64,000 nucleotides of DNA. Source: Tepidamorphaceae bacterium. GTDB lineage: Bacteria; Pseudomonadota; Alphaproteobacteria; Rhizobiales; Tepidamorphaceae. A program made the position numbers and the translations under genes. Shown here one piece after another: positions 1-64,000 of this stretch. The stretch lies in assembly GCA_028279445.1 (NCBI GenBank), contig JANQNT010000003.1, forward strand, positions 1 through 64,000, written 5' to 3'. Below the pieces are notes generated by a model that ran no database searches, was not told the origin of the DNA, and was given only the letters and a program-made list of their open reading frames with translations. Each line of letters starts with the position of its first letter. The first letter of the stretch is position 1.

Positions 1-216
1 CATTTCCACAACGAAAACGGCAATCACGGCATTTCGGAGTTTTTCTGGGACAAGGTTTTCGGCACCTTCTACGACGACGTGGCGGACGCGCCGCGCACCG
101 AAACGGCGCGCAATCTTGGTTACACCAGCGAAATGGCCCAGAAATACCCTTGGGTTAAAGAGCTGACCGACGCCGACACGCATCGCAAGGGCGCGCGTCG
201 GGCGCGGGCCGTCTGA
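1..216 (+). CDS. Fatty acid hydroxylase/sterol desaturase-like protein, C-terminal fragment
   Basis: An open frame runs in from the left edge and stops with TGA at 214-216, leaving the last 71 residues. It begins HFHNENGNHGISEFFWDKVFGTFY. A histidine-rich stretch followed by an Asn/Gly turn and a W-D-x-[LV]-F-G-T-[FY] signature is typical of the end of the di-iron fatty acid hydroxylase / sterol desaturase superfamily, whose members are integral membrane enzymes. The tail is charged and ends in Arg/Ala residues. The rest of the gene, including the main histidine boxes, lies outside the window, so substrate and subfamily cannot be judged. Confidence 0.6.
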   Translation, partial: HFHNENGNHGISEFFWDKVFGTFYDDVADAPRTETARNLGYTSEMAQKYPWVKELTDADTHRKGARRARAV

Positions 217-226
217 TCCCGGCGCG

Positions 227-260
227 GGTCTCGCCCCTTCGGCGGGACCGGCAACTTTTT
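227..260 (+). terminator. Probable intrinsic terminator after the hydroxylase gene
   Basis: GGTCTCGCC (227-235) pairs with GGCGGGACC (241-249), with one G-T wobble and a CCTTC loop. A run of five T follows at 256-260. It lies 11 bases past the stop codon of the preceding gene, so it probably ends that transcript before hppA. Confidence 0.5.
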
Positions 261-368
261 GTTGATTTTAGGAACCGGCTTTGTCAGTTTCCCGCGACAC
301 GAAACGGGGGCTGGCTTGGAGGGCGCGCGCGAATCCCCCTGCGCCGTCACGCCGGCGATTAAATCAAT

Positions 369-425
369 AATCCCAAGGAAATGGAAACTCCCCTCCAAAA
401 CGGAAATCCCAAGGAAAGGTAAAAC
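369..425 (+). promoter_or_regulatory. hppA leader with duplicated 13-bp motif
   Basis: The sequence AATCCCAAGGAAA occurs at 369-381 and again at 405-417. The second copy supplies the AAGGAAAG ribosome binding site of hppA, 8 bases before its ATG. The first copy abuts an ATG at 381 that opens a 13-codon reading frame ending at 422, three bases before hppA. That short frame has no properly spaced ribosome site of its own, so translation of it is doubtful. Confidence 0.35.
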
Positions 426-2552
426 ATGAGCTTGGAGCTTTGGTTGGTCATTGCGGCCGGCTTGCTCGCGATCGCATACGGCGCGTTCACCGTGAACGCG
501 GTGATGTCGATGTCGACGGGCAGCGACCGCATGAAGGAAATCGCCGGCGCCATTCAGGAAGGCGCGCAGGCTTATCTCAATCGTCAATACACCACCATCG
601 CCGCGGTCGGCGCGGTTGCGTTTCTGGTGCTGCTGGTCGCCCTCGACCTGACGTCCGCGATCGGTTTCGCCCTCGGGGCGATCCTGTCCGGCGCCGCGGG
701 CTTTGTCGGCATGCTGGTGTCGGTGCGGGCGAACGTGCGCACGACCCAGGCCGCGAGCGAAAGCCTCGGCAAGGGCCTATCGGTGGCGTTCCGCTCCGGC
801 GCGGTGACGGGCATGCTGGTCGCCGGCCTCGCACTTCTGGGGCTCGCCGGGTACTACGCGATCCTCGTTTACGGCATGGGCGCGGAACCGGAGAGCCGCC
901 GGGTGGTGAACGGCCTCGTCGCCCTGTCGCTGGGCGCGTCGCTGATTTCGGTGTTCGCCCGTCTCGGCGGCGGCATCTTCACCAAGGGCGCCGATGTGGG
1001 CGGCGACCTCGTGGGCAAGGTTGAAGCGGGCATCCCGGAGGATGACCCGCGCAACCCGGCGACCATCGCGGACAATGTGGGCGACAATGTCGGCGACTGC
1101 GCCGGCATGGCCGCCGACCTGTTCGAGACCTACGCGGTGACCGTCGTCGCCACCATGGTTCTGGCGGCGATCGCCTTCCTCTCCACCGATCTGAAGCTGG
1201 CCGGCATGGTCTATCCGCTGGCCATCGGTGGCGCCTGTGTCGTCACCTCGATCATCGGCACCTTCTTCGTCAAGCTCGGCGCCAACGGTTCGATCATGGG
1301 CGCGCTCTACAAGGGCTTCATCGCCACCGCCGTGCTGTCGCTTGTGGCGCTGCTGCCGGTGACCATGTTCATCTTCGGCGGCCTCGATACGTCGATCAGC
1401 GTCAACGATGGCACCACCTTCACGCCGATGCAGTTGTTCTTCTGCGGTGCGGTGGGGCTGGCCGTCACCGGCCTGATCATCTGGGTGACCGAGTACTACA
1501 CCGGGACCGGCTTCCGTCCGGTGCGTTCGGTGGCGCAGGCCTCGGTGACCGGTCATGGCACCAACGTCATCCAGGGCCTCGCCGTATCGCTGGAGGCGAC
1601 CGCCATCCCCGCCATCATCATCATCGCGGGCATCCTGGTGTCGTTCAATCTGGCCGGCCTCTACGGCATCGCCATCGCGGTGACGACCATGCTGGCGCTG
1701 GCCGGCATGGTGGTTGCGCTCGACGCCTTCGGCCCGGTGACCGACAACGCCGGCGGCATCGCCGAGATGGCCGGTCTGCCGCCGGAAATCCGCGACACGA
1801 CGGATGCCCTCGATGCGGTCGGCAACACCACCAAGGCGGTCACCAAGGGCTATGCCATCGGTTCCGCCGGCCTCGGCGCGCTGGTGCTGTTCGCCGCCTA
1901 CACGCAGGACCTCAACTTCTTCATCCAGAACCCGGACCAGTATCCGTACTTCGCGGGGCTTGAGGTGTCGTTCTCGCTGAGCGACCCCTACGTCGTGGTC
2001 GGTCTGCTGTTCGGCGGTCTGCTGCCGTATCTGTTCGGCGGCATGTCGATGACCGCCGTCGGCCGCGCAGCGCAGGCGGTGGTTGAGGAAGTGCGCATGC
2101 AGTTCCGCGAGAAGCCCGGCATCATGGAAGGCAAGGAACGGCCCGACTACGGCCGCGCCGTCGACATGCTGACCAAGGCGGCGATCCGCGAGATGATCGT
2201 TCCCTCGATGCTCCCGGTGCTGTCGCCGATCGTGGTGTTCTTCGTCATCAGCCTGATCGCCGGCAAGGCAGCCGCCTTCTCCGCCGTCGGTGCCATGCTG
2301 CTGGGTGTCATCGTCACCGGCCTGTTCGTCGCCATCTCCATGACGGCGGGCGGCGGTGCCTGGGATAACGCCAAGAAGTTCATCGAGGACGGCAACCACG
2401 GCGGCAAGGGCTCGGAGGCCCACAAGGCAGCCGTTACCGGCGACACCGTGGGTGATCCCTACAAGGACACCGCCGGTCCCGCCGTGAACCCGATGATCAA
2501 GATCACCAACATCGTGGCGCTGCTGCTGCTGGCGGTGCTGGCGCACGCCTGA
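426..2552 (+). CDS. hppA: Membrane-bound proton-pumping pyrophosphatase
   Basis: H+-translocating pyrophosphatase: it hydrolyses pyrophosphate in the cytoplasm and pumps protons across the inner membrane. The 708-residue protein has the family length and about 16 hydrophobic segments. The pyrophosphate and Mg-binding signature is intact: GGADVGxDL-like [13 protein letters not shown], then [19 protein letters not shown] near residues 205-225, and a second acidic cluster [10 protein letters not shown]. The residue that sorts subfamilies is Lys in GNTTKA rather than Ala, which in this family marks K+-independent proton pumps. The ATG at 426 follows a good AAGGAAAG site. It stands alone between two terminators. 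Confidence 0.97.
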
Positions 2553-2575
2553 TCGCCATCGGCTGAGACAACAAG

Positions 2576-2607
2576 ACCCCGCGGGACGCAGCGTTCCGCG
2601 GGGTTTT
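2576..2607 (+). terminator. Intrinsic terminator downstream of hppA
   Basis: CCCCGCGG (2577-2584) pairs with CCGCGGGG (2596-2603), followed by TTTT. It sits 24 bases after the hppA stop, between hppA and the converging omlA gene, and ends hppA transcripts. Confidence 0.85.
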
Positions 2608-2646
2608 CTGTTCGGATAACCGGAAGTTCTGGCGGGGTCCTGACGG

Positions 2647-3207
2647 CTAGCTTCCGCCGACCGGATTGCGCAGCCGGCTGGCGCGCAGGATTTGCGCCAG
2701 GAAGGTCACCTCCGAGCCGGTGGTCGGCGTCGTGCGGCCGATGAAGTCGAAGACGCGGCCGTCCTGCAGCCCGTAGTTGGCGATCCTCGAAACCCGCTCG
2801 TCCTGATCGAAATAGACCGCCAGCACCCGCTGATCGACGATGCGCGGGCGGAAGAACGCGGTCTGCTCGACGCGCTGGGAAATGTAGTAGTACACCTCGC
2901 CGCCGAACGCGCCGGTGGTGGAGGGCGTACCGAGCACGAAATCGACCTGTTCCTTGGCCGCGCCGATCGGCACCTGCTCAAGCTGCTGCTGGGAGAACAG
3001 GTATCCGTGCTGGCGCGTCTCGGTCAGCGACAGGTTGGGCGCGCGCAGCGAGGGAGCATTGAACTCCGGCATCGAGGGAGCGTTGGCGCAGGCGCTCAGC
3101 AGGGCGCAGGCCGCCATCGCCGACAGGCCTGCACATAAAGTTTTGCCGCGCCGGCCAGAAACCGTCTGCCGGCCGATCTGCGAGGACGAATCTGTCCGGT
3201 GGACCAT
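2647..3207 (-). CDS. OmlA/BamE (SmpA) family outer membrane lipoprotein
   Basis: Small lipoprotein of the BamE/SmpA/OmlA family, an accessory part of the beta-barrel assembly machinery at the inner face of the outer membrane. The chosen 186-residue form starts MVHRTDSSSQ, has a basic then hydrophobic signal region, and carries a lipobox LLSAC at about residues 33-37, so Cys37 would be lipidated. The mature part has the family pattern LEQVPIGAAKEQVDFVLGTPS followed by YYYISQ and the end of a small alpha/beta fold. An ATG at 3243 (MPSLDF) is possible; 3207 is preferred because a GAAGG lies upstream. It is divergent from the cytochrome c chaperone gene, with about 110 bases between them. Species often carry it beside that gene in this order. 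Confidence 0.85.
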   Translation of the reverse strand: MVHRTDSSSQIGRQTVSGRRGKTLCAGLSAMAACALLSACANAPSMPEFNAPSLRAPNLSLTETRQHGYLFSQQQLEQVPIGAAKEQVDFVLGTPSTTGAFGGEVYYYISQRVEQTAFFRPRIVDQRVLAVYFDQDERVSRIANYGLQDGRVFDFIGRTTPTTGSEVTFLAQILRASRLRNPVGGS

Positions 3208-3319
3208 ATGGATACGCTGCCTTCGGAAGTCCAAACTTGGCATCTTGTGCCGTCTGCCGTATCGCGATGTGCATATATTTGCAACTCGTCGGCCGCGATA
3301 CGCACATAGGTTAGCGAAC

Positions 3320-3904
3320 ATGCTTAACACGCTCATCCGATCCCTGTTCGGGGGTCGCAACGACCCGGCCAGCGAAACGGCAACCGCGATCTACGGGCAG
3401 ATCGTGGCGCAAGCGCGGCAACCCGACTTCTATGCCCGGTATGGCGTTCCCGATACGCCCACCGGCCGCTTCGAGATGATCGTGCTCCATGCGGCACTGG
3501 TGTTCCGCAGGCTGCGGGGAGATGCCGGTGAAAGCGCCATCGCACAGTCGGTGTTCGACCTGTTCTTCGCCGATATGGACCGGTCCCTGCGCGAACTGGG
3601 TGTCGGTGACGTGCTGGTGCCCAAGCGGATCAAGGCCATGGGGCAACTCTTCTACGGACGTGCGGCGGTCTACACTGATGCGCTGGATGCAGGTGACACG
3701 GCCGCGCTTGCCGAGGCTCTGGCCCGCAATCCGTTGGCATCGATAGATGCCGAAGACAGCCGCGACCGGGCGGCAATGGCGGTCGCGCGCTATATGTTTG
3801 CGTCTGATAAGGCCTTGGCGGACGCGCAAACCAGCCATATCTGCCAGGGTCGGATTGCCTGGCCCGATCCGGGCCGTTTCGGAGACCTGGACGATGACGA
3901 TTGA
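3320..3904 (+). CDS. Ubiquinol-cytochrome c chaperone family protein
   Basis: 194 residues. Matches the UbiA-independent CBP3/ubiquinol-cytochrome c chaperone family, helical proteins that assist assembly of the cytochrome bc1 complex in mitochondria and alphaproteobacteria. Visible family features are the YGQIVAQARQPDFYARYGVPDT segment near residue 25, the repeated FEMIVLHAALVFRRLR helix, and DLFFADMDRSLRELGVGDVLVPKRIK. The ATG at 3320 gives the family's usual start. Its last 11 bases overlap the next gene, which indicates translational coupling. The role in bc1 assembly is taken from the family; nothing in the window tests it. Confidence 0.85.
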   Translation: MLNTLIRSLFGGRNDPASETATAIYGQIVAQARQPDFYARYGVPDTPTGRFEMIVLHAALVFRRLRGDAGESAIAQSVFDLFFADMDRSLRELGVGDVLVPKRIKAMGQLFYGRAAVYTDALDAGDTAALAEALARNPLASIDAEDSRDRAAMAVARYMFASDKALADAQTSHICQGRIAWPDPGRFGDLDDDD

Positions 3905-4415
3905 TGCCATTCGGCTGAGTGGGTTCGAGGCGGTCGTGGCAGGCGAGGCGGTCGCGCGGGAGGGAACGGCGGTCGCCTTCGATGCTGACGGTGAGGCGCG
4001 CGCGCAGCTTGCCCGCGAACTCGACCTGGCCGGGGTGGAGCAGGTCACCGCCGCGCTTGAGATCGCGCCGCGGGGGAAGGGCGCCTATCTGCTGCTTGGC
4101 CGCGTGCAGGCGCGGCTTTTGCAGTCCTGCGTCGTGACGCTTGCGCCGGTTCCCGCCGAGGTGGACGAGGCAATCGACATACGTTTCGTTCCTGCAACGC
4201 AGTTGGCTGACACCGAGGCCGACCCGCAGGCCAGCGATCTGGAGCCGCTGGAGGACGGTGAGGTTCCCGTCGGGCGGACGGTGCGCGATACGGTCGCATT
4301 GGCGCTGGACCCCTATCCCAGGGCGCAGGGCGTGGCATTCAAGCCGCAGGACCAGCCCGATGCCGCCGAGACCTCGCCGTTTGCCGCGCTCAAGGGTTTG
4401 CGCGAGACGCGCTAG
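3894..4415 (+). CDS. YceD family protein (DUF177)
   Basis: 173 residues of the YceD/DUF177 family. Members often sit beside rpmF and plsX and have been linked to large-subunit rRNA accumulation; no enzymatic role is established. The core pattern is present: an N-terminal strand, ARELDLAGVEQVTAALEI, a central CVVTLAPVPAEVDEAIDIRF, then the acidic LEPLEDGEVPVGRTVRDTVALALDPYPR motif. The ATG at 3894 follows GGAGAC and lies inside the end of the preceding gene. There is no rpmF between it and plsX here, although that arrangement is common elsewhere. Confidence 0.85.
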   Translation: MTIDAIRLSGFEAVVAGEAVAREGTAVAFDADGEARAQLARELDLAGVEQVTAALEIAPRGKGAYLLLGRVQARLLQSCVVTLAPVPAEVDEAIDIRFVPATQLADTEADPQASDLEPLEDGEVPVGRTVRDTVALALDPYPRAQGVAFKPQDQPDAAETSPFAALKGLRETR

Positions 4416-4440
4416 GCTGTCGATTGGGTGCCGGTCTCGG

Positions 4441-4490
4441 CCACAATTGTGGTGAATCCGGCTTGTGTCGGTTTTGTGAATTGCTATTGT
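4441..4490 (+). promoter_or_regulatory. Putative promoter and palindrome upstream of plsX
   Basis: A perfect 12-bp palindrome CCACAATTGTGG occupies 4441-4452. It is followed by TTGTGT (4463-4468), a 16-base gap and TATTGT (4485-4490), a weak match to a vegetative promoter. It lies in the only sizeable gap (276 bases) between YceD and plsX, so plsX-fabH-ihfA may have its own start site here. Confidence 0.3.
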
Positions 4491-4691
4491 CCCGCGTCCG
4501 CCAGCGGGGGGTTGGTTGACCGATCGGCGCGCCTGCGGCAAATGTGGCGGCCGATCAGGGAGACCTTGAGTCTTTTTCGTCCGCGCACTCATGTTCTCGT
4601 ACCCATGTTCGCGCGTCTCAGCGCGAACTATCTTGGACTTCGGCGCGCGAATCGTACGCAAACAACCAGGGTCAGGACCCAGGCACCGGCC

Positions 4692-5753
4692 ATGTCTCGC
4701 GAAATCACCATAGCCATCGATGCGATGGGCGGCGATTTTGGTCCGGAAATGGTCGTTCCGGGGTGTGCCATCGCCCGCGAGCGCCAGCCGGACACACGGT
4801 TCATTCTGTTCGGCGACGAATCGCGCATCGCTCCGGTGCTGGATGCGCACCCGGAGCTGGCCCGCGCCTCGACGGTCGAGCACACCGATGTCGCGGTCGG
4901 CATGGACGACAAACCGAGCCAGGCGCTCAGGCGCGGGCGTTGGCGCTCCAGCATGTGGCTGGCGCTGGAGGCGACCCGCTCGGGGCGCTCGGAGGTCACC
5001 GTATCGGCCGGCAATACCGGCGCGCTGATGGCGATGTCGAAGTTCTGCCTGCGCACCATGCCCGGCGTCGAGCGCCCGGCGATCGCGGCGATCTGGCCGA
5101 CGCTGCGCGGCGAGAGCATCGTGCTCGATGTGGGCGCGACGATCGGTTCGGACGCCGATCAGCTTGTCGATTTCGCCGTCATGGGCGAGGCAATGGCACG
5201 CGCCCTGTTCGGCATGGAACGCCCGACGGTGGGCCTGCTCAATATCGGCGTCGAAGAGGTCAAGGGCCTGGAGATGATCCGCGAAGCCGGCCGGATCCTG
5301 CGCGACTCGGGGCTGCCGCTGCAATATGCGGGTTTCGTGGAGGGTGATGACATCGGACGCGGCACGGTCGATGTCGTGGTCACCGACGGCTTCACCGGCA
5401 ACATCGCATTGAAGACCGCCGAAGGCACCGCCAGGCAGATGGCGCAGTATCTGCGCTCGGCCATGAGCCGCAGCCTGCTGTCGCGGATCGGCTATGTGCT
5501 GGCGCGCTCCGCCTTCGATACGCTGCGCGCCAAGATGGATCCGCGCAAGGCCAATGGCGGCGTCTTCCTCGGCCTCAATGGCATCGTCATCAAGAGCCAT
5601 GGGGGCACCGACGCGGAAGGGTTCGCCAGCGCGGTGGCGCTTGGCCGTGACACGGCCGTCAACGGGCTCAACGAGAAAATCACCGATGATCTGGAGCAGT
5701 ATCGCCGGGACCAGGACATCAGTTTGAAGGTTGCCGGAGAAATCGCTTCGTGA
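4692..5753 (+). CDS. plsX: Phosphate acyltransferase PlsX
   Basis: Converts acyl-ACP and phosphate into acyl-phosphate, the acyl donor for the first step of phospholipid synthesis, on the cytoplasmic face of the membrane. 353 residues, the usual length. Family motifs run in order: [17 protein letters not shown] at the N-terminus, [51 protein letters not shown] and [17 protein letters not shown], then [17 protein letters not shown] near the C-terminus. The start at 4692 was chosen because it opens exactly at this conserved beginning; the reading frame continues open upstream but without family similarity. Its stop overlaps the fabH start codon by four bases. Confidence 0.97.
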
Positions 5754-6727
5754 CATCCCGCCGTTCTGTCGTGCGTGGCACCGGTTCGTACCTGCCGGCG
5801 CGCATCATGACCAATGCCGAACTGGAAGACCTGGTGACCACCTCGGATGCGTGGATTCGCCAGCGCACCGGTATCGGCGCACGCCATATCGCCGCCGACG
5901 GCGAGTTCACCTCCGATCTGGCCACGCATGCCGCCCGCGCCGCGCTCGACAATGCCGGCATGGACGCCGGCGATATCGACATGATCGTGCTGGCCACGGC
6001 GACGCCCGACCAGACATTTCCGGCGACCGCCGTGACGGTGCAGGAGAAGCTCGGCATCACGCACGGCTTCGCCTTCGACATGCAGGCGGTGTGCTCGGGC
6101 TTCGTCTTCGCCATGTCCAACGCCGATGCGCTGCTGCATGCCAGCCACGGCAAGCGCGCCCTGGTGATCGGAGCGGAGACGTTTTCGCGCATCATCGACT
6201 GGAATGATCGCGGCACCTGCGTGCTGTTTGGCGATGGGGCCGGCGCGATCGTGCTGGAGCTTGCCGACGATAACGCGGACAGCGATCCGCGCGGCCTGCT
6301 GGCGAGCGACCTGCGCGCCGACGGGCGCTATCGCGACAAGCTCTATGTCGACGGCGGCCCGTCGACGACACAGACCGCGGGCCATCTGCGCATGGACGGC
6401 CGGGAAGTGTTCCGTCAGGCCGTCAATCTGATGTCCGGCGTGATCGACAGGACGCTCGAGAAGGCCGGATACACCGCACAGGACATCGACTGGTTCGTGC
6501 CGCACCAGGCCAACCGCCGCATCATCGAGGCAACTGCGCGCAAGTTTGGCTGGCCGGACGAGAAGGTGGTGATGACGGTCGAGAACCACGGCAACACTTC
6601 GGCCGCCTCGATACCGCTTGCCGTCGATGTCGCGGTCAAGGACGGTCGCATCAAGCCGGGCGACCTTGTGTTGATGGAAGCGCTTGGCGGAGGCTTCACG
6701 TGGGGCGCGGTACTAGTGCGCTGGTGA
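5750..6727 (+). CDS. fabH: 3-oxoacyl-[acyl-carrier-protein] synthase III (FabH)
   Basis: Starts fatty acid elongation by condensing acetyl-CoA with malonyl-ACP. 325 residues. The catalytic triad is visible: Cys115 in QAVCSGF, His252 in VPHQANRR and Asn282 in NHGNTSAAS. The C-terminus has [16 protein letters not shown], the normal FabH end. It begins with GTG inside the GTGA shared with the plsX stop, a tight translational coupling seen for plsX-fabH in many bacteria. Confidence 0.97.
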
Positions 6728-6880
6728 CACAGGTCGCGAATTTCGAATCTTTCACGGGGGGAAATACCGTCGGTGCGTTGACCGCGCGCAGCGGCATTCC
6801 TACCATGGCGATGGCTGCGTCAACCTGTCCGCGATGGCGGATTGTTGAACGCTTCCAGTAAATTGGCGGAGGCGCTGTGG

Positions 6881-7201
6881 ATGACTGGGCGAACGATCAC
6901 GCGTGCCGATCTGTGCGAGGCGGTGTACCGCAAGGTCGGCCTTTCCCGGTCGGAATCGGCGGAACTGGTCGAAATGCTGATCGACGAGGTCATCGAAACG
7001 CTCGAACGCGGCGAGAACGTCAAGCTGTCGGGTTTCGGCTCCTTCATGCTGCGTGACAAGGGCGAGCGCATCGGCCGCAACCCGAAGACCGGCGTTGAGG
7101 TCCCGATCGCCCCGCGCCGGGTCATGGTCTTCAAGCCGAGCCCGGTGATGAAGGCGCGCATGAACGGGGCTGACGCTGACGACGACAGCGATGACGGCTG
7201 A
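6881..7201 (+). CDS. ihfA: Integration host factor subunit alpha
   Basis: Sequence-specific DNA-bending protein that pairs with IHF beta and acts in sigma-54 promoter activation, replication and recombination. 106 residues with the HU/IHF fold: [18 protein letters not shown] at the N-terminus, then [25 protein letters not shown], whose GRNPKTG tip inserts into the minor groove, and [11 protein letters not shown]. The ATG at 6881 follows GGAGG by 8 bases; a TTG 39 bases upstream would add 13 residues not expected in the family. It lies about 150 bases after fabH and before a MerR-type gene, the order found across Rhizobiales. A sigma-54 promoter elsewhere in the window (glnB) is the kind of target IHF assists. 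Confidence 0.95.
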
Positions 7202-7294
7202 CGTGTGAATGCAGGCGGCCGGGTGGCCTGAGTCACGTCGGAGACAGCATCTAGACACCCATTCCAGACCAGGCAGCGGGCTGGTGACCGATAC

Positions 7295-8116
7295 ATGACC
7301 GAGAAAGGGCCGGACGCGTTTCGCACCATCAGCGAGGTCGCTGACGATCTCGATGTGCCGCAGCATGTGCTGCGGTTCTGGGAGACGCGGTTTTCGCAGA
7401 TCAAGCCGATGAAACGTGGCGGCGGACGGCGCTATTACCGGCCGGACGACGTCGACCTGCTGCGCGGCATTCGCAAGCTGCTTTACGGCGACGGCTACAC
7501 CATCAAGGGCGTGCAGCGCATCCTCAAGGAACACGGCGTGCGCCACGTGATCGGTATCGGCGCTGCGCGCAACGGCGCGGACACGGCTGTGCCCGCCGCT
7601 ATCGTGGATGTTCCGAGCCCGGCGGCATCGCCAGCCGAACCGGCGGGGCAGGGGCCAGCAACTCACGGCGAGCCACCGCGGCCGGCCGTGGTGTCTCCGG
7701 CTCCTGTTGAACCTCCCCGAGCGCCTCAGTTCGCTCCGCCGCAACCAGTCGCCCCCACGCCGCCGCCGGCAGCACCGCAAGCAGTGCCGCCGGCTGCACC
7801 GGCCGACACGGCGCCTTTGCCGGGGCTCGATTCGCTGCGTGTGTTTGCCGTTGACCGCGTTGCCCCGCAGACCGAGGCGCCGGCCGAACCCGCAGTTCCG
7901 GCAGAATCTAAACCAGAGCCAGCATCCGTCGAAGCGGCCACGCCCGAGCCTGTTGCACCGCCGCCCGCGGCATCGCAGCCGGCCCCACCCGTTGCCGTGC
8001 CCGCCGTGGGCAGTGCAGGCCAGGCCCTGACGCCTGAGGATATCCGCCGTCTTCAGGCCGCGCTCTACGAGCTCAGCGAGTGCCGGCAGACGCTGACCGA
8101 GGCGCTGAAGCGCTGA
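7295..8116 (+). CDS. MerR-family transcriptional regulator with long Pro/Ala-rich tail
   Basis: 273 residues. Residues 1-85 are a MerR-type winged helix: [33 protein letters not shown], then [35 protein letters not shown]. Residues about 95-245 are a low-complexity stretch of Pro, Ala, Val and Glu that looks disordered. A short conserved helix ([29 protein letters not shown]) closes the protein and may dimerise. There is no metal-binding cysteine pattern, so it is not a classical metal-responsive MerR. The pairing with ihfA is conserved in alphaproteobacteria; the ligand and targets are not known to me. Confidence 0.85.
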
Positions 8117-8152
8117 GGTCGTCATGCAGTTGGTGATCGGTGTGGCCGGAAA

Positions 8153-8230
8153 TGGTCGGAGCGGCAGGATTCGAACCTGCGACCCCCAGTCCCCCAGACT
8201 GGTGCGCTAACCGGACTGCGCCACGCTCCG
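8153..8230 (-). tRNA. tRNA-Pro (anticodon GGG)
   Basis: Read on the minus strand the sequence folds as a cloverleaf. The acceptor arm CGGAGCG pairs with CGCTCCG, the T arm contains GGTTCGAATCC, and the anticodon stem CCAGT/ACTGG carries loop CTGGGGG, giving anticodon GGG (codon CCC). The 3' CCA is encoded in the DNA. Confidence 0.95.
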
Positions 8231-8235
8231 CCCTA

Positions 8236-8439
8236 GATCATCTTGCATTTGGGTTGAATCGCCCAAATGCAGAAAAGATGATCGATCCCGAAAGATTAGA
8301 GCAACTTGTCTGTGCCGCTCCCGGCGCGGGTTGCTCTAGAGCCATTTCGCTTTTCGTTGAATCGCTCAGATGGCTCCATCTATCTGATGTTGGGCATGTT
8401 CTTGTCCGAAAACCGCTCACACTTTTCGGGAACATGCCC
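8236..8439. repeat. Cluster of four palindromic repeat units beside tRNA-Pro
   Basis: Four consecutive inverted repeats with no coding potential. They are 8236-8244 with 8275-8283 (plus CATTTGGG/CCCAAATG inside), 8297-8305 with 8330-8338, 8339-8345 with 8370-8376, and 8392-8401 with 8430-8439 (plus CCGAAAA/TTTTCGG inside). The last unit, with GGGCATGTTC and ACTTTTCGGGAACATGCCC, resembles the intergenic palindromes that are abundant in Rhizobiales genomes; that likeness is from memory. This accounts for most of the 298-base gap between tRNA-Pro and the peroxiredoxin gene. Confidence 0.7.
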
Positions 8440-8528
8440 TAGGCGAGACAGGTAACGCCTGGCAGGTCCCGGCGCAAGGGCGGAACGCGTGCGCAAGCCC
8501 TGAATGCCGTGACGCTCCGTCCCGCCGG

Positions 8529-8999
8529 CTACAGCGCCTTGGCGGCTTCCAGCACGGCTTCCGCATGGCCTGGAACCTTGACCTTGCGCCAGGCCTTGCG
8601 GATCACGCCGGTGCCGTCGATCAGGAAGGTGGAGCGTTCCACGCCCATGTACTTGCGCCCGTACATGCTCTTCTCGACCCAAACGCCATAGGTTTCCAGC
8701 GTCTGTTTTTCCTCGTCGGCGCCCAGCATGACGCTCAGATCGTGCTTGGCGCGGAACTTGGCGTGCTTCTGGACACTGTCCGGGGAAACGCCGAGAACCT
8801 TCGCGCCGATGGCATCGAATTCCGCGGCAAGACCGGTGAAGGCGATGGCTTCCTTGGTGCACCCGCTGGTGTCGTCCTTGGGATAGAAGTAAAGAACCAG
8901 CGGCTTGCCGGTGAATGTCGCCAGGCTGACGGTTTCACCGCCATCGGTCGGCAGCGAGAAGTCGGGCGCCTTGCTGCCCTCCTCGAGCGATGCGCTCAT
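8529..8999 (-). CDS. bcp: Bcp/PrxQ-type peroxiredoxin
   Basis: Thiol peroxidase that reduces hydrogen peroxide and organic peroxides. 156 residues, the usual length. The thioredoxin-fold motif PLVLYFYPKDDTSGCTKEA places the peroxidatic cysteine at 47. The resolving cysteine that many Bcp proteins have five residues later is Ile52 here, and no other cysteine occurs in the protein. It must therefore act as a 1-Cys enzyme reduced by an external thiol. The ATG at 8999 follows AGGAAGG. It is divergent from the large AsmA-like gene, an arrangement known in related genomes. Confidence 0.93.
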   Translation of the reverse strand: MSASLEEGSKAPDFSLPTDGGETVSLATFTGKPLVLYFYPKDDTSGCTKEAIAFTGLAAEFDAIGAKVLGVSPDSVQKHAKFRAKHDLSVMLGADEEKQTLETYGVWVEKSMYGRKYMGVERSTFLIDGTGVIRKAWRKVKVPGHAEAVLEAAKAL

Positions 9000-9190
9000 T
9001 GTCGCCTTCCTTTCGTCCGATTGTGGGCCGACTGATCCGCGTGCAGCCGGCCGATTGAATGTCGCCGGGCCACCGGTACGCCGAGATGGTACCGCGGGCC
9101 GGCACGGTGTACGCAAAGTTAACGGCAAGGCACGACACTTGCCTGGCGCCAGACCGTGCGCCGACGAACTGCCATGGAGCCCCCGCCGAG

Positions 9191-12100
9191 GTGACACAGG
9201 AACCGCGCCATGAAGACCGCGCTTCGCAGAAGGCGTCAAGCGCGGACGGCGAGGTGCATGCGCCTGACACCCCGGATATGCTGCGGCACCTTGTCACTGA
9301 CCTGCGCGGGCGCCTCGGCATTGCCCGTGACGCGGTGCTTCGGCTGGTGCGCGTGGCGCGACAGCGCGTCCTCGGCCTGCCGCGAGCGGCGCGGCTGTCG
9401 ATCTATGGCCTCGGCGGCGTCCTGGGTCTGTGGATGGTGGTCGTTGCGCTGGTCATGGCCCGGCTCGCTTTCGGGCCGATCGCCATCGACGGTTTGGCGC
9501 CGCGCGTCTTGGCTGCGGTACAGGAGCGGCTGCCGGCCGGTTACATGCTGCGGGCGACAGGCGCATCGCTGACCAGGGGTGCCGGCGGCATCGGGGTGTC
9601 CCTGTCGGAGGTCGACATCACCGATGAAACCGGGCGGCACCTGTTGATCGCACCGAGAATAACCGTCGGTCTCGGCACCTTCGGTGCCATCACCGGCAAT
9701 CCCTCGCCGCGGCGGCTGATCCTCAGCTCGCCGAGGATCTCGCTCACCGAACGCGACGACGCGGCCAGCGCGCTCAATGCAGCCGACATCGTGGCGGCGT
9801 CCTTCGCCATCCTGAACACCGGCACCGGCATTGAGGAACTGCGTATCTATGGCGCGTCGCTGACTGCGTTCGATGGCGAAGTCGGATTTGACGGGCTCAG
9901 CGCGCGGTTCATCGCCGAAGACACCGACGGTCCGGCGTCCATCGCCGTGGAGATCGCCGCGGGGCGGGACCGCGACAGCGAATGGGCCATGAACGGGCGT
10001 GTCGTGCGACGCGAGGACGGCGGCATCAGCGGCGAGCTTGCCTTTGCCGATATCGTGCCCGATGCCCTGATCGCCACCGGCGGACCGATTTCGAAGGCGT
10101 TTTCCGTGGAGTCGCCGATCTCCGGTCAGATTGCCTTCGCCACGCTGGCCGATGGATCGCTGACCGAGGGCCGCTTCGACGTCATCGTCGGTGCCGGCAA
10201 CGTGCGGGTCGGCTCGGAGACCAGTTTTCTGCTCGACGAAGCGCGTATCTCCGGCCTGTGGGATGCGCCGCGGCACGTGGTGCGGATCATTCCGTCGCGA
10301 TTCCTCGCCGGACGAAGCCGCGCGGTCCTGGGGGGAGAAATCGCCTTTCCCGGCCGGCGTTCGATGCGTTACGGCACGATCCCGATGGGCATCGCCCTGA
10401 CGGACATCCAGATCGCCACGGCCGAGAACATCGAACCGGTGGCCATCGACGCCATCGTGCTGGATGCGGTCTACGACGTGGCGAACCGTAGCGCGCGCAT
10501 CAGCCGGTTCGACCTGCTGGCGGGTGACGCATCGGTATCGATGGTGGGATTTTTCCAGAACGCCCCCGGATCGCCGGGCCTTGCCCTGCGTGGCGAGGCG
10601 GCACGGATGTCCATCGATACGTTCAAGGCGCTGTGGCCAGGTGGGCTGGCGCCGGCGACGCGCGACTGGACGATGCGCCAGGTCAAGAAGGGAACCGTCG
10701 AGCGCGCGGCCATCGTCATCGATGTGCGGCCCGGCCTGCTGGCGGATGCAACCTCATTGCGTGACGTCAGCGGCAACGTCATACGGGTGAATTTCGAGCT
10801 ATCTGGGGCGGATTTCGGCTATTTCCGAGATATGCCACCGATCCGCGATGCCCGTCTGCGCGGCACCTGGACTCCGTCGCGCTTCGAAATCGAGCTGGTC
10901 GGTGAAACCGCCCATATCGATCTTGTGTCGGGCGAGCGCATCGCCTTGACCGGCGGCAGTTACCGGGTTCTCGACACCCGTGCCGCGATCGGCCGCGCCG
11001 ATGTCGAAATCCGGACCAAGGGCACATTCCCGGCGCATCTGGAGCTGTTCGATCATCCGCCGTTCCGGGTGGCTTCGTCGCGCAATCTGGAGATCGCCGC
11101 CACCAGCGGCGACGCCACGATGAAGATGACCATGGCGCTGCCGCTGCGCGACGGTCTGCGGCTGCCCGATACCGCGCTGGTCGTCGATGCGGATATCGAC
11201 GCGTTGCGCATTCCCGCCGGCGGCGAACGGACCATCGAGGAGGCACAGGTCAACCTGACGATCCGCAACGGTTTGCTGCGGGCGGTCGGGGAGGGGCAGC
11301 TCGATGGTGTTCCGGCGGAACTGTCGCTCACCGAAACGCTCTATGGCGACGTCAGTACGTCCGAACACAAGGTCACGCTGATCCTCGACGCCAAGGCCAG
11401 GGCCGCGCTTGGCCTCGATTTCGGGACATTCCTGGAGGGCACGTTTCCCGTCGAGGTGGTCGAGCTTGGCGAGGGCCGCCGCCGGGTGCGCGCCGATCTG
11501 AAGTCGGCCCGGCTCTATCAACCCGCCTTCGGTCTCGACAAGCCGATCGGCTCGCCGGCCATCTTCACCGCGGTCATGGCGCCGGACGGCGACAATGGCA
11601 AAGCGACGCGGCTGACCGACATGCTGATCGACGGCCGCGAGGTCTATATTGCCGGCAACGGCCTGTTCGGTGCGGATGGGCAGATTCTCTCGCTCGACCT
11701 CGACAATGTACGCCTGCAGCCGGAGGATTCCGCGCGCGTGCGGGCACGTACCGATGCGAACGGCGCGCTGAACATCGATATTGAAGCGGCCCGCTTCGAC
11801 ATGCGCCGGGTGATCGACAACGCCAAGACCGGCGGTATCGCTGATGGCGGCGCGCGCGAGGGTGTGGACCGCCGTTTCCAGATCAATGCAGTCATCGGCT
11901 CGGCGCGTGGCTACAACGGTCAGGTGCTGCAAAGCGTTGATATCGATCTGGACCTGCGCGGCGACACGATCGGCAATCTGCGTGTGACCGGGGCGTTTGA
12001 CAACAACGCGACCATGCAGCTTTCCATGGTGCGCCGGCAGGGCGCAGACTTGCCGGAGTTGCGGATGTCATCCAACGACGCCGGTCGGTTCCTGAAGTGG

Positions 12101-12751
12101 CTCGATATGTACTCGCGGGTCTCCGGCGGCGAGATCGGCATGCGCGCGCGGATCGGTCCCGGCACGGGTGACGCGAGCGGGCGCATGCAGATCACCCGGT
12201 TTTCGATCGAGCGCGACCCGGGCCTGTCGCTGCTGATCGCCCAGACGCGCGACCTGGTGGAGGACCCGTCGTGGTCGGCGGCCGCCGAAGAGCAACCGGA
12301 CGCGGCCAATGTCGGCTTTGACGAGCTCTACGTCGCCTTCCAGCGCAGCCGGGGGCGGTTCCGTTTTACCGATGGGGTGCTGCGCGGTCCGGCGGTCGGC
12401 GCGACCTTCGGCGGCGATGTGGACTTTGGCGCCGGCAGGATCGCCATGAACGGCACCTATGTGCCGCTCTACGCCATCAACAACTTCTTCGGGCAGATTC
12501 CGCTGCTCGGGCCGATCCTGGGTGGACGCTCCGACGAGGGCCTGATCGGGATCAACTTCACCGTTCAGGGCAATCTCGACCGACCGAATCTGGTGGTCAA
12601 TCCGGTGTCCGCCGTGACGCCCGGCATTTTTCGCTCGATCTTCGGTCAGCCGCAGACCCGTAGCGGCACGCCGCAACCCTCGCGCAACCTGGCGCCGCAA
12701 CCTGGTCGCGGCGACGCGCTCGATCCGCTTTCCCAGCAAAGCGACCGCTGA
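9191..12751 (+). CDS. AsmA-like/YhdP family protein (DUF3971) with AsmA-type C-terminus
   Basis: A very large protein, about 1186 residues from the GTG at 9191 (GGAG 11 bases upstream); an ATG at 9278 (MLRHLV) is an alternative. A single transmembrane helix lies near residues 75-97 (LSIYGLGGVLGLWMVVVALVMARLAFG). After it comes a long beta-rich region typical of AsmA-like repeats, and near the end a conserved block GGDVDFGAGRIAMNGTYVPLYAINNFFGQIPLLGPIL, the AsmA C-terminal signature. Proteins of this group (YhdP, TamB, YdbH) are inner-membrane anchored bridges thought to carry phospholipids to the outer membrane. That role is inferred from the family. It sits between bcp and tyrS. Confidence 0.85.
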   Translation: MTQEPRHEDRASQKASSADGEVHAPDTPDMLRHLVTDLRGRLGIARDAVLRLVRVARQRVLGLPRAARLSIYGLGGVLGLWMVVVALVMARLAFGPIAIDGLAPRVLAAVQERLPAGYMLRATGASLTRGAGGIGVSLSEVDITDETGRHLLIAPRITVGLGTFGAITGNPSPRRLILSSPRISLTERDDAASALNAADIVAASFAILNTGTGIEELRIYGASLTAFDGEVGFDGLSARFIAEDTDGPASIAVEIAAGRDRDSEWAMNGRVVRREDGGISGELAFADIVPDALIATGGPISKAFSVESPISGQIAFATLADGSLTEGRFDVIVGAGNVRVGSETSFLLDEARISGLWDAPRHVVRIIPSRFLAGRSRAVLGGEIAFPGRRSMRYGTIPMGIALTDIQIATAENIEPVAIDAIVLDAVYDVANRSARISRFDLLAGDASVSMVGFFQNAPGSPGLALRGEAARMSIDTFKALWPGGLAPATRDWTMRQVKKGTVERAAIVIDVRPGLLADATSLRDVSGNVIRVNFELSGADFGYFRDMPPIRDARLRGTWTPSRFEIELVGETAHIDLVSGERIALTGGSYRVLDTRAAIGRADVEIRTKGTFPAHLELFDHPPFRVASSRNLEIAATSGDATMKMTMALPLRDGLRLPDTALVVDADIDALRIPAGGERTIEEAQVNLTIRNGLLRAVGEGQLDGVPAELSLTETLYGDVSTSEHKVTLILDAKARAALGLDFGTFLEGTFPVEVVELGEGRRRVRADLKSARLYQPAFGLDKPIGSPAIFTAVMAPDGDNGKATRLTDMLIDGREVYIAGNGLFGADGQILSLDLDNVRLQPEDSARVRARTDANGALNIDIEAARFDMRRVIDNAKTGGIADGGAREGVDRRFQINAVIGSARGYNGQVLQSVDIDLDLRGDTIGNLRVTGAFDNNATMQLSMVRRQGADLPELRMSSNDAGRFLKWLDMYSRVSGGEIGMRARIGPGTGDASGRMQITRFSIERDPGLSLLIAQTRDLVEDPSWSAAAEEQPDAANVGFDELYVAFQRSRGRFRFTDGVLRGPAVGATFGGDVDFGAGRIAMNGTYVPLYAINNFFGQIPLLGPILGGRSDEGLIGINFTVQGNLDRPNLVVNPVSAVTPGIFRSIFGQPQTRSGTPQPSRNLAPQPGRGDALDPLSQQSDR

Positions 12752-12772
12752 CGGCCTTGGCCCGGTTCGGCC

Positions 12773-14014
12773 TCAGGCTGGCTCGATCAGCGCATGCCGC
12801 TTCTTGCCCATCGACAGCTTGATGACGCCGTCATCACCCAAGTGGCTGCGGTCGAGCGTCAGCTTGGGGTCGCGTATGGCGACGTCGTTGATACGCACCG
12901 CACCGGACTGAACCGCGCGGCGCGCCTCGCTGTTGGAGGCCGCGAAACCGACTTCGACATTGGCCGTCAGCAAGCCCACGCCAGCGTCCAGGTCGAGTGC
13001 AAATCGGGGCAAGTCCTCGGCGATGACGCCTTCCTCGAAGGTCTTCTGCGCCGTCGACGCAGCGGCCACGGCGGCGTCCCGGCCGTGCGCCATCGCGGTT
13101 GCCTCGTTCGCCAGCACCTTCTTGGCCTCGTTGATCTCAGAGCCGCCGAGTGCTGCCAGGTGGGCGATTTCGTCGAGCGGCAGTTCGGTGAACAGTTTCA
13201 GGAAACGCTCAACGTCCGCATCCTCGGTGTTGCGCCAGTACTGCCAGTAGTCGTAGGCGCTGAGCATCTGCGAATTGAGCCAGATCGCGCCGGTCGCCGT
13301 CTTGCCCATCTTGGCGCCCGACGACGTGGTCAGCAGCGGACAGGTCAGTGCAAAAAGCTGCGCATCCGCCATGCGCCGGCCCAGATCGATGCCGTTGACG
13401 ATGTTGCCCCACTGGTCCGAGCCGCCCATCTGCAGCGTGCAGCCGTAGCGGCGGTACAGCTCGACGTAGTCGTAGGCCTGGAGGATCATGTAGTTGAACT
13501 CCAGGAACGACAGCGGTTGCTCGCGATCGAGCCGTTGGCGGACCGAATCGAAGGTCAGCATGCGGTTGACCGAAAAGTGGCGGCCCACGTCGCGCAGCAG
13601 ATCGATATAGTTGAGGTTCAACAGCCAGTCGGCATTGTTCGCCATCAGGGCGTCGCCGGGACCATCGCCGAAGGTCAGGAAACGCTCGAAAATCCGGCGG
13701 ATGCCGTCAATGTTGCCGGCGATGGCCGCGTCGTCGAGCAACTGACGGCTTTCGTCGCGGCCGCTGGGATCGCCGATGCGCGTCGTCCCGCCGCCCATCA
13801 GCACGATCGGCCGGTTGCCGGTCTTCTGGAACCAGCGCAGCATCATGATCGAGATCAGCGAGCCGACATGCAGGCTGGCGGCAGTGGCGTCATAGCCGAC
13901 ATATGCGGTCACGCGACCGGCGCGCAGCGCGGCATCGAGCGCATCGGGTTCGGAGACCTGATGGACAAATCCGCGTTCGTGCATGACGGCGAGAAAATCG
14001 GATATCGGCGCCAT
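12773..14014 (-). CDS. tyrS: Tyrosyl-tRNA synthetase
   Basis: Charges tRNA-Tyr. 413 residues, class I synthetase. The HIGH-like motif is HVGS ([13 protein letters not shown]) and the KMSKS-like motif is KMGKT in [12 protein letters not shown]; both variants are normal for bacterial TyrRS. Tyrosine and ATP-binding signatures YVGYDATA and [11 protein letters not shown] are present. The C-terminus is an S4 RNA-binding domain ([20 protein letters not shown]). The start at 14014 (MAPISDFL) fits the family; ATGs at 14053 and 14074 lie further upstream. It converges on the YhdP-like gene and diverges from anmK. Confidence 0.97.
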
Positions 14015-14258
14015 TGTTGCGATTTTCTCTCCTGGAGGGAAGCCGGTGAACATCAAGCCCCCGGTTTGGAACAAAAATGCCCGGCTTTCTTCGATCAGCT
14101 TAGCGAAGCCGTAAGCCCTTCAGCACTATCAGTTGCGGAAAGTGCACCGCGCGACAGTCGGGTTGGCCGATTGCAGAGCGCGTTGGGTCCTATCGGCCCA
14201 CAAGCACACTCGCAAGGGGGATGCGGCAATTTCTGATCAGTCAAACGAGTTTCTCGGC

Positions 14259-15356
14259 GTGGTCGGCACGATGAGCGGCACGTCGATGGATGGCGTCGAC
14301 GTGGCGTTGCTGGAAACCGATGGCGAAACGATTCGCGCCTTCGGTCCGGCCCTGTCGCTGCCCTACAGCGATGCCGACCGGGAGGTCTTGCGTGAGGCCT
14401 TGGCGTTGGCGCGGAGTATGAGCGATTGCGGTGCCAGGCCGGGCATGGTCGGCAAGGCGGATTCGATCATCACCACCCGCCATGCGGAGGCCATCGAAAT
14501 CCTGCGCGCCGAGCACGGGCTGCGTCACAAGGACATCGACCTGATCGGCTTTCACGGCCAGACAATCCTGCACAAGCCAGAATCCGGGTTGACGATCCAG
14601 ATCGGTAATGCGGCGTTGCTGGCGTCGCGTCTCGGCCGACCCGTCGTACACGATTTCCGTGCCGCCGATGTTGCTGCTGGCGGGCAGGGTGCGCCCTTGG
14701 CGCCGGTCTTCCACCGGGCGCTTGCACAGCGGGCCGGCCGGCCGACACCGATCGCGTTCCTCAACCTGGGCGGTGTCGCCAATGTCACGCACATCGCCGG
14801 CGATGGCGAACTGATCGCATTCGACACCGGGCCTGCGAGCGCGCTGATCGACGACTGGGTTCAGGAGCGCACGGGCGCGCCCTACGACGAGGATGGCCGG
14901 CTGGCGCTGGCAGGGCAGGTGGATGCGGCCAGGCTGACGCGATTGCTGGCGGATCCCTATTTCGCGCTACCGGCACCGAAATCGATCGACCGCGACCACT
15001 TCGCCACGCTGGCCGGCGAGGTTCTGGACGGCCTGGGCCTGGAAGACGGTGCGGCGACGCTGAGCGCCTTCACCGTGGAGAGCATCGTCCAGGCCATGAC
15101 GCATCTGCCGAGCGTCCCGCTGAGCTGGATCGCGTCAGGCGGGGGCGTGCACAACCAGTCCATCATGGAGGGGCTGCGGCGACGGCTCGAGGCCGAGGTG
15201 TTCGCCGCGCACGATCTGGGCTTCGAAGCCGATTTCATCGAGGCGCAAGCGTTCGGTTTCATGGCCGTGCGCTCGTTGCGCGGCCTGCCGATCACCTATC
15301 CGGGAACCACCGGCGTCGCCGAACCGCTGACGGGCGGTATGCTGGCGCGCGCCTGA
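14259..15356 (+). CDS. anmK: Anhydro-N-acetylmuramic acid kinase
   Basis: Phosphorylates anhydro-MurNAc with ring opening, feeding cell-wall sugars back into metabolism. The family opening GTMSGTSMDGVDVALLETDG is intact, followed by GFHGQTILHKP, NLGGVANVTHI, FDTGPASALIDDW and SGGGVHNQSIME, all ATP or sugar contacts. The start is uncertain. GTG 14259 is the nearest standard codon before the conserved core but lacks a good ribosome site. ATT 14229 (ISDQSNEF) is preceded at 8 bases by AAGGGGG. Longer frames begin at GTG 14142 or TTG 14133. The frame is divergent from tyrS. Confidence 0.9.
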   Translation: MVGTMSGTSMDGVDVALLETDGETIRAFGPALSLPYSDADREVLREALALARSMSDCGARPGMVGKADSIITTRHAEAIEILRAEHGLRHKDIDLIGFHGQTILHKPESGLTIQIGNAALLASRLGRPVVHDFRAADVAAGGQGAPLAPVFHRALAQRAGRPTPIAFLNLGGVANVTHIAGDGELIAFDTGPASALIDDWVQERTGAPYDEDGRLALAGQVDAARLTRLLADPYFALPAPKSIDRDHFATLAGEVLDGLGLEDGAATLSAFTVESIVQAMTHLPSVPLSWIASGGGVHNQSIMEGLRRRLEAEVFAAHDLGFEADFIEAQAFGFMAVRSLRGLPITYPGTTGVAEPLTGGMLARA

Positions 15357-15374
15357 CCGCGTACGCGGGCGGCG

Positions 15375-16040
15375 TCAGCCTTCCGCCAGCTCGGCCTCGA
15401 TGGCCGCCAGCCGGCGCGTCAGATAATCGTCGCAGTGCTCGATCAGCACGTCGGTCCTGTCGGCGAAGAAGTGATTGGCGCCGGGAATGATCTCCTGGTC
15501 GATGGTGATGCCCTTCTGGGTCTTGAGCTTCTCCACTAGAACCTGGATGTCCTTGACCGGGGCGACCTTGTCGTCCTCGCCGTGAATGATCAGGCCGGAG
15601 GAGGGGCAGGGCGCCAGGAAGCTGAAGTCGTAGAGGTTGGCGGGCGGGGCCACCGAGATGAAGCCCTCGATTTCCGGCCGGCGCATCAGAAGCTGCATGC
15701 CGATCCAGGCGCCGAACGAAACGCCTGCGATCCACACCGCGCGGGAGTCCGGGTTGATCGACTGCAGCCAGTCGAGCGCGGCCGCCGCGTCGGACAGCTC
15801 GCCGTGGCCGTGGTCGAACTCGCCCTGGCTGCGGCCGACGCTGCGGAAGTTGAACCGCAGCACGCCGAATCCCTTGCGCTGAAACATGTAGAACAACTGA
15901 TAGGTGATCGGGTTGTTCATCGTCCCCTTGAACTGCGGATGGGGATGCAGAACGATCGCGACCGGGGTCGTACGCCCCTTCGGCGGCTGATAGCGGCCTT
16001 CCAGGCGGCCGGCGGGACCGGTGAAAATCACCTCGGGCAT
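15375..16040 (-). CDS. Alpha/beta hydrolase of the dienelactone hydrolase-like (YheT/CocE-type) group
   Basis: 221 residues with the alpha/beta hydrolase fold. The nucleophile elbow is GVSFGAW with Ser108; a late acid is offered by HGEDDKVAP and a histidine by PGANHFFADRTD. A HPHPQFKGTMNN motif near residue 32 and FNFRSVGRSQGEFDHG are typical of the short bacterial hydrolases seen next to cysteine desulfurase genes in Rhizobiales. No substrate can be assigned. The ATG at 16040 opens at MPEVIFTGPAG; the frame is open further upstream through the desulfurase region. It diverges from the suf cluster, so the Irr-type box at 16146 may affect it too. Confidence 0.8.
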   Translation of the reverse strand: MPEVIFTGPAGRLEGRYQPPKGRTTPVAIVLHPHPQFKGTMNNPITYQLFYMFQRKGFGVLRFNFRSVGRSQGEFDHGHGELSDAAAALDWLQSINPDSRAVWIAGVSFGAWIGMQLLMRRPEIEGFISVAPPANLYDFSFLAPCPSSGLIIHGEDDKVAPVKDIQVLVEKLKTQKGITIDQEIIPGANHFFADRTDVLIEHCDDYLTRRLAAIEAELAEG

Positions 16041-16110
16041 GTGCTCAATGGGCTCCGGATCGGAAGGCGCCGTCGCGGCGGTGCCAGGCGACAGGCGCGC
16101 TCTGCCTTGA

Positions 16111-16139
16111 TTGACACCCAAGGGGGCGCTACCTAAGAC
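16111..16139 (+). promoter_or_regulatory. Putative promoter of the iscS-suf cluster
   Basis: TTGACA (16111-16116), a spacing of 17 bases, then TAAGAC (16134-16139). The -35 element is a perfect consensus and the -10 matches three of six bases. It reads toward the desulfurase gene; transcription would begin near 16146, inside the Irr-type box. Confidence 0.5.
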
Positions 16140-16145
16140 AATCAG

Positions 16146-16162
16146 TTTAGAATAGTTCGAAA
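16146..16162. promoter_or_regulatory. Irr-type iron control element (ICE) upstream of the suf cluster
   Basis: TTTAGAA-TAG-TTCGAAA is a 7-3-7 inverted repeat with one mismatch from the rhizobial ICE consensus TTTAGAA-N3-TTCTAAA. Irr binds such sites under iron limitation. It overlaps the predicted transcription start, the position for repression. Irr control of suf genes in Rhizobiales is established knowledge; its action here is inferred. Confidence 0.65.
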
Positions 16163-16331
16163 CCATACGGTCCCGAAGCAGGCGATTTGCGGGCGGACGA
16201 TGTGCAGCCTTCGCGCGCGGGGGGCTTGATATCACAGAGCATACGGCGCATTGCAACCCAAACGACGCTTGCCGATGCATGGGCAGAAGGCCGGACGTGG
16301 GGTTTGGCGGGGCAGGGAGCAGACAAACGCG

Positions 16332-17492
16332 ATGATCGAGGGGCGGCTTTACTTCGACGACAATGCCAGCGCGCCGCCGCGCGCTACGGCTGTCGACGCT
16401 GCCCAAAAAGCCATCGCCCTTGGCGGCAATCCGTCCTCGGTTCACGGCGAAGGCCGCTCGGCGCGGCGCATCGTCAATGAGGCGCGAGAGGCGGTGGCCA
16501 GGCTGTTCGGCGCTGATGCGGCGAACGTGATTTTCACCTCCGGCGCCACCGAAGCCAACGCAACAGCGCTCGATCCCGGTGTGACCTTCGAGGGCCGCAA
16601 GGTGACGCATTGCCTGGTCTCGGCGATCGAACACGCGTCCGTGCTGGCCGGCGGCCGGTTTGGCGCAGAGGCGATCATCCCGATCCCCGTGGATGCGGAC
16701 GGTCGGGTGCTGCCCGAAGCCGTCGCCGCGCTGCTGTCCAGGCTCGGCCCGCCCGCGGTGCCACTGGTTTCGGTGATGGCCGCCAATAACGAGACCGGCG
16801 TGGTGCAGCCGATCGGCGAGATCGCGGATGTAGTGCATGCAGCCGGCGGCGTGCTGCATAGCGATGCCGTGCAGGCAGCCGGTCGCATCGATGCCGCCAA
16901 AGCGCTCGCCGGCGCCGACCTCGTTTCGGTCTCCGGGCACAAGATCGGCGCGCCCTGCGGCGTCGGCGCGCTGATCGTCATGAACGATGCGGTGCAGTTG
17001 TCAGGCCCGCTGATCGGCGGTGGCGGACAGGAGCGCAACCGGCGTGGCGGCACCGAGAATGTCCCGGGAATCGCCGGTTTCGGGGTCGCGGCGCGCGAGG
17101 CGGCGGAAGAAAAATCCCGCTGGGACGAAATATCTGTGCTGCGAAGTTGGATTGAATCCAGATTGCGCACTATCTCTCCCGACGTACGTATCTTCGGTGA
17201 GGGGGCGCCGCGGCTGCCGAACACCATCTGCGTGGCGCGTCCGGGTCTGCTGTCGGAGACGGCGGTGATCGCATTCGACCTGAAGGGAATGGCGATTTCC
17301 TCCGGATCGGCCTGTTCATCGGGGAAGGTTGGTTCCAGCCATGTGCTGCGGGCCATGGGCTACGACGAAGCGGATGGCGGGGCGCTGAGGATCAGCCTGC
17401 CGCGCACCGCGACCAGGGCGGACGCGGAACGCTTCATCGCCGCCTGGAAGGAGATTTGCGGCACGGTCGCCGACAAACGAACCGCCGCGTGA
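16332..17492 (+). CDS. Cysteine desulfurase (IscS/NifS-like), first gene of the suf cluster
   Basis: PLP enzyme that removes sulfur from cysteine as a persulfide for Fe-S cluster assembly or tRNA thiolation. 386 residues. The PLP lysine is Lys204 in VSGHKIG and the active cysteine is Cys328 in SGSACSSGK, the class I (IscS/NifS) pattern, whereas sufS downstream has the class II pattern. N-terminal LYFDDNASAPPR and HGEGRSAR are conserved. ATG 16332 follows AGGGAGC. A class I desulfurase leading the suf genes is the norm in Rhizobiales. It is a second sulfur donor besides SufS, and both may serve SufBCD. Confidence 0.93.
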   Translation: MIEGRLYFDDNASAPPRATAVDAAQKAIALGGNPSSVHGEGRSARRIVNEAREAVARLFGADAANVIFTSGATEANATALDPGVTFEGRKVTHCLVSAIEHASVLAGGRFGAEAIIPIPVDADGRVLPEAVAALLSRLGPPAVPLVSVMAANNETGVVQPIGEIADVVHAAGGVLHSDAVQAAGRIDAAKALAGADLVSVSGHKIGAPCGVGALIVMNDAVQLSGPLIGGGGQERNRRGGTENVPGIAGFGVAAREAAEEKSRWDEISVLRSWIESRLRTISPDVRIFGEGAPRLPNTICVARPGLLSETAVIAFDLKGMAISSGSACSSGKVGSSHVLRAMGYDEADGGALRISLPRTATRADAERFIAAWKEICGTVADKRTAA

Positions 17493-17516
17493 CGTGCCGG
17501 CCATGACGTGCCCAAG

Positions 17517-17568
17517 ACGTCGCCTTCGGGCGGCGTGACATACATCCACCGCGGGCCTTGAACCCGCG
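17517..17568 (+). other. Two hairpins in the iscS-sufB intergenic leader
   Basis: ACGTCGCC-TTCG-GGCGGCGT (17517-17536) is a stem with a C(UUCG)G tetraloop, among the most stable RNA loops. GCGGG-CCTTGAA-CCCGC (about 17552-17568) follows. Both lie just before the sufB ribosome site AAAGGAAAAG. They have no T-run, so they could affect mRNA processing or partial attenuation between iscS and sufB. Confidence 0.35.
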
Positions 17569-17586
17569 AGCGGAAAGGAAAAGACG

Positions 17587-19056
17587 ATGCCAGCGGTCCA
17601 GGAGACCATTGAGCAAGTACGCTCGATTGACGTCGACAAGTACAAGTACGGTTTCACCACCGAGATCGAAACCGAAAAGCCCGAGAAGGGCCTCAGCGAA
17701 GACATCATCCGCTATATTTCGGCGCGCAAGGAAGAGCCGGAGTGGATGCTCGAGTGGCGGCTCGACGCCTATAAGCGCTGGCTGACCATGACCGAGCCCG
17801 GCTGGGCCAAGGTCGAGTATCCGAAGATCGACTTCCAGGACATCTACTATTACGCCGCGCCCAAGGGACAGGACGCGCCCAAGAGCCTGGACGAGGTCGA
17901 TCCGGAGCTGCTGCTCACCTACGAGAAGCTCGGCATTCCGCTCAAGGAGCAGGAGGTGCTCGCCGGCGTGCAGGGCGCGCGGGTGGCGGTCGACGCGGTG
18001 TTCGACTCGGTCTCCGTGGTCACCACCTTCAAGGATGAGCTGGCCAAGCACGGCATCATCTTTTGCTCGATCTCCGAAGCCATGCGGGATCATCCCGACC
18101 TGGTGAAGAAGTACCTGGGCTCCGTCGTGCCGGTGACCGACAACTACTACGCCACGCTCAATTCGGCGGTCTTCTCGGACGGGTCCTTCGTCTACATCCC
18201 CAAGGGTGTGCGCTGCCCGATGGAACTGTCGACCTATTTCCGCATCAACGAGATGGACACCGGCCAGTTCGAGCGCACGCTGATCATCGCCGACGAGGGC
18301 TCCTATGTGAGCTATCTGGAAGGCTGCACCGCGCCGATGCGCGACACCAACCAGTTGCACGCCGCCGTGGTCGAGCTGATCGCGCTCGACGACGCGGAGA
18401 TCAAGTACTCCACCGTGCAGAACTGGTATCCCGGCGACAAGGACGGCAAGGGCGGCATCTACAACTTCGTCACCAAGCGCGGTGACTGCCGGGGCAAGAA
18501 CTCCAAGATTTCCTGGACCCAGGTGGAAACCGGCTCGGCGATCACCTGGAAGTACCCGAGCTGCATCCTGCGCGGTGACAACTCCCGCGGCGAGTTCTAC
18601 TCGATCGCCATCTCCAACGGCCGTCAGCAGATCGATAGCGGCACCAAGATGGTGCATCTGGGCAAGAACACCTCAAGCCGCATCATCTCCAAGGGGATCG
18701 CGGCGGGGCATTCCGACAACACCTATCGCGGTCTCGTCTCGGCCCACGCGAAGGCTGCCAACGCGCGCAACTTCACCCAGTGCGACTCGCTGCTGATCGG
18801 CCACAAGTGCGGTGCCCACACGGTGCCGTATATCGAGGCCAAGACCGCCACGGCCGTGTTCGAGCACGAGGCGACCACCTCGAAAATCTCCGATGACCAG
18901 ATGTTCTACTGCCTGTCGCGGGGACTGGGCGAGGAGGAGGCCGTGGCGCTGATCGTCAACGGCTTCGTGCGCGACGTCATCCAGCACCTGCCGATGGAAT
19001 TCATGGTCGAGACCCAGAAGCTGATCGGCATCAGCCTTGAAGGCAGCGTGGGCTGA
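17587..19056 (+). CDS. sufB: Fe-S cluster scaffold protein SufB
   Basis: Forms the SufBC2D scaffold on which Fe-S clusters are built in the cytoplasm. 489 residues, normal for the family. Conserved parts include [18 protein letters not shown] near residue 40, [49 protein letters not shown] and [16 protein letters not shown]-like [17 protein letters not shown]. SufB's cluster-related Cys in [14 protein letters not shown] is present. The ATG at 17587 follows an AAAGGA ribosome site. It lies 94 bases after the class I desulfurase gene and 97 before sufC. Confidence 0.98.
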
Positions 19057-19153
19057 CCGCAGGCGGAAGCCGCGCCCGCGGGTCACGGCCAGCGAGAGCA
19101 ACACACGACATTCGAACATCGGGCGCCAATGGCGCCGCAAGAGGATACGAAAG

Positions 19154-19915
19154 ATGCTTGAGATCAAGAACCTGCACGCCAAGGTCGCCGAGGAGGACAC
19201 CGAGATCCTGAAGGGTCTCGACCTGACCGTCAGCGCCGGCGAGGTGCACGCCATCATGGGGCCGAACGGATCGGGCAAGTCGACCCTGTCGAACGTGCTC
19301 GCCGGCAAGGAGGACTACGAGGTCACCGACGGCGAAGTGCTCTACAAGGGCGAGGACCTGCTGGAACTGGAGCCCGACGAGCGCGCCGCTGCCGGCGTCT
19401 TCATGGCGTTCCAGTATCCGGTGGAGATTCCCGGTGTCGCCACCATGACCTTCCTGAAGGCGGCGCTGAACGCCCAGCGCAAGGCGCGCGACGAGGACGA
19501 GCTGTCGACGCCCGAGTTCATGCGGCTGGTCAAGGAGGCATCCACCAAGCTCAATGTCAGCCAGGAAATGCTGCGCCGTCCGCTCAATGTCGGGTTCTCG
19601 GGCGGTGAGAAGAAGCGCAACGAGATCATGCAGATGGCTCTGCTGCAGCCGAGCCTGTGCATCCTCGACGAGACCGACTCCGGTCTTGACATCGATGCGC
19701 TGCGCATCGTCGCCGACGGCGTCAACCAGTTGCGTGGTGGCGATCGCGGCATCGTGGTGATCACCCACTATCAGCGCCTCCTCGACTACATCGTGCCGGA
19801 CGTGGTGCACGTCATGTCGCGCGGGCGCATCGTGCGCTCCGGCGGCAAGGAACTCGCGCTTGAGCTGGAGAAGTCCGGCTATGCCGCCTACAGCGAGGAA
19901 GACAAGGCCGCTTGA
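19154..19915 (+). CDS. sufC: Fe-S cluster assembly ATPase SufC
   Basis: ABC-type ATPase subunit of the SufBC2D scaffold. 253 residues. Walker A is GPNGSGKST, the signature is FSGGEKKRNE, Walker B is CILDETDSGLD and the H-loop is VITHYQRLL. The ATG at 19154 follows GAGGA. The gene lies 24 bases before sufD. All catalytic residues look intact. Confidence 0.98.
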   Translation: MLEIKNLHAKVAEEDTEILKGLDLTVSAGEVHAIMGPNGSGKSTLSNVLAGKEDYEVTDGEVLYKGEDLLELEPDERAAAGVFMAFQYPVEIPGVATMTFLKAALNAQRKARDEDELSTPEFMRLVKEASTKLNVSQEMLRRPLNVGFSGGEKKRNEIMQMALLQPSLCILDETDSGLDIDALRIVADGVNQLRGGDRGIVVITHYQRLLDYIVPDVVHVMSRGRIVRSGGKELALELEKSGYAAYSEEDKAA

Positions 19916-19939
19916 GGCGCTTGGCAGAAGACCACAGGG

Positions 19940-21259
19940 ATGAACAACATGCTGACGACCGTTGAGCGGGTCCAGACCGCCGCAGAAAAGGCTCTGTCGG
20001 ATTACTTTGCCGGCACCGACATCGCGGACAGCGCGCGTGGCGCGGAAGTGCGTCGCGCCGCCATGGTGCGGTTCCAGGAGCAGGGGCTGCCGCACCGGCG
20101 CATCGAGGAATGGAAATACACCGACCTGCGCACGGCCATGCGCGAAGCGCCGGCCCTGCCGGAAACGGGTGACGCTTTGGCGGCCGGCGACTTGTCCGCC
20201 TATGCGGCCGGATACCGCGCCGTCTTCGTCAATGGCCGCCTTGACACAGCCGCTTCCGAACTGCCCGAGGCGGCCGGCGTGACCGTCACCTCGCTGGCGG
20301 AAGCGCTGGAGGCCGATGCGGGGCTGGCCGAGCGTCTCGACGGCGCCATGGAAGGCGCCGACAGCCCGGTGCGCGACCTCAACACCGCCTTCGCCGATCA
20401 GGGCATGGTGATTGCGATCGCCGACGGGGCGACGCTGGACCGGCCGCTGCAGATCATCCACCGCTTCGTGGGTGAGGCGCCCGCCTCGGTGTTCCTGCGC
20501 CATGCGCTGCGTGTGGGCGATAACGCGACCGCCACGGTTGCGGAAGTCTTCGAAGGTCCGGACGGGCTTGCCTACCACGTCAACACCGCTGCGCGCATCG
20601 ACGTGGGAACGCAGGCCAACGTCACCTACCTGCGGCTCCAGGCCGATGGCACACAGGCATTCAATCTGGCCACGCTGGAGGCCGATATCGGCGCCGGCGC
20701 GGAACTGACGCTGATCGCCGCATCGTTCGGCGCGGCGCTGTCTCGCGTTCAGGCCTCGGTGAAGTTCTCCGGCGAACACGCCATCCTGAAGCACGGCGGG
20801 CTGAAGATGCTGCGCGGCAAGCAGCATGCCGACCTGACGATGTTCGTCGATCATGCGGTGCCCAACTGCGTCAGCGAGGAACTCGAAAAGACGGTGCTGG
20901 ACGATGCCGCGCGCGGTGTCTTCCAGGGCAAGATCGTGGTGCGCCCCGATGCCCAGAAGACCGACGGGCGGATGATGACCCAGGCGCTGCTGCTGAGCGA
21001 GGGCGCGGAGGCCGACAACAAGCCGGAGCTTGAGATTTACGCCGACGATGTGCAGTGCGGCCATGGCGCCACATCGGGCCAGATCGACGAGACACTACTG
21101 TTTTATCTGCGCTCGCGGGGTATCCCGGAGAGCCAGGCGCGATCGCTGCTGATCCAGGCATTCGCCGGGGAAGTGGTCGATGAGATCGAGGACGAGGCCC
21201 TGCGCGGCATCGTCGCCGGCCATGCGGCGCGCTGGCTCGGAGTCGAGCTCGACGTTTAA
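19940..21259 (+). CDS. sufD: Fe-S cluster assembly protein SufD
   Basis: Partner of SufB in the scaffold complex and needed for iron entry. 439 residues. The beta-helix core is recognisable: LPHRRIEEWKYTDLR near residue 50, then NQKTDGRMMTQALLLS-like QKTDGRMMTQALLLSEGAEADNKPELEIYADDVQCGHGAT, and YLRSRGIPESQARSLLIQAFAGEV at the C-terminus. The His in CGHGAT is conserved. Start ATG 19940; an in-frame ATG nine bases later (MLTT) is possible. 18 bases separate it from sufS. Confidence 0.97.
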   Translation: MNNMLTTVERVQTAAEKALSDYFAGTDIADSARGAEVRRAAMVRFQEQGLPHRRIEEWKYTDLRTAMREAPALPETGDALAAGDLSAYAAGYRAVFVNGRLDTAASELPEAAGVTVTSLAEALEADAGLAERLDGAMEGADSPVRDLNTAFADQGMVIAIADGATLDRPLQIIHRFVGEAPASVFLRHALRVGDNATATVAEVFEGPDGLAYHVNTAARIDVGTQANVTYLRLQADGTQAFNLATLEADIGAGAELTLIAASFGAALSRVQASVKFSGEHAILKHGGLKMLRGKQHADLTMFVDHAVPNCVSEELEKTVLDDAARGVFQGKIVVRPDAQKTDGRMMTQALLLSEGAEADNKPELEIYADDVQCGHGATSGQIDETLLFYLRSRGIPESQARSLLIQAFAGEVVDEIEDEALRGIVAGHAARWLGVELDV

Positions 21260-21277
21260 GATCAGGCGCCAATCGCA

Positions 21278-22561
21278 ATGCTCAAGAAGACCGATCAGGA
21301 CACGCGCAAGACACCGGCCGCGCCCGGTGAGGGCACCGATGGCGGTTACGATGTTGCGCGCATCCGTGCCGACTTCCCGATCCTCTCCCGGGAGGTCTAC
21401 GGCAATCCGCTCGTCTATCTGGACAACGGTGCGTCGGCGCAGAAACCGCAAAGCGTCATCGATGCGGTGACCACCGCCTATTCGCACGAATACGCCAACG
21501 TGCATCGCGGGTTGCACTACCTCTCCAACACGGCGACCGACAATTACGAGAACGCGCGCGAGACGGTGCGTCGCTTCCTGAATGCGCCGTCGGTCGATGA
21601 CATCATCTTCACCCGCTCGACCACCGAGGCGATCAATCTGGTGGCCTATTCGCTGGGCCTGGAGGAGATCGGCGAGGGCGACGAGATCGTGCTCTCGATC
21701 ATGGAGCATCACTCCAACATCGTGCCGTGGCACTTCCTGCGCGAGCGCAAGGGCGCGGTGATCCGCTGGGCGCCGGTGAATGACGACGGCAGCTTCGATA
21801 TGGAGGCCTTCGAAGGCCTGCTCAACGAACGCACCAGGCTGGTCGCCATCACGCATATGTCGAACGTGCTTGGCACGGTGGTGCCGATTGCCGAGGTCGT
21901 CGAACGCGCCCATGCGCACGGCGCCAAGGTGCTTGTCGATGGATCGCAGTCGGCGGTGCACATGGATGTGGATGTGCAGGCGCTGGGCTGCGACTTCTAC
22001 TGCATCACCGGCCACAAGCTGTACGGGCCGAGCGGCATCGGCGTGCTGTACGGGAAATCCGAGCATCTTTCGGCGATGCCGCCGTTCATGGGCGGCGGCG
22101 AGATGATCCACGACGTCACCTTGGACATGGTGACCTATGCCGAACCGCCGCACCGCTTCGAGGCGGGCACGCCGCCGATCGTGCAGGCGATCGGCCTGGC
22201 GGCGGCGCTCGAGTACATGGACGCCATCGGCCGCGACAACATCGCCGCCCACGAGGCCACCCTGAAGAACTATGCGCATCAGCGGCTCGGCGCGATGAAC
22301 GCGATCCGCATCTTCGGCGAGGCGGACGGCAAGGGCGCCATCGTCTCCTTCGAGATGACCGGCGCGCACGCCCACGACGTGGCCACCGTGCTGGACCGCA
22401 AGGGCGTCGCGGTGCGCGCCGGCACCCATTGCGCCCAACCGCTGCTTGAGCGCTACGGCGTCACCTCAACGTGCCGGGCATCTTTCGGCATGTATAATAC
22501 GCTTGAGGAGATCGATCGTCTGGCCGAGGCGCTGGAGAAGGCCCAGACGATGTTTGCCTGA
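21278..22561 (+). CDS. sufS: Cysteine desulfurase SufS
   Basis: Class II PLP-dependent desulfurase dedicated to the Suf system. 427 residues. The PLP lysine is Lys247 in ITGHKLYGPSG and the active cysteine is Cys385 in RAGTHCAQPLLERYG. LDNGASAQKPQ and HRGLHYLS at the N-terminus are typical. A leading stretch of about 20 residues (LKKTDQDTRKTPAAPGEG) is charged and variable. No sufE gene lies in this window; SufS normally needs SufE or SufU as a sulfur acceptor, which must be elsewhere or replaced. Confidence 0.97.
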   Translation: MLKKTDQDTRKTPAAPGEGTDGGYDVARIRADFPILSREVYGNPLVYLDNGASAQKPQSVIDAVTTAYSHEYANVHRGLHYLSNTATDNYENARETVRRFLNAPSVDDIIFTRSTTEAINLVAYSLGLEEIGEGDEIVLSIMEHHSNIVPWHFLRERKGAVIRWAPVNDDGSFDMEAFEGLLNERTRLVAITHMSNVLGTVVPIAEVVERAHAHGAKVLVDGSQSAVHMDVDVQALGCDFYCITGHKLYGPSGIGVLYGKSEHLSAMPPFMGGGEMIHDVTLDMVTYAEPPHRFEAGTPPIVQAIGLAAALEYMDAIGRDNIAAHEATLKNYAHQRLGAMNAIRIFGEADGKGAIVSFEMTGAHAHDVATVLDRKGVAVRAGTHCAQPLLERYGVTSTCRASFGMYNTLEEIDRLAEALEKAQTMFA

Positions 22562-22596
22562 CCGGAACCGGTCGGCTGCGACACGGGACAAAGCCA

Positions 22597-23034
22597 ATGG
22601 ACGACAATCCCTATCTCGCCGATGCGCCGAAGACGGCCGGCAATGGCGCGGCCGACAGTGATGCGGCCACGCCGGGCGATGCGCCGGCAAACGCTCATGC
22701 GGATGCGGTGTCGCTGCCTCCCGAGGAGGTCGAACGCCTTACCGACGACATCATCGCGGCGCTGAAGTCGGTCTACGATCCTGAGATTCCGGTCGATATC
22801 TACGAGCTTGGGCTGATCTATCGCGTCGACATCGACGAGAATCGCCTGGTGACCGTCGATATGACCCTGACGGCGCCGGCCTGCCCGGTGGCCGGCGAAA
22901 TGCCGGTCTGGGTGGAAAACGCCGTTGGCGCCGTGACCGGTGTCGGCGATGTGCGCGTCAACATGGTGTTCGATCCGCCCTGGGATCCGAGCCGCATGAG
23001 CGACGAGGCGCGTGTCGCCCTCAACATGTTCTGA
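22597..23034 (+). CDS. sufT: SUF system Fe-S assembly protein SufT (MIP18/DUF59 family)
   Basis: 145 residues. The MIP18-like domain covers about residues 45-140: VYDPEIPVDIYELGLIYRV, TAPACPVAGEMP and a final DPPWDPSRMSDEARVALNMF. Such proteins help mature Fe-S proteins at the end of the Suf route. The first 45 residues are acidic, Ala-rich and probably disordered. The ATG at 22597 lies 35 bases after sufS, consistent with the same transcript. Confidence 0.92.
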   Translation: MDDNPYLADAPKTAGNGAADSDAATPGDAPANAHADAVSLPPEEVERLTDDIIAALKSVYDPEIPVDIYELGLIYRVDIDENRLVTVDMTLTAPACPVAGEMPVWVENAVGAVTGVGDVRVNMVFDPPWDPSRMSDEARVALNMF

Positions 23035-23150
23035 TGACAAGAACGCGACCGGCCCATGCAGACTTGGAGATTGTAGATTGGGCGGAAAAACCCCAAGTTT
23101 ACCTCCTGGTCCGATAATCTTCCCGTATTGGGCTGCCGAATCGCAACGAA

Positions 23151-23552
23151 ATGACGGGTATCATGACCGCCACTGCCAGACCACGTCCCAAGGTTGTCAC
23201 GCTGACCGATGCGGCGGCTGAGCGCGTGCGCGCCATCATGGCCGCGTCGGAACGCAAGGTCGCCGGGCTTCGCATCGGTGTCGAGAACGCAGGCTGTGCC
23301 GGCATGGCCTACACGATGGACTATGCCGAGGACATCGGCCCGCATGACGAGGTGGTCGAGGACAAGGGTGTGACGATCCTGATCGACCCCAAGGCGGTGA
23401 TGTTCCTGCTGGGCACGCAGATGGACTATCAGACGTCGAAGCTGTCGGCGACCTTCGTGTTCAACAACCCCAACCAGACCAGCGCCTGCGGCTGCGGTGA
23501 ATCGGTGGCGATCACGCCGGTGGCGGTCGCGCAGCCGGAAGCCGGCGCCTGA
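23151..23552 (+). CDS. sufA: SufA/IscA-type Fe-S carrier protein
   Basis: 133 residues, A-type carrier that hands Fe-S clusters to target proteins. The three ligand cysteines are present: one in ENAGCAGMAY and two in SACGCGES. The middle contains DPKAVMFLLGTQMDYQ. Start at 23151 or at the ATG at 23163 (MTATARPRP); neither has a clear ribosome site, and 116 bases separate it from sufT, so it may have its own promoter. The name SufA is from context; the family alone does not separate SufA from ErpA or IscA. Confidence 0.9.
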   Translation: MTGIMTATARPRPKVVTLTDAAAERVRAIMAASERKVAGLRIGVENAGCAGMAYTMDYAEDIGPHDEVVEDKGVTILIDPKAVMFLLGTQMDYQTSKLSATFVFNNPNQTSACGCGESVAITPVAVAQPEAGA

Positions 23553-23584
23553 CGCTCTCGACAGGTCCGGGGTTCGGCTCCCAA

Positions 23585-24256
23585 GTGGCACAATCACTCT
23601 TTTCCCGTCTCAAGGCGGACGCCGGCGGCGTCTGGACGTCGTACACGCAGCATGCCTTCGTGGACGGCCTGGGCGATGGATCGCTGCCCGAGGCGGCATT
23701 CCGGCACTACCTCGTGCAGGACTATCTGTTCCTGATCCAGTTCGCGCGCGCCTACGCGCTGGCTGTCACCAAGGCGATCAACCTGGCGGACATGCGGGCC
23801 TGCGCGGCAGGTATGTCGGCCATTCTCGATGTCGAGATGGACCTGCATGTGGGGTTGTGCGGTGCGTGGGGCATTGCGCCGGAAGAGCTTGAGGGAACCC
23901 GCGAGGCGCGCGCGACGCTGGCCTACACGCGCTTCGTGCTGGAAGCCGGCCATCGCGGCGACCTGCTCGACCTGCTGACCGCGCTCAGCCCCTGTGTGGT
24001 GGGATATGCCGAGATCGGCGCGGCGCTTTCAAAGTTGCCGGGCGCGCGCGACGACGCCAATCCCTATCGCGTCTGGATCAACGAATACGCTGGCGAGGCC
24101 TATCAGCAGGTTGCGCAGGAGGCCATCGCGCTGCTCGACCGTCTGGCGGTGGAGACATTGACCAAGGCGCGCTATCCACGCTTGCTGGAGTTGTTTATCC
24201 AGGCGACGCGGCTTGAGGCCGATTTCTGGGAAATGGGGCTGACGATGGCCGACTGA
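23585..24256 (+). CDS. tenA: TenA/THI-4 family protein (thiaminase II-like)
   Basis: Helical protein of the TenA family, which hydrolyses aminopyrimidine degradation products of thiamin so that HMP can be reused. 223 residues. The likely active residues are Asp46 in LVQDYLFL, Cys137 in LSPCVVGYAEIG and a Glu in ATRLEADFWEMG. The expected Tyr/Trp beside the Cys is replaced (PCVV rather than PCYW), so specificity could differ. It begins with GTG at 23585, 32 bases after the SufA-like gene, apparently in the same transcript. No thi genes are nearby, which makes its placement unusual. Confidence 0.85.
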   Translation: MAQSLFSRLKADAGGVWTSYTQHAFVDGLGDGSLPEAAFRHYLVQDYLFLIQFARAYALAVTKAINLADMRACAAGMSAILDVEMDLHVGLCGAWGIAPEELEGTREARATLAYTRFVLEAGHRGDLLDLLTALSPCVVGYAEIGAALSKLPGARDDANPYRVWINEYAGEAYQQVAQEAIALLDRLAVETLTKARYPRLLELFIQATRLEADFWEMGLTMAD

Positions 24257-24283
24257 GCGGCAAGCTCAATCGCAGCGGATAGG

Positions 24284-25348
24284 TCAGGCAACCGCCTTGC
24301 GGTCATCCGCGGTGAGCTGATTTTCGGTCGTCGTCCTGTTGCGGCCGTCGCGCTTGGACTTGTAGAGCGCGGCGTCGGCGCGCGCCAGGATGGTTTCCGG
24401 CGTGTCCTCGTCGTTCATCATGGCGATGCCGAAGGACATGCTGATGCGGCCAAGCGTTTCACCGGTGGAGCGCTTGACCAGTTCCTTGGTCTGCACGGCG
24501 GTGCGGACCTGCTCGGCGACGATCTTGGCCGAGTCCATCGCGGTCTGCGGCAGGATCATGCCGAACTCCTCGCCGCCGTAGCGTGTCGCCACGTCACGCC
24601 CCTTGACCGATTGCTTGATGGTCATGCCGACCAGCTTGAGCACCTGGTCGCCGGTCTGGTGGCCGTAGGTGTCGTTGAAGCTCTTGAAGTGATCGATATC
24701 GCCCATCACCAGACACACCGGCGTGTCCTCGCGGCGACCCTGCACCATCAGGCGCTCAAGCGACTGGTCGAAATGGCGGCGATTGGCGAGACCGGTCAGG
24801 GCATCGGTAATCGTCTCGGTGCGAACCGCCTCGAGACTGTGCTGCAGATCGGAGATCTGTTCCTTCGAATCGTTGAGCTGCTGCTCCAGCAGCGCATTGC
24901 GCTCTTCCATGCTGCGCGTTGCGATCAGCACCTGCTTGATGACCAATGCGGCGCTTTGCGTGTCAGCGTTCGACAGGGTGGTGGCGGCTTCGCGCAGTTG
25001 GGCGCCGTATTCGCCGACATTGCCGGAGCTTGCTTCGAGTCGCTGCAGGAGCTGGTCGATCTCCTCGCTGACCTTCTCGCCGGTGACGCCGACCTGATCG
25101 GCCAGGCTGGTGGGCGAGATGAATTCCTCGTAGATGCGCTCCAGCAGGGCGCTGTCGATGTGCTCCTGGCGGTCCAGCGCGCCGTTGATCGCGCGATTGA
25201 GGTCGCGATTGTAGCCGGCTGAATAGGTGTACCAGATTTCGTAGTTGCGCGGGTAGGCGGGATTGCCGTTGCGCTTCAGGAACTTGAGTGCGTTTTCTCC
25301 AAACCCGATTGTGCGTTCGAAGTCGGCTTCGTGGGATTGTAATGTCAT
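24284..25348 (-). CDS. GGDEF-domain diguanylate cyclase
   Basis: Makes cyclic di-GMP from two GTP. 354 residues. An N-terminal helical region (residues 1-175, including ALLERIYEEFISPTSL and a likely coiled coil at 140-175) precedes a GGDEF domain from about 180. The active motif is GGEEF at 258-262 in a RYGGEEFGM context. The inhibitory site is KGRD (249-252) instead of RxxD, so product inhibition may be lost. There is no membrane segment or PAS domain. The ATG at 25348 follows GAGGAG by nine bases. A CtrA-type box lies upstream at 25411. It converges on tenA. Confidence 0.93.
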   Translation of the reverse strand: MTLQSHEADFERTIGFGENALKFLKRNGNPAYPRNYEIWYTYSAGYNRDLNRAINGALDRQEHIDSALLERIYEEFISPTSLADQVGVTGEKVSEEIDQLLQRLEASSGNVGEYGAQLREAATTLSNADTQSAALVIKQVLIATRSMEERNALLEQQLNDSKEQISDLQHSLEAVRTETITDALTGLANRRHFDQSLERLMVQGRREDTPVCLVMGDIDHFKSFNDTYGHQTGDQVLKLVGMTIKQSVKGRDVATRYGGEEFGMILPQTAMDSAKIVAEQVRTAVQTKELVKRSTGETLGRISMSFGIAMMNDEDTPETILARADAALYKSKRDGRNRTTTENQLTADDRKAVA

Positions 25349-25410
25349 GCGGGACAACTCCTCGCGCGCGCGCCTACGCACACTCGTAAAAAGTGTATGG
25401 TCCCGCGGGC

Positions 25411-25425
25411 TTAATTTGGGGTTAA
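25411..25425. promoter_or_regulatory. CtrA-type box upstream of the diguanylate cyclase gene
   Basis: TTAA-TTTGGGG-TTAA matches TTAA-N7-TTAA, the full CtrA binding site of alphaproteobacteria. It is 63-77 bases before the ATG of the minus-strand GGDEF gene, and so within a normal promoter distance. CtrA control is inferred. Confidence 0.55.
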
Positions 25426-25460
25426 GGAGCTGTCGGGCCAAAGCCCAAAGTGACGTTACG

Positions 25461-26840
<1,380 letters not shown>

Positions 26841-27144
26841 TGAGGGTCGGTTTCGTGGTTCCTGGCCGGATGGCTTGTGATCCGGCAATCGTTTGGTTGG
26901 TTTCCGGCTGTCGAACGGCACACGATTGGGGATGTGCCGTCAGAGATATCTTCCGGGCTCGGGATCAAGGCGAAAACGCACTCCGCGCGGCGCGGATGAC
27001 GGTCAAATCAGGCGCGCGAGAGAACGCAGCGCAACAAGATCGCCCCGATTGCCTTGGCACATAGGAGGAAGCAGACAGCAAGTCAATCGATTCCCGGTCC
27101 GCCGGAGCCGCATTCCCCGTTCATCATGAACGGTTGCGGCACGG
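26841..27144 (-). other. Leader/promoter region of the helicase gene
   Basis: 304 bases between the helicase start and the end of parE, both on the minus strand. I see no gene. The one notable structure is ACGGCACA (26915-26922) with TGTGCCGT (26933-26940), an eight-base inverted repeat with a ten-base gap. It lies 75 bases before the helicase ATG and lacks a T-run. It may be an operator or a leader hairpin. Confidence 0.3.
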
Positions 27145-29217
27145 TCACACGTCCAACTCGTCGGCAAATTCGGCACGCTCCTGGATGAAGGTGAACCGGG
27201 CCTCGGAGTTGGTGCCCATCAGTTGCTCGACGGTGGCGCGGGTGCCGTCCTCGTCCTCGCTGGCAACCTGGACGCGCAGCAGGGTGCGCTTGTGCGGGTC
27301 CATGGTGGTTTCCTTCAGTTGCGCCGGCATCATCTCGCCGAGGCCCTTGAAGCGGCCGATCTCGATCTTGCCGCGGCCGGTGAAGGTGCTGGCCAGCAGT
27401 TCGTCCTTGTGCTGGTCGTCGCGGGCATAGAGCGTCTTGCCGCCCTGGCTGATGCGATAGAGCGGCGGCACGGCGAGGTAGAGATGCCCGTTGTCGATGA
27501 GCCGCGGCATCTGCCGGTAGAAGAAGGTGATCAGCAGCGAGGCGATGTGGGCGCCGTCGACATCCGCGTCCGTCATGATGATGACGCGCTCATAGCGCAG
27601 GTCGTCATCGCGGTAGTTCGAACCGATGCCGCAGCCCAGCGCCTGGATCAGGTCGGAGAGCTGCTGATTGGCGGCCAGCTTGTCACGGCCGGCGCTGGCA
27701 ACGTTGAGAATCTTGCCGCGCAGCGGCAGCACGGCCTGATTGGAGCGGTTGCGGGCCTGCTTGGCGGAACCGCCGGCCGAATCACCCTCGACGATGAACA
27801 GTTCCGTGCCCTCGCGCGCGTTCGTGGAGCAGTCGGCCAGCTTGCCGGGAAGGCGCAGTTTGCGGGTAGCGGTCTTGCGCTGGGTTTCGCGTTCCTGGCG
27901 CCGCCGCAGGCGTTCCTCGGCGCGGTCGACCACCCAGTCGAGCAAGCGGTTGGCCTGTTGCGGACGTGCCGCAAGCCATTGGTCGAACGCGTCCTTGACC
28001 GCGTTCTCCACCAGGCGCGCGGCCTCCGAACTGGTCAGCTTTTCCTTCGTCTGGCCCTGGAATTCCGGTTCGCGCACGAACACCGACAACATCACGCCCG
28101 CTGACGCCAGCAGGTCGTCCGCGGTCAGAATCGACAGCTTCTTGTTGCCGACAAGCTCGCCATAGGTCTTCAGGCCCTTGAGCAGGGCCAGCCGCAGACC
28201 GCTCACATGAGTGCCGCCATCAACCGTCGGCACCGTGTTGCAGTAGGAATTGACGAAGCCGTCACGCCCGCCGAACCAGGCGATGGCCCATTCGACGCCG
28301 CCACCAGAGGTGCCTTCGGTCTTGCCGGAGAACACATCGTCGGCGACCAGCGGCGCCTTGCCGATCTCGCTCAGCAGGAAATCGTGCAGGCCGCCGGGGA
28401 ACCGGAACGTCTCGCTGGCCGGGACATCGCTGTCGCCGAGCAGCTCCGGCGCGCAGGACCAGCGAATCTCGATGCCGCCGAACAGATAGGCCTTGGAACG
28501 GGCCATGCGGAACAGCCGGGCAGGGCGGAAGCGCGCCGACTTGCCGAAAATCTCGGTATCCGGGCGAAACCGCACGCGCGTGCCGCGCCGGTTCATCACC
28601 TCGCCAAGATGTTCAAGCCCGCCTTGCGGCAGGCCACGCGAATAGACCTGGCGGTAGAGTTTTCGCCCGCGCGCGACCTCCACCTCCAGGTAATCGGACA
28701 GCGCGTTGACGACCGAAACGCCGACACCGTGCAGTCCGCCGGAGGTCTCGTAGACCTTGGCGTTGAACTTTCCGCCGGCATGCAGCGTTGTCATGATCAC
28801 TTCGAGCGCTGAGCGGTCGGCATATTTGGGATGCGCGTCGACGGGAATGCCGCGCCCGTTGTCGGTGACCGTCAGGAAGCCGTCGTCCTCCAGCGACACC
28901 TCGATGACCGTGGCATGGCCGGCGACGGCCTCGTCCATGGCGTTGTCGATGACCTCGGCGAAGAGATGGTGCAGGGCCTTCTCGTCGGTGCCGCCGATAT
29001 ACATGCCGGGCCGGCGGCGAACCGGCTCAAGCCCTTCCAGCACCTCGATCTGGGCAGCCGTGTAGGCATCCTCCGCGCCGGTGGTGCCGGTGGCAGCCAA
29101 CTTGGCGCCGGCCTGCTTGCGCGCGCCTTGCTGCTTGCTGCGCGCCTCGCCGGCCACCTGCTTCAACTTGGACAGGTTGTCGTCCAGGGCGGCGAACAGG
29201 TCCTTCGAATCGCTCAT
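27145..29217 (-). CDS. parE: DNA topoisomerase IV subunit B
   Basis: ATP-binding subunit of topoisomerase IV, which unlinks daughter chromosomes. 690 residues. The GHKL ATPase part has EVIDNAMDEAVAG, DNGRGIPVDAHPK and GGLHGVGVSVVNALS. The Toprim part has EGDSAGGSAKQARNR, LPLRGKILNV and MTDADVDGAHIASLL. The ParE-type QAVLPLRG and the absence of the GyrB insertion favour ParE over GyrB. The first 50 residues are a charged extension common in alphaproteobacteria. The ATG at 29217 has no evident Shine-Dalgarno. Confidence 0.93.
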   Translation of the reverse strand: MSDSKDLFAALDDNLSKLKQVAGEARSKQQGARKQAGAKLAATGTTGAEDAYTAAQIEVLEGLEPVRRRPGMYIGGTDEKALHHLFAEVIDNAMDEAVAGHATVIEVSLEDDGFLTVTDNGRGIPVDAHPKYADRSALEVIMTTLHAGGKFNAKVYETSGGLHGVGVSVVNALSDYLEVEVARGRKLYRQVYSRGLPQGGLEHLGEVMNRRGTRVRFRPDTEIFGKSARFRPARLFRMARSKAYLFGGIEIRWSCAPELLGDSDVPASETFRFPGGLHDFLLSEIGKAPLVADDVFSGKTEGTSGGGVEWAIAWFGGRDGFVNSYCNTVPTVDGGTHVSGLRLALLKGLKTYGELVGNKKLSILTADDLLASAGVMLSVFVREPEFQGQTKEKLTSSEAARLVENAVKDAFDQWLAARPQQANRLLDWVVDRAEERLRRRQERETQRKTATRKLRLPGKLADCSTNAREGTELFIVEGDSAGGSAKQARNRSNQAVLPLRGKILNVASAGRDKLAANQQLSDLIQALGCGIGSNYRDDDLRYERVIIMTDADVDGAHIASLLITFFYRQMPRLIDNGHLYLAVPPLYRISQGGKTLYARDDQHKDELLASTFTGRGKIEIGRFKGLGEMMPAQLKETTMDPHKRTLLRVQVASEDEDGTRATVEQLMGTNSEARFTFIQERAEFADELDV

Positions 29218-29359
29218 GGTTACGGTGTCGTGCCCCCGGGGCGGCGCATGTGCAGCGCGAATCAATTGCCGGAGTTTGGCACGGCGCGCGTGGCCGCGCG
29301 AAGAGCCGGCTGGCAACAGCCTTAAGATATCTGGCGCTGAGACCTGAAATGCCAGCGAT

Positions 29360-29402
29360 GCGGATAAAAAATGACCGCGGGCCGGAAAGGCGCGCGGTCA
29401 TT
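29360..29402 (-). terminator. Orphan minus-strand intrinsic terminator
   Basis: AATGACCGCG (29370-29379) and CGCGGTCATT (29393-29402) are perfect ten-base arms. Read on the minus strand the stem is followed by six T. On the plus strand no T-run follows. No minus-strand gene lies upstream, and parE starts about 150 bases further on, so it may end a small RNA or act in the parE leader. Confidence 0.65.
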
Positions 29403-29709
29403 AGGGAATCGGCCATGTGCGAACACGTCACCGGCTGGCTAATTGCGTGGCGGGGGAGCCACGTTCAGGCCGGCGCCACGGGGATGGGCCGGCGACCGGT
29501 AGTACAATCGCAAATAACCGCTGTCGGCGGACGGTGGGGAGTGTTGCCACAACACATGTCACCGGCGTGACAGCAGGGTAACGATCATTTTACGGGTCCC
29601 GGCGATAACAGGGGTCAGCCGATCGGGGGCGCGGCGTAACAATGTCCGGCGTAAATCGCGCTACCCGTGCGTACGGTTTCCTTCGCCGGACGAGCTGTAC
29701 AGCGTCGTC

Positions 29710-29769
29710 ATGAGCGTTCCTGCTGGCTTTGCGTTGATTCTCCTGACGCTTTTTTTCCTGCTGGCCTAG
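29710..29769 (+). other. Possible 19-residue hydrophobic peptide
   Basis: ATG at 29710 to TAG at 29767-29769 encodes MSVPAGFALILLTLFFLLA, which would be a single membrane helix. The upstream frame is open for many codons without a start codon seen, so it could also be the end of a longer product. The ribosome site is weak. It lies 117 bases before the glycerate kinase ATG. Coding status is unproven. Confidence 0.25.
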
Positions 29770-29885
29770 CCGGTTCGGGCACTCGCCCGGTTCACGCCGG
29801 CCCATCCCATGCGCTAAGTTGCCGGTCAGCACAGCGGCACGTCGTTGCTGTGTGCCCGCCAAATGCATGTCCGTGACCTGCCGCC

Positions 29886-31136
29886 ATGGCTGATACCCCG
29901 ACACTCCTGCGCGCGATGTTCGATGCGGCCGTTTCGGCCGCACAGCCTGATCGCTGCGTGCCGGCGAATCTCCCGGACCCGCCCAGGGGCCGAACCATCG
30001 TCGTGGGTGCCGGCAAAGCATCGGCGGCGATGGCGAAGGCGTTCGAGGACGCCTGGACAGGGGAACTGTCCGGCCTGGTGGTGACGCGCTACGGGCACGC
30101 GGTGGCATGTGACGCCATCGAGATTGTCGAGGCCGCGCATCCGGTTCCCGACCAGAACGGTCTCGATGCCGCGCGGCGGATGATCGATACGGTTGGCGGG
30201 CTGAGCGAGGACGACCTCGTGGTGGCGCTGATTTCCGGCGGCGGCTCGGCCCTGCTGACCGCGCCGGCCGAAGGCATCAGCTTTGCCGACAAGCAGGCGG
30301 TCAATGCGGCGCTGCTGAAGTCGGGCGCGCCGATTGGCGCCATGAACTGCGTTCGCAAGCATCTCTCGGCAATCAAGGGAGGCCGCCTTGCGGTCGCCGC
30401 ATCACCGGCGCGTGTGCACACGATCCTGATTTCCGACGTGCCGGGCAACGATCCCGCCGAGATTGCTTCCGGCCCCACGGTGCCCGATCCGACCACCTCA
30501 CAGGAGGCGTTGGCGTTCCTGGAGCGATACGGCGTCGATGTGCCCGCCAGCGTACGAACATGGCTCGCCGATCCGCGATCGGAAACGCCGAAGCCCGGTG
30601 ACGTGGCGTTCGAGCACGGTGCGATGTGCATGGCCGCGGCGCCCGCCATGTCCATCGACGCAGCCGCGGCGGTGGCCCGTGACGCGGGCTTCACGCCGGT
30701 GCTGCTGGGCGACGCCATCGAGGGGGAGGCGCGCGAGGTGGGTGCCGAGCACGCGCGCCTGGCGCTTGAGAAGCGCGCAGCCGGCGAAGAACGCTTCGCA
30801 CTGATTTCCGGCGGCGAGACGACGGTAACGGTTCGCGGCAACGGGCGCGGCGGCCGCAACGCGGAGTATCTGCTGGGACACGCAATCGCACTGGCCGGCA
30901 TACCGGACATCCATGCGATTGCCTGCGATACCGACGGTATCGACGGTTCGGAGGACAATGCGGGCGCCTGGTGCGATGCGCAGACGCTTGCCCAGGTACA
31001 TGCCGCCGGCGGCGATCCGCAAACCTTTCTGGCCAACAACGACGCCTATGGTTGCTTTGAACTGGTCGACCGGCTGATCGTCACCGGGCCGACACTGACC
31101 AATGTCAACGATTTCCGTGCCACGCTGGTTGAGTAA
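29886..31136 (+). CDS. Glycerate 2-kinase (MOFRL/TtuD-GckA family)
   Basis: Phosphorylates glycerate to 2-phosphoglycerate. 416 residues. Typical motifs are VVGAGKASAAMAKA near residue 40, LISGGGSALL, GAMNCVRKHLSAIKGGRLA, SDVPGNDPAEIASGPT and the C-terminal MOFRL segment SGGETTVTVRGNGRGGRNAEYLL with DTDGIDGSEDNAGAW. It is followed by pyruvate kinase 37 bases later. This pairing resembles the ttuD-ttuE arrangement of tartrate and glycerate use, and the product would feed directly toward phosphoenolpyruvate and pyruvate. Confidence 0.93.
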   Translation: MADTPTLLRAMFDAAVSAAQPDRCVPANLPDPPRGRTIVVGAGKASAAMAKAFEDAWTGELSGLVVTRYGHAVACDAIEIVEAAHPVPDQNGLDAARRMIDTVGGLSEDDLVVALISGGGSALLTAPAEGISFADKQAVNAALLKSGAPIGAMNCVRKHLSAIKGGRLAVAASPARVHTILISDVPGNDPAEIASGPTVPDPTTSQEALAFLERYGVDVPASVRTWLADPRSETPKPGDVAFEHGAMCMAAAPAMSIDAAAAVARDAGFTPVLLGDAIEGEAREVGAEHARLALEKRAAGEERFALISGGETTVTVRGNGRGGRNAEYLLGHAIALAGIPDIHAIACDTDGIDGSEDNAGAWCDAQTLAQVHAAGGDPQTFLANNDAYGCFELVDRLIVTGPTLTNVNDFRATLVE

Positions 31137-31173
31137 ACTCCAGCGAACAACAACGAATAACAAGGAGAACGGC

Positions 31174-32595
31174 ATGCGGCGCACGCGCAAGGCCAAGATC
31201 GTTGCGACACTGGGGCCGGCGAGTTCCAGCCCGGACATGATCCGCCGGATGTTCGAGGCCGGCGTCGACGTGTTCCGGCTCAATTTCTCGCACGGAACCC
31301 AGCAGGACCATGCCGAGCGGCACGCCGCGATCCGCGCGCTGGAGCGCGAACTCGACCGGCCGATCGGCATATTGCAGGACCTGCAAGGCCCCAAAATCCG
31401 CCTCGGCACGCTCAAGGACGACGGCTTCGAGGTGGCCGCCGACGACACCGTGCGTTTTGTGCGCGAGGGCGAGGCCGGTGCAGCGAACGCCATTCCCCTG
31501 CCGCATGACGAGGTCTTCGCCGGCATCGCGCCCGGCCACGCCATGCTGATCGACGACGGCAAGGTACGCCTTGAGGTGAGCGGGCTCGGCGATGACTGGA
31601 TCGAGGCGCGGGTGGTGGTCGGCGGCGCGCTGTCGAACCGCAAGGGCGTCAACCTTCCCGACACGCTGCTGGAGCTGTCGCCGCTGACGGACAAGGACCG
31701 CGCCGATCTCGCCTACGGGCTGGAGCTCGGCGTCGATTTCGTCGCCATGTCTTTCGTGCAGCGGCCTTCCGACCTGATCGAGGGCCGTCAGCTTGTCGGT
31801 CCGGATGTCGGTATTTGCTCCAAGATCGAGAAGCCCAAGGCACTGGAGCACATCGCCGACATCGTGGCGCTGTCGGATTCGGTGATGGTGGCGCGCGGCG
31901 ATCTCGGCGTCGAGATTCCGCCCGAACAGGTGCCGGGCCGCCAGAAGCAGATCGTGCGGGCCTGCCGGCGGGCCGGCAAGCCGGTGATCATCGCCACACA
32001 GATGCTCGATTCCATGGTCGCGGTGCCCGCACCGACCCGCGCGGAGGCTTCCGATGTGGCGACCGCGATCTATGACGGCGCCGACGCGGTCATGCTGTCG
32101 GCGGAATCGGCATCCGGTGACTATCCCGCCGAGGCGGTCGCGATGATGGACCGCATTATCCAGTCCACGGAAGAAGATGAGGGCTATCGCGCCATCGTCG
32201 ATGCGACGGAGCTGGCGGTGGAAGAAAGCGTCGAGCACGCGATTGCCGCCGCCGCCGCGCTGGTCGCCGATACCATCGCGGCCAAGGCGATTGTCGCCTT
32301 CACCTCAAGCGGCACGACGGCGCTGCGCGTCGCGCGGGAACGTCCCGATGTCGCCATCATCGCCTCGACGCCCGAAGCGGGTGTGGCCCGGCGCATGGCT
32401 CTGGTGTGGGGCGCGCATGCGGTGCGCTCCGCCGACGTCGCCAGCTATGACGAGATGGTGGCGGAGGCCATTCGGCACGCCCGCGTGCAGGGCTTCGCGG
32501 AAGCCGGCGAGCAGATCGCGATCGTTTCGGGCGTGCCCTTCGGCTCGCCCGGATCGACCAACAATCTCAGGGTGGCGACGCTGCCGCGCGAGTAG
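31174..32595 (+). CDS. pyk: Pyruvate kinase
   Basis: Converts phosphoenolpyruvate and ADP to pyruvate and ATP. 473 residues. Motifs are KIVATLGPASS at the start, FRLNFSHGT, LQDLQGPKIRLG, LTDKDRADLAYGLELGVDFVAMSFVQ, the catalytic lysine in CSKIEKPKALEH, VARGDLGVEIP and VIIATQMLDSM. The ATG at 31174 follows AAGGAG, a strong site. It probably shares a transcript with the glycerate kinase. Confidence 0.97.
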   Translation: MRRTRKAKIVATLGPASSSPDMIRRMFEAGVDVFRLNFSHGTQQDHAERHAAIRALERELDRPIGILQDLQGPKIRLGTLKDDGFEVAADDTVRFVREGEAGAANAIPLPHDEVFAGIAPGHAMLIDDGKVRLEVSGLGDDWIEARVVVGGALSNRKGVNLPDTLLELSPLTDKDRADLAYGLELGVDFVAMSFVQRPSDLIEGRQLVGPDVGICSKIEKPKALEHIADIVALSDSVMVARGDLGVEIPPEQVPGRQKQIVRACRRAGKPVIIATQMLDSMVAVPAPTRAEASDVATAIYDGADAVMLSAESASGDYPAEAVAMMDRIIQSTEEDEGYRAIVDATELAVEESVEHAIAAAAALVADTIAAKAIVAFTSSGTTALRVARERPDVAIIASTPEAGVARRMALVWGAHAVRSADVASYDEMVAEAIRHARVQGFAEAGEQIAIVSGVPFGSPGSTNNLRVATLPRE

Positions 32596-32613
32596 GGCGC
32601 AGGCACCACGAAA

Positions 32614-32649
32614 AAGGCCCGGCCGCTTTGCGCAGCCGGGCCTTCGTCA
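32614..32649. terminator. Terminator between convergent pyk and glnA
   Basis: AAGGCCCGGC (32614-32623) pairs perfectly with GCCGGGCCTT (32635-32644). On the minus strand five T follow, suiting glnA. On the plus strand only a short TT follows, so it is weaker for pyk. Confidence 0.8.
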
Positions 32650-32667
32650 TTGTCGCTGAGGTCTGGG

Positions 32668-34074
32668 TCAGACCGAGTAGTACATGTCGAACTCGACGGG
32701 GTGCGGCGTCATCTCGAAACGCTCCACCTCTTCCATCTTCAGTTCGATGTAGGCGGCGATCTGGTCGGCATCGAAGACGCCACCGGCGGTCAGGAAGGCG
32801 CTGTCGGCCTCCAGGGCCTCGATTGCCTCGCGCAGGGAGCCGCAGACGGTCGGGATGTCCTTGAGCTCTTCCGGTGGCAGGTCGTAGAGGTCCTTGTCCA
32901 TGGCATCGCCCGGATGGATCTTGTTCTGGATGCCGTCGAGACCGGCCATGAGCTGCGCGGCGAAGCACAGGTAGGGGTTGGCCGACGGATCGGGAAAGCG
33001 CACCTCGACGCGCTTGGCATTGGCCGAAGGCGTGTACGGGATGCGGCAGGAGGCGGAACGGTTGCGCGCCGAATAGGCCCGCAGCACCGGTGCCTCGTAC
33101 CCCGGAACCAGACGCTTGTAGGAGTTGGTCGACGGGTTGGTGAAGGCATTCAGTGCCTGGGCATGCTTGAGCACGCCGCCGATGTAGAACAGGCAGGCCT
33201 CCGACAGGTCGGCATACTGGTTGCCGGCCATCACGTTGTTGCCTTCCTTCCAGATCGACTGGTGGCAGTGCATGCCGGTGCCGTTGTCGCCGTAGACGGG
33301 CTTGGGCATGAAGGTCGACGTCTTGCCGTAGGAATGCGCCACCTGGTGCACGACGTACTTGTAGATCTGCATCTTGTCGGCAACGCGGGTCAGCGTGTCG
33401 AACTTGAGACCAAGTTCATGCTGAGCGGCGCCCACCTCGTGGTGGTGCTTTTCCACCGTCACGCCCATGTCGGTCATCACCGAGAGCATTTCCGAGCGCA
33501 TGTCCTGGCAGCTATCGATCGGCGGCACCGGGAAGTAGCCACCCTTGGTGCGCGGCCGGTGGGCCAGGTTACCGGTTTCGTACTCGGACCCCATGTTGGA
33601 GGGCAGTTCGGTCGAGTCGAGGATGAAGCCGGTGTTGTAGGGATCGACCGAGAAGCGCACGTCGTCGAAGACGAAGAACTCGGCTTCCGGACCGAAATAG
33701 ACGGTGTCGCCGATGCCGGTCTGCTTCAGGTAGGCCTCCGCTTTCAGCGCCGTGGAGCGCGGATCGCGGGAATAGGCCTCACCGGTGCCCGGCTCCAGGA
33801 TGTCGCAGAAGATCGCCATCGTGGACTGAGCGAAGAACGGGTCCATATGCGCCGTCTCGGTGTCCGGCATCAGCGTCATGTCGGACTCGTTGATGGCCTT
33901 CCAGCCGGCGATCGACGACCCGTCGAACATGATGCCGTCGGCAAACACGTCCTCGTTGACCTCGCCGACATCCAGCGTGACGTGCTGCAGCTTGCCGCGC
34001 GGATCGGTGAACCGCAGGTCGACAAACTTCACGTCGTTGTCTTTCATCATCCCCATTACGTCTTTGGCGGACAT
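32668..34074 (-). CDS. glnA: Glutamine synthetase type I
   Basis: Assimilates ammonium into glutamine. 468 residues. Motifs are FDGSSIAGW, the metal site [13 protein letters not shown] and [31 protein letters not shown] and [12 protein letters not shown]. The adenylylation tyrosine falls exactly at Tyr397 in [11 protein letters not shown], so it is likely controlled by GlnE. The ATG at 34074 opens [12 protein letters not shown] and follows AAGGGG. It lies 127 bases after glnB on the same strand, forming the usual glnBA operon. Confidence 0.98.
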
Positions 34075-34201
34075 GTTTGAGCACCCCTTGTCTTTCGTGA
34101 TGGCCCCGTCTCGGCGTCCATGCCGGTGGGATCTGGTTGGGCCGCGACCGGATGGCGGCGGCTGGGATCGGTTGACTTGAAGACCGCGACCGGGTCGCGG
34201 T

Positions 34202-34600
<399 letters not shown>

Positions 34601-34602
34601 CT

Positions 34603-34618
34603 AGCAGGCATTGTGCCA
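34603..34618 (-). promoter_or_regulatory. Sigma-54 promoter of glnB-glnA
   Basis: Read on the minus strand: TGGCACAATGCCTGCT. The invariant GG (-24) and GC (-12) are separated by ten bases, the required spacing. Transcription would begin near 34592, about 50 bases before glnB. Use of RpoN for glnBA is established in many alphaproteobacteria. Confidence 0.75.
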
Positions 34619-34702
34619 AGTCTTCGCATCCGCAAAATACGGATTGATTCCAGTGTCTTGTCGCTTGGTCGGGGCGGTGCGCGTGGTTGCGGCGGCGGAC
34701 AA

Positions 34703-34721
34703 TTGCATAAAAAGGCAGCAA
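34703..34721. promoter_or_regulatory. Putative NtrC binding site
   Basis: TTGC-N11-GCAA (TTGCATAAAAAGGCAGCAA), 19 bases, resembles the TTGCACY-N5-GGTGCAA NtrC consensus with an A-rich centre. Its centre lies about 120 bases upstream of the predicted sigma-54 start, the normal enhancer distance. Confidence 0.5.
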
Positions 34722-34867
34722 TCGCCTTATTTTTCGGCAGCGCCGGAATTCGGCTATCCGATCCAGCGCAATGCGCCCGTACCACGTTGCGTATCGGCGG
34801 ACCTGGCGCAACAATCGAAAGCGGCAGGGCAGCCGGTGCGTCCGGTCGACAGGGGCTATCAGGGTTC

Positions 34868-36355
34868 ATGGATAAGCGTTCGGCGTACGCGCTGCTGACC
34901 ACCGAGGAAATGGGCCGGGCGGACGCGGCGACGATTGCCGGTGGCGTGCCGGGGATCGACCTCATGGAAGCCGCGGGACGCGGCGTGGCCGAACACGCCC
35001 GGCGTGCCTTTCCGGATGCCGGGAGCTGCCTGGTGCTGGCCGGCCCCGGCAACAACGGCGGGGACGGCTTCGTCGCGGCGCGGCATCTCGCACAGATGGG
35101 CCTCGACGTATCGCTGGCCTGTCTGGTGCCCGCCGAAAAGCTGTCCGGCGATGCGGCCTGGGCGGCGGGCACTTGGGAAGGGGGTATCGCCACCTTCGGC
35201 GAAGCCACCCCTGAGGACGCCGACATCGTCATCGACGCGGTGTTCGGCGCCGGTTTGACGCGCCCAATCGATGGACCCGTACGCGACCTGCTTGAGCGGG
35301 CCAACGCGGCGACGAACGTGGTCGCGGTGGATGTGCCATCCGGCGTGGATGGCAGCACCGGCGCGGTGCTGGGCTATGCGCCACAGGCGGCGCTCACGGT
35401 CACCTTCTTCCGCAAGAAACCGGCGCACTGTCTTTATCCGGGCCGAGGGCTGATGGGCGAGGTCGCCGTCATCGACATCGGCATCCCCGAAACCGTTCTC
35501 GACGATATCGCGCCGGCCTGCTGGGAGAACGGTGCAGGTATGTGGCGCGACGCCTGGCCTGCGATGGACCCGCTCGCGCACAAGTATGCGCGCGGCCATG
35601 TGGGCGTCCTCAGCGGTGGCGTTGCGCGTACCGGCGCGGCGCGGCTTGCGGCAATGGCAGCGCTGCGGACCGGCGCGGGGCTCGTCTCGGTGCTGTCGCC
35701 AGGCGAGGCGGTTGCGGAAAACGCCACCCAACTCACAGCCGTGATGGTCAAGCCCATCACCGAAGATCCCCGTGACATCGCCCGGGCAGCGACGCAATTC
35801 CGGTTGAACACCTTGCTCGCCGGACCGGGCATGGGCACCGACGATAAGGCAGCCGCGCGGCTTGCGGCGCTGGTCGATGCCGCCTCGGCGCAGCGTCTGG
35901 TGCTCGATGCCGATGCGCTCACGGTGGTCGGCCGTGATCCGGACCGCTGGTTTGCGGCTTTTCCCCCCGACACGATCCTGACGCCGCACGCGGGCGAATT
36001 CGCCCGCGTGTTCGGCGATATCGACGAGGCTTCGAAACTCGCGCGCACGCGCCGGGCGGCGGACCGCGCCGGGGCGGTGGTGCTGCTGAAAGGTCCCGAT
36101 ACGGTGATCGCCGCGCCGGATGGACGCGCGGTGATCAACACCGACGCGCCGGCAACCCTGGCGACGGCCGGGTCCGGCGACGTGCTGGCGGGGATTGCCG
36201 CCGGGCTGCTGGCGCGCGGCATGGCGCCATTCGAGGCAGCTTGCGCGGCGACCGGTCTGCACGCGGTCGCCGCCCGCGCCTTCGGCCCCGGACTGATCGC
36301 CGAGGATTTGCCCGCCATGCTGCCGCAGGTGCTGGCGTCGCTGGACCTTTTCTGA
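34868..36355 (+). CDS. nnr: Bifunctional NAD(P)H-hydrate epimerase / ADP-dependent dehydratase
   Basis: Repairs hydrated NADH and NADPH. 495 residues with two domains. The YjeF_N epimerase (about residues 1-215) has VLAGPGNNGGDGFVAARHL and VDVPSGVDGSTG. The YjeF_C carbohydrate-kinase-like dehydratase (about 225-490) has LLAGPGMGTD, LVLDADAL, LTPHAGEFARVFG and NTDAPATLATAGSGDVLAGI. The ATG at 34868 fits the fold; ribosome site AGGG is weak and the frame is open upstream. It is divergent from glnB. Confidence 0.95.
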   Translation: MDKRSAYALLTTEEMGRADAATIAGGVPGIDLMEAAGRGVAEHARRAFPDAGSCLVLAGPGNNGGDGFVAARHLAQMGLDVSLACLVPAEKLSGDAAWAAGTWEGGIATFGEATPEDADIVIDAVFGAGLTRPIDGPVRDLLERANAATNVVAVDVPSGVDGSTGAVLGYAPQAALTVTFFRKKPAHCLYPGRGLMGEVAVIDIGIPETVLDDIAPACWENGAGMWRDAWPAMDPLAHKYARGHVGVLSGGVARTGAARLAAMAALRTGAGLVSVLSPGEAVAENATQLTAVMVKPITEDPRDIARAATQFRLNTLLAGPGMGTDDKAAARLAALVDAASAQRLVLDADALTVVGRDPDRWFAAFPPDTILTPHAGEFARVFGDIDEASKLARTRRAADRAGAVVLLKGPDTVIAAPDGRAVINTDAPATLATAGSGDVLAGIAAGLLARGMAPFEAACAATGLHAVAARAFGPGLIAEDLPAMLPQVLASLDLF

Positions 36356-36383
36356 GGCCGGCGATATAAGCCGCCAGCGAGCC

Positions 36384-36468
36384 GCGGGCGTGGTGGAATT
36401 GGTAGACACGCGAGATTTAGGTTCTCGTGCCGAAAGGTGTGGGGGTTCAAGTCCCTCCGCCCGCACCA
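36384..36468 (+). tRNA. tRNA-Leu (anticodon UAG)
   Basis: Class II tRNA of 85 bases with a long variable arm. The acceptor stem GCGGGCG pairs with CGCCCGC, the anticodon loop TTTAGGT gives UAG (codon CUA and others by wobble), and the 3' CCA is encoded. It precedes tig by 94 bases. Confidence 0.96.
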
Positions 36469-36562
36469 CACAGCCGAAAGGCGACCGCTATTGCGCCGCC
36501 GATAATGCCAAACGCACTGGCCGCACCGACCAGAAAAACGTCACGAAAGATACCTGGACGCC

Positions 36563-38002
36563 ATGCAGATCACCGAGACCGTTTCCGACGGGTTGAAGCG
36601 CGAGCTGAAGATCGTCATCCCCGCGACCGACCTCGACGGAAAGCTATCCGAGAAACTCGAAACCCTGCGCCATCAGGCGCGCATCAAGGGCTTCCGGCCG
36701 GGCAAGGTGCCGGCTGCCCATCTGCGCAAGGTCTATGGCCGCTCGGTGATGGCCGACATCATCCAGGAGACGGTACAGGAGTCGAGCCAGAAGGCGGTCG
36801 AGGAGCGCGGCGAAAAGCCGGCGCTGAAACCCACCGTGATGTTCACCGAGGACAAGGACGAGGTCGAGGCGGTGATCGCCGGCAAGGCCGATCTCGCCTA
36901 CACGATGGAATTCGAGGTGCTGCCCGAGATCAAGGTGCCGGACCTGAAGGAACTGAAGATCGAACGGCGCATGGCCGAGGTCGGCGACCCGGACGTGGAC
37001 GAGGCGCTGGAGCGCATCGCCGAGCAGAACAAGCCCTACGAACCGCGCAAGGATGGCGACAAGGCCAAGGACGGCGACCGCGTCACCATGGACTATGTGG
37101 GCATGCTCGATGGCCGCCCCTTTGATGGCGGCGCGGAGGAAGGCTCGCAGCTCGTGCTCGGCTCGGGGAGCTTCATCCCCGGTTTCGAGGACCAGTTGAT
37201 CGGTGCCAAGGCCGGCGACGCGCTCAAGGTGAAGGTGACCTTCCCGGAGAACTATCAGGCGGCCTTCCTGGCCGGCAAGGACGTGGAGTTCGATGTCACC
37301 GTGCACGAGGTGGCCGCGCCGGCGGAGGCCAAACTCGACGATGCCTTCGCCGAGTCCCTCGGCGTGGAATCCATCGACAAGCTCAAGGAGGCGCTGCGCG
37401 AGCGCCTTGGCCAGGAGCTCAACCAGCGCACCCGCGACCTGATGAAGCGCCAACTGCTCGATACGCTGGACGAACAGGCGTCGTTCGAGCTGCCGGCCGG
37501 GCTCGTCGATCGTGAATTCGAGTCGATCTGGCGCCAGGTGACCGACGACCTGGAGCGCAGCGGGCGCAGCTTCGAGGACGAGGACACCACCGAGGACGAT
37601 GCAAGGGCCGAGTATCGCGGACTGGCGGAGCGGCGCGTCAAGCTGGGCCTGCTGCTGGCCGAGGTCGGCCAGGAGGCGAAGGTCGAGGTCAGCGATGAAG
37701 AGATGCAGCGCGCGCTGATCGAGCGGGTACGCCAGTATCCGGGCCAGGAACAGCAGGTGTGGGAGTTCTTCCAGAAGACGCCCGAGGCGATGAACGAAAT
37801 CCGCGCTCCGCTGTTCGAGGACAAGGTCGTCGACTACGTGTTCGAGCGCGCCACCATCAGCGACAAGACCGTGACCCGCGACGAGCTGTTCGCCGACGAG
37901 GACGATTCTGGTGATAAGAAGCCGGCGGGCAAGAAAAAGTCGCCCGCCAAGAAGAAGGCACCGGCCAAGAAAAAGGCAGCCGCCAAGGACGCTTCGGAGT
38001 AA
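36563..38002 (+). CDS. tig: Trigger factor
   Basis: Ribosome-bound chaperone and peptidyl-prolyl isomerase. 479 residues. The ribosome-docking signature is GFRPGKVPAAHLRKVYG near residue 44; the FKBP-type domain lies about 165-245 (GDRVTMDYVGMLDGRPFDGG). The C-terminal helical arms run to about 430. The last 40 residues are a Lys/Ala/Pro-rich tail (AGKKKSPAKKK repeats). The ATG at 36563 gives MQITETVSDG. It precedes clpP by 260 bases, in the classic tig-clpP-clpX-lon order. Confidence 0.97.
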   Translation: MQITETVSDGLKRELKIVIPATDLDGKLSEKLETLRHQARIKGFRPGKVPAAHLRKVYGRSVMADIIQETVQESSQKAVEERGEKPALKPTVMFTEDKDEVEAVIAGKADLAYTMEFEVLPEIKVPDLKELKIERRMAEVGDPDVDEALERIAEQNKPYEPRKDGDKAKDGDRVTMDYVGMLDGRPFDGGAEEGSQLVLGSGSFIPGFEDQLIGAKAGDALKVKVTFPENYQAAFLAGKDVEFDVTVHEVAAPAEAKLDDAFAESLGVESIDKLKEALRERLGQELNQRTRDLMKRQLLDTLDEQASFELPAGLVDREFESIWRQVTDDLERSGRSFEDEDTTEDDARAEYRGLAERRVKLGLLLAEVGQEAKVEVSDEEMQRALIERVRQYPGQEQQVWEFFQKTPEAMNEIRAPLFEDKVVDYVFERATISDKTVTRDELFADEDDSGDKKPAGKKKSPAKKKAPAKKKAAAKDASE

Positions 38003-38262
38003 GCAGCACCTGACCCAACGGCACCTGGCGGCTCCGGACCGGCGTCCCCATATCCGCCCTCCGCCTGCCATGCAGCGTCGCTATGGCTGCGTCAACGCGA
38101 ATCGCATTTGATTGCGCGTTGGGAGGAGCCATACAGGTCAGGACCGGTGGACGGTAACGCACGCAAGCGGGTCCGGACATGACCTGCCGGATGGCTGTTC
38201 GCACTGGTGTCTGAACATCCGGGCTGCTCCGCCCGCAGGAAACGAACTGGAACCGCACGACG

Positions 38263-38904
38263 ATGACCGACCCGGCCGAATACTACATGAACACGCTCGT
38301 CCCCATGGTGGTCGAGCAGACGTCGCGCGGCGAGCGCGCGTTCGACATCTATTCGCGGCTGCTCAAGGAGCGCATCGTCTTCGTGACGGGCCCGGTGGAG
38401 GACCATATGTCCTCGCTGTTCGTGGCCCAGCTCCTGTTCCTGGAATCGGAGAACCCGAAGAAGGAAATCTCCATCTACATCAATTCGCCCGGCGGTATCG
38501 TCACCTCGGGGCTTGCGATGTACGACACGATGCAGTTCATCCGCCCGCCGGTTCAGACGCTGTGCGTCGGCCAGGCCGCGTCGATGGGCTCGCTGCTGCT
38601 GGCGGCCGGCGAGAAGGGCATGCGCGCGGCGCTGCCCAATTCGCGCATCATGGTGCATCAGCCCTCCGGTGGCTTCCAGGGTCAGGCCTCCGACATCGAG
38701 CGCCACGCCCAGGACATCATCAAGCTGAAACGTCGGCTCAACGAAATCTATGTCGCCCATACCGGCAAGGACTACGACCTGATCGAGACGACGCTGGATC
38801 GCGACCATTTCATGACCGCCGACGAAGCCAAGGATTTCGGTCTGATCGACACCGTCGTCACGGAGCGCCCGGAGCCGGCGGATGGAGAGCAGAAAAAGGA
38901 CTGA
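38263..38904 (+). CDS. clpP: ATP-dependent Clp protease proteolytic subunit
   Basis: Serine protease barrel that degrades proteins delivered by ClpX or ClpA. 213 residues. The catalytic triad is Ser107 (GQAASMGS), His132 (MVHQPSGG) and Asp181 (LDRDHFM), with the same spacings as E. coli. NSPGG is the oxyanion region. The protein ends in a short Gln/Lys tail. It lies 190 bases before clpX, so clpX may have its own promoter. Confidence 0.98.
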
Positions 38905-39094
38905 TATCGGTGTGATCGGACGTGATTGGCGGACACCTGCGACGCTGGGTCATTAATCCTATCTTGATCTTCGCCGCTCTAGCATGATTGGATTCCGCGA
39001 AGATCGCCGTATTGTCGGCAAATCGCCGGCGCGACCCGAAGCGTACATGGCCTGAGGGAGGCCATCCGGGCCCGCGCAGATCGGAGAAACCACT

Positions 39095-40360
39095 ATGAGC
39101 AAATCGTCTGGCGGCGACTCCAAGAACACGCTGTATTGCTCGTTCTGCGGGAAGAGCCAGCACGAGGTCCGCAAGCTGATCGCCGGGCCAACGGTGTTCA
39201 TCTGCGATGAATGCGTCGAGCTGTGCATGGACATCATCCGCGAGGAGAACAAGACCTCGCTGGTGAAGTCGTCCGACGGCGTTCCCACGCCGAAAGAGAT
39301 TCTCACGGTCCTGGATGACTACGTGATCGGCCAGAAGCACGCCAAGCGGGTGCTGTCGGTGGCCGTGCACAACCACTACAAGCGCCTCAACCACGCCACC
39401 AAGAACAACGACGTGGAGCTGGCCAAGTCGAATATCCTGCTGGTCGGCCCGACGGGTTCGGGCAAGACGCTGCTGGCGCAGACGCTGGCGCGCATCCTCG
39501 ACGTGCCCTTCACCATGGCGGATGCGACCACGCTGACGGAAGCCGGTTACGTCGGCGAGGATGTCGAGAACATCATCCTGAAGCTGCTGCAGGCGGCCGA
39601 CTACAATGTCGAGCGTGCCCAGCGCGGCATTGTCTATATCGACGAGGTCGACAAGATTTCGCGCAAGTCCGACAACCCGTCGATCACCCGCGACGTGTCG
39701 GGCGAGGGCGTGCAGCAGGCGCTGCTGAAGATCATGGAAGGCACCGTGGCCAGCGTTCCCCCGCAGGGCGGGCGCAAGCATCCCCAGCAGGAGTTCCTGC
39801 AGGTGGATACCACGAACATCCTGTTCATCTGCGGTGGCGCGTTCGCTGGCCTTGAGAAGATCATCTCGCAGCGCGGCCGCGGCACCTCGATCGGCTTTGC
39901 CGCCGACGTCCAGGACGTAGATGAAAAGCAGATCGGCGAGATTTTCTCGCAGCTTGAGCCCGAGGATCTGCTCAAGTTCGGCCTGATCCCCGAATTCGTC
40001 GGTCGTCTGCCGGTCATCGCCACACTGGAAGACCTCGACGAGGAAGCCCTCGTCACCATCCTGACGGAGCCGAAGAACGCGCTGGTGAAGCAGTTCCAGC
40101 GGCTGTTCGAGATGGAAAACGTCGAACTGACCATCTCCGAGGATGCGCTGCGCGGTGTGTCGCGCAAGGCCATCGAGCGCAAGACCGGCGCCCGTGGGCT
40201 GCGGTCGATCCTGGAGGCCATCCTGCTCGACACCATGTTCGACCTGCCGAGCCTCGAAGGCGTCGAGGAGGTGGTGATCAGTCCAGAAGTGGTCGATGGC
40301 AAGGCGAGCCCGCTTTACATCTATACCGACCGGGCGGATTCGCGCGAAACCTCGGCCTGA
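39095..40360 (+). CDS. clpX: ATP-dependent Clp protease ATP-binding subunit ClpX
   Basis: AAA+ unfoldase that feeds substrates to ClpP. 421 residues. The N-terminal zinc finger has paired cysteines in YCSFCGK and [10 protein letters not shown]. Walker A is GPTGSGKTL, Walker B lies in VYIDEVDKI, the pore loop region is [10 protein letters not shown], and the IGF-type ClpP loop is seen as TSIGFAAD. In alphaproteobacteria ClpXP degrades CtrA. Start ATG 39095. Confidence 0.98.
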
Positions 40361-40839
40361 CCGCCAGCCTGTAATGCAATTGCGATGCAGACGTGCAAGG
40401 CTGCTCTGCGCCGTTGTTCGTGATGTCGCACGGCACTTGATCGTGCGCGCGCCAATTGCCATCTGACAGCCAACAGGCCGCCGGTTCGCATTCGGCGGCT
40501 TTGCTGTCCGGGCGACACGTCATCCTGTCGCCGCAGTTCTCCGACCCAATCGGGAATGGCTGTGCGTATGCGTTGGCCGTTATCCGTGTTCTGAACTCAA
40601 CAACTGTGCGCAAAATCGACGCGGTACCGGCGCAACCGGTAGGCGCATGTCGGCATAGGGACTAGACTCAGGATAATCGTGCGCAGTGAGTCGTGGATCG
40701 CAGGGATCGTGCGCATGGCGCGATCGGAGCGCCGAAGCGGCGTGCGGTCGGGAGCGGGCAGCTATTTGAGATGTGGCGCGGTGCGGGTGTGCGCGCTTGA
40801 CCGGCACCGGACCGTGGCCCGATTGAGAGGACTGAAACC
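40361..40839 (+). other. clpX-lon gap
   Basis: 479 bases without a convincing gene. GCCGCCG (40477-40483) and CGGCGGC (40493-40499), followed by TTTGCTG, make a weak terminator-like hairpin about 117 bases after clpX. Near 40672 the motif GATAAT resembles a -10 box but no good -35 was found. The rest looks featureless to me. Confidence 0.4.
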
Positions 40840-43284
<2,445 letters not shown>

Positions 43285-43320
43285 GTCGCGATGAAAATTC
43301 TCCACTGGCAATACAACCGG

Positions 43321-43354
43321 ACCCGCGGGAACCACCCCGCGGGTTTTTCTTTTA
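43321..43354 (+). terminator. Intrinsic terminator after lon
   Basis: ACCCGCGGG (43321-43329) pairs with CCCGCGGGT (43336-43344), followed by TTTTTCTTTTATTT. It is a strong terminator 37 bases after the lon stop and isolates hupB transcription. Confidence 0.9.
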
Positions 43355-43385
43355 TTTCAATGGCTTAGGCGGAATCTGGCATCGT

Positions 43386-43400
43386 TAACGATTACTTAAG
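43386..43400. promoter_or_regulatory. CtrA-type box upstream of hupB
   Basis: TTAA-CGATTAC-TTAA matches the full TTAA-N7-TTAA site, about 110 bases before the hupB ATG and after the lon terminator. A GANTC methylation site (GAATC) lies at about 43372-43376. CtrA control of this gene is inferred. Confidence 0.5.
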
Positions 43401-43510
43401 GTTTCCCATGCGCAATCGTGAAGGTTGCGAAAAACGTTGGATTTCTGCGGCTTTTCGCGCATCTAAATGGCAGGCAGCAAGGCTGCCGGTTACCTAGAAG
43501 GAACGCCAAG

Positions 43511-43789
43511 ATGAACAAGCAAGAGCTGATTGCACACGTTGCGGAAGCCTCCGGCATGAAAAAGACGGACGCAGCCAACGCGGTTCAGGCGATGATCGAC
43601 GCCATCGGCGCATCGCTTAAGTCGGGCCAGGACGTGAAGATTGCCGGCTTCGGCAATTTCCAGGTCGCCAAGCGCGCTGCCTCCATGGGCCGTAACCCGC
43701 GCACCGGTGAGCCGGTTCAGATCCCGGCGGCCAAGCTGCCCAAGTTCAAGGCCGGCAAGGCGCTCAAGGACATGGTCAACGCCGCCTGA
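43511..43789 (+). CDS. hupB: HU family DNA-binding protein
   Basis: Nucleoid protein that bends and compacts DNA. 92 residues. The family pattern is MNKQELIAHVAEASGMKKTDA, then VKIAGFGNFQVAKRAASMGRNPRTGEPVQIPAAKLPKFKAGK. The DNA-contacting tip is GRNPRTG. A Shine-Dalgarno AGAAGGA precedes ATG 43511, and just upstream GGCAGC-AAG-GCTGCC (43473-43487) forms a small hairpin. It follows lon, the standard lon-hupB order. Confidence 0.97.
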   Translation: MNKQELIAHVAEASGMKKTDAANAVQAMIDAIGASLKSGQDVKIAGFGNFQVAKRAASMGRNPRTGEPVQIPAAKLPKFKAGKALKDMVNAA

Positions 43790-43933
43790 TCCTTCGCCGA
43801 TCTTTCGCTGCAAGCCGGGCCCGGGCGCGCATGTCGCGCTCGGGCCCGCTGCTTTGTGGCTTGCCGTCCGGCAGGCATCCCTCTGGCAGCCTTGCAAGCG
43901 CGCGGCGATCCGCGATAGGGGAAGCTCAGGTGC

Positions 43934-44009
43934 GGGCGGTTAGCTCAGTTGGTAGAGCGCCACGTTTACACCGTGGATGTCGGGAGTTCGAGCCTCTCAC
44001 CGCCCACCA
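43934..44009 (+). tRNA. tRNA-Val (anticodon UAC)
   Basis: 76-base cloverleaf. The acceptor GGGCGGT pairs with ACCGCCC; D loop TTAGCTCAGTTGGTAGA; anticodon stem CCACG/CGTGG with loop TTTACAC, giving UAC. The CCA end is encoded. Confidence 0.97.
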
Positions 44010-44164
44010 CACCAGGCGCTGGACGAATGCCGCGGATCGCGTTGCGGATGTCGGCAGGACGCGCGCTTGAACCGCCGGCGATGCTGCTTGACTATACAGG
44101 GGCGCTCACGTAAACCGCCTCACTCTCAAGGTGGCGATTTCGGCGCCGCGAGCCCTGGTTTTCA

Positions 44165-44242
<78 letters not shown>

Positions 44243-44410
44243 CCCAACCCAAGATCCCCGATGGGAATGCCCGCTCTCCTGGATGCGCGATGCGGTTCGG
44301 CGCATTTCACGCTGCCGATTTACCGCAAATGTGTGACACTGTGCGTGTGGCTGGCGGGTTGACGCCGGCTGCGGGCAGAGGACGTAGGCGCACAGGCTGG
44401 CGACGTGGCG

Positions 44411-44857
44411 ATGGGACGGGACCTCGACAGCGCGGACCAGGCAATCCTGAATGCCCTGAGCGAAGACGCGCGCATGCCGCTGGCGACATTGGCCAAGGAG
44501 GTCAACCTGTCGCGCAACGCACTTCGCAACCGGCTTGAGCGGCTGGAACGCGACAATGTCATCTCCAAGTACACGATCATGCGCGGGGACGGGAAACCGC
44601 AGCGCGAGAAGACGATCGCGCTGATCATGATCGTGCGCCGGGACCGCATGCGCGGCGCCGACGTCACCACCGCGTTGAAGAAGATACCCGAAGTGCGCGC
44701 CTGTTACGTGATGAGCGGCAAGCTCGATCTCGTCGCGCATGTTGAAGTCGACAGGAACGAGCGGCTGAACGACATCTGCGCCGAGATCTGGGACATGCCC
44801 GGCGTCATCGATACGCGCACCAACATCGTGCTCTCGACGGTCGTCGACCGGAAGTAG
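44411..44857 (+). CDS. Lrp/AsnC-family transcriptional regulator
   Basis: About 148 residues. The N-terminal helix-turn-helix is LDSADQAILNALSEDARMPLATLAKEVNLSRNALRNRLERLERDNVI. The C-terminal RAM domain has VTTALKKIPEVRACYVMSGKLDLVAHVEV. Such proteins sense amino acids and form octamers. A GTG at 44405 is the alternative start. Its position about 900 bases from a putative sodium:alanine symporter gene suggests, but does not prove, that it senses alanine or a related amino acid. Confidence 0.9.
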   Translation: MGRDLDSADQAILNALSEDARMPLATLAKEVNLSRNALRNRLERLERDNVISKYTIMRGDGKPQREKTIALIMIVRRDRMRGADVTTALKKIPEVRACYVMSGKLDLVAHVEVDRNERLNDICAEIWDMPGVIDTRTNIVLSTVVDRK

Positions 44858-45323
44858 CCATTTCGTCCATGTGCGGCGCAAATCGCGCAGTCCGGATGCG
44901 ATTTTGGTCACATTGCACGGTTTCCGCTGCGCATTCGCAACCCTACGGTTCGGTCAAACGAGTGCGGCGGACGGGCACTTTCGAAGGCACCTGTGGCTTA
45001 TCGACAAGCCGAATTGGCAATACGCGACCGCATCGTCAGCAAAGACGAATGCCGTCGGAACGATGCTGTCGACGAGACAGCTTTTTAATCGCAGGGATGG
45101 AATTCGGCGGATACGCGGTGGGGCCAAGAACGCGCTCGACTGGCGGTCCGGCGGAACGCCAGTCCCGGTTCGACCGGGACTGGCGACAGAGGGGGTGCGA
45201 GGCGTGGATGCGTAAGAAAGACAGTGACGCCGAATTCAGTCGCTTGCTCTGACAACGCATGCCTCGCGGCCCGCAATCGAGAGGCTTGGTGGGAAGCCTC
45301 CTGCAACAGCGGGGACGTCACAA
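44858..45323 (+). other. Lrp-USP gap with long perfect hairpin
   Basis: 466 bases with no credible gene. The main structure is CGCCAGTCCCGGT (45157-45169), loop TCG, ACCGGGACTGGCG (45173-45185): 13 perfect base pairs. No T-run follows, so it is not a simple terminator. It may be a REP-like palindrome or a regulatory RNA element upstream of the USP-symporter pair. Confidence 0.5.
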
Positions 45324-45758
45324 ATGACCCTGAAATACGTCGTTGGATATGACGGCAGCCCGGCGTCGCGCCGGGCGGCGGAGTTTGCTCTCGAGCAGGC
45401 CAGAAAGTGCGACGCGGCAGTCGTCGTCGCGCACGTTCTGGAGTGGTCTCCGTACTCCTTCCTCACGCCCGAGGAAATCGAGGAGCGCCACAAGCGCCGC
45501 AACGAGGAACTGGCGCGGGCGGAAACCGCCGTCATCGAGCCGTTCAAGCAGGACATCGCCGGTCGCGGCGTCACCGTGGAGGCGATCATCCGCTACGGCC
45601 ACATCGCCGACACCATCTGCGACATCGCCAGCGAGGTCGGCGCCAGCCAGATCTTCATCGGCCGCGATGGCAGCAGCGCCATCTCGGCACGCGTCTTCGG
45701 ATCGGTCGCGGGCAGCATCGTGCAGACCACGCCGGTGCCCTGCACGATCGTTCCCTGA
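45324..45758 (+). CDS. Universal stress protein (UspA family)
   Basis: 144 residues. The ATP-binding signature G-x2-G-x9-G-S is intact in [31 protein letters not shown]. The N-terminal [23 protein letters not shown] is typical. The gene lies 23 bases before the symporter gene, in the same direction. Close pairing of a UspA protein with a sodium symporter suggests that ATP or energy status may modulate uptake, as proposed for other transporter-linked Usp proteins; this is inference. Confidence 0.92.
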
Positions 45759-45781
45759 TCCGGTCCTGGAGGAAACAGACA

Positions 45782-47329
45782 ATGAAGCGGGCAAACCTAT
45801 TCGCGGCGACAATCGCCGCATTCATGTCGATGACCGGTGCTGCAATGGCACAGGATGCCGGCCGGTCGGTCGACCAGATCGTCAACGAGACATTCGCCGG
45901 TGCGACCGGCTGGTTCGTCGCACTCATCTTCAGCCCATTTCCGGGCACCAGCTTTCCGTGGATCGTCGCCTGGCTGGTCGTCGCGGCCACGGTGTTCACG
46001 CTCTACTTCGGCTTCATCCAGTTCCGCGCCTTCACCCACTCCATCTCGCTGGTGAAGGGTGATTACGCCGATCCCAACGATGCCGGCGAGGTCAGTCATT
46101 TCCAGGCGCTGGCGACCGCTCTGTCGGGCACGGTCGGGCTTGGCAACATCGCCGGTGTCGCGGTCGCGGTCGGCATCGGCGGGCCGGGTGCGACGTTCTG
46201 GATGATCCTGGCCGGCCTGATGGGCATGGCCTCCAAGTTCACCGAGTGCACGCTCGGCGTGAAGTACCGCAACGAATATCCCGACGGCACCGTGTCCGGC
46301 GGACCGATGTACTACATCACCAAGGGCTTCAAGGAACGCGGTATTCCCGGCGGACGGATTCTGGCGGTGATGTTCGCGATCTTCTGCATCCTGGGTGCGC
46401 TGGGCGGCGGCAACATGTTCCAGGCCAACCAGGCGCACCAGCAGATTGCCGGCGTGGTGGGCGACTATCCCGGCTGGATCACCGGCCTCGTCTTCGCGGC
46501 CGTCGTCTTCGCCGTTATCGTCGGCGGTCTGAAGTCGATCGCCCGGGTGACCGAGAAGGTCGTTCCCTTCATGGGCGTCATGTACGTGCTGACCGCGCTG
46601 GTGATCATCACCATGAACTACGACAAGATCGGCTGGGCCTTCGGCCAGATTTTCGAAGGCGCCTTCACCGGACTCGGCGTCGCCGGCGGCATGGTCGGCG
46701 CACTGATCCAGGGCTTCAAGCGGGCGGCGTTCTCCAACGAGGCCGGCGTCGGCTCGGCGGCCATCGCCCATTCGGCGGTGCGCACCAAGGAGCCGATCAC
46801 CGAAGGCTTCGTCTCGCTGCTCGAGCCGTTCATCGACACGGTGGTGATCTGCACCATGACGGCGCTGGTGATCATCATCACCGGGCAGCTCCTGATCGAC
46901 CCCGTCACCGGCAACTATGTCGTCGAGAACGGCGTCATCGCGACCGTCGGCGGCACCTCCGGCGTCGGCCTGACATCGGCGGCCTTCGGCAGTGCCTTGT
47001 CATGGTTCCCGTACATTCTGGTGCTGGCGGTGATCCTGTTCGCCTTCTCGACCATGATCTCCTGGTCCTACTACGGCCTGAAGGCCTGGACCTACCTGTT
47101 CGGCGAGGGCAAGACCAAGGAACTGGTCTTCAAGGTCATGTTCTGCGTCTTCGTCGTTATCGGAGCGGCGGCGAACCTTGGCCCGGTCATCGACTTCTCC
47201 GATGCGGCGATCTTCGCCATGGCGGTGGTCAACGTCATCGGCCTCTACTTCCTGATGCCGATCGTGAAGCGTGAACTGAACAGCTATCTCGGCCGTCTGA
47301 AATCCGGCGAGATCAGCAAGTTCGCCTAA
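45782..47329 (+). CDS. Sodium:alanine symporter family (AGCS) transporter
   Basis: Imports alanine or a related amino acid with Na+ across the inner membrane. 515 residues with about 11 hydrophobic helices. Family motifs are [28 protein letters not shown], the GVKYR loop, [29 protein letters not shown] and [15 protein letters not shown]. Unusually, the first 24 residues look like a cleavable signal peptide ([19 protein letters not shown]), as found in a subset of alphaproteobacterial members. Start ATG 45782 follows GGAGGAAAC. Confidence 0.9.
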
Positions 47330-47349
47330 AGCCAAAGCGTGTCGGGCGT

Positions 47350-48180
47350 TCAACGTCCGGCACGCATTGCCACAACCAGATGTCCGGGAACGGGCACACC
47401 GTCCTCATTGCGGACAGTGATCGGTTCGCAGGATGCAAGCGCCAATCCCGCACGCTCCAAGGCACGGGCGACGTAGTCGCGATCGTGGGCGAAGCGCTGG
47501 CGCGGTCCGACCCGGTAGCCACATGCGCCTATCTGTCCGGCGGGCAATGTCTCGGTGGAGGTGGCGAAGAGACCACCGGGAGACAGGCATGCGGCGATCC
47601 GCGCGAACAGTTTTTCGAGCGCGCCGAGATAGGGCAGTACGTCGGCAGCGGTGATCAGGTCCCAGGTCTCGTCGCCCGCCGCATCGAGGAACGCCTCGAC
47701 ATCGCCGACATAGAGATCATCGTACAGGCCATGCTCGCCGGCCGCCGCGACCATGGCCTCGGAGAGGTCGATGCCGGTGCGATGGGCAGTTACATCCTCC
47801 AGGGCCTCGGCGACCAGACCGGTGCCGCAGCCAAGGTCCAGCAGGCGCGGGTAGGGTCGTTCAGACCCTCGTGCGGGCAAGGCGTCCAGGGCGGTGCGGA
47901 TCAGGTTCGGCACGTCATAGCCGAGCTGGTCGACCAGAATGGCCTCGAAGGCGTCCGCATGCTGGTCGAACAGCGTCATCACATAGGCGGGCGGCGCACG
48001 TTCCGGCGTCTCGCCGCGCTCCAGCGCCGCCAGGCGCATCGCCGCACCGCAACAGTCGGTCGGATCGATGTCGAGCACCTCTCGCCAGGCTTGCGCGGCG
48101 TCCTCGATATGTCCGGCCTTCTCCAGCGCCAGAGCACGCTCGTAGGCGCGTTCCAGCATGCTCAGGTCAAGATCGGTCAT
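47350..48180 (-). CDS. SAM-dependent methyltransferase with N-terminal TPR-like segment
   Basis: 276 residues. Residues about 5-55 form a TPR-like pair of helices (YERALALEKAGHIEDAAQAWREVLDIDP). The methyltransferase part has motif I LLDLGCGTGLVAEAL and acidic motif II GIDLSEAMV, then DLITAADVLPYLGALEKLFARIAACLSPGGLFATS. The layout matches uncharacterised TPR-methyltransferase proteins of alphaproteobacteria; the substrate is unknown. The ATG at 48180 follows GGGAG. It converges on the symporter gene. Confidence 0.8.
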   Translation of the reverse strand: MTDLDLSMLERAYERALALEKAGHIEDAAQAWREVLDIDPTDCCGAAMRLAALERGETPERAPPAYVMTLFDQHADAFEAILVDQLGYDVPNLIRTALDALPARGSERPYPRLLDLGCGTGLVAEALEDVTAHRTGIDLSEAMVAAAGEHGLYDDLYVGDVEAFLDAAGDETWDLITAADVLPYLGALEKLFARIAACLSPGGLFATSTETLPAGQIGACGYRVGPRQRFAHDRDYVARALERAGLALASCEPITVRNEDGVPVPGHLVVAMRAGR

Positions 48181-48246
48181 GGTGGCTCCCGGTCCGGGCC
48201 TGTAGCCGCAGGGTGCGTTGGTTTGGATACACAACTGCATCAATTC

Positions 48247-48267
48247 ACCGCATACTGTCTATGCGGT
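48247..48267. promoter_or_regulatory. Palindrome in the nuo promoter region
   Basis: ACCGCATA-CTGTC-TATGCGGT is an eight-base inverted repeat with five-base gap. It lies in the 279-base gap between the methyltransferase start and nuoA, and so could bind a dimeric regulator. I do not recognise the family. Confidence 0.4.
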
Positions 48268-48459
48268 CGCATTGCCCTAGATGCTATGACGCGGTAAGCC
48301 TTCCGCGAAGGGGCGTCGGGCGCGTGAATCGCGTTCGTCAGACCACTCGACGCGCCACCCCACGAGACGTATCGGCGCCGTTGGGCAGATCGGTTGTCCG
48401 CCAGGCGCGCAGTCGCGATATTCGCCACTGCGCGCGAGAACCGCGAAACGGAACGCTCC

Positions 48460-48825
48460 ATGCCGGATATCCTGCAGGACTATCTTCCAATCGCGATCTT
48501 CATCGGCATTTCGTCCGTCATCGGACTTGCCTTGATGCTGTCGCCGTTCCTGCTGGCCGTCAGCAATCCCGATAGCGAGAAGGTGGCCGCCTACGAATGC
48601 GGTTTCGCGCCGTTCAACGCGGCGCGGATGAAATTCGACATCCGCTTCTATCTGGTCGCCATCCTGTTCATCATCTTCGACCTGGAGGTGGCGTTCCTGT
48701 TCCCCTGGGCCGTCGCCTTCGGCGATCTGGGCTGGTACGGCTTCTGGTCGATGATGGTGTTCCTCGCCGTGCTGACCATCGGTTTTGCCTATGAGTGGCG
48801 CAAGGGAGCGCTGGAATGGGATTGA
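48460..48825 (+). CDS. nuoA: NADH-quinone oxidoreductase subunit A
   Basis: Membrane subunit of complex I. 121 residues with three helices. Conserved [44 protein letters not shown] is intact, including the Cys of YECGF. Start ATG 48460. It overlaps nuoB by 10 bases. It heads the operon. Confidence 0.97.
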
Positions 48826-49400
48826 CCAAGGACGCACCGGCCACCCTGGTCGCGCCCAAGCCGAGCGGCTTGCTGGACCCGCGCACCGGCCGGCCGGTGG
48901 GGCATGACGACCCGTTCTTCGGTGAGGTCAACGCCGAGCTTGCCGACAAGGGCTTCATCGTCACCGCCACCGACGACGTCATCAACTGGGCGCGCACCGG
49001 ATCGCTGATGTGGATGACGTTCGGGCTGGCCTGCTGCGCGGTGGAGATGATGCAGATGTCGATGCCGCGCTACGACGCGGAGCGCTTCGGCTTCGCACCG
49101 CGCGCCTCGCCACGCCAGTCCGACGTGATGATCGTGGCGGGCACACTGACCAACAAGATGGCGCCGGCGCTGCGCAAGGTCTACGACCAGATGCCGGAAC
49201 CGCGCTATGTCATCTCCATGGGTAGCTGCGCCAATGGCGGCGGCTACTACCACTATTCCTATTCGGTGGTGCGCGGCTGCGACCGGGTGGTGCCGGTCGA
49301 CATCTACGTGCCGGGATGCCCGCCGACGGCGGAGGCGTTGCTGTATGGCGTCATGCTGCTGCAGCGCAAGATCCGCCGCACCGGAACGATCGAGCGCTGA
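48816..49400 (+). CDS. nuoB: NADH-quinone oxidoreductase subunit B
   Basis: Carries the terminal N2 [4Fe-4S] cluster of complex I. 194 residues. Ligand cysteines are in [19 protein letters not shown] and VPGCPPTAE. The first 40 residues are an extension before the conserved core. ATG 48816 lies inside the end of nuoA, after GGGAG. Confidence 0.98.
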
Positions 49401-49446
49401 GACACGACTTTCCGCCGGGGACGCGGACGGGGCAGGGTGAGGTTGC

Positions 49447-50046
49447 ATGGACGAAGCGCTGCAGGAACTGTGCGACTACCTCAACACCGTTGCACCGAGC
49501 GAGGTGAGCGCGACAATCAGCCGTGGTGAACTGACTCTCGAGGTGGGGGTCGGCGGTCTGACCAAGCTGATGCGGCTGCTGCACGACGACCCGCAATGCC
49601 AGTTCGTCTGCATGATTGATGTCTGCGGCGTCGATTACCCGGCGCGCGACAAGCGCTTCGACGTCGTCTATCACCTGCTCAGCCCCAAGCAGAACCAGCG
49701 CATCCGCGTCAAGGTGGCGGTCGACGAGCGCACGGCGGTTCCCAGCGTCACCGGCATCTGGCCGGGCGCCGACTGGTTCGAGCGCGAGGCCTATGACCTC
49801 TACGGCATCCTGTTCACCGGTCATCCCGACCTGCGCCGGCTGCTGACCGACTACGGGTTCGAGGGTTATCCCCTGCGCAAGGATTTCCCGCTGACCGGCT
49901 ATGTCGAGGTACGCTATGACGACGGACGCAAGCGGGTCGTCTACGAGCCGGTGAAGCTGAACCAGGAATTCCGCAATTTCGACTTCCTGTCGCCGTGGGA
50001 GGGCACCGACTACGTGCTGCCCGGCGACGAGAAGGCGAGCGAGTAG
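49447..50046 (+). CDS. nuoC: NADH-quinone oxidoreductase subunit C
   Basis: Peripheral arm subunit near the quinone site. 199 residues, separate from nuoD. The 30-kDa signature is [45 protein letters not shown], then [18 protein letters not shown] and [13 protein letters not shown] 49447. Confidence 0.98.
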
Positions 50047-50077
50047 CGAACACCCGAAGGGCCCCAAGCCAGCACCC

Positions 50078-51268
50078 ATGTCCGAGCACGACGTCCGCAA
50101 CTTCACCATCAATTTCGGGCCGCAGCATCCGGCGGCCCACGGTGTGCTGCGTCTGGTGCTCGAACTCGACGGCGAAGTGGTGGAGCGGGTCGATCCGCAT
50201 ATCGGGCTGCTGCATCGCGGCACCGAGAAGCTGATCGAGTACAAGACCTATCTGCAGGCGGTGCCCTATTTCGACCGGCTCGACTACGTCGCACCGATGA
50301 ACCAGGAACACGCCTTCGCGCTGGCCGCCGAAAAGCTGCTCGATATCGAGGTGCCGATCCGCGGTCAGCTTATCCGCGTGCTGTATTCGGAGATCGGTCG
50401 GCTGTTGTCGCATCTGCTCAATGTCACCACCCAGGCGATGGATGTGGGCGCGCTGACGCCGCCGCTGTGGGGCTTTGAGGAACGCGAGAAGCTGATGATC
50501 TTCTACGAGCGGGCCTCGGGCGCGCGCATGCATTCGGCCTACTTCCGGCCCGGCGGCGTGCATCAGGATTTGCCCGACCAGCTCATCGCCGACATTCACG
50601 ACTTCTGCGACCCGTTCCTGAAGGTCTGCGATGACATCGAGGGGCTGCTGACCGACAACCGCATCTTCAAGCAGCGCAATGTGGATATCGCCGTGGTCAA
50701 GCTGGATGATGCCTGGAAATGGGGCTTTTCCGGCGTCATGGTGCGCGGCTCCGGCGCGCCGTGGGACCTGCGCAAGAGCCAGCCCTACGAGTGCTATTCC
50801 GAACTCGACTTCGACATCCCCGTGGGCAAGAACGGCGACTGCTACGACCGCTACCTGATCCGCATGGAGGAAATGCGCCAGTCCGTCTCCATCATGCGGC
50901 AGTGCATCGAGCGGCTGTCGTCGGCGGAGGGCGGCGGGCCGGTCGCCTCCACCGACGGCAAGATCGTGCCGCCCAAGCGCGGCGAGATGAAACGCTCGAT
51001 GGAAGCCTTGATTCACCACTTCAAGCTATACACGGAAGGCTATCACGTGCCGGAAGGCGAGGTGTATGCCGCCGTAGAGGCGCCAAAGGGGGAATTCGGC
51101 GTCTATCTGGTCTCTGACGGTTCAAACAAACCCTATCGCTGCAAGATCCGCGCGCCCGGTTTTGCGCACCTGCAGGCGATGGATTTCCTGTGCAAGGGCC
51201 ACATGCTCGCGGATGTTTCCGCGATCCTTGGCTCGCTCGACATCGTATTTGGAGAAGTTGATCGATGA
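50078..51268 (+). CDS. nuoD: NADH-quinone oxidoreductase subunit D
   Basis: 49-kDa subunit forming the quinone pocket with NuoB. 396 residues. Motifs are [41 protein letters not shown] and the C-terminal [13 protein letters not shown]-like [15 protein letters not shown] and [13 protein letters not shown]. Start ATG 50078. Its last four bases ATGA overlap the next small gene. Confidence 0.98.
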
Positions 51269-51486
51269 AGGTCTTTCAGTTGGGTTGCCTGTTGGCGACG
51301 GTTGCCGCCGTCATCGCCTCGCTCAGCATCGGGGCGCCGATCTGGGTGACCACGCTGCTGATAATCTCGGTGGTGGTGGTGCAGCTTGCGCTTGAATACC
51401 GCCGTTCCACCCTTGCCGGCGCGGCGGATGACGACATTTCCGTCGAAACGCCGAAGTCGCCGGCCGACAAACCCGCAAACGCCTGA
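51265..51486 (+). CDS. Small two-helix membrane protein of the nuo operon
   Basis: 73 residues, not a standard complex I subunit. It has one hydrophobic helix at about residues 5-22 and a second at about 27-44 ([17 protein letters not shown]), then a polar acidic tail. The ATG at 51265 overlaps the nuoD stop by four bases (ATGA), strong evidence of translation. A small protein at this place occurs in some Rhizobiales; I cannot name a family. It may be an accessory or assembly subunit. Confidence 0.7.
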
Positions 51487-51514
51487 GCACGAGCGATAAA
51501 GCGAACCATAGCAA

Positions 51515-52189
51515 ATGGCCGTCCGCAGACTTCATCCAGAGCAGCCTGAGAGCTTCGCCTTCAGCGCGCAGAACCTTGCCTGGGCGAAGCGGGAGATGAA
51601 GAAGTATCCCAAGGGCCGGCAGGCAAGCGCCGTCATTCCGCTGTTGTGGAAGGCGCAGGAGCAGTACGACAACTGGTTGCCGGAACCGGCGATCCGCGCT
51701 GTCGCCGACCTGCTCGACATGCCCTACATCCGGGTGCTGGAGGTCGCGACCTTCTACACCATGTTCCAGCTCGCCCCGGTGGGGCGAAAGGCGCATGTGC
51801 AGGTCTGCGGCACCACGCCGTGCATGCTGCGCGGGGCGGAGGACATCAAGCAGGTGTGCAGGCGACGCATTGCGCAGACTGCGCACGAAGTGTCCGCTGA
51901 CGGCGACTTCTCCTGGGAGGAGGTCGAGTGCCTGGGCGCGTGCGTCAACGCGCCCATGGTGCAGGTCTTCTCGGATACCTACGAGGACCTGACCGCCGAC
52001 AGTTTCGAGGCACTGCTGGATGCGTTCGCACGCGGCGAGCGGCCAGTACCCGGACCGCAGATCGCGCGGACACATGCGGCACCTGCCGGCGGACAGACAA
52101 GTCTGACGGATGTGCCGACCGCGACGAAGCCGGGAAAGAGCCGCGCGGGCACACGCAAAACGCCGAGCAAGGCCTCGAGCAAGGCATGA
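51515..52189 (+). CDS. nuoE: NADH-quinone oxidoreductase subunit E
   Basis: Binds the N1a [2Fe-2S] cluster. 224 residues. The conserved domain ends near residue 165, with ligands in [10 protein letters not shown] (C-x4-C) and [10 protein letters not shown]. The last 60 residues are a low-complexity tail, Ser/Thr/Lys-rich at the very end ([17 protein letters not shown]), absent from E. coli NuoE. ATG 51515 has a weak ribosome site. Confidence 0.96.
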
Positions 52190-52201
52190 GGTGAATTCAG
52201 G

Positions 52202-53509
52202 ATGCTGGCCGACAAGGACCGTATCTTCACCAATCTCTACGGGCAGGGCGATAGCGGCCTGAAGGGCGCCAAGGCGCGTGGCGCATGGCGGGGTACGGCG
52301 GGCTTCATCAAGAAGGGCCAGGACTGGATCATCGACCAGGTCAAGACGTCGGGTCTGCGCGGGCGCGGCGGCGCGGGCTTTCCGACCGGGCTGAAATGGT
52401 CGTTCATGCCCAGGGACGTCGGCGAGCGGCCGCACTATCTGGTGGTCAATGCCGATGAATCGGAACCCGGCACCTGCAAGGACCGGGAGATCATGCGCCA
52501 CGACCCGCATCTGCTGGTCGAGGGCTGCCTGATCGCTGGCTTCGCCATGCGCGCCCATGTCGGCTACATCTATGTGCGCGGCGAATTCATCCGCGAGCGC
52601 GAGCGCTTGCAGGCGGCGATCGACGAGGCCTACGAGGCGGGTCTACTCGGCAAGAACGCGGCGAAGTCGGGCTGGGACTTCGATCTCTACGTGCATCACG
52701 GCGCCGGCGCCTATATCTGCGGCGAGGAGACCGCGTTGCTGGAAAGCCTGGAGGGCAAGAAGGGCCAGCCGCGCCTGAAACCGCCGTTCCCGGCCAATGT
52801 CGGGCTGTACGGCTGCCCGACGACGGTCAACAACGTGGAATCGATCGCTGTCGTGCCGGAGATCCTGCGCCGCGGCGCGGAGTGGTTCGCGGGCTTTGGC
52901 CGCCCCAACAACCATGGAACAAAGCTGTTCTGCATCTCCGGCCACGTCGAGCGGCCCTGCACGGTGGAAGAAGCAATGAGCGTTCCGCTGCGCGAGTTGC
53001 TGGACAAGCACTGCGGCGGGGTGCGCGGCGGCTGGGACAATCTGCTGGCGGTGATCCCCGGTGGTTCGTCGGTGCCGTGCCTGCCGGCCGATCATTGCGA
53101 CGACCTGCCGATGGACTTCGATGCGCTGCGCGACCTCAAGTCGGGCCTGGGCACCGCGGCGGTGATCGTCATGGACAAATCGACCGATATCGTGCGCGCC
53201 ATCGCGCGCATTTCCTACTTCTACAAGCATGAGAGCTGTGGCCAGTGCACGCCGTGCCGGGAAGGAACCGGCTGGATGTGGCGGGTGCTGGAACGCATGG
53301 CCCGTGGAGAAGCGCACAAGCGGGAAATCGATATGCTCCTGGAGGTGACCCACCAGGTCGAGGGGCATACCATCTGTGCGCTCGGAGATGCCGCGGCCTG
53401 GCCGGTTCAGGGCCTCATTCGCCATTTCCGTCACGAGATCGAGCGCCGGATCGACAGCTACACGGCGAACGCCAGCGCTGATGACGTCAGGCTGGTGGCG
53501 GCCGAGTGA
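52202..53509 (+). CDS. nuoF: NADH-quinone oxidoreductase subunit F
   Basis: NADH-binding flavoprotein with FMN and the N3 [4Fe-4S] cluster. 435 residues. Motifs are [50 protein letters not shown] and [14 protein letters not shown], with a further Cys in [18 protein letters not shown] 52202 lies 12 bases after nuoE. Confidence 0.98.
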
Positions 53510-53538
53510 CGGTCAATCGGACGAGGAGGTCTGAGACC

Positions 53539-54225
53539 ATGTTTGGATGGAATTTCCAGGAACTTCCGGGTCGGCATTCCGCTATTGCCATGAACGAGGA
53601 GACGATCGCGAAGTCGGCGAGCATCGCGGCTCTGCCGATCACCGCAACACTCGCGACCGGCGCGATGATGGCGGCCGGTGGCACGGCGATGCTGTTCGGT
53701 ATGCAGGCGATGTGGCTGAAGGCGCTTGAGGAAAGCGCCGAGCGCATGAAGAGCGGCGCTGCGTCCAGCAAGACGGCCGGCACGCCGGCGCCAAAGCCCG
53801 CGCCGATTGATGCGGCCGAGGCGAAAGCAGCGACGGCGCCGACCGAGGCCGTGGCGCTGGAGAGGGTCAACACGCAAGCCGAAGAAGGTGTTGCGGATGC
53901 GGAGGCAAGTCCCGCTGCACCGGCACCGGCACCGGCTAAGCCGGTCTCATCGGTTCAACCGGTCTCGCCCGGTGCGGTTGGGACCCGGCCAGCCGGGTTT
54001 GAAGCGCCGCGCGGCAAGCCTGACGACCTGAAGCGGATTTCCGGCATCGGCGCCAGGATCGAGGTCGTCCTCAACGATCTGGGTATCTACCACTTCGACC
54101 AGATCGCAGCATGGTCGGCGGCGGAAATCGCCTGGGTCGACGACTATCTGAAGTTCAAGGGCCGCATCGCGCGCGATAGCTGGGTGGCGCAGGCGCGGCG
54201 GCTGAATAAAAGCGCCGCGGGGTAA
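53539..54225 (+). CDS. Complex I operon protein with membrane segment and C-terminal helix-hairpin-helix-like domain
   Basis: 228 residues, not a canonical Nuo subunit. A hydrophobic segment lies at about residues 28-60 (LPITATLATGAMMAAGGTAMLFGMQAMWL), followed by an Ala/Pro/Glu-rich linker to about 155. Residues 162-222 form a compact domain (PDDLKRISGIGARIEVVLNDLGIYHFDQIAAWS, then WVDDYLKFKGRIARDSWVAQAR) that matches the helix-3-turn-helix fold of COG3743, also fused to ribosomal protein L21 in Rhizobiales. GAGGAGG sits 9 bases before ATG 53539. No nuclease role should be assumed. The same domain is a C-terminal part of NuoE in some relatives, I believe. Confidence 0.75.
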   Translation: MFGWNFQELPGRHSAIAMNEETIAKSASIAALPITATLATGAMMAAGGTAMLFGMQAMWLKALEESAERMKSGAASSKTAGTPAPKPAPIDAAEAKAATAPTEAVALERVNTQAEEGVADAEASPAAPAPAPAKPVSSVQPVSPGAVGTRPAGFEAPRGKPDDLKRISGIGARIEVVLNDLGIYHFDQIAAWSAAEIAWVDDYLKFKGRIARDSWVAQARRLNKSAAG

Positions 54226-54242
54226 GCGGCTTGGGGCAGGGC

Positions 54243-56336
54243 ATGGCGAAGCTGGTTGTTGACGGCATCGAGGTCGAGGTCGCGGCGGATATGACGCTGC
54301 TGCAGGCCTGCGAGGAAGCGGGCGCGGAAATTCCGCGCTTCTGCTACCACGACCGGCTGTCGATCGCCGGCAATTGCCGCATGTGTCTGGTGGAGGTGAA
54401 GGGCGCGCCGAAGCCCGTCGCTTCCTGCGCGCAAAGCGTGCGCGACCTGCGCCCCGGCCCCAATGGCGAACCGCCGGAAGTCCTGACCAAGAGCGGTTTG
54501 GTGAAGAAGGCGCGCGAAGGGGTGATGGAGTTCCTGTTGATCAACCACCCGCTCGACTGCCCGATCTGCGATCAGGGCGGGGAGTGCGACCTGCAGGACC
54601 AGGCCATGGCCTACGGCGTCGACGCCTCGCGGTTCGCCGAGAACAAGCGCGCCGTGGAGGACAAGTATATCGGTCCGCTGGTCAAGACCATCATGACCCG
54701 CTGCATCCACTGCACCCGCTGCGTGCGCTTCGTCACCGAGGTCGGCGGCGTCTCCGATCTCGGCGCCACCGGCCGCGGCGAGGACATGGAGATCACCACC
54801 TATCTGGAAAGCGCCATGCGCTCGGAGATGCAGGGCAACGTCATCGATCTGTGCCCGGTGGGCGCGCTGACGTCCCGTCCATACGCGTTTTCGGCGCGGC
54901 CATGGGAACTCACCAAGACCGAATCCATCGATGTCATGGATGCGCTCGGCTCCAACATCCGGGTCGATGCGCGCGGCCGCGAGGTGATGCGCATCATGCC
55001 GCGCGTCAACGACGCGGTGAACGAGGAGTGGATTTCCGACAAGACCCGCTTCATCTGGGACGGGCTGAAAACGCAGCGGCTCGACAAACCCTATGTGCGG
55101 CTGGGCGGGCGGTTGCAGCCCGCCGACTGGCCGATGGCGTTCGCGACGATCGCGCGCCAGATGGCCAGTGTGGATCCCAAGCGTATCGGTGCGATCGCCG
55201 GCGACCTCGCCGCCTGCGAGGAGATGTTCGCGCTCAAGGACCTGATGACGCGGCTCGGCAGTCCCAACATCGACTGCCGGCAGGACGGCGCGCCGTTCAA
55301 TCCCACCTACGGACGTGCGTCCTATCTGTTCAACGCCGGTATTGCCGGGCTGGAGGATGCCGATGCGATCCTGCTGGTGGGAGCCTATCCGCGCTGGGAT
55401 GCCACCGTGCTCAACGCGCGCATCCGCAAGCTGTGGCTCGCCACCGGGCTGCCCATCGGATTGATCGGGGCGGACAATCCCGACCTGACCTACGACTACG
55501 CCTATCTCGGTGCGGGCGCCGAGACTCTGGGTGAACTCGCGGAGAGCAGGGGTGCGTTCGCCCGTACGCTGAAGCGTGCCAAGCGCCCGGCGATCATCAT
55601 TGGGCCTGCCGCCTGCGCGCGTCCCGACGGGGCCGGCGTGCTGGCCCTCGCGGCACGTCTGGCGGAAGGCTGCGGCGCGGTCAACGATGACTGGAACGGC
55701 TTCAGCGTGCTGCACACGGCCGCTTCGCGGGTCGGCGGGCTCGATCTGGGGCTTGTACCGGGCCGCGGTGGTCTCGATGCGGCGGCAATGGTAAAGCCGG
55801 GGGCGCTCGACGTGCTGTTCCTGCTTGGTGCCGACGAGATCGCGCCGGAGGGCCTGGAGGAGACGTTCATCGTCTATATCGGCACCCATGGCGACCGCGG
55901 GGCGCACGCAGCCGACGTCATCCTGCCGGGTGCCACCTACACCGAGAAGCCGGGCACCTACGTCAACACCGAGGGCCGTGTGCAGATCGCCAGCCGCGCC
56001 AGTTTCCCGCCTGGAGACGCGCGCGAGGACTGGGCCATCCTGCGGGCGCTGTCCGCCGATCTGGACCAGCAATTGCCCTACGATTCGCCGCTGGCGCTGC
56101 GCGCGGCGATGCTCGCGGCGCATCCCCACCTCGGCGACAGCGACGTAACGCCGGTGGAGGATGCATCCGGCGTGGCGACACTTGCCAAGCGTCGCATGAA
56201 GCCGAAGGCGGCGGCTTTCGCGCGCGATGCGGGCAGCTATTATCTCGGCAATCCGATCTGCCGTGCCAGCAAGGTGATGGGCGAGCTTGCCGCGATGTCG
56301 GCGGACGGAGCCGAGGCGACGGGGACCGATGGCTGA
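54243..56336 (+). CDS. nuoG: NADH-quinone oxidoreductase subunit G
   Basis: Largest peripheral subunit. 697 residues. [2Fe-2S] ligands are in [21 protein letters not shown] and ASCAQ. The His/Cys N5 motif is [19 protein letters not shown] and the N4 motif is [10 protein letters not shown] with CPVGAL. The C-terminal half is molybdopterin-oxidoreductase-like ([23 protein letters not shown]) without cofactor ligands. ATG 54243 was chosen because a TTG twelve bases earlier has no advantage; GGGGCAGG precedes it. Confidence 0.97.
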
Positions 56337-57378
56337 ATTCGTCGACGTCTATGTCGTGCCGTTCGCGATCATCGTGGCCCAAAGCCTGGCGCTACTGGCC
56401 TCGCTGCTGATCATCATCGCCTATCTGTTGCTCGCTGACCGCAAGATCTGGGCGGCGGTGCAGCTTCGCCGAGGTCCCAATGTCGTCGGCGCCTTCGGGC
56501 TGCTGCAGTCCTTCGCCGACCTGCTGAAATTCGTCATCAAGGAACCGGTGATCCCGGCGGGGTCCAACAAGGGCGTCTTCCTGCTGGCGCCGCTGGTGAG
56601 CTGCATCCTGGCGCTGTCGGCCTGGGCCGTGATCCCGGTCGCCGACGGTTGGGTGATCGCCGACATAAATGTCGGCATTCTCTACATTTTCGCCATCTCC
56701 TCGCTGGGCGTCTACGGCGTCATCATGGGGGGCTGGGCGTCGAACTCGAAGTATCCGTTCCTGGGCGCGTTGCGCTCGGCCGCCCAGATGGTCTCCTACG
56801 AGGTCTCCATCGGCTTCGTCATCATCACCGTGCTGCTGTGCGTCGGTTCGCTCAATCTGACCGCGATCGTCGAGGCCCAGTCGAGCGGACTGGCAGACAG
56901 GATCGGCCTGCCGTGGCTGACCTTCCTGAACTGGTACTGGCTGCCGCTGTTTCCGATGTTCGTGATCTTCTTCATCTCGGCGCTGGCGGAAACCAACCGG
57001 CCGCCATTCGACCTGCCCGAGGCGGAATCTGAACTGGTCGCCGGATTCATGGTCGAATACTCCTCGACGCCCTACCTATTGTTCATGCTCGGCGAGTACG
57101 TGGCGATCACCACCATGTGCGCGCTGATGGCGATCCTGTTCATGGGCGGCTGGTTGCCGCCGGTGGATGTCGCGCCGTTCAACTGGTTGCCCGGCGTGTT
57201 CTGGTTCGTCTTCAAGGTCTGTCTGGCGTTTTTCATGTTCGCCATGGTGAAGGCGATGGTGCCGCGTTACCGCTACGACCAGCTTATGCGGTTGGGCTGG
57301 AAGGTGTTCCTGCCGATCTCGCTGGCCATGGTGGTCGTCGTGGCCGGGGTATTGCAGGTCACGGGCTGGGCCGGTTAG
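56329..57378 (+). CDS. nuoH: NADH-quinone oxidoreductase subunit H
   Basis: Membrane subunit that joins the arms and helps form the quinone site. 349 residues with about eight or nine helices. Motifs are [43 protein letters not shown] and [29 protein letters not shown] 56329 overlaps nuoG by eight bases. Confidence 0.98.
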
Positions 57379-57456
57379 CCGCGCATCGGCTGACCGGGAA
57401 TTGGGATCGACTGGCGCATCGGCGCCCGGTTGGAGAGAAAGGCGCTGGAGAGAGAC

Positions 57457-57948
57457 ATGGCACGACTTGATCAAGCCGCCAGGTCCGTCTTTCTGAAGGA
57501 GTTCGTCTCGGCGTTCTTCCTGTCGATGCGCTACTTCTTCAAGCCCAAGGCGACGCTCAACTATCCCTTCGAGAAAGGCTATATCAGCCCGCGTTTCCGC
57601 GGCGAGCATGCGCTGCGGCGCTATCCCAACGGCGAGGAGCGCTGCATCGCCTGCAAGCTGTGCGAGGCGATCTGTCCGGCTCAGGCGATCACCATCGAGG
57701 CCGGGCCCAGGCGCAACGACGGCACCCGGCGCACCACCCGTTACGACATCGACATGGTGAAGTGCATCTATTGCGGCTTCTGTCAGGAAGCCTGCCCGGT
57801 GGACGCCATCGTCGAGGGACCGAATTTCGAGTTCGCCACCGAAACCCGCGAGGAGCTTTTCTATGACAAGGACAAGCTGCTCGCCAACGGCGACCGCTGG
57901 GAGCGGGAAATCGCCGCGCGGATGGAACTCGACGCGCCGTACCGCTGA
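57457..57948 (+). CDS. nuoI: NADH-quinone oxidoreductase subunit I
   Basis: 163 residues. Two [4Fe-4S] ferredoxin motifs, [12 protein letters not shown] and [12 protein letters not shown], carry N6a and N6b between NuoG and NuoB. ATG 57457 follows GGAGAG. After it the operon is interrupted by a 431-base gap, the only large one among the nuo genes. Confidence 0.98.
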
Positions 57949-57968
57949 CTGTCAGGGTGGCGGTTCAT

Positions 57969-58240
57969 CTAGGCTCAGGACCCATTAATCTCATGCAATT
58001 CGGTGTCGCTGGAGAGCGTCTGATGGATGCAAAGCCGCGCAAGATCAGGCTCTTTGCCTTTTCGAGCAGGCTTTGCGTGCAGCAGGCGCTCTCCAGCGAC
58101 ACCCGCAGGGCGGCGTCCATGTCGCCCCTGACGGCGTTAGCGGGGACTTGAAAACCATAAGGTTTCCTACACCCCGCTGCCTTGTCAGGAACGAAATGGC
58201 CTGCCGCCGAATGGATGACATTAATGGGTCCTGAGCCTAG
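57969..58240. mobile_element. MITE-like element between nuoI and nuoJ
   Basis: GCTCAGGACCCATTAAT (57973-57989) and its exact inverse (58220-58236) bound 264 bases, flanked on both sides by CTAG, which could be a 4-base target duplication. The ends continue as imperfect repeats inward (CTCATGCAATTCGG / GTCATCCATTCGG). A second inverted pair GGTGTCGCTGGAGAGCG (58002-58018) and its inverse (58087-58103), and GCAAAGCC/GGCTTTGC (58029-58036, 58069-58076), lie inside. No transposase is encoded. The ends look like those of an IS5-type element, from memory. It resembles a non-autonomous derivative. Confidence 0.75.
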
Positions 58241-58379
58241 GTTCTTGGCACATCCCTGCGCGCCGGTTCGGTATGCTGGACGCCGCTGCGCCCGGCCTCT
58301 ATAGAAAGCCCAGGGCCTAGAGGTTCTCCAATCGGCTCCGCGTGCTCCTGCGGGCCAATGCCACGAGGCAGCAACCGAC

Positions 58380-58988
58380 ATGGCGCTTGCAGCCGCCTTC
58401 TTCTACCTGTTTGCCGGCATTGTCGTCGCTTCGGCCTTCATGGTGATCGCGGCGAAGAACCCCGTCCACTCGGTGTTGTGGCTGATCCTCGCCTTCTTCA
58501 ACGCTGCCGGCCTGTTCCTGCTGCTTGGGGCGGAGTTCCTGGCGATGATCCTCGTCGTCGTCTATGTCGGCGCGGTGGCGGTGCTGTTCCTGTTCGTGGT
58601 GATGATGCTGGATGTGGATTTCGCCGAGCTGCGCCAGGGCTTCCTCAGCTACCTGCCGGTCGGTGCGGTCATCGGAGCAGTGCTGCTGGTGGAACTGTTG
58701 CTGGTGCTGACAACCGGTCTGTTCGCGCCGGAAAGCACCGCTGTCGCCCAGGTTCCGATCCCCGACGATGTCTCGAACACCGAGGCGATCGGCCAGTTGC
58801 TCTACACGCGCTACGTGCTGTTCTTCCAGCTTGCCGGCATGGTGCTGCTGCTGGCCATGGTCGGCGCCATCGTGCTCACCCTGCGGCACAAGGCCGGCGT
58901 CAAGCGCCAGGACATCGGCGCCCAGGTGGCACGCGATCCGGCCACGGCAATCGAAGTGCGCAAGGTCGAAAGCGGCAAGGGCATCTGA
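58380..58988 (+). CDS. nuoJ: NADH-quinone oxidoreductase subunit J
   Basis: Membrane subunit. 202 residues with five helices. Conserved [23 protein letters not shown] is present. ATG 58380 follows GAGG at 11 bases. It is the first gene after the MITE-like element and would need read-through or its own promoter. Confidence 0.97.
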
Positions 58989-58990
58989 CC

Positions 58991-59299
58991 ATGACCATCG
59001 GTCTGGGACACTACCTTGCCGTCGGGGCGATCCTGTTCACCCTCGGGGTGCTGGGGATCTTCATCAACCGCAAGAACATCATCATCATCCTGATGTCGAT
59101 CGAGCTCATATTGCTCGCCGTCAACATCAATCTGGTGGCGTTCTCCGCCTTTCTGGGCGACCTCGTCGGCCAGGTCTTCGCCCTGCTGATCCTCACCGTG
59201 GCGGCGGCGGAGGCGGCCATTGGCCTGGCCATCCTCGTCGCCTTCTTCCGCAACCGCGGTTCCATCGCGGTGGAAGACGTCAACATGATGAAAGGCTGA
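58991..59299 (+). CDS. nuoK: NADH-quinone oxidoreductase subunit K
   Basis: 102 residues, three helices. Carries the key membrane glutamates in [15 protein letters not shown] and [11 protein letters not shown] that belong to the proton channel. ATG 58991, two bases after the nuoJ stop. Confidence 0.98.
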
Positions 59300-59309
59300 C
59301 CCCTCTGTC

Positions 59310-61253
59310 ATGATGACGGCGATCGTATTCCTGCCGCTGCTGGGCTGCCTGATTGCCGGCCTGTTCGGCCGTGTGATCGGCCACCGTGGCGCGGAGCTGA
59401 CCACCTCGGGGCTGATGATCGTCGCCGCGCTGCTGTCGTGGATCGTGTTCGTCCAGGTCGGCTTCGGCGACGAGGTGCTGCACCCCACCGTCAACCTGTT
59501 CCCGTGGATCGAATCCGGCACGTTCAGCGTCGCCTGGTCGCTCAGGCTCGACACGCTGACCGCCGTCATGCTGGTGGTGGTCAACACGGTTTCCGCGCTC
59601 GTGCACGTCTATTCGATCGGCTACATGAGCCACGATCCGCACCGGGCGCGCTTCTTCGCCTATCTGTCGCTGTTCACCTTCGCGATGCTGATGCTGGTGA
59701 CAGCCGACAACCTGCTGCAACTGTTCTTCGGCTGGGAGGGGGTCGGGCTCGCCTCCTATCTGCTGATCGGCTTCTGGTACAAGAAGCCCTCCGCGAACGC
59801 CGCGGCGATCAAGGCCTTCATCGTCAACCGGGTCGGCGATTTCGGCTTCGCGCTCGGCATCTTCGCGGTGTTCGTGCTGTTCAATTCGATCGAATTCGAC
59901 ACGGTGTTCGCCAATGCGGCGGCCGCCGGCGGGATGACGCTGACGTTCCTGGGCTACGACGTCGACGCGATGACGCTGATCTGCCTGCTGCTGTTCATGG
60001 GGGCCATGGGCAAGTCGGCGCAGTTCCTGCTGCACACCTGGCTGCCGGACGCCATGGAAGGCCCCACGCCGGTCTCCGCGTTGATCCACGCGGCGACCAT
60101 GGTGACCGCCGGTGTGTTCATGGTGGCGCGCCTGTCACCGCTGTTCGAGCTGTCGCAGACCGCATTGACGGTGGTGGTGGTGGTCGGCGCCATCACCGCG
60201 TTCTTCGCCGCCAGCGTCGGCCTGGTGCAAAACGACATCAAGCGCGTCATCGCCTATTCGACCTGCTCGCAGCTTGGCTACATGTTTGTCGCGCTGGGGG
60301 TCGGTGCCTACGGCATCGGCATCTTCCACCTGTTCACCCACGCCTTCTTCAAGGCGCTCTTGTTCCTGGGTGCGGGTTCGGTGATCCATGCCATGTCCGA
60401 CGAACAGGACATGCGCCGCATGGGCGGGCTGTGGCGGTCGATCCCGCTGACCTACGCCATGATGCTCGTCGGCACGCTGGCCCTCACCGGTTTCCCGTTC
60501 ACCGCCGGCTACTATTCCAAGGACGCCATCGTCGAGGCCGCCTTCGCCGGCGGCAACGATCCGGCGATGTTCGCCTTCGTGTTGCTGGTGATCGCCGCCG
60601 TGTTCACCTCGTTCTACTCATGGCGCCTGGTGTTCATGACCTTCCACGGCAAACCGCGCGCCTCGCACGAGACCATGAGCCATGTGCACGAGTCGCCGCT
60701 GGTGATGACCGTGCCGCTCGGCGTGCTGGCGGTCGGGGCGCTGTTGTCGGGGATCGTCTTCAAGCCGTATTTCGCCGGTTACGAGCACGAAGCGTTCTGG
60801 AAGGACGCTCTGTTCCTGGCCGAAGGCAACGACATCATGGAGGCGTTCCACAAGGTGCCGGCGTGGGTGGTGTTCTCGCCGATGATGGCGATGGCGGTCG
60901 GTTTCGCCGTCTCCTACCTGTTCTACATGGCGCGCCCGTCCATTCCCGGCGCCCTGGCTGCCCGGTTCGGCGGGCTGTACCGCTTCCTGCTCAACAAGTG
61001 GTATTTCGACGAGCTCTACGACGCGCTCTTCGTCGAGCCGGCCAAGCGGCTCGGACGGTTCCTTTGGAAGAGCGGCGACGGCGCCGTCATCGACGGTCTG
61101 GGGCCCGATGGCGTGGCCGCGCGTGTCATCGACGTGACCCAGCGGGTCGTCAAGCTGCAGAGTGGCTACCTCTATCACTACGCCTTCGCCATGCTGATCG
61201 GCATCGCAGCCCTGGTCACCTGGTACATGGTGGCAGGCGGGGGAGGACCGTGA
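59310..61253 (+). CDS. nuoL: NADH-quinone oxidoreductase subunit L
   Basis: Proton-pumping antiporter-like subunit. 647 residues. Motifs are [48 protein letters not shown] and [15 protein letters not shown], with a long C-terminal lateral helix region. ATG 59310 or 59313. It overlaps nuoM by one base. Confidence 0.98.
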
Positions 61254-62773
61254 TGTCGGGCTGGCCGATCCTCTCCGTCATCACCTTTCTGCCGCTGGTA
61301 GGTGCACTGTTCGTCGCGTTGATCCGCGGCGATGACGCGATCGCCCAGCGCAACGCGCTGTTCGTTGCCCTGTGGGCGACGCTGATCACCTTCCTGCTGT
61401 CGCTGCTGATCTGGATCTACTTCGACCCGAACACCGACGAGTTCCAGTTCGTCGAGGAGTTCCCCTGGCTCGGCGGGGCGATCAACTACCGCATGGGTGT
61501 CGACGGCATCTCCATGCTGTTCGTCATCCTGACCACCTTCCTGATGCCGTTCTGCATCCTGGCGAGCTGGCACGCGATCAAGACGCGGGTGAAGGAGTAC
61601 ATCATCGCGTTTCTGGTGCTGGAAACGCTGATGATCGGCGTGTTCTGCGCCCTTGATCTGGTGCTGTTCTACCTGTTCTTCGAGGGTGGGCTGATCCCGA
61701 TGTTCCTGATCATCGGCGTGTGGGGTGGTGCGCGGCGGGTCTATGCCAGCTACAAGTTCTTCCTCTACACGCTGCTCGGCTCGGTGCTGATGCTGATCGC
61801 CATGATGGCGGTCTACTGGGAGGCCGGCACCACCAACATCGTCGAGCTTCTGGAGTACGACTTCCCCGCCGGCATGCAGACATGGCTGTGGCTGGCCTTC
61901 TTCGCCTCCTTCGCCGTCAAGATGCCGATGTGGCCGGTGCACACCTGGCTGCCGGATGCCCATGTGGAGGCGCCCACGGCAGGTTCCGTCATCCTGGCCG
62001 GCATCCTGCTGAAAATGGGCGGCTACGGTTTCCTGCGCTTCTCGCTGCCGATGTTCCCGCTCGCTTCGGATGTCTTCGCGCCGCTGGTCTTCGCGCTCAG
62101 CGTCATCGCCATCATCTACACCTCGCTGGTGGCGCTGATGCAGGAGGACATCAAGAAGCTGATCGCCTATTCCTCCGTCGCCCATATGGGCTTCGTCACC
62201 ATGGGCATCTTCACCGGCACCGTGCAGGGCATCCATGGCGGGCTGTTCCAGATGATCTCGCACGGCATCGTCTCCGGCGCGCTGTTCCTGTGCGTCGGCG
62301 TCATCTACGACCGGATGCACACCCGCAACATCGATGCCTATGGTGGACTGGTGAACCGCATGCCGCTTTATGCCGTCGCCTTCATGGTGTTCACCATGGC
62401 GAATGTCGGCCTGCCGGGCACCAGCGGTTTCGTCGGCGAGTTCCTGACCTTGCTGGCGGCGTTCGAGACCAACACCTGGGTTGCGGTGCTGGCCACCAGC
62501 GGCGTTGTCCTGTCGGCGGCCTATGCGCTGTGGCTCTACCGACGGGTGGTGTTCGGAACGCTGGAAAAGGACAGTCTGAAATCGATCATGGACATTGACC
62601 GGCGCGAGATCGTCATCCTGGCGCCGCTGGTGCTGCTGACCATCCTGTTCGGCGTCTATCCCGCGCCGCTGCTCGATGTCACAGCCGTTTCCGTGGAAGC
62701 CCTCGCGCAGGACTATCAGGCGGCGATCTCGGCGGCGCAGGCGCAAGACTCAGCCTCGCTGGGCGGGCTGTAG
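61253..62773 (+). CDS. nuoM: NADH-quinone oxidoreductase subunit M
   Basis: Proton-pumping subunit homologous to NuoL. 506 residues. Motifs are [68 protein letters not shown] and [18 protein letters not shown] 61253 (GTG 61250 also possible) overlaps the nuoL stop. Confidence 0.98.
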
Positions 62774-62787
62774 GGAGGCGCGCGAAG

Positions 62788-64000
62788 ATGCCGGGTCCCG
62801 CCATCACGCCGGAACTGCTGGTCGCCATGTCGCCGGAGCTGTTGCTGGCGGTCGGTGCCATGGTGCTGCTGATGGTCGGCGCGTTCTCACGCGAAGGGGC
62901 GCTGGGCATCGTCACCGGCGGTGCCATCGCGCTGATCGTGACCGCCGCGGCACTGGTCCTGATCACCCCGGGTGGAGAACCACAGACCTATTTCGGCGGC
63001 TCCATCGTCATCGACGACTTCGCCCGCTTCATGAAGACGCTGACGCTGATCGGTTCGCTGGCGGCCATCGTCATGTCCATCGACTGGATGCGCACCGCAC
63101 GGCTCGAGGCGTTCGAATATCCGGTGCTGATCGTGCTGGCGACGCTCGGCATGCTGATCATGGTCTCCGCCGGCGACCTGATCGCGCTCTACATGGGACT
63201 GGAGCTGCAGAGCCTGGCGCTTTACGTCGTCGCCGCCATCCAGCGCGATTCCAGCCGCTCCACCGAAGCCGGCCTGAAATACTTCGCGCTTGGCGCCCTG
63301 TCGTCGGGCATGCTGCTCTACGGCTGCTCGCTGATCTACGGCTTCACCGGAACCGTGGAACTGGAGGCAATCGCCAATATCGTGGGCCGGGAAGGGGCAT
63401 CGCTTGGCCTGATCTTCGGCCTGGTATTCCTTGTCGCGGGACTCGCCTTCAAGGTCTCGGCCGTGCCGTTCCATATGTGGACGCCCGATGTCTACGAAGG
63501 CGCGCCGACGCCGGTCGCGGCCTTCTTCGCCGCCGCGCCGAAGGTCGCGGCGATGGCCATCTTCGTGCGCACGCTGATCTCCGGCTTCCCGACCATCACG
63601 CCGGAATGGCAGCAGATCATCATCTTCGTATCGGTCGCCTCGATGCTGCTGGGGGCGTTCGCCGCCATCGGACAGCGCAACATCAAGCGGCTGATGGCCT
63701 ATTCCTCCATCGGCCACATGGGCTTTGCGCTGGTCGGGCTGGCGGCGGGCAGCGAGGCGGGCGTGCGCGGCGTCATCATCTACATGACGCTCTACCTGTT
63801 CATGACCATCGGTGCCTTCGCCTGCATCCTCGCCATGCGCCGCAACGAGGCGGCGGTGGAGGACATCGAGGACCTGTCCGGCCTTTCGCGCACCAATCCG
63901 GCCATGGCCTTCGTGCTGGCGATGTTGCTGTTCTCGCTGGCCGGCATTCCCCCGCTTGCCGGCTTTTTCGCCAAGTTCTACGTCTTCCTGGCCGCCGTCG
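62788..64000 (+). CDS. nuoN: NADH-quinone oxidoreductase subunit N, cut by the window edge
   Basis: Third antiporter-like pump subunit. 404 residues are present with no stop before the right edge. Motifs are [53 protein letters not shown] and [19 protein letters not shown] 62788 follows GGGAGG. Confidence 0.97.

Follow-up and report, generated by a model that had tools for sequence, protein, structure and literature searches.

A protein with a predicted disordered arm and a C-terminal HhH domain is encoded between nuoF and nuoG in a Tepidamorphaceae bacterium

PhaH of Caulobacter is the sole protein for which we found a reported function of the H3TH/HhH domain considered here. The N-terminus of PhaH is said to bind PHB granules, and its C-terminal HhH domain to bind DNA non-specifically (review PMC13052382, citing PMID 37487601), and the protein has been reported to tether PHB granules to the nucleoid in Caulobacter (review PMC13052382). 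Protein-O of Dinoroseobacter shibae (8yy9 chain O; ABV93056.1) forms a two-helix hairpin, closed by Cys10-Cys59, between the reaction centre (RC) and LH1; its C-terminal domain was unresolved in the structure, its function was reported as unknown, and its gene lies in the nuoE-nuoF gap (PMC12079452). The domain is also carried as a tail by NuoE (PRK12373) and by the ribosomal proteins L21, S2 and L19 (PRK12278, PRK12311); no paper on its presence in NuoE or L21 came up in a literature search. In the 64,000-nucleotide stretch of a Tepidamorphaceae genome that was analysed here (the window), we established a gene for such a domain, its location in the nuo operon, the homology and predicted fold of the domain, and the sporadic distribution of the gene among related bacteria.

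The gene, designated P0001, extends from 53,539 to 54,225 on the + strand, with an ATG start and a TAA stop, and encodes an accessory protein of 228 aa. Its Shine-Dalgarno sequence, GAGGAGG (53,523-53,529, + strand), lies 9 nt 5' of the ATG. The flanking genes are nuoF (52,202-53,509, + strand; NCBIfam NuoF) and nuoG (54,243-56,336, + strand, ATG start; NCBIfam NuoG), with a gap of 29 bases from the nuoF stop to the ATG of P0001 and a gap of 17 bases from its stop codon to the nuoG start. Since these gaps are short, P0001 is almost certainly co-transcribed with nuo. The sequence-only reading had described a 228-residue gene with its own strong Shine-Dalgarno inside the complex I operon, and the frame, the GAGGAGG motif and the co-linear neighbours all bore this out. 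The codon-position GC of the domain-coding part (0.65/0.46/0.83) resembled that of nuoF, and the orthologues occupying the same slot in other families show that the frame is more than a chance ORF. The upstream nuoE (51,515-52,189, + strand) encodes 224 aa without an H3TH domain and ends in a short Lys/Ser-rich tail at about residues 203-224; the P. denitrificans-type NuoE (239 aa, 8qby_E) could be aligned with it up to residue 202. A further ORF, of 73 aa (51,265-51,486, + strand), was observed in the nuoD-nuoE gap; it contains a strongly hydrophobic stretch (KD 2.28), had no family match in Pfam and NCBIfam profile searches, and may encode a small membrane protein belonging to the nuo operon.

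The H3TH/HhH domain occupies residues 156-226 (54,004-54,216, + strand), as defined by the NCBIfam C-terminal matches, the domain model and the fold matches. The C-terminus of P0001 matched the NCBIfam NuoE model PRK12373 with an E value of 1.7e-34 (model positions 237-385 of 400), and S2, L21 and PhaH models were also matched, always just in their C-terminal part. A profile search of this region, proposed together with the family assignment, therefore succeeded with NCBIfam, while no Pfam family was found over its cut-off. The domain model, built from 50 sequences, was a small helical fold with a pLDDT of 91.6. Its best structural matches, the RadA/Rad51 N-domain, Hel308 and Y-family polymerases (Z up to 7.2), were mostly DNA-handling HhH domains; NusA AR2 was an almost equal match (Z 6.5), the matches overall were middling (Z 5-7), and Foldseek with the domain model gave nothing significant (best E 0.93). 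Homology to models carrying the COG3743 H3TH/HhH domain of about 65 residues, together with the HhH fold, places P0001 in the family to which it had been assigned from the letters alone.

Four further copies of the domain were found in the window's genome, three of them as tails of L19, L21 and S2 and one in a short protein of contig C16, where it is joined to a clear membrane helix. The fusion to L21 named in the earlier reading thus occurs in the same genome, as do fusions to L19 and S2. These proteins share the domain with P0001, but they are ribosomal and not membrane linked. The three tails are encoded on contigs C10, C18 and C4 (loci L003, L004 and L005). At G008:C6:115699-116568, three H3TH repeats were seen in an open frame of 593 aa. 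NusA AR2 is a protein-binding HhH domain, and the matched structure is its complex with SuhB (PDB 6ib8). The domain of P0001 might likewise bind a partner common to large complexes, those with the NuoE tail, those with the L19, L21 and S2 tails, and RC-LH1, so that P0001 would be a protein-protein docking arm that aids assembly or co-localisation. This fits the presence of the domain on three ribosomal tails here and on NuoE in most relatives, the match to the SuhB-bound AR2, and a domain charge that is near neutral to acidic (+2 in P0001 and -1.1 on average in NuoE-fused domains). However, no partner is known, and DNA binding is what has been reported for the domain in PhaH, the sole relative in which its function is described; we regard a docking arm as somewhat unlikely.

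Comparison with the PhaH model NF045508 aligned residues 90-223 of P0001 with profile positions 102-232 (E 7.8e-19). P0001 was rejected as a PhaH orthologue, with a score of 68.8 bits against the NCBIfam cut-off of 250; no PhaH above this cut-off was present in the 41 genomes searched, while the Caulobacter control genome passed it. Both proteins carry a C-terminal HhH domain of one family behind a linker. They differ in the N-terminus, where no similarity of P0001 to PhaH was detectable, and in that P0001 is encoded in nuo.

A putative membrane or granule anchor, rich in Ala, Gly and Met and marginally hydrophobic in Kyte-Doolittle (KD) and Wimley-White scans with controls, was located at residues 29-60 (53,623-53,718, + strand). 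The best 19-residue KD mean was 1.50 (residues 29-47), and some orthologues were slightly more hydrophobic (1.74 in Afifella and 1.91 in G287). The Wimley-White octanol sum of -2.7 was within the range of the soluble controls NuoB, NuoE and NuoI (-4.4, -2.9 and -4.9) and far from that of the membrane controls NuoA, NuoH and NuoK (-9 to -20). Of the membrane segment claimed in the earlier reading, a hydrophobic stretch remains, but one of marginal strength, and membrane anchoring of the N-terminus is at most plausible. Residues 73-155 (53,755-54,003, + strand) form the Ala/Pro-rich linker that the same reading had described; it is low in complexity and predicted to be disordered (pLDDT mostly below 50). 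The full-length model had a mean pLDDT of 57 and was uninformative outside the domain; it contained a low-confidence helix at residues 42-72. P0001 has no cysteine.

Taken jointly, anatomy, fold and homology favour a tether whose tip binds nucleic acid, and we tentatively propose, at somewhat less than even confidence, that P0001 is an optional tether of the PhaH kind, produced along with complex I rather than being a core subunit of it. Since the gene is in the nuo operon, production of the protein would accompany that of complex I. The weakly hydrophobic stretch near the N-terminus would hold the protein on the cytoplasmic membrane or else on some hydrophobic body, for instance a PHA granule; an Ala/Pro arm of about 85 residues, predicted to be disordered, would follow; and the C-terminal HhH domain may be a non-specific nucleic-acid binder, like its reported counterpart in PhaH, thereby keeping a cargo close to the nucleoid. 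The proposal draws on the homology of the domain to the C-terminal part of PhaH, on the DNA-handling HhH domains among its best fold matches, and on the succession of anchor, long disordered arm and small folded tip. Against it count the near-neutral charge of the domain, unlike that of many DNA binders, which are strongly basic, the near-equal match to NusA AR2, the Foldseek result, the middling Z scores, and an N-terminus unlike that of PhaH.

A phmmer search against the PDB returned two sequences with real similarity, 8yy9_O and 9wqv_a. The first, labelled "Reaction center protein O chain", matched residues 67-223 of P0001 with an E value of 7e-22. The second is labelled "NADH:ubiquinone oxidoreductase 41 kd complex I subunit", a name that probably stems from automatic annotation of a nuo locus; the entry includes a reaction-centre L chain, and therefore both PDB relatives come from reaction-centre preparations. 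Both have, like P0001, a hydrophobic N-terminus, a long Ala/Pro linker and a C-terminal H3TH domain. Protein-O further resembles P0001 in being encoded inside a nuo operon of a phototrophic host: pufL and pufM, the genes of a type-II reaction centre, are present on contig C24 of the window's genome, which made a role of P0001 in RC-LH1 worth considering. On this reading P0001 would belong to the photosynthetic RC-LH1 complex, or help to assemble it, as the counterpart of protein-O. Among the nuoF-nuoG orthologues surveyed, the closest, from families f21 and f28, were mostly from phototrophic genomes. However, protein-O has a Cys-closed two-helix hairpin and occupies the nuoE-nuoF slot, whereas P0001 has one marginal segment, lacks cysteine and occupies the nuoF-nuoG slot; most nuoE-nuoF proteins showed two clear hydrophobic peaks. 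Placement of the P0001 domain in the clade of protein-O and 9wqv_a was rejected (p-AU 0.017), a result of moderate weight for so short a domain.

The distribution of these genes also argued against a photosynthetic role. Among the 134 genomes of the order, each tested for pufLM, the separate nuoF-nuoG copy was present in 4 of 37 phototrophs and in 5 of the 97 remaining genomes (Fisher p 0.26), so five of the nine carriers were non-phototrophic, and independent tree pairs gave no support for an association with pufLM. In 61 Rhodobacteraceae, a protein-O-like gene encoding strong membrane helices occupied the nuoE-nuoF gap of 27 of the 29 phototrophs and of 19 of the 32 non-phototrophs; the raw p value for the hairpin type was 0.003, again with no support from independent tree pairs. 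A link to phototrophy was rejected on both counts, and because 19 of the 32 non-phototrophic Rhodobacteraceae have it, the protein-O family is not specific to photosynthesis. We consider a part in RC-LH1 quite improbable for P0001. In the nuoE-nuoF gap of G298, G301, G302 and G335 (L253, L257, L250 and L255), a second H3TH gene was observed beside the hairpin gene; these second genes mostly lack a membrane helix, and their N-terminus is of the type "MNLAEDIWLRGQAAQ...".

The nuoE-nuoF-nuoG region was read in all 134 genomes. NuoE carried the H3TH domain in 84 of 130 genomes (65%), in agreement with the fusion suggested in the sequence-only reading. Intact separate nuoF-nuoG copies were found in nine of the 134 genomes, belonging to five families. 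The named carriers are a Cohaesibacteraceae MAG and Afifella pfennigii, whose domain is 74-76% identical. Orthologues in the same slot of other families were 40-46% identical overall and 69-74% identical in the domain. Eight of the nine carriers also had the NuoE fusion, the exception being the window's genome, which was likewise the only one with an intact separate copy among the 46 genomes without the fusion; about 45 genomes had neither. It had been suggested that P0001 may be a split or fused accessory module, with genomes having either a fused NuoE or a separate gene. This either-or pattern fails on the counts, since the fusion is kept by eight of nine carriers and both forms are missing from about 45 genomes. 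The related concern that the gene might be missing from the nuo operons of relatives was half confirmed: nearly all of them lack the separate gene, but a fused version is common. The family assignment of the sequence-only reading holds, and its split-module idea does not.

These counts bear on whether P0001 is an accessory subunit of complex I or an assembly factor of its peripheral arm, a separate equivalent of the NuoE tail. The NuoE of PRK12373 shares the domain, the linker and the operon with P0001 and differs in having a 2Fe-2S thioredoxin-like part. The position and co-linearity of the gene inside nuo are consistent with such a role, as is the finding that NuoE bears the domain in 65% of the order but lacks it in the window. 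But the separate copy is rare and mostly coexists with the fusion, unrelated genes occupy the same slot in other families, and the relatives with solved structures sit in reaction-centre complexes rather than in complex I. The P. denitrificans complex I structure contains the extra subunits NDUFS4, NDUFS6, NDUFA12 and PIMT and no protein like P0001 (PMC11522691), a comparison confined to the subunits of the structure. We consider a role in complex I itself unlikely. By eye, the nuoF-nuoG slot appeared to be an accessory hot spot, with unrelated small genes in other families, such as pentapeptide-repeat-like and glyoxalase/VOC-like genes (e.g. L010 2813-3627 on the nuoF strand, L124 and L016).

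In a tree of 54 domains, P0001 grouped with Afifella and G287 (98/84). The next to join were the copies of f21 and of Cohaesibacteraceae (98/76), and every one of these sequences comes from the nuoF-nuoG slot. The Afifella, Cohaesibacteraceae and f21 orthologues share slot and layout with P0001; they differ in that the NuoE fusion is kept wherever nuoE is visible. Topology tests, whose power is limited because the domain is short, did not reject a grouping of P0001 with NuoE from its own family (p-AU 0.21) or with the C16 protein (p-AU 0.28). The tree prefers the nuoF-nuoG copies of other families as relatives, and fission from the local NuoE was not statistically excluded (p-AU 0.21).

The separate gene underwent seven gain/loss changes on the tree. 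Decayed copies were found in three genomes of one family (f28), and in three genomes of f19 (L157, L151 and L149 of G231, G258 and G282) the domain was lost while the hydrophobic N-terminal part and the linker were kept, which suggests that the N-terminal part is useful alone or that the gene is decaying. Frequent gain and loss, decay in one family and domain loss in another support a dispensable accessory. The same patchiness, with the f28 and f19 copies, would also be expected of a passenger without important function that is drifting to loss, but P0001 has kept its frame, its Shine-Dalgarno sequence and the conserved residues of the domain, which is 69-74% identical to the domains of other families, so that a mere passenger seems very unlikely to us.

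For the tether proposed above, a PHA granule is a possible cargo, because all carriers examined have PHA synthase (12 of 12 genomes with an intact or decayed copy, carriers alone being examined), and phaC is present in the window's genome. A broader conjecture, which we hold to be distinctly unlikely, is that one HhH "tag" in Alphaproteobacteria ties large machines to the nucleoid or to each other: complex I via NuoE or nuo-encoded membrane arms, of which P0001 would be one, RC-LH1 via protein-O, ribosomes via L19, L21 and S2, and PHA granules via PhaH.

Across Alphaproteobacteria, complex I, ribosomal proteins, reaction-centre complexes and storage granules all carry this small domain on flexible arms, and a reported function exists for just one of these cases, PhaH. 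The stand-alone version encoded in nuo offers a simple handle on whether the domain binds DNA or protein. Protein-O is a member of a nuo-linked set that many non-photosynthetic bacteria also have, and for this reason its function probably extends beyond light harvesting.
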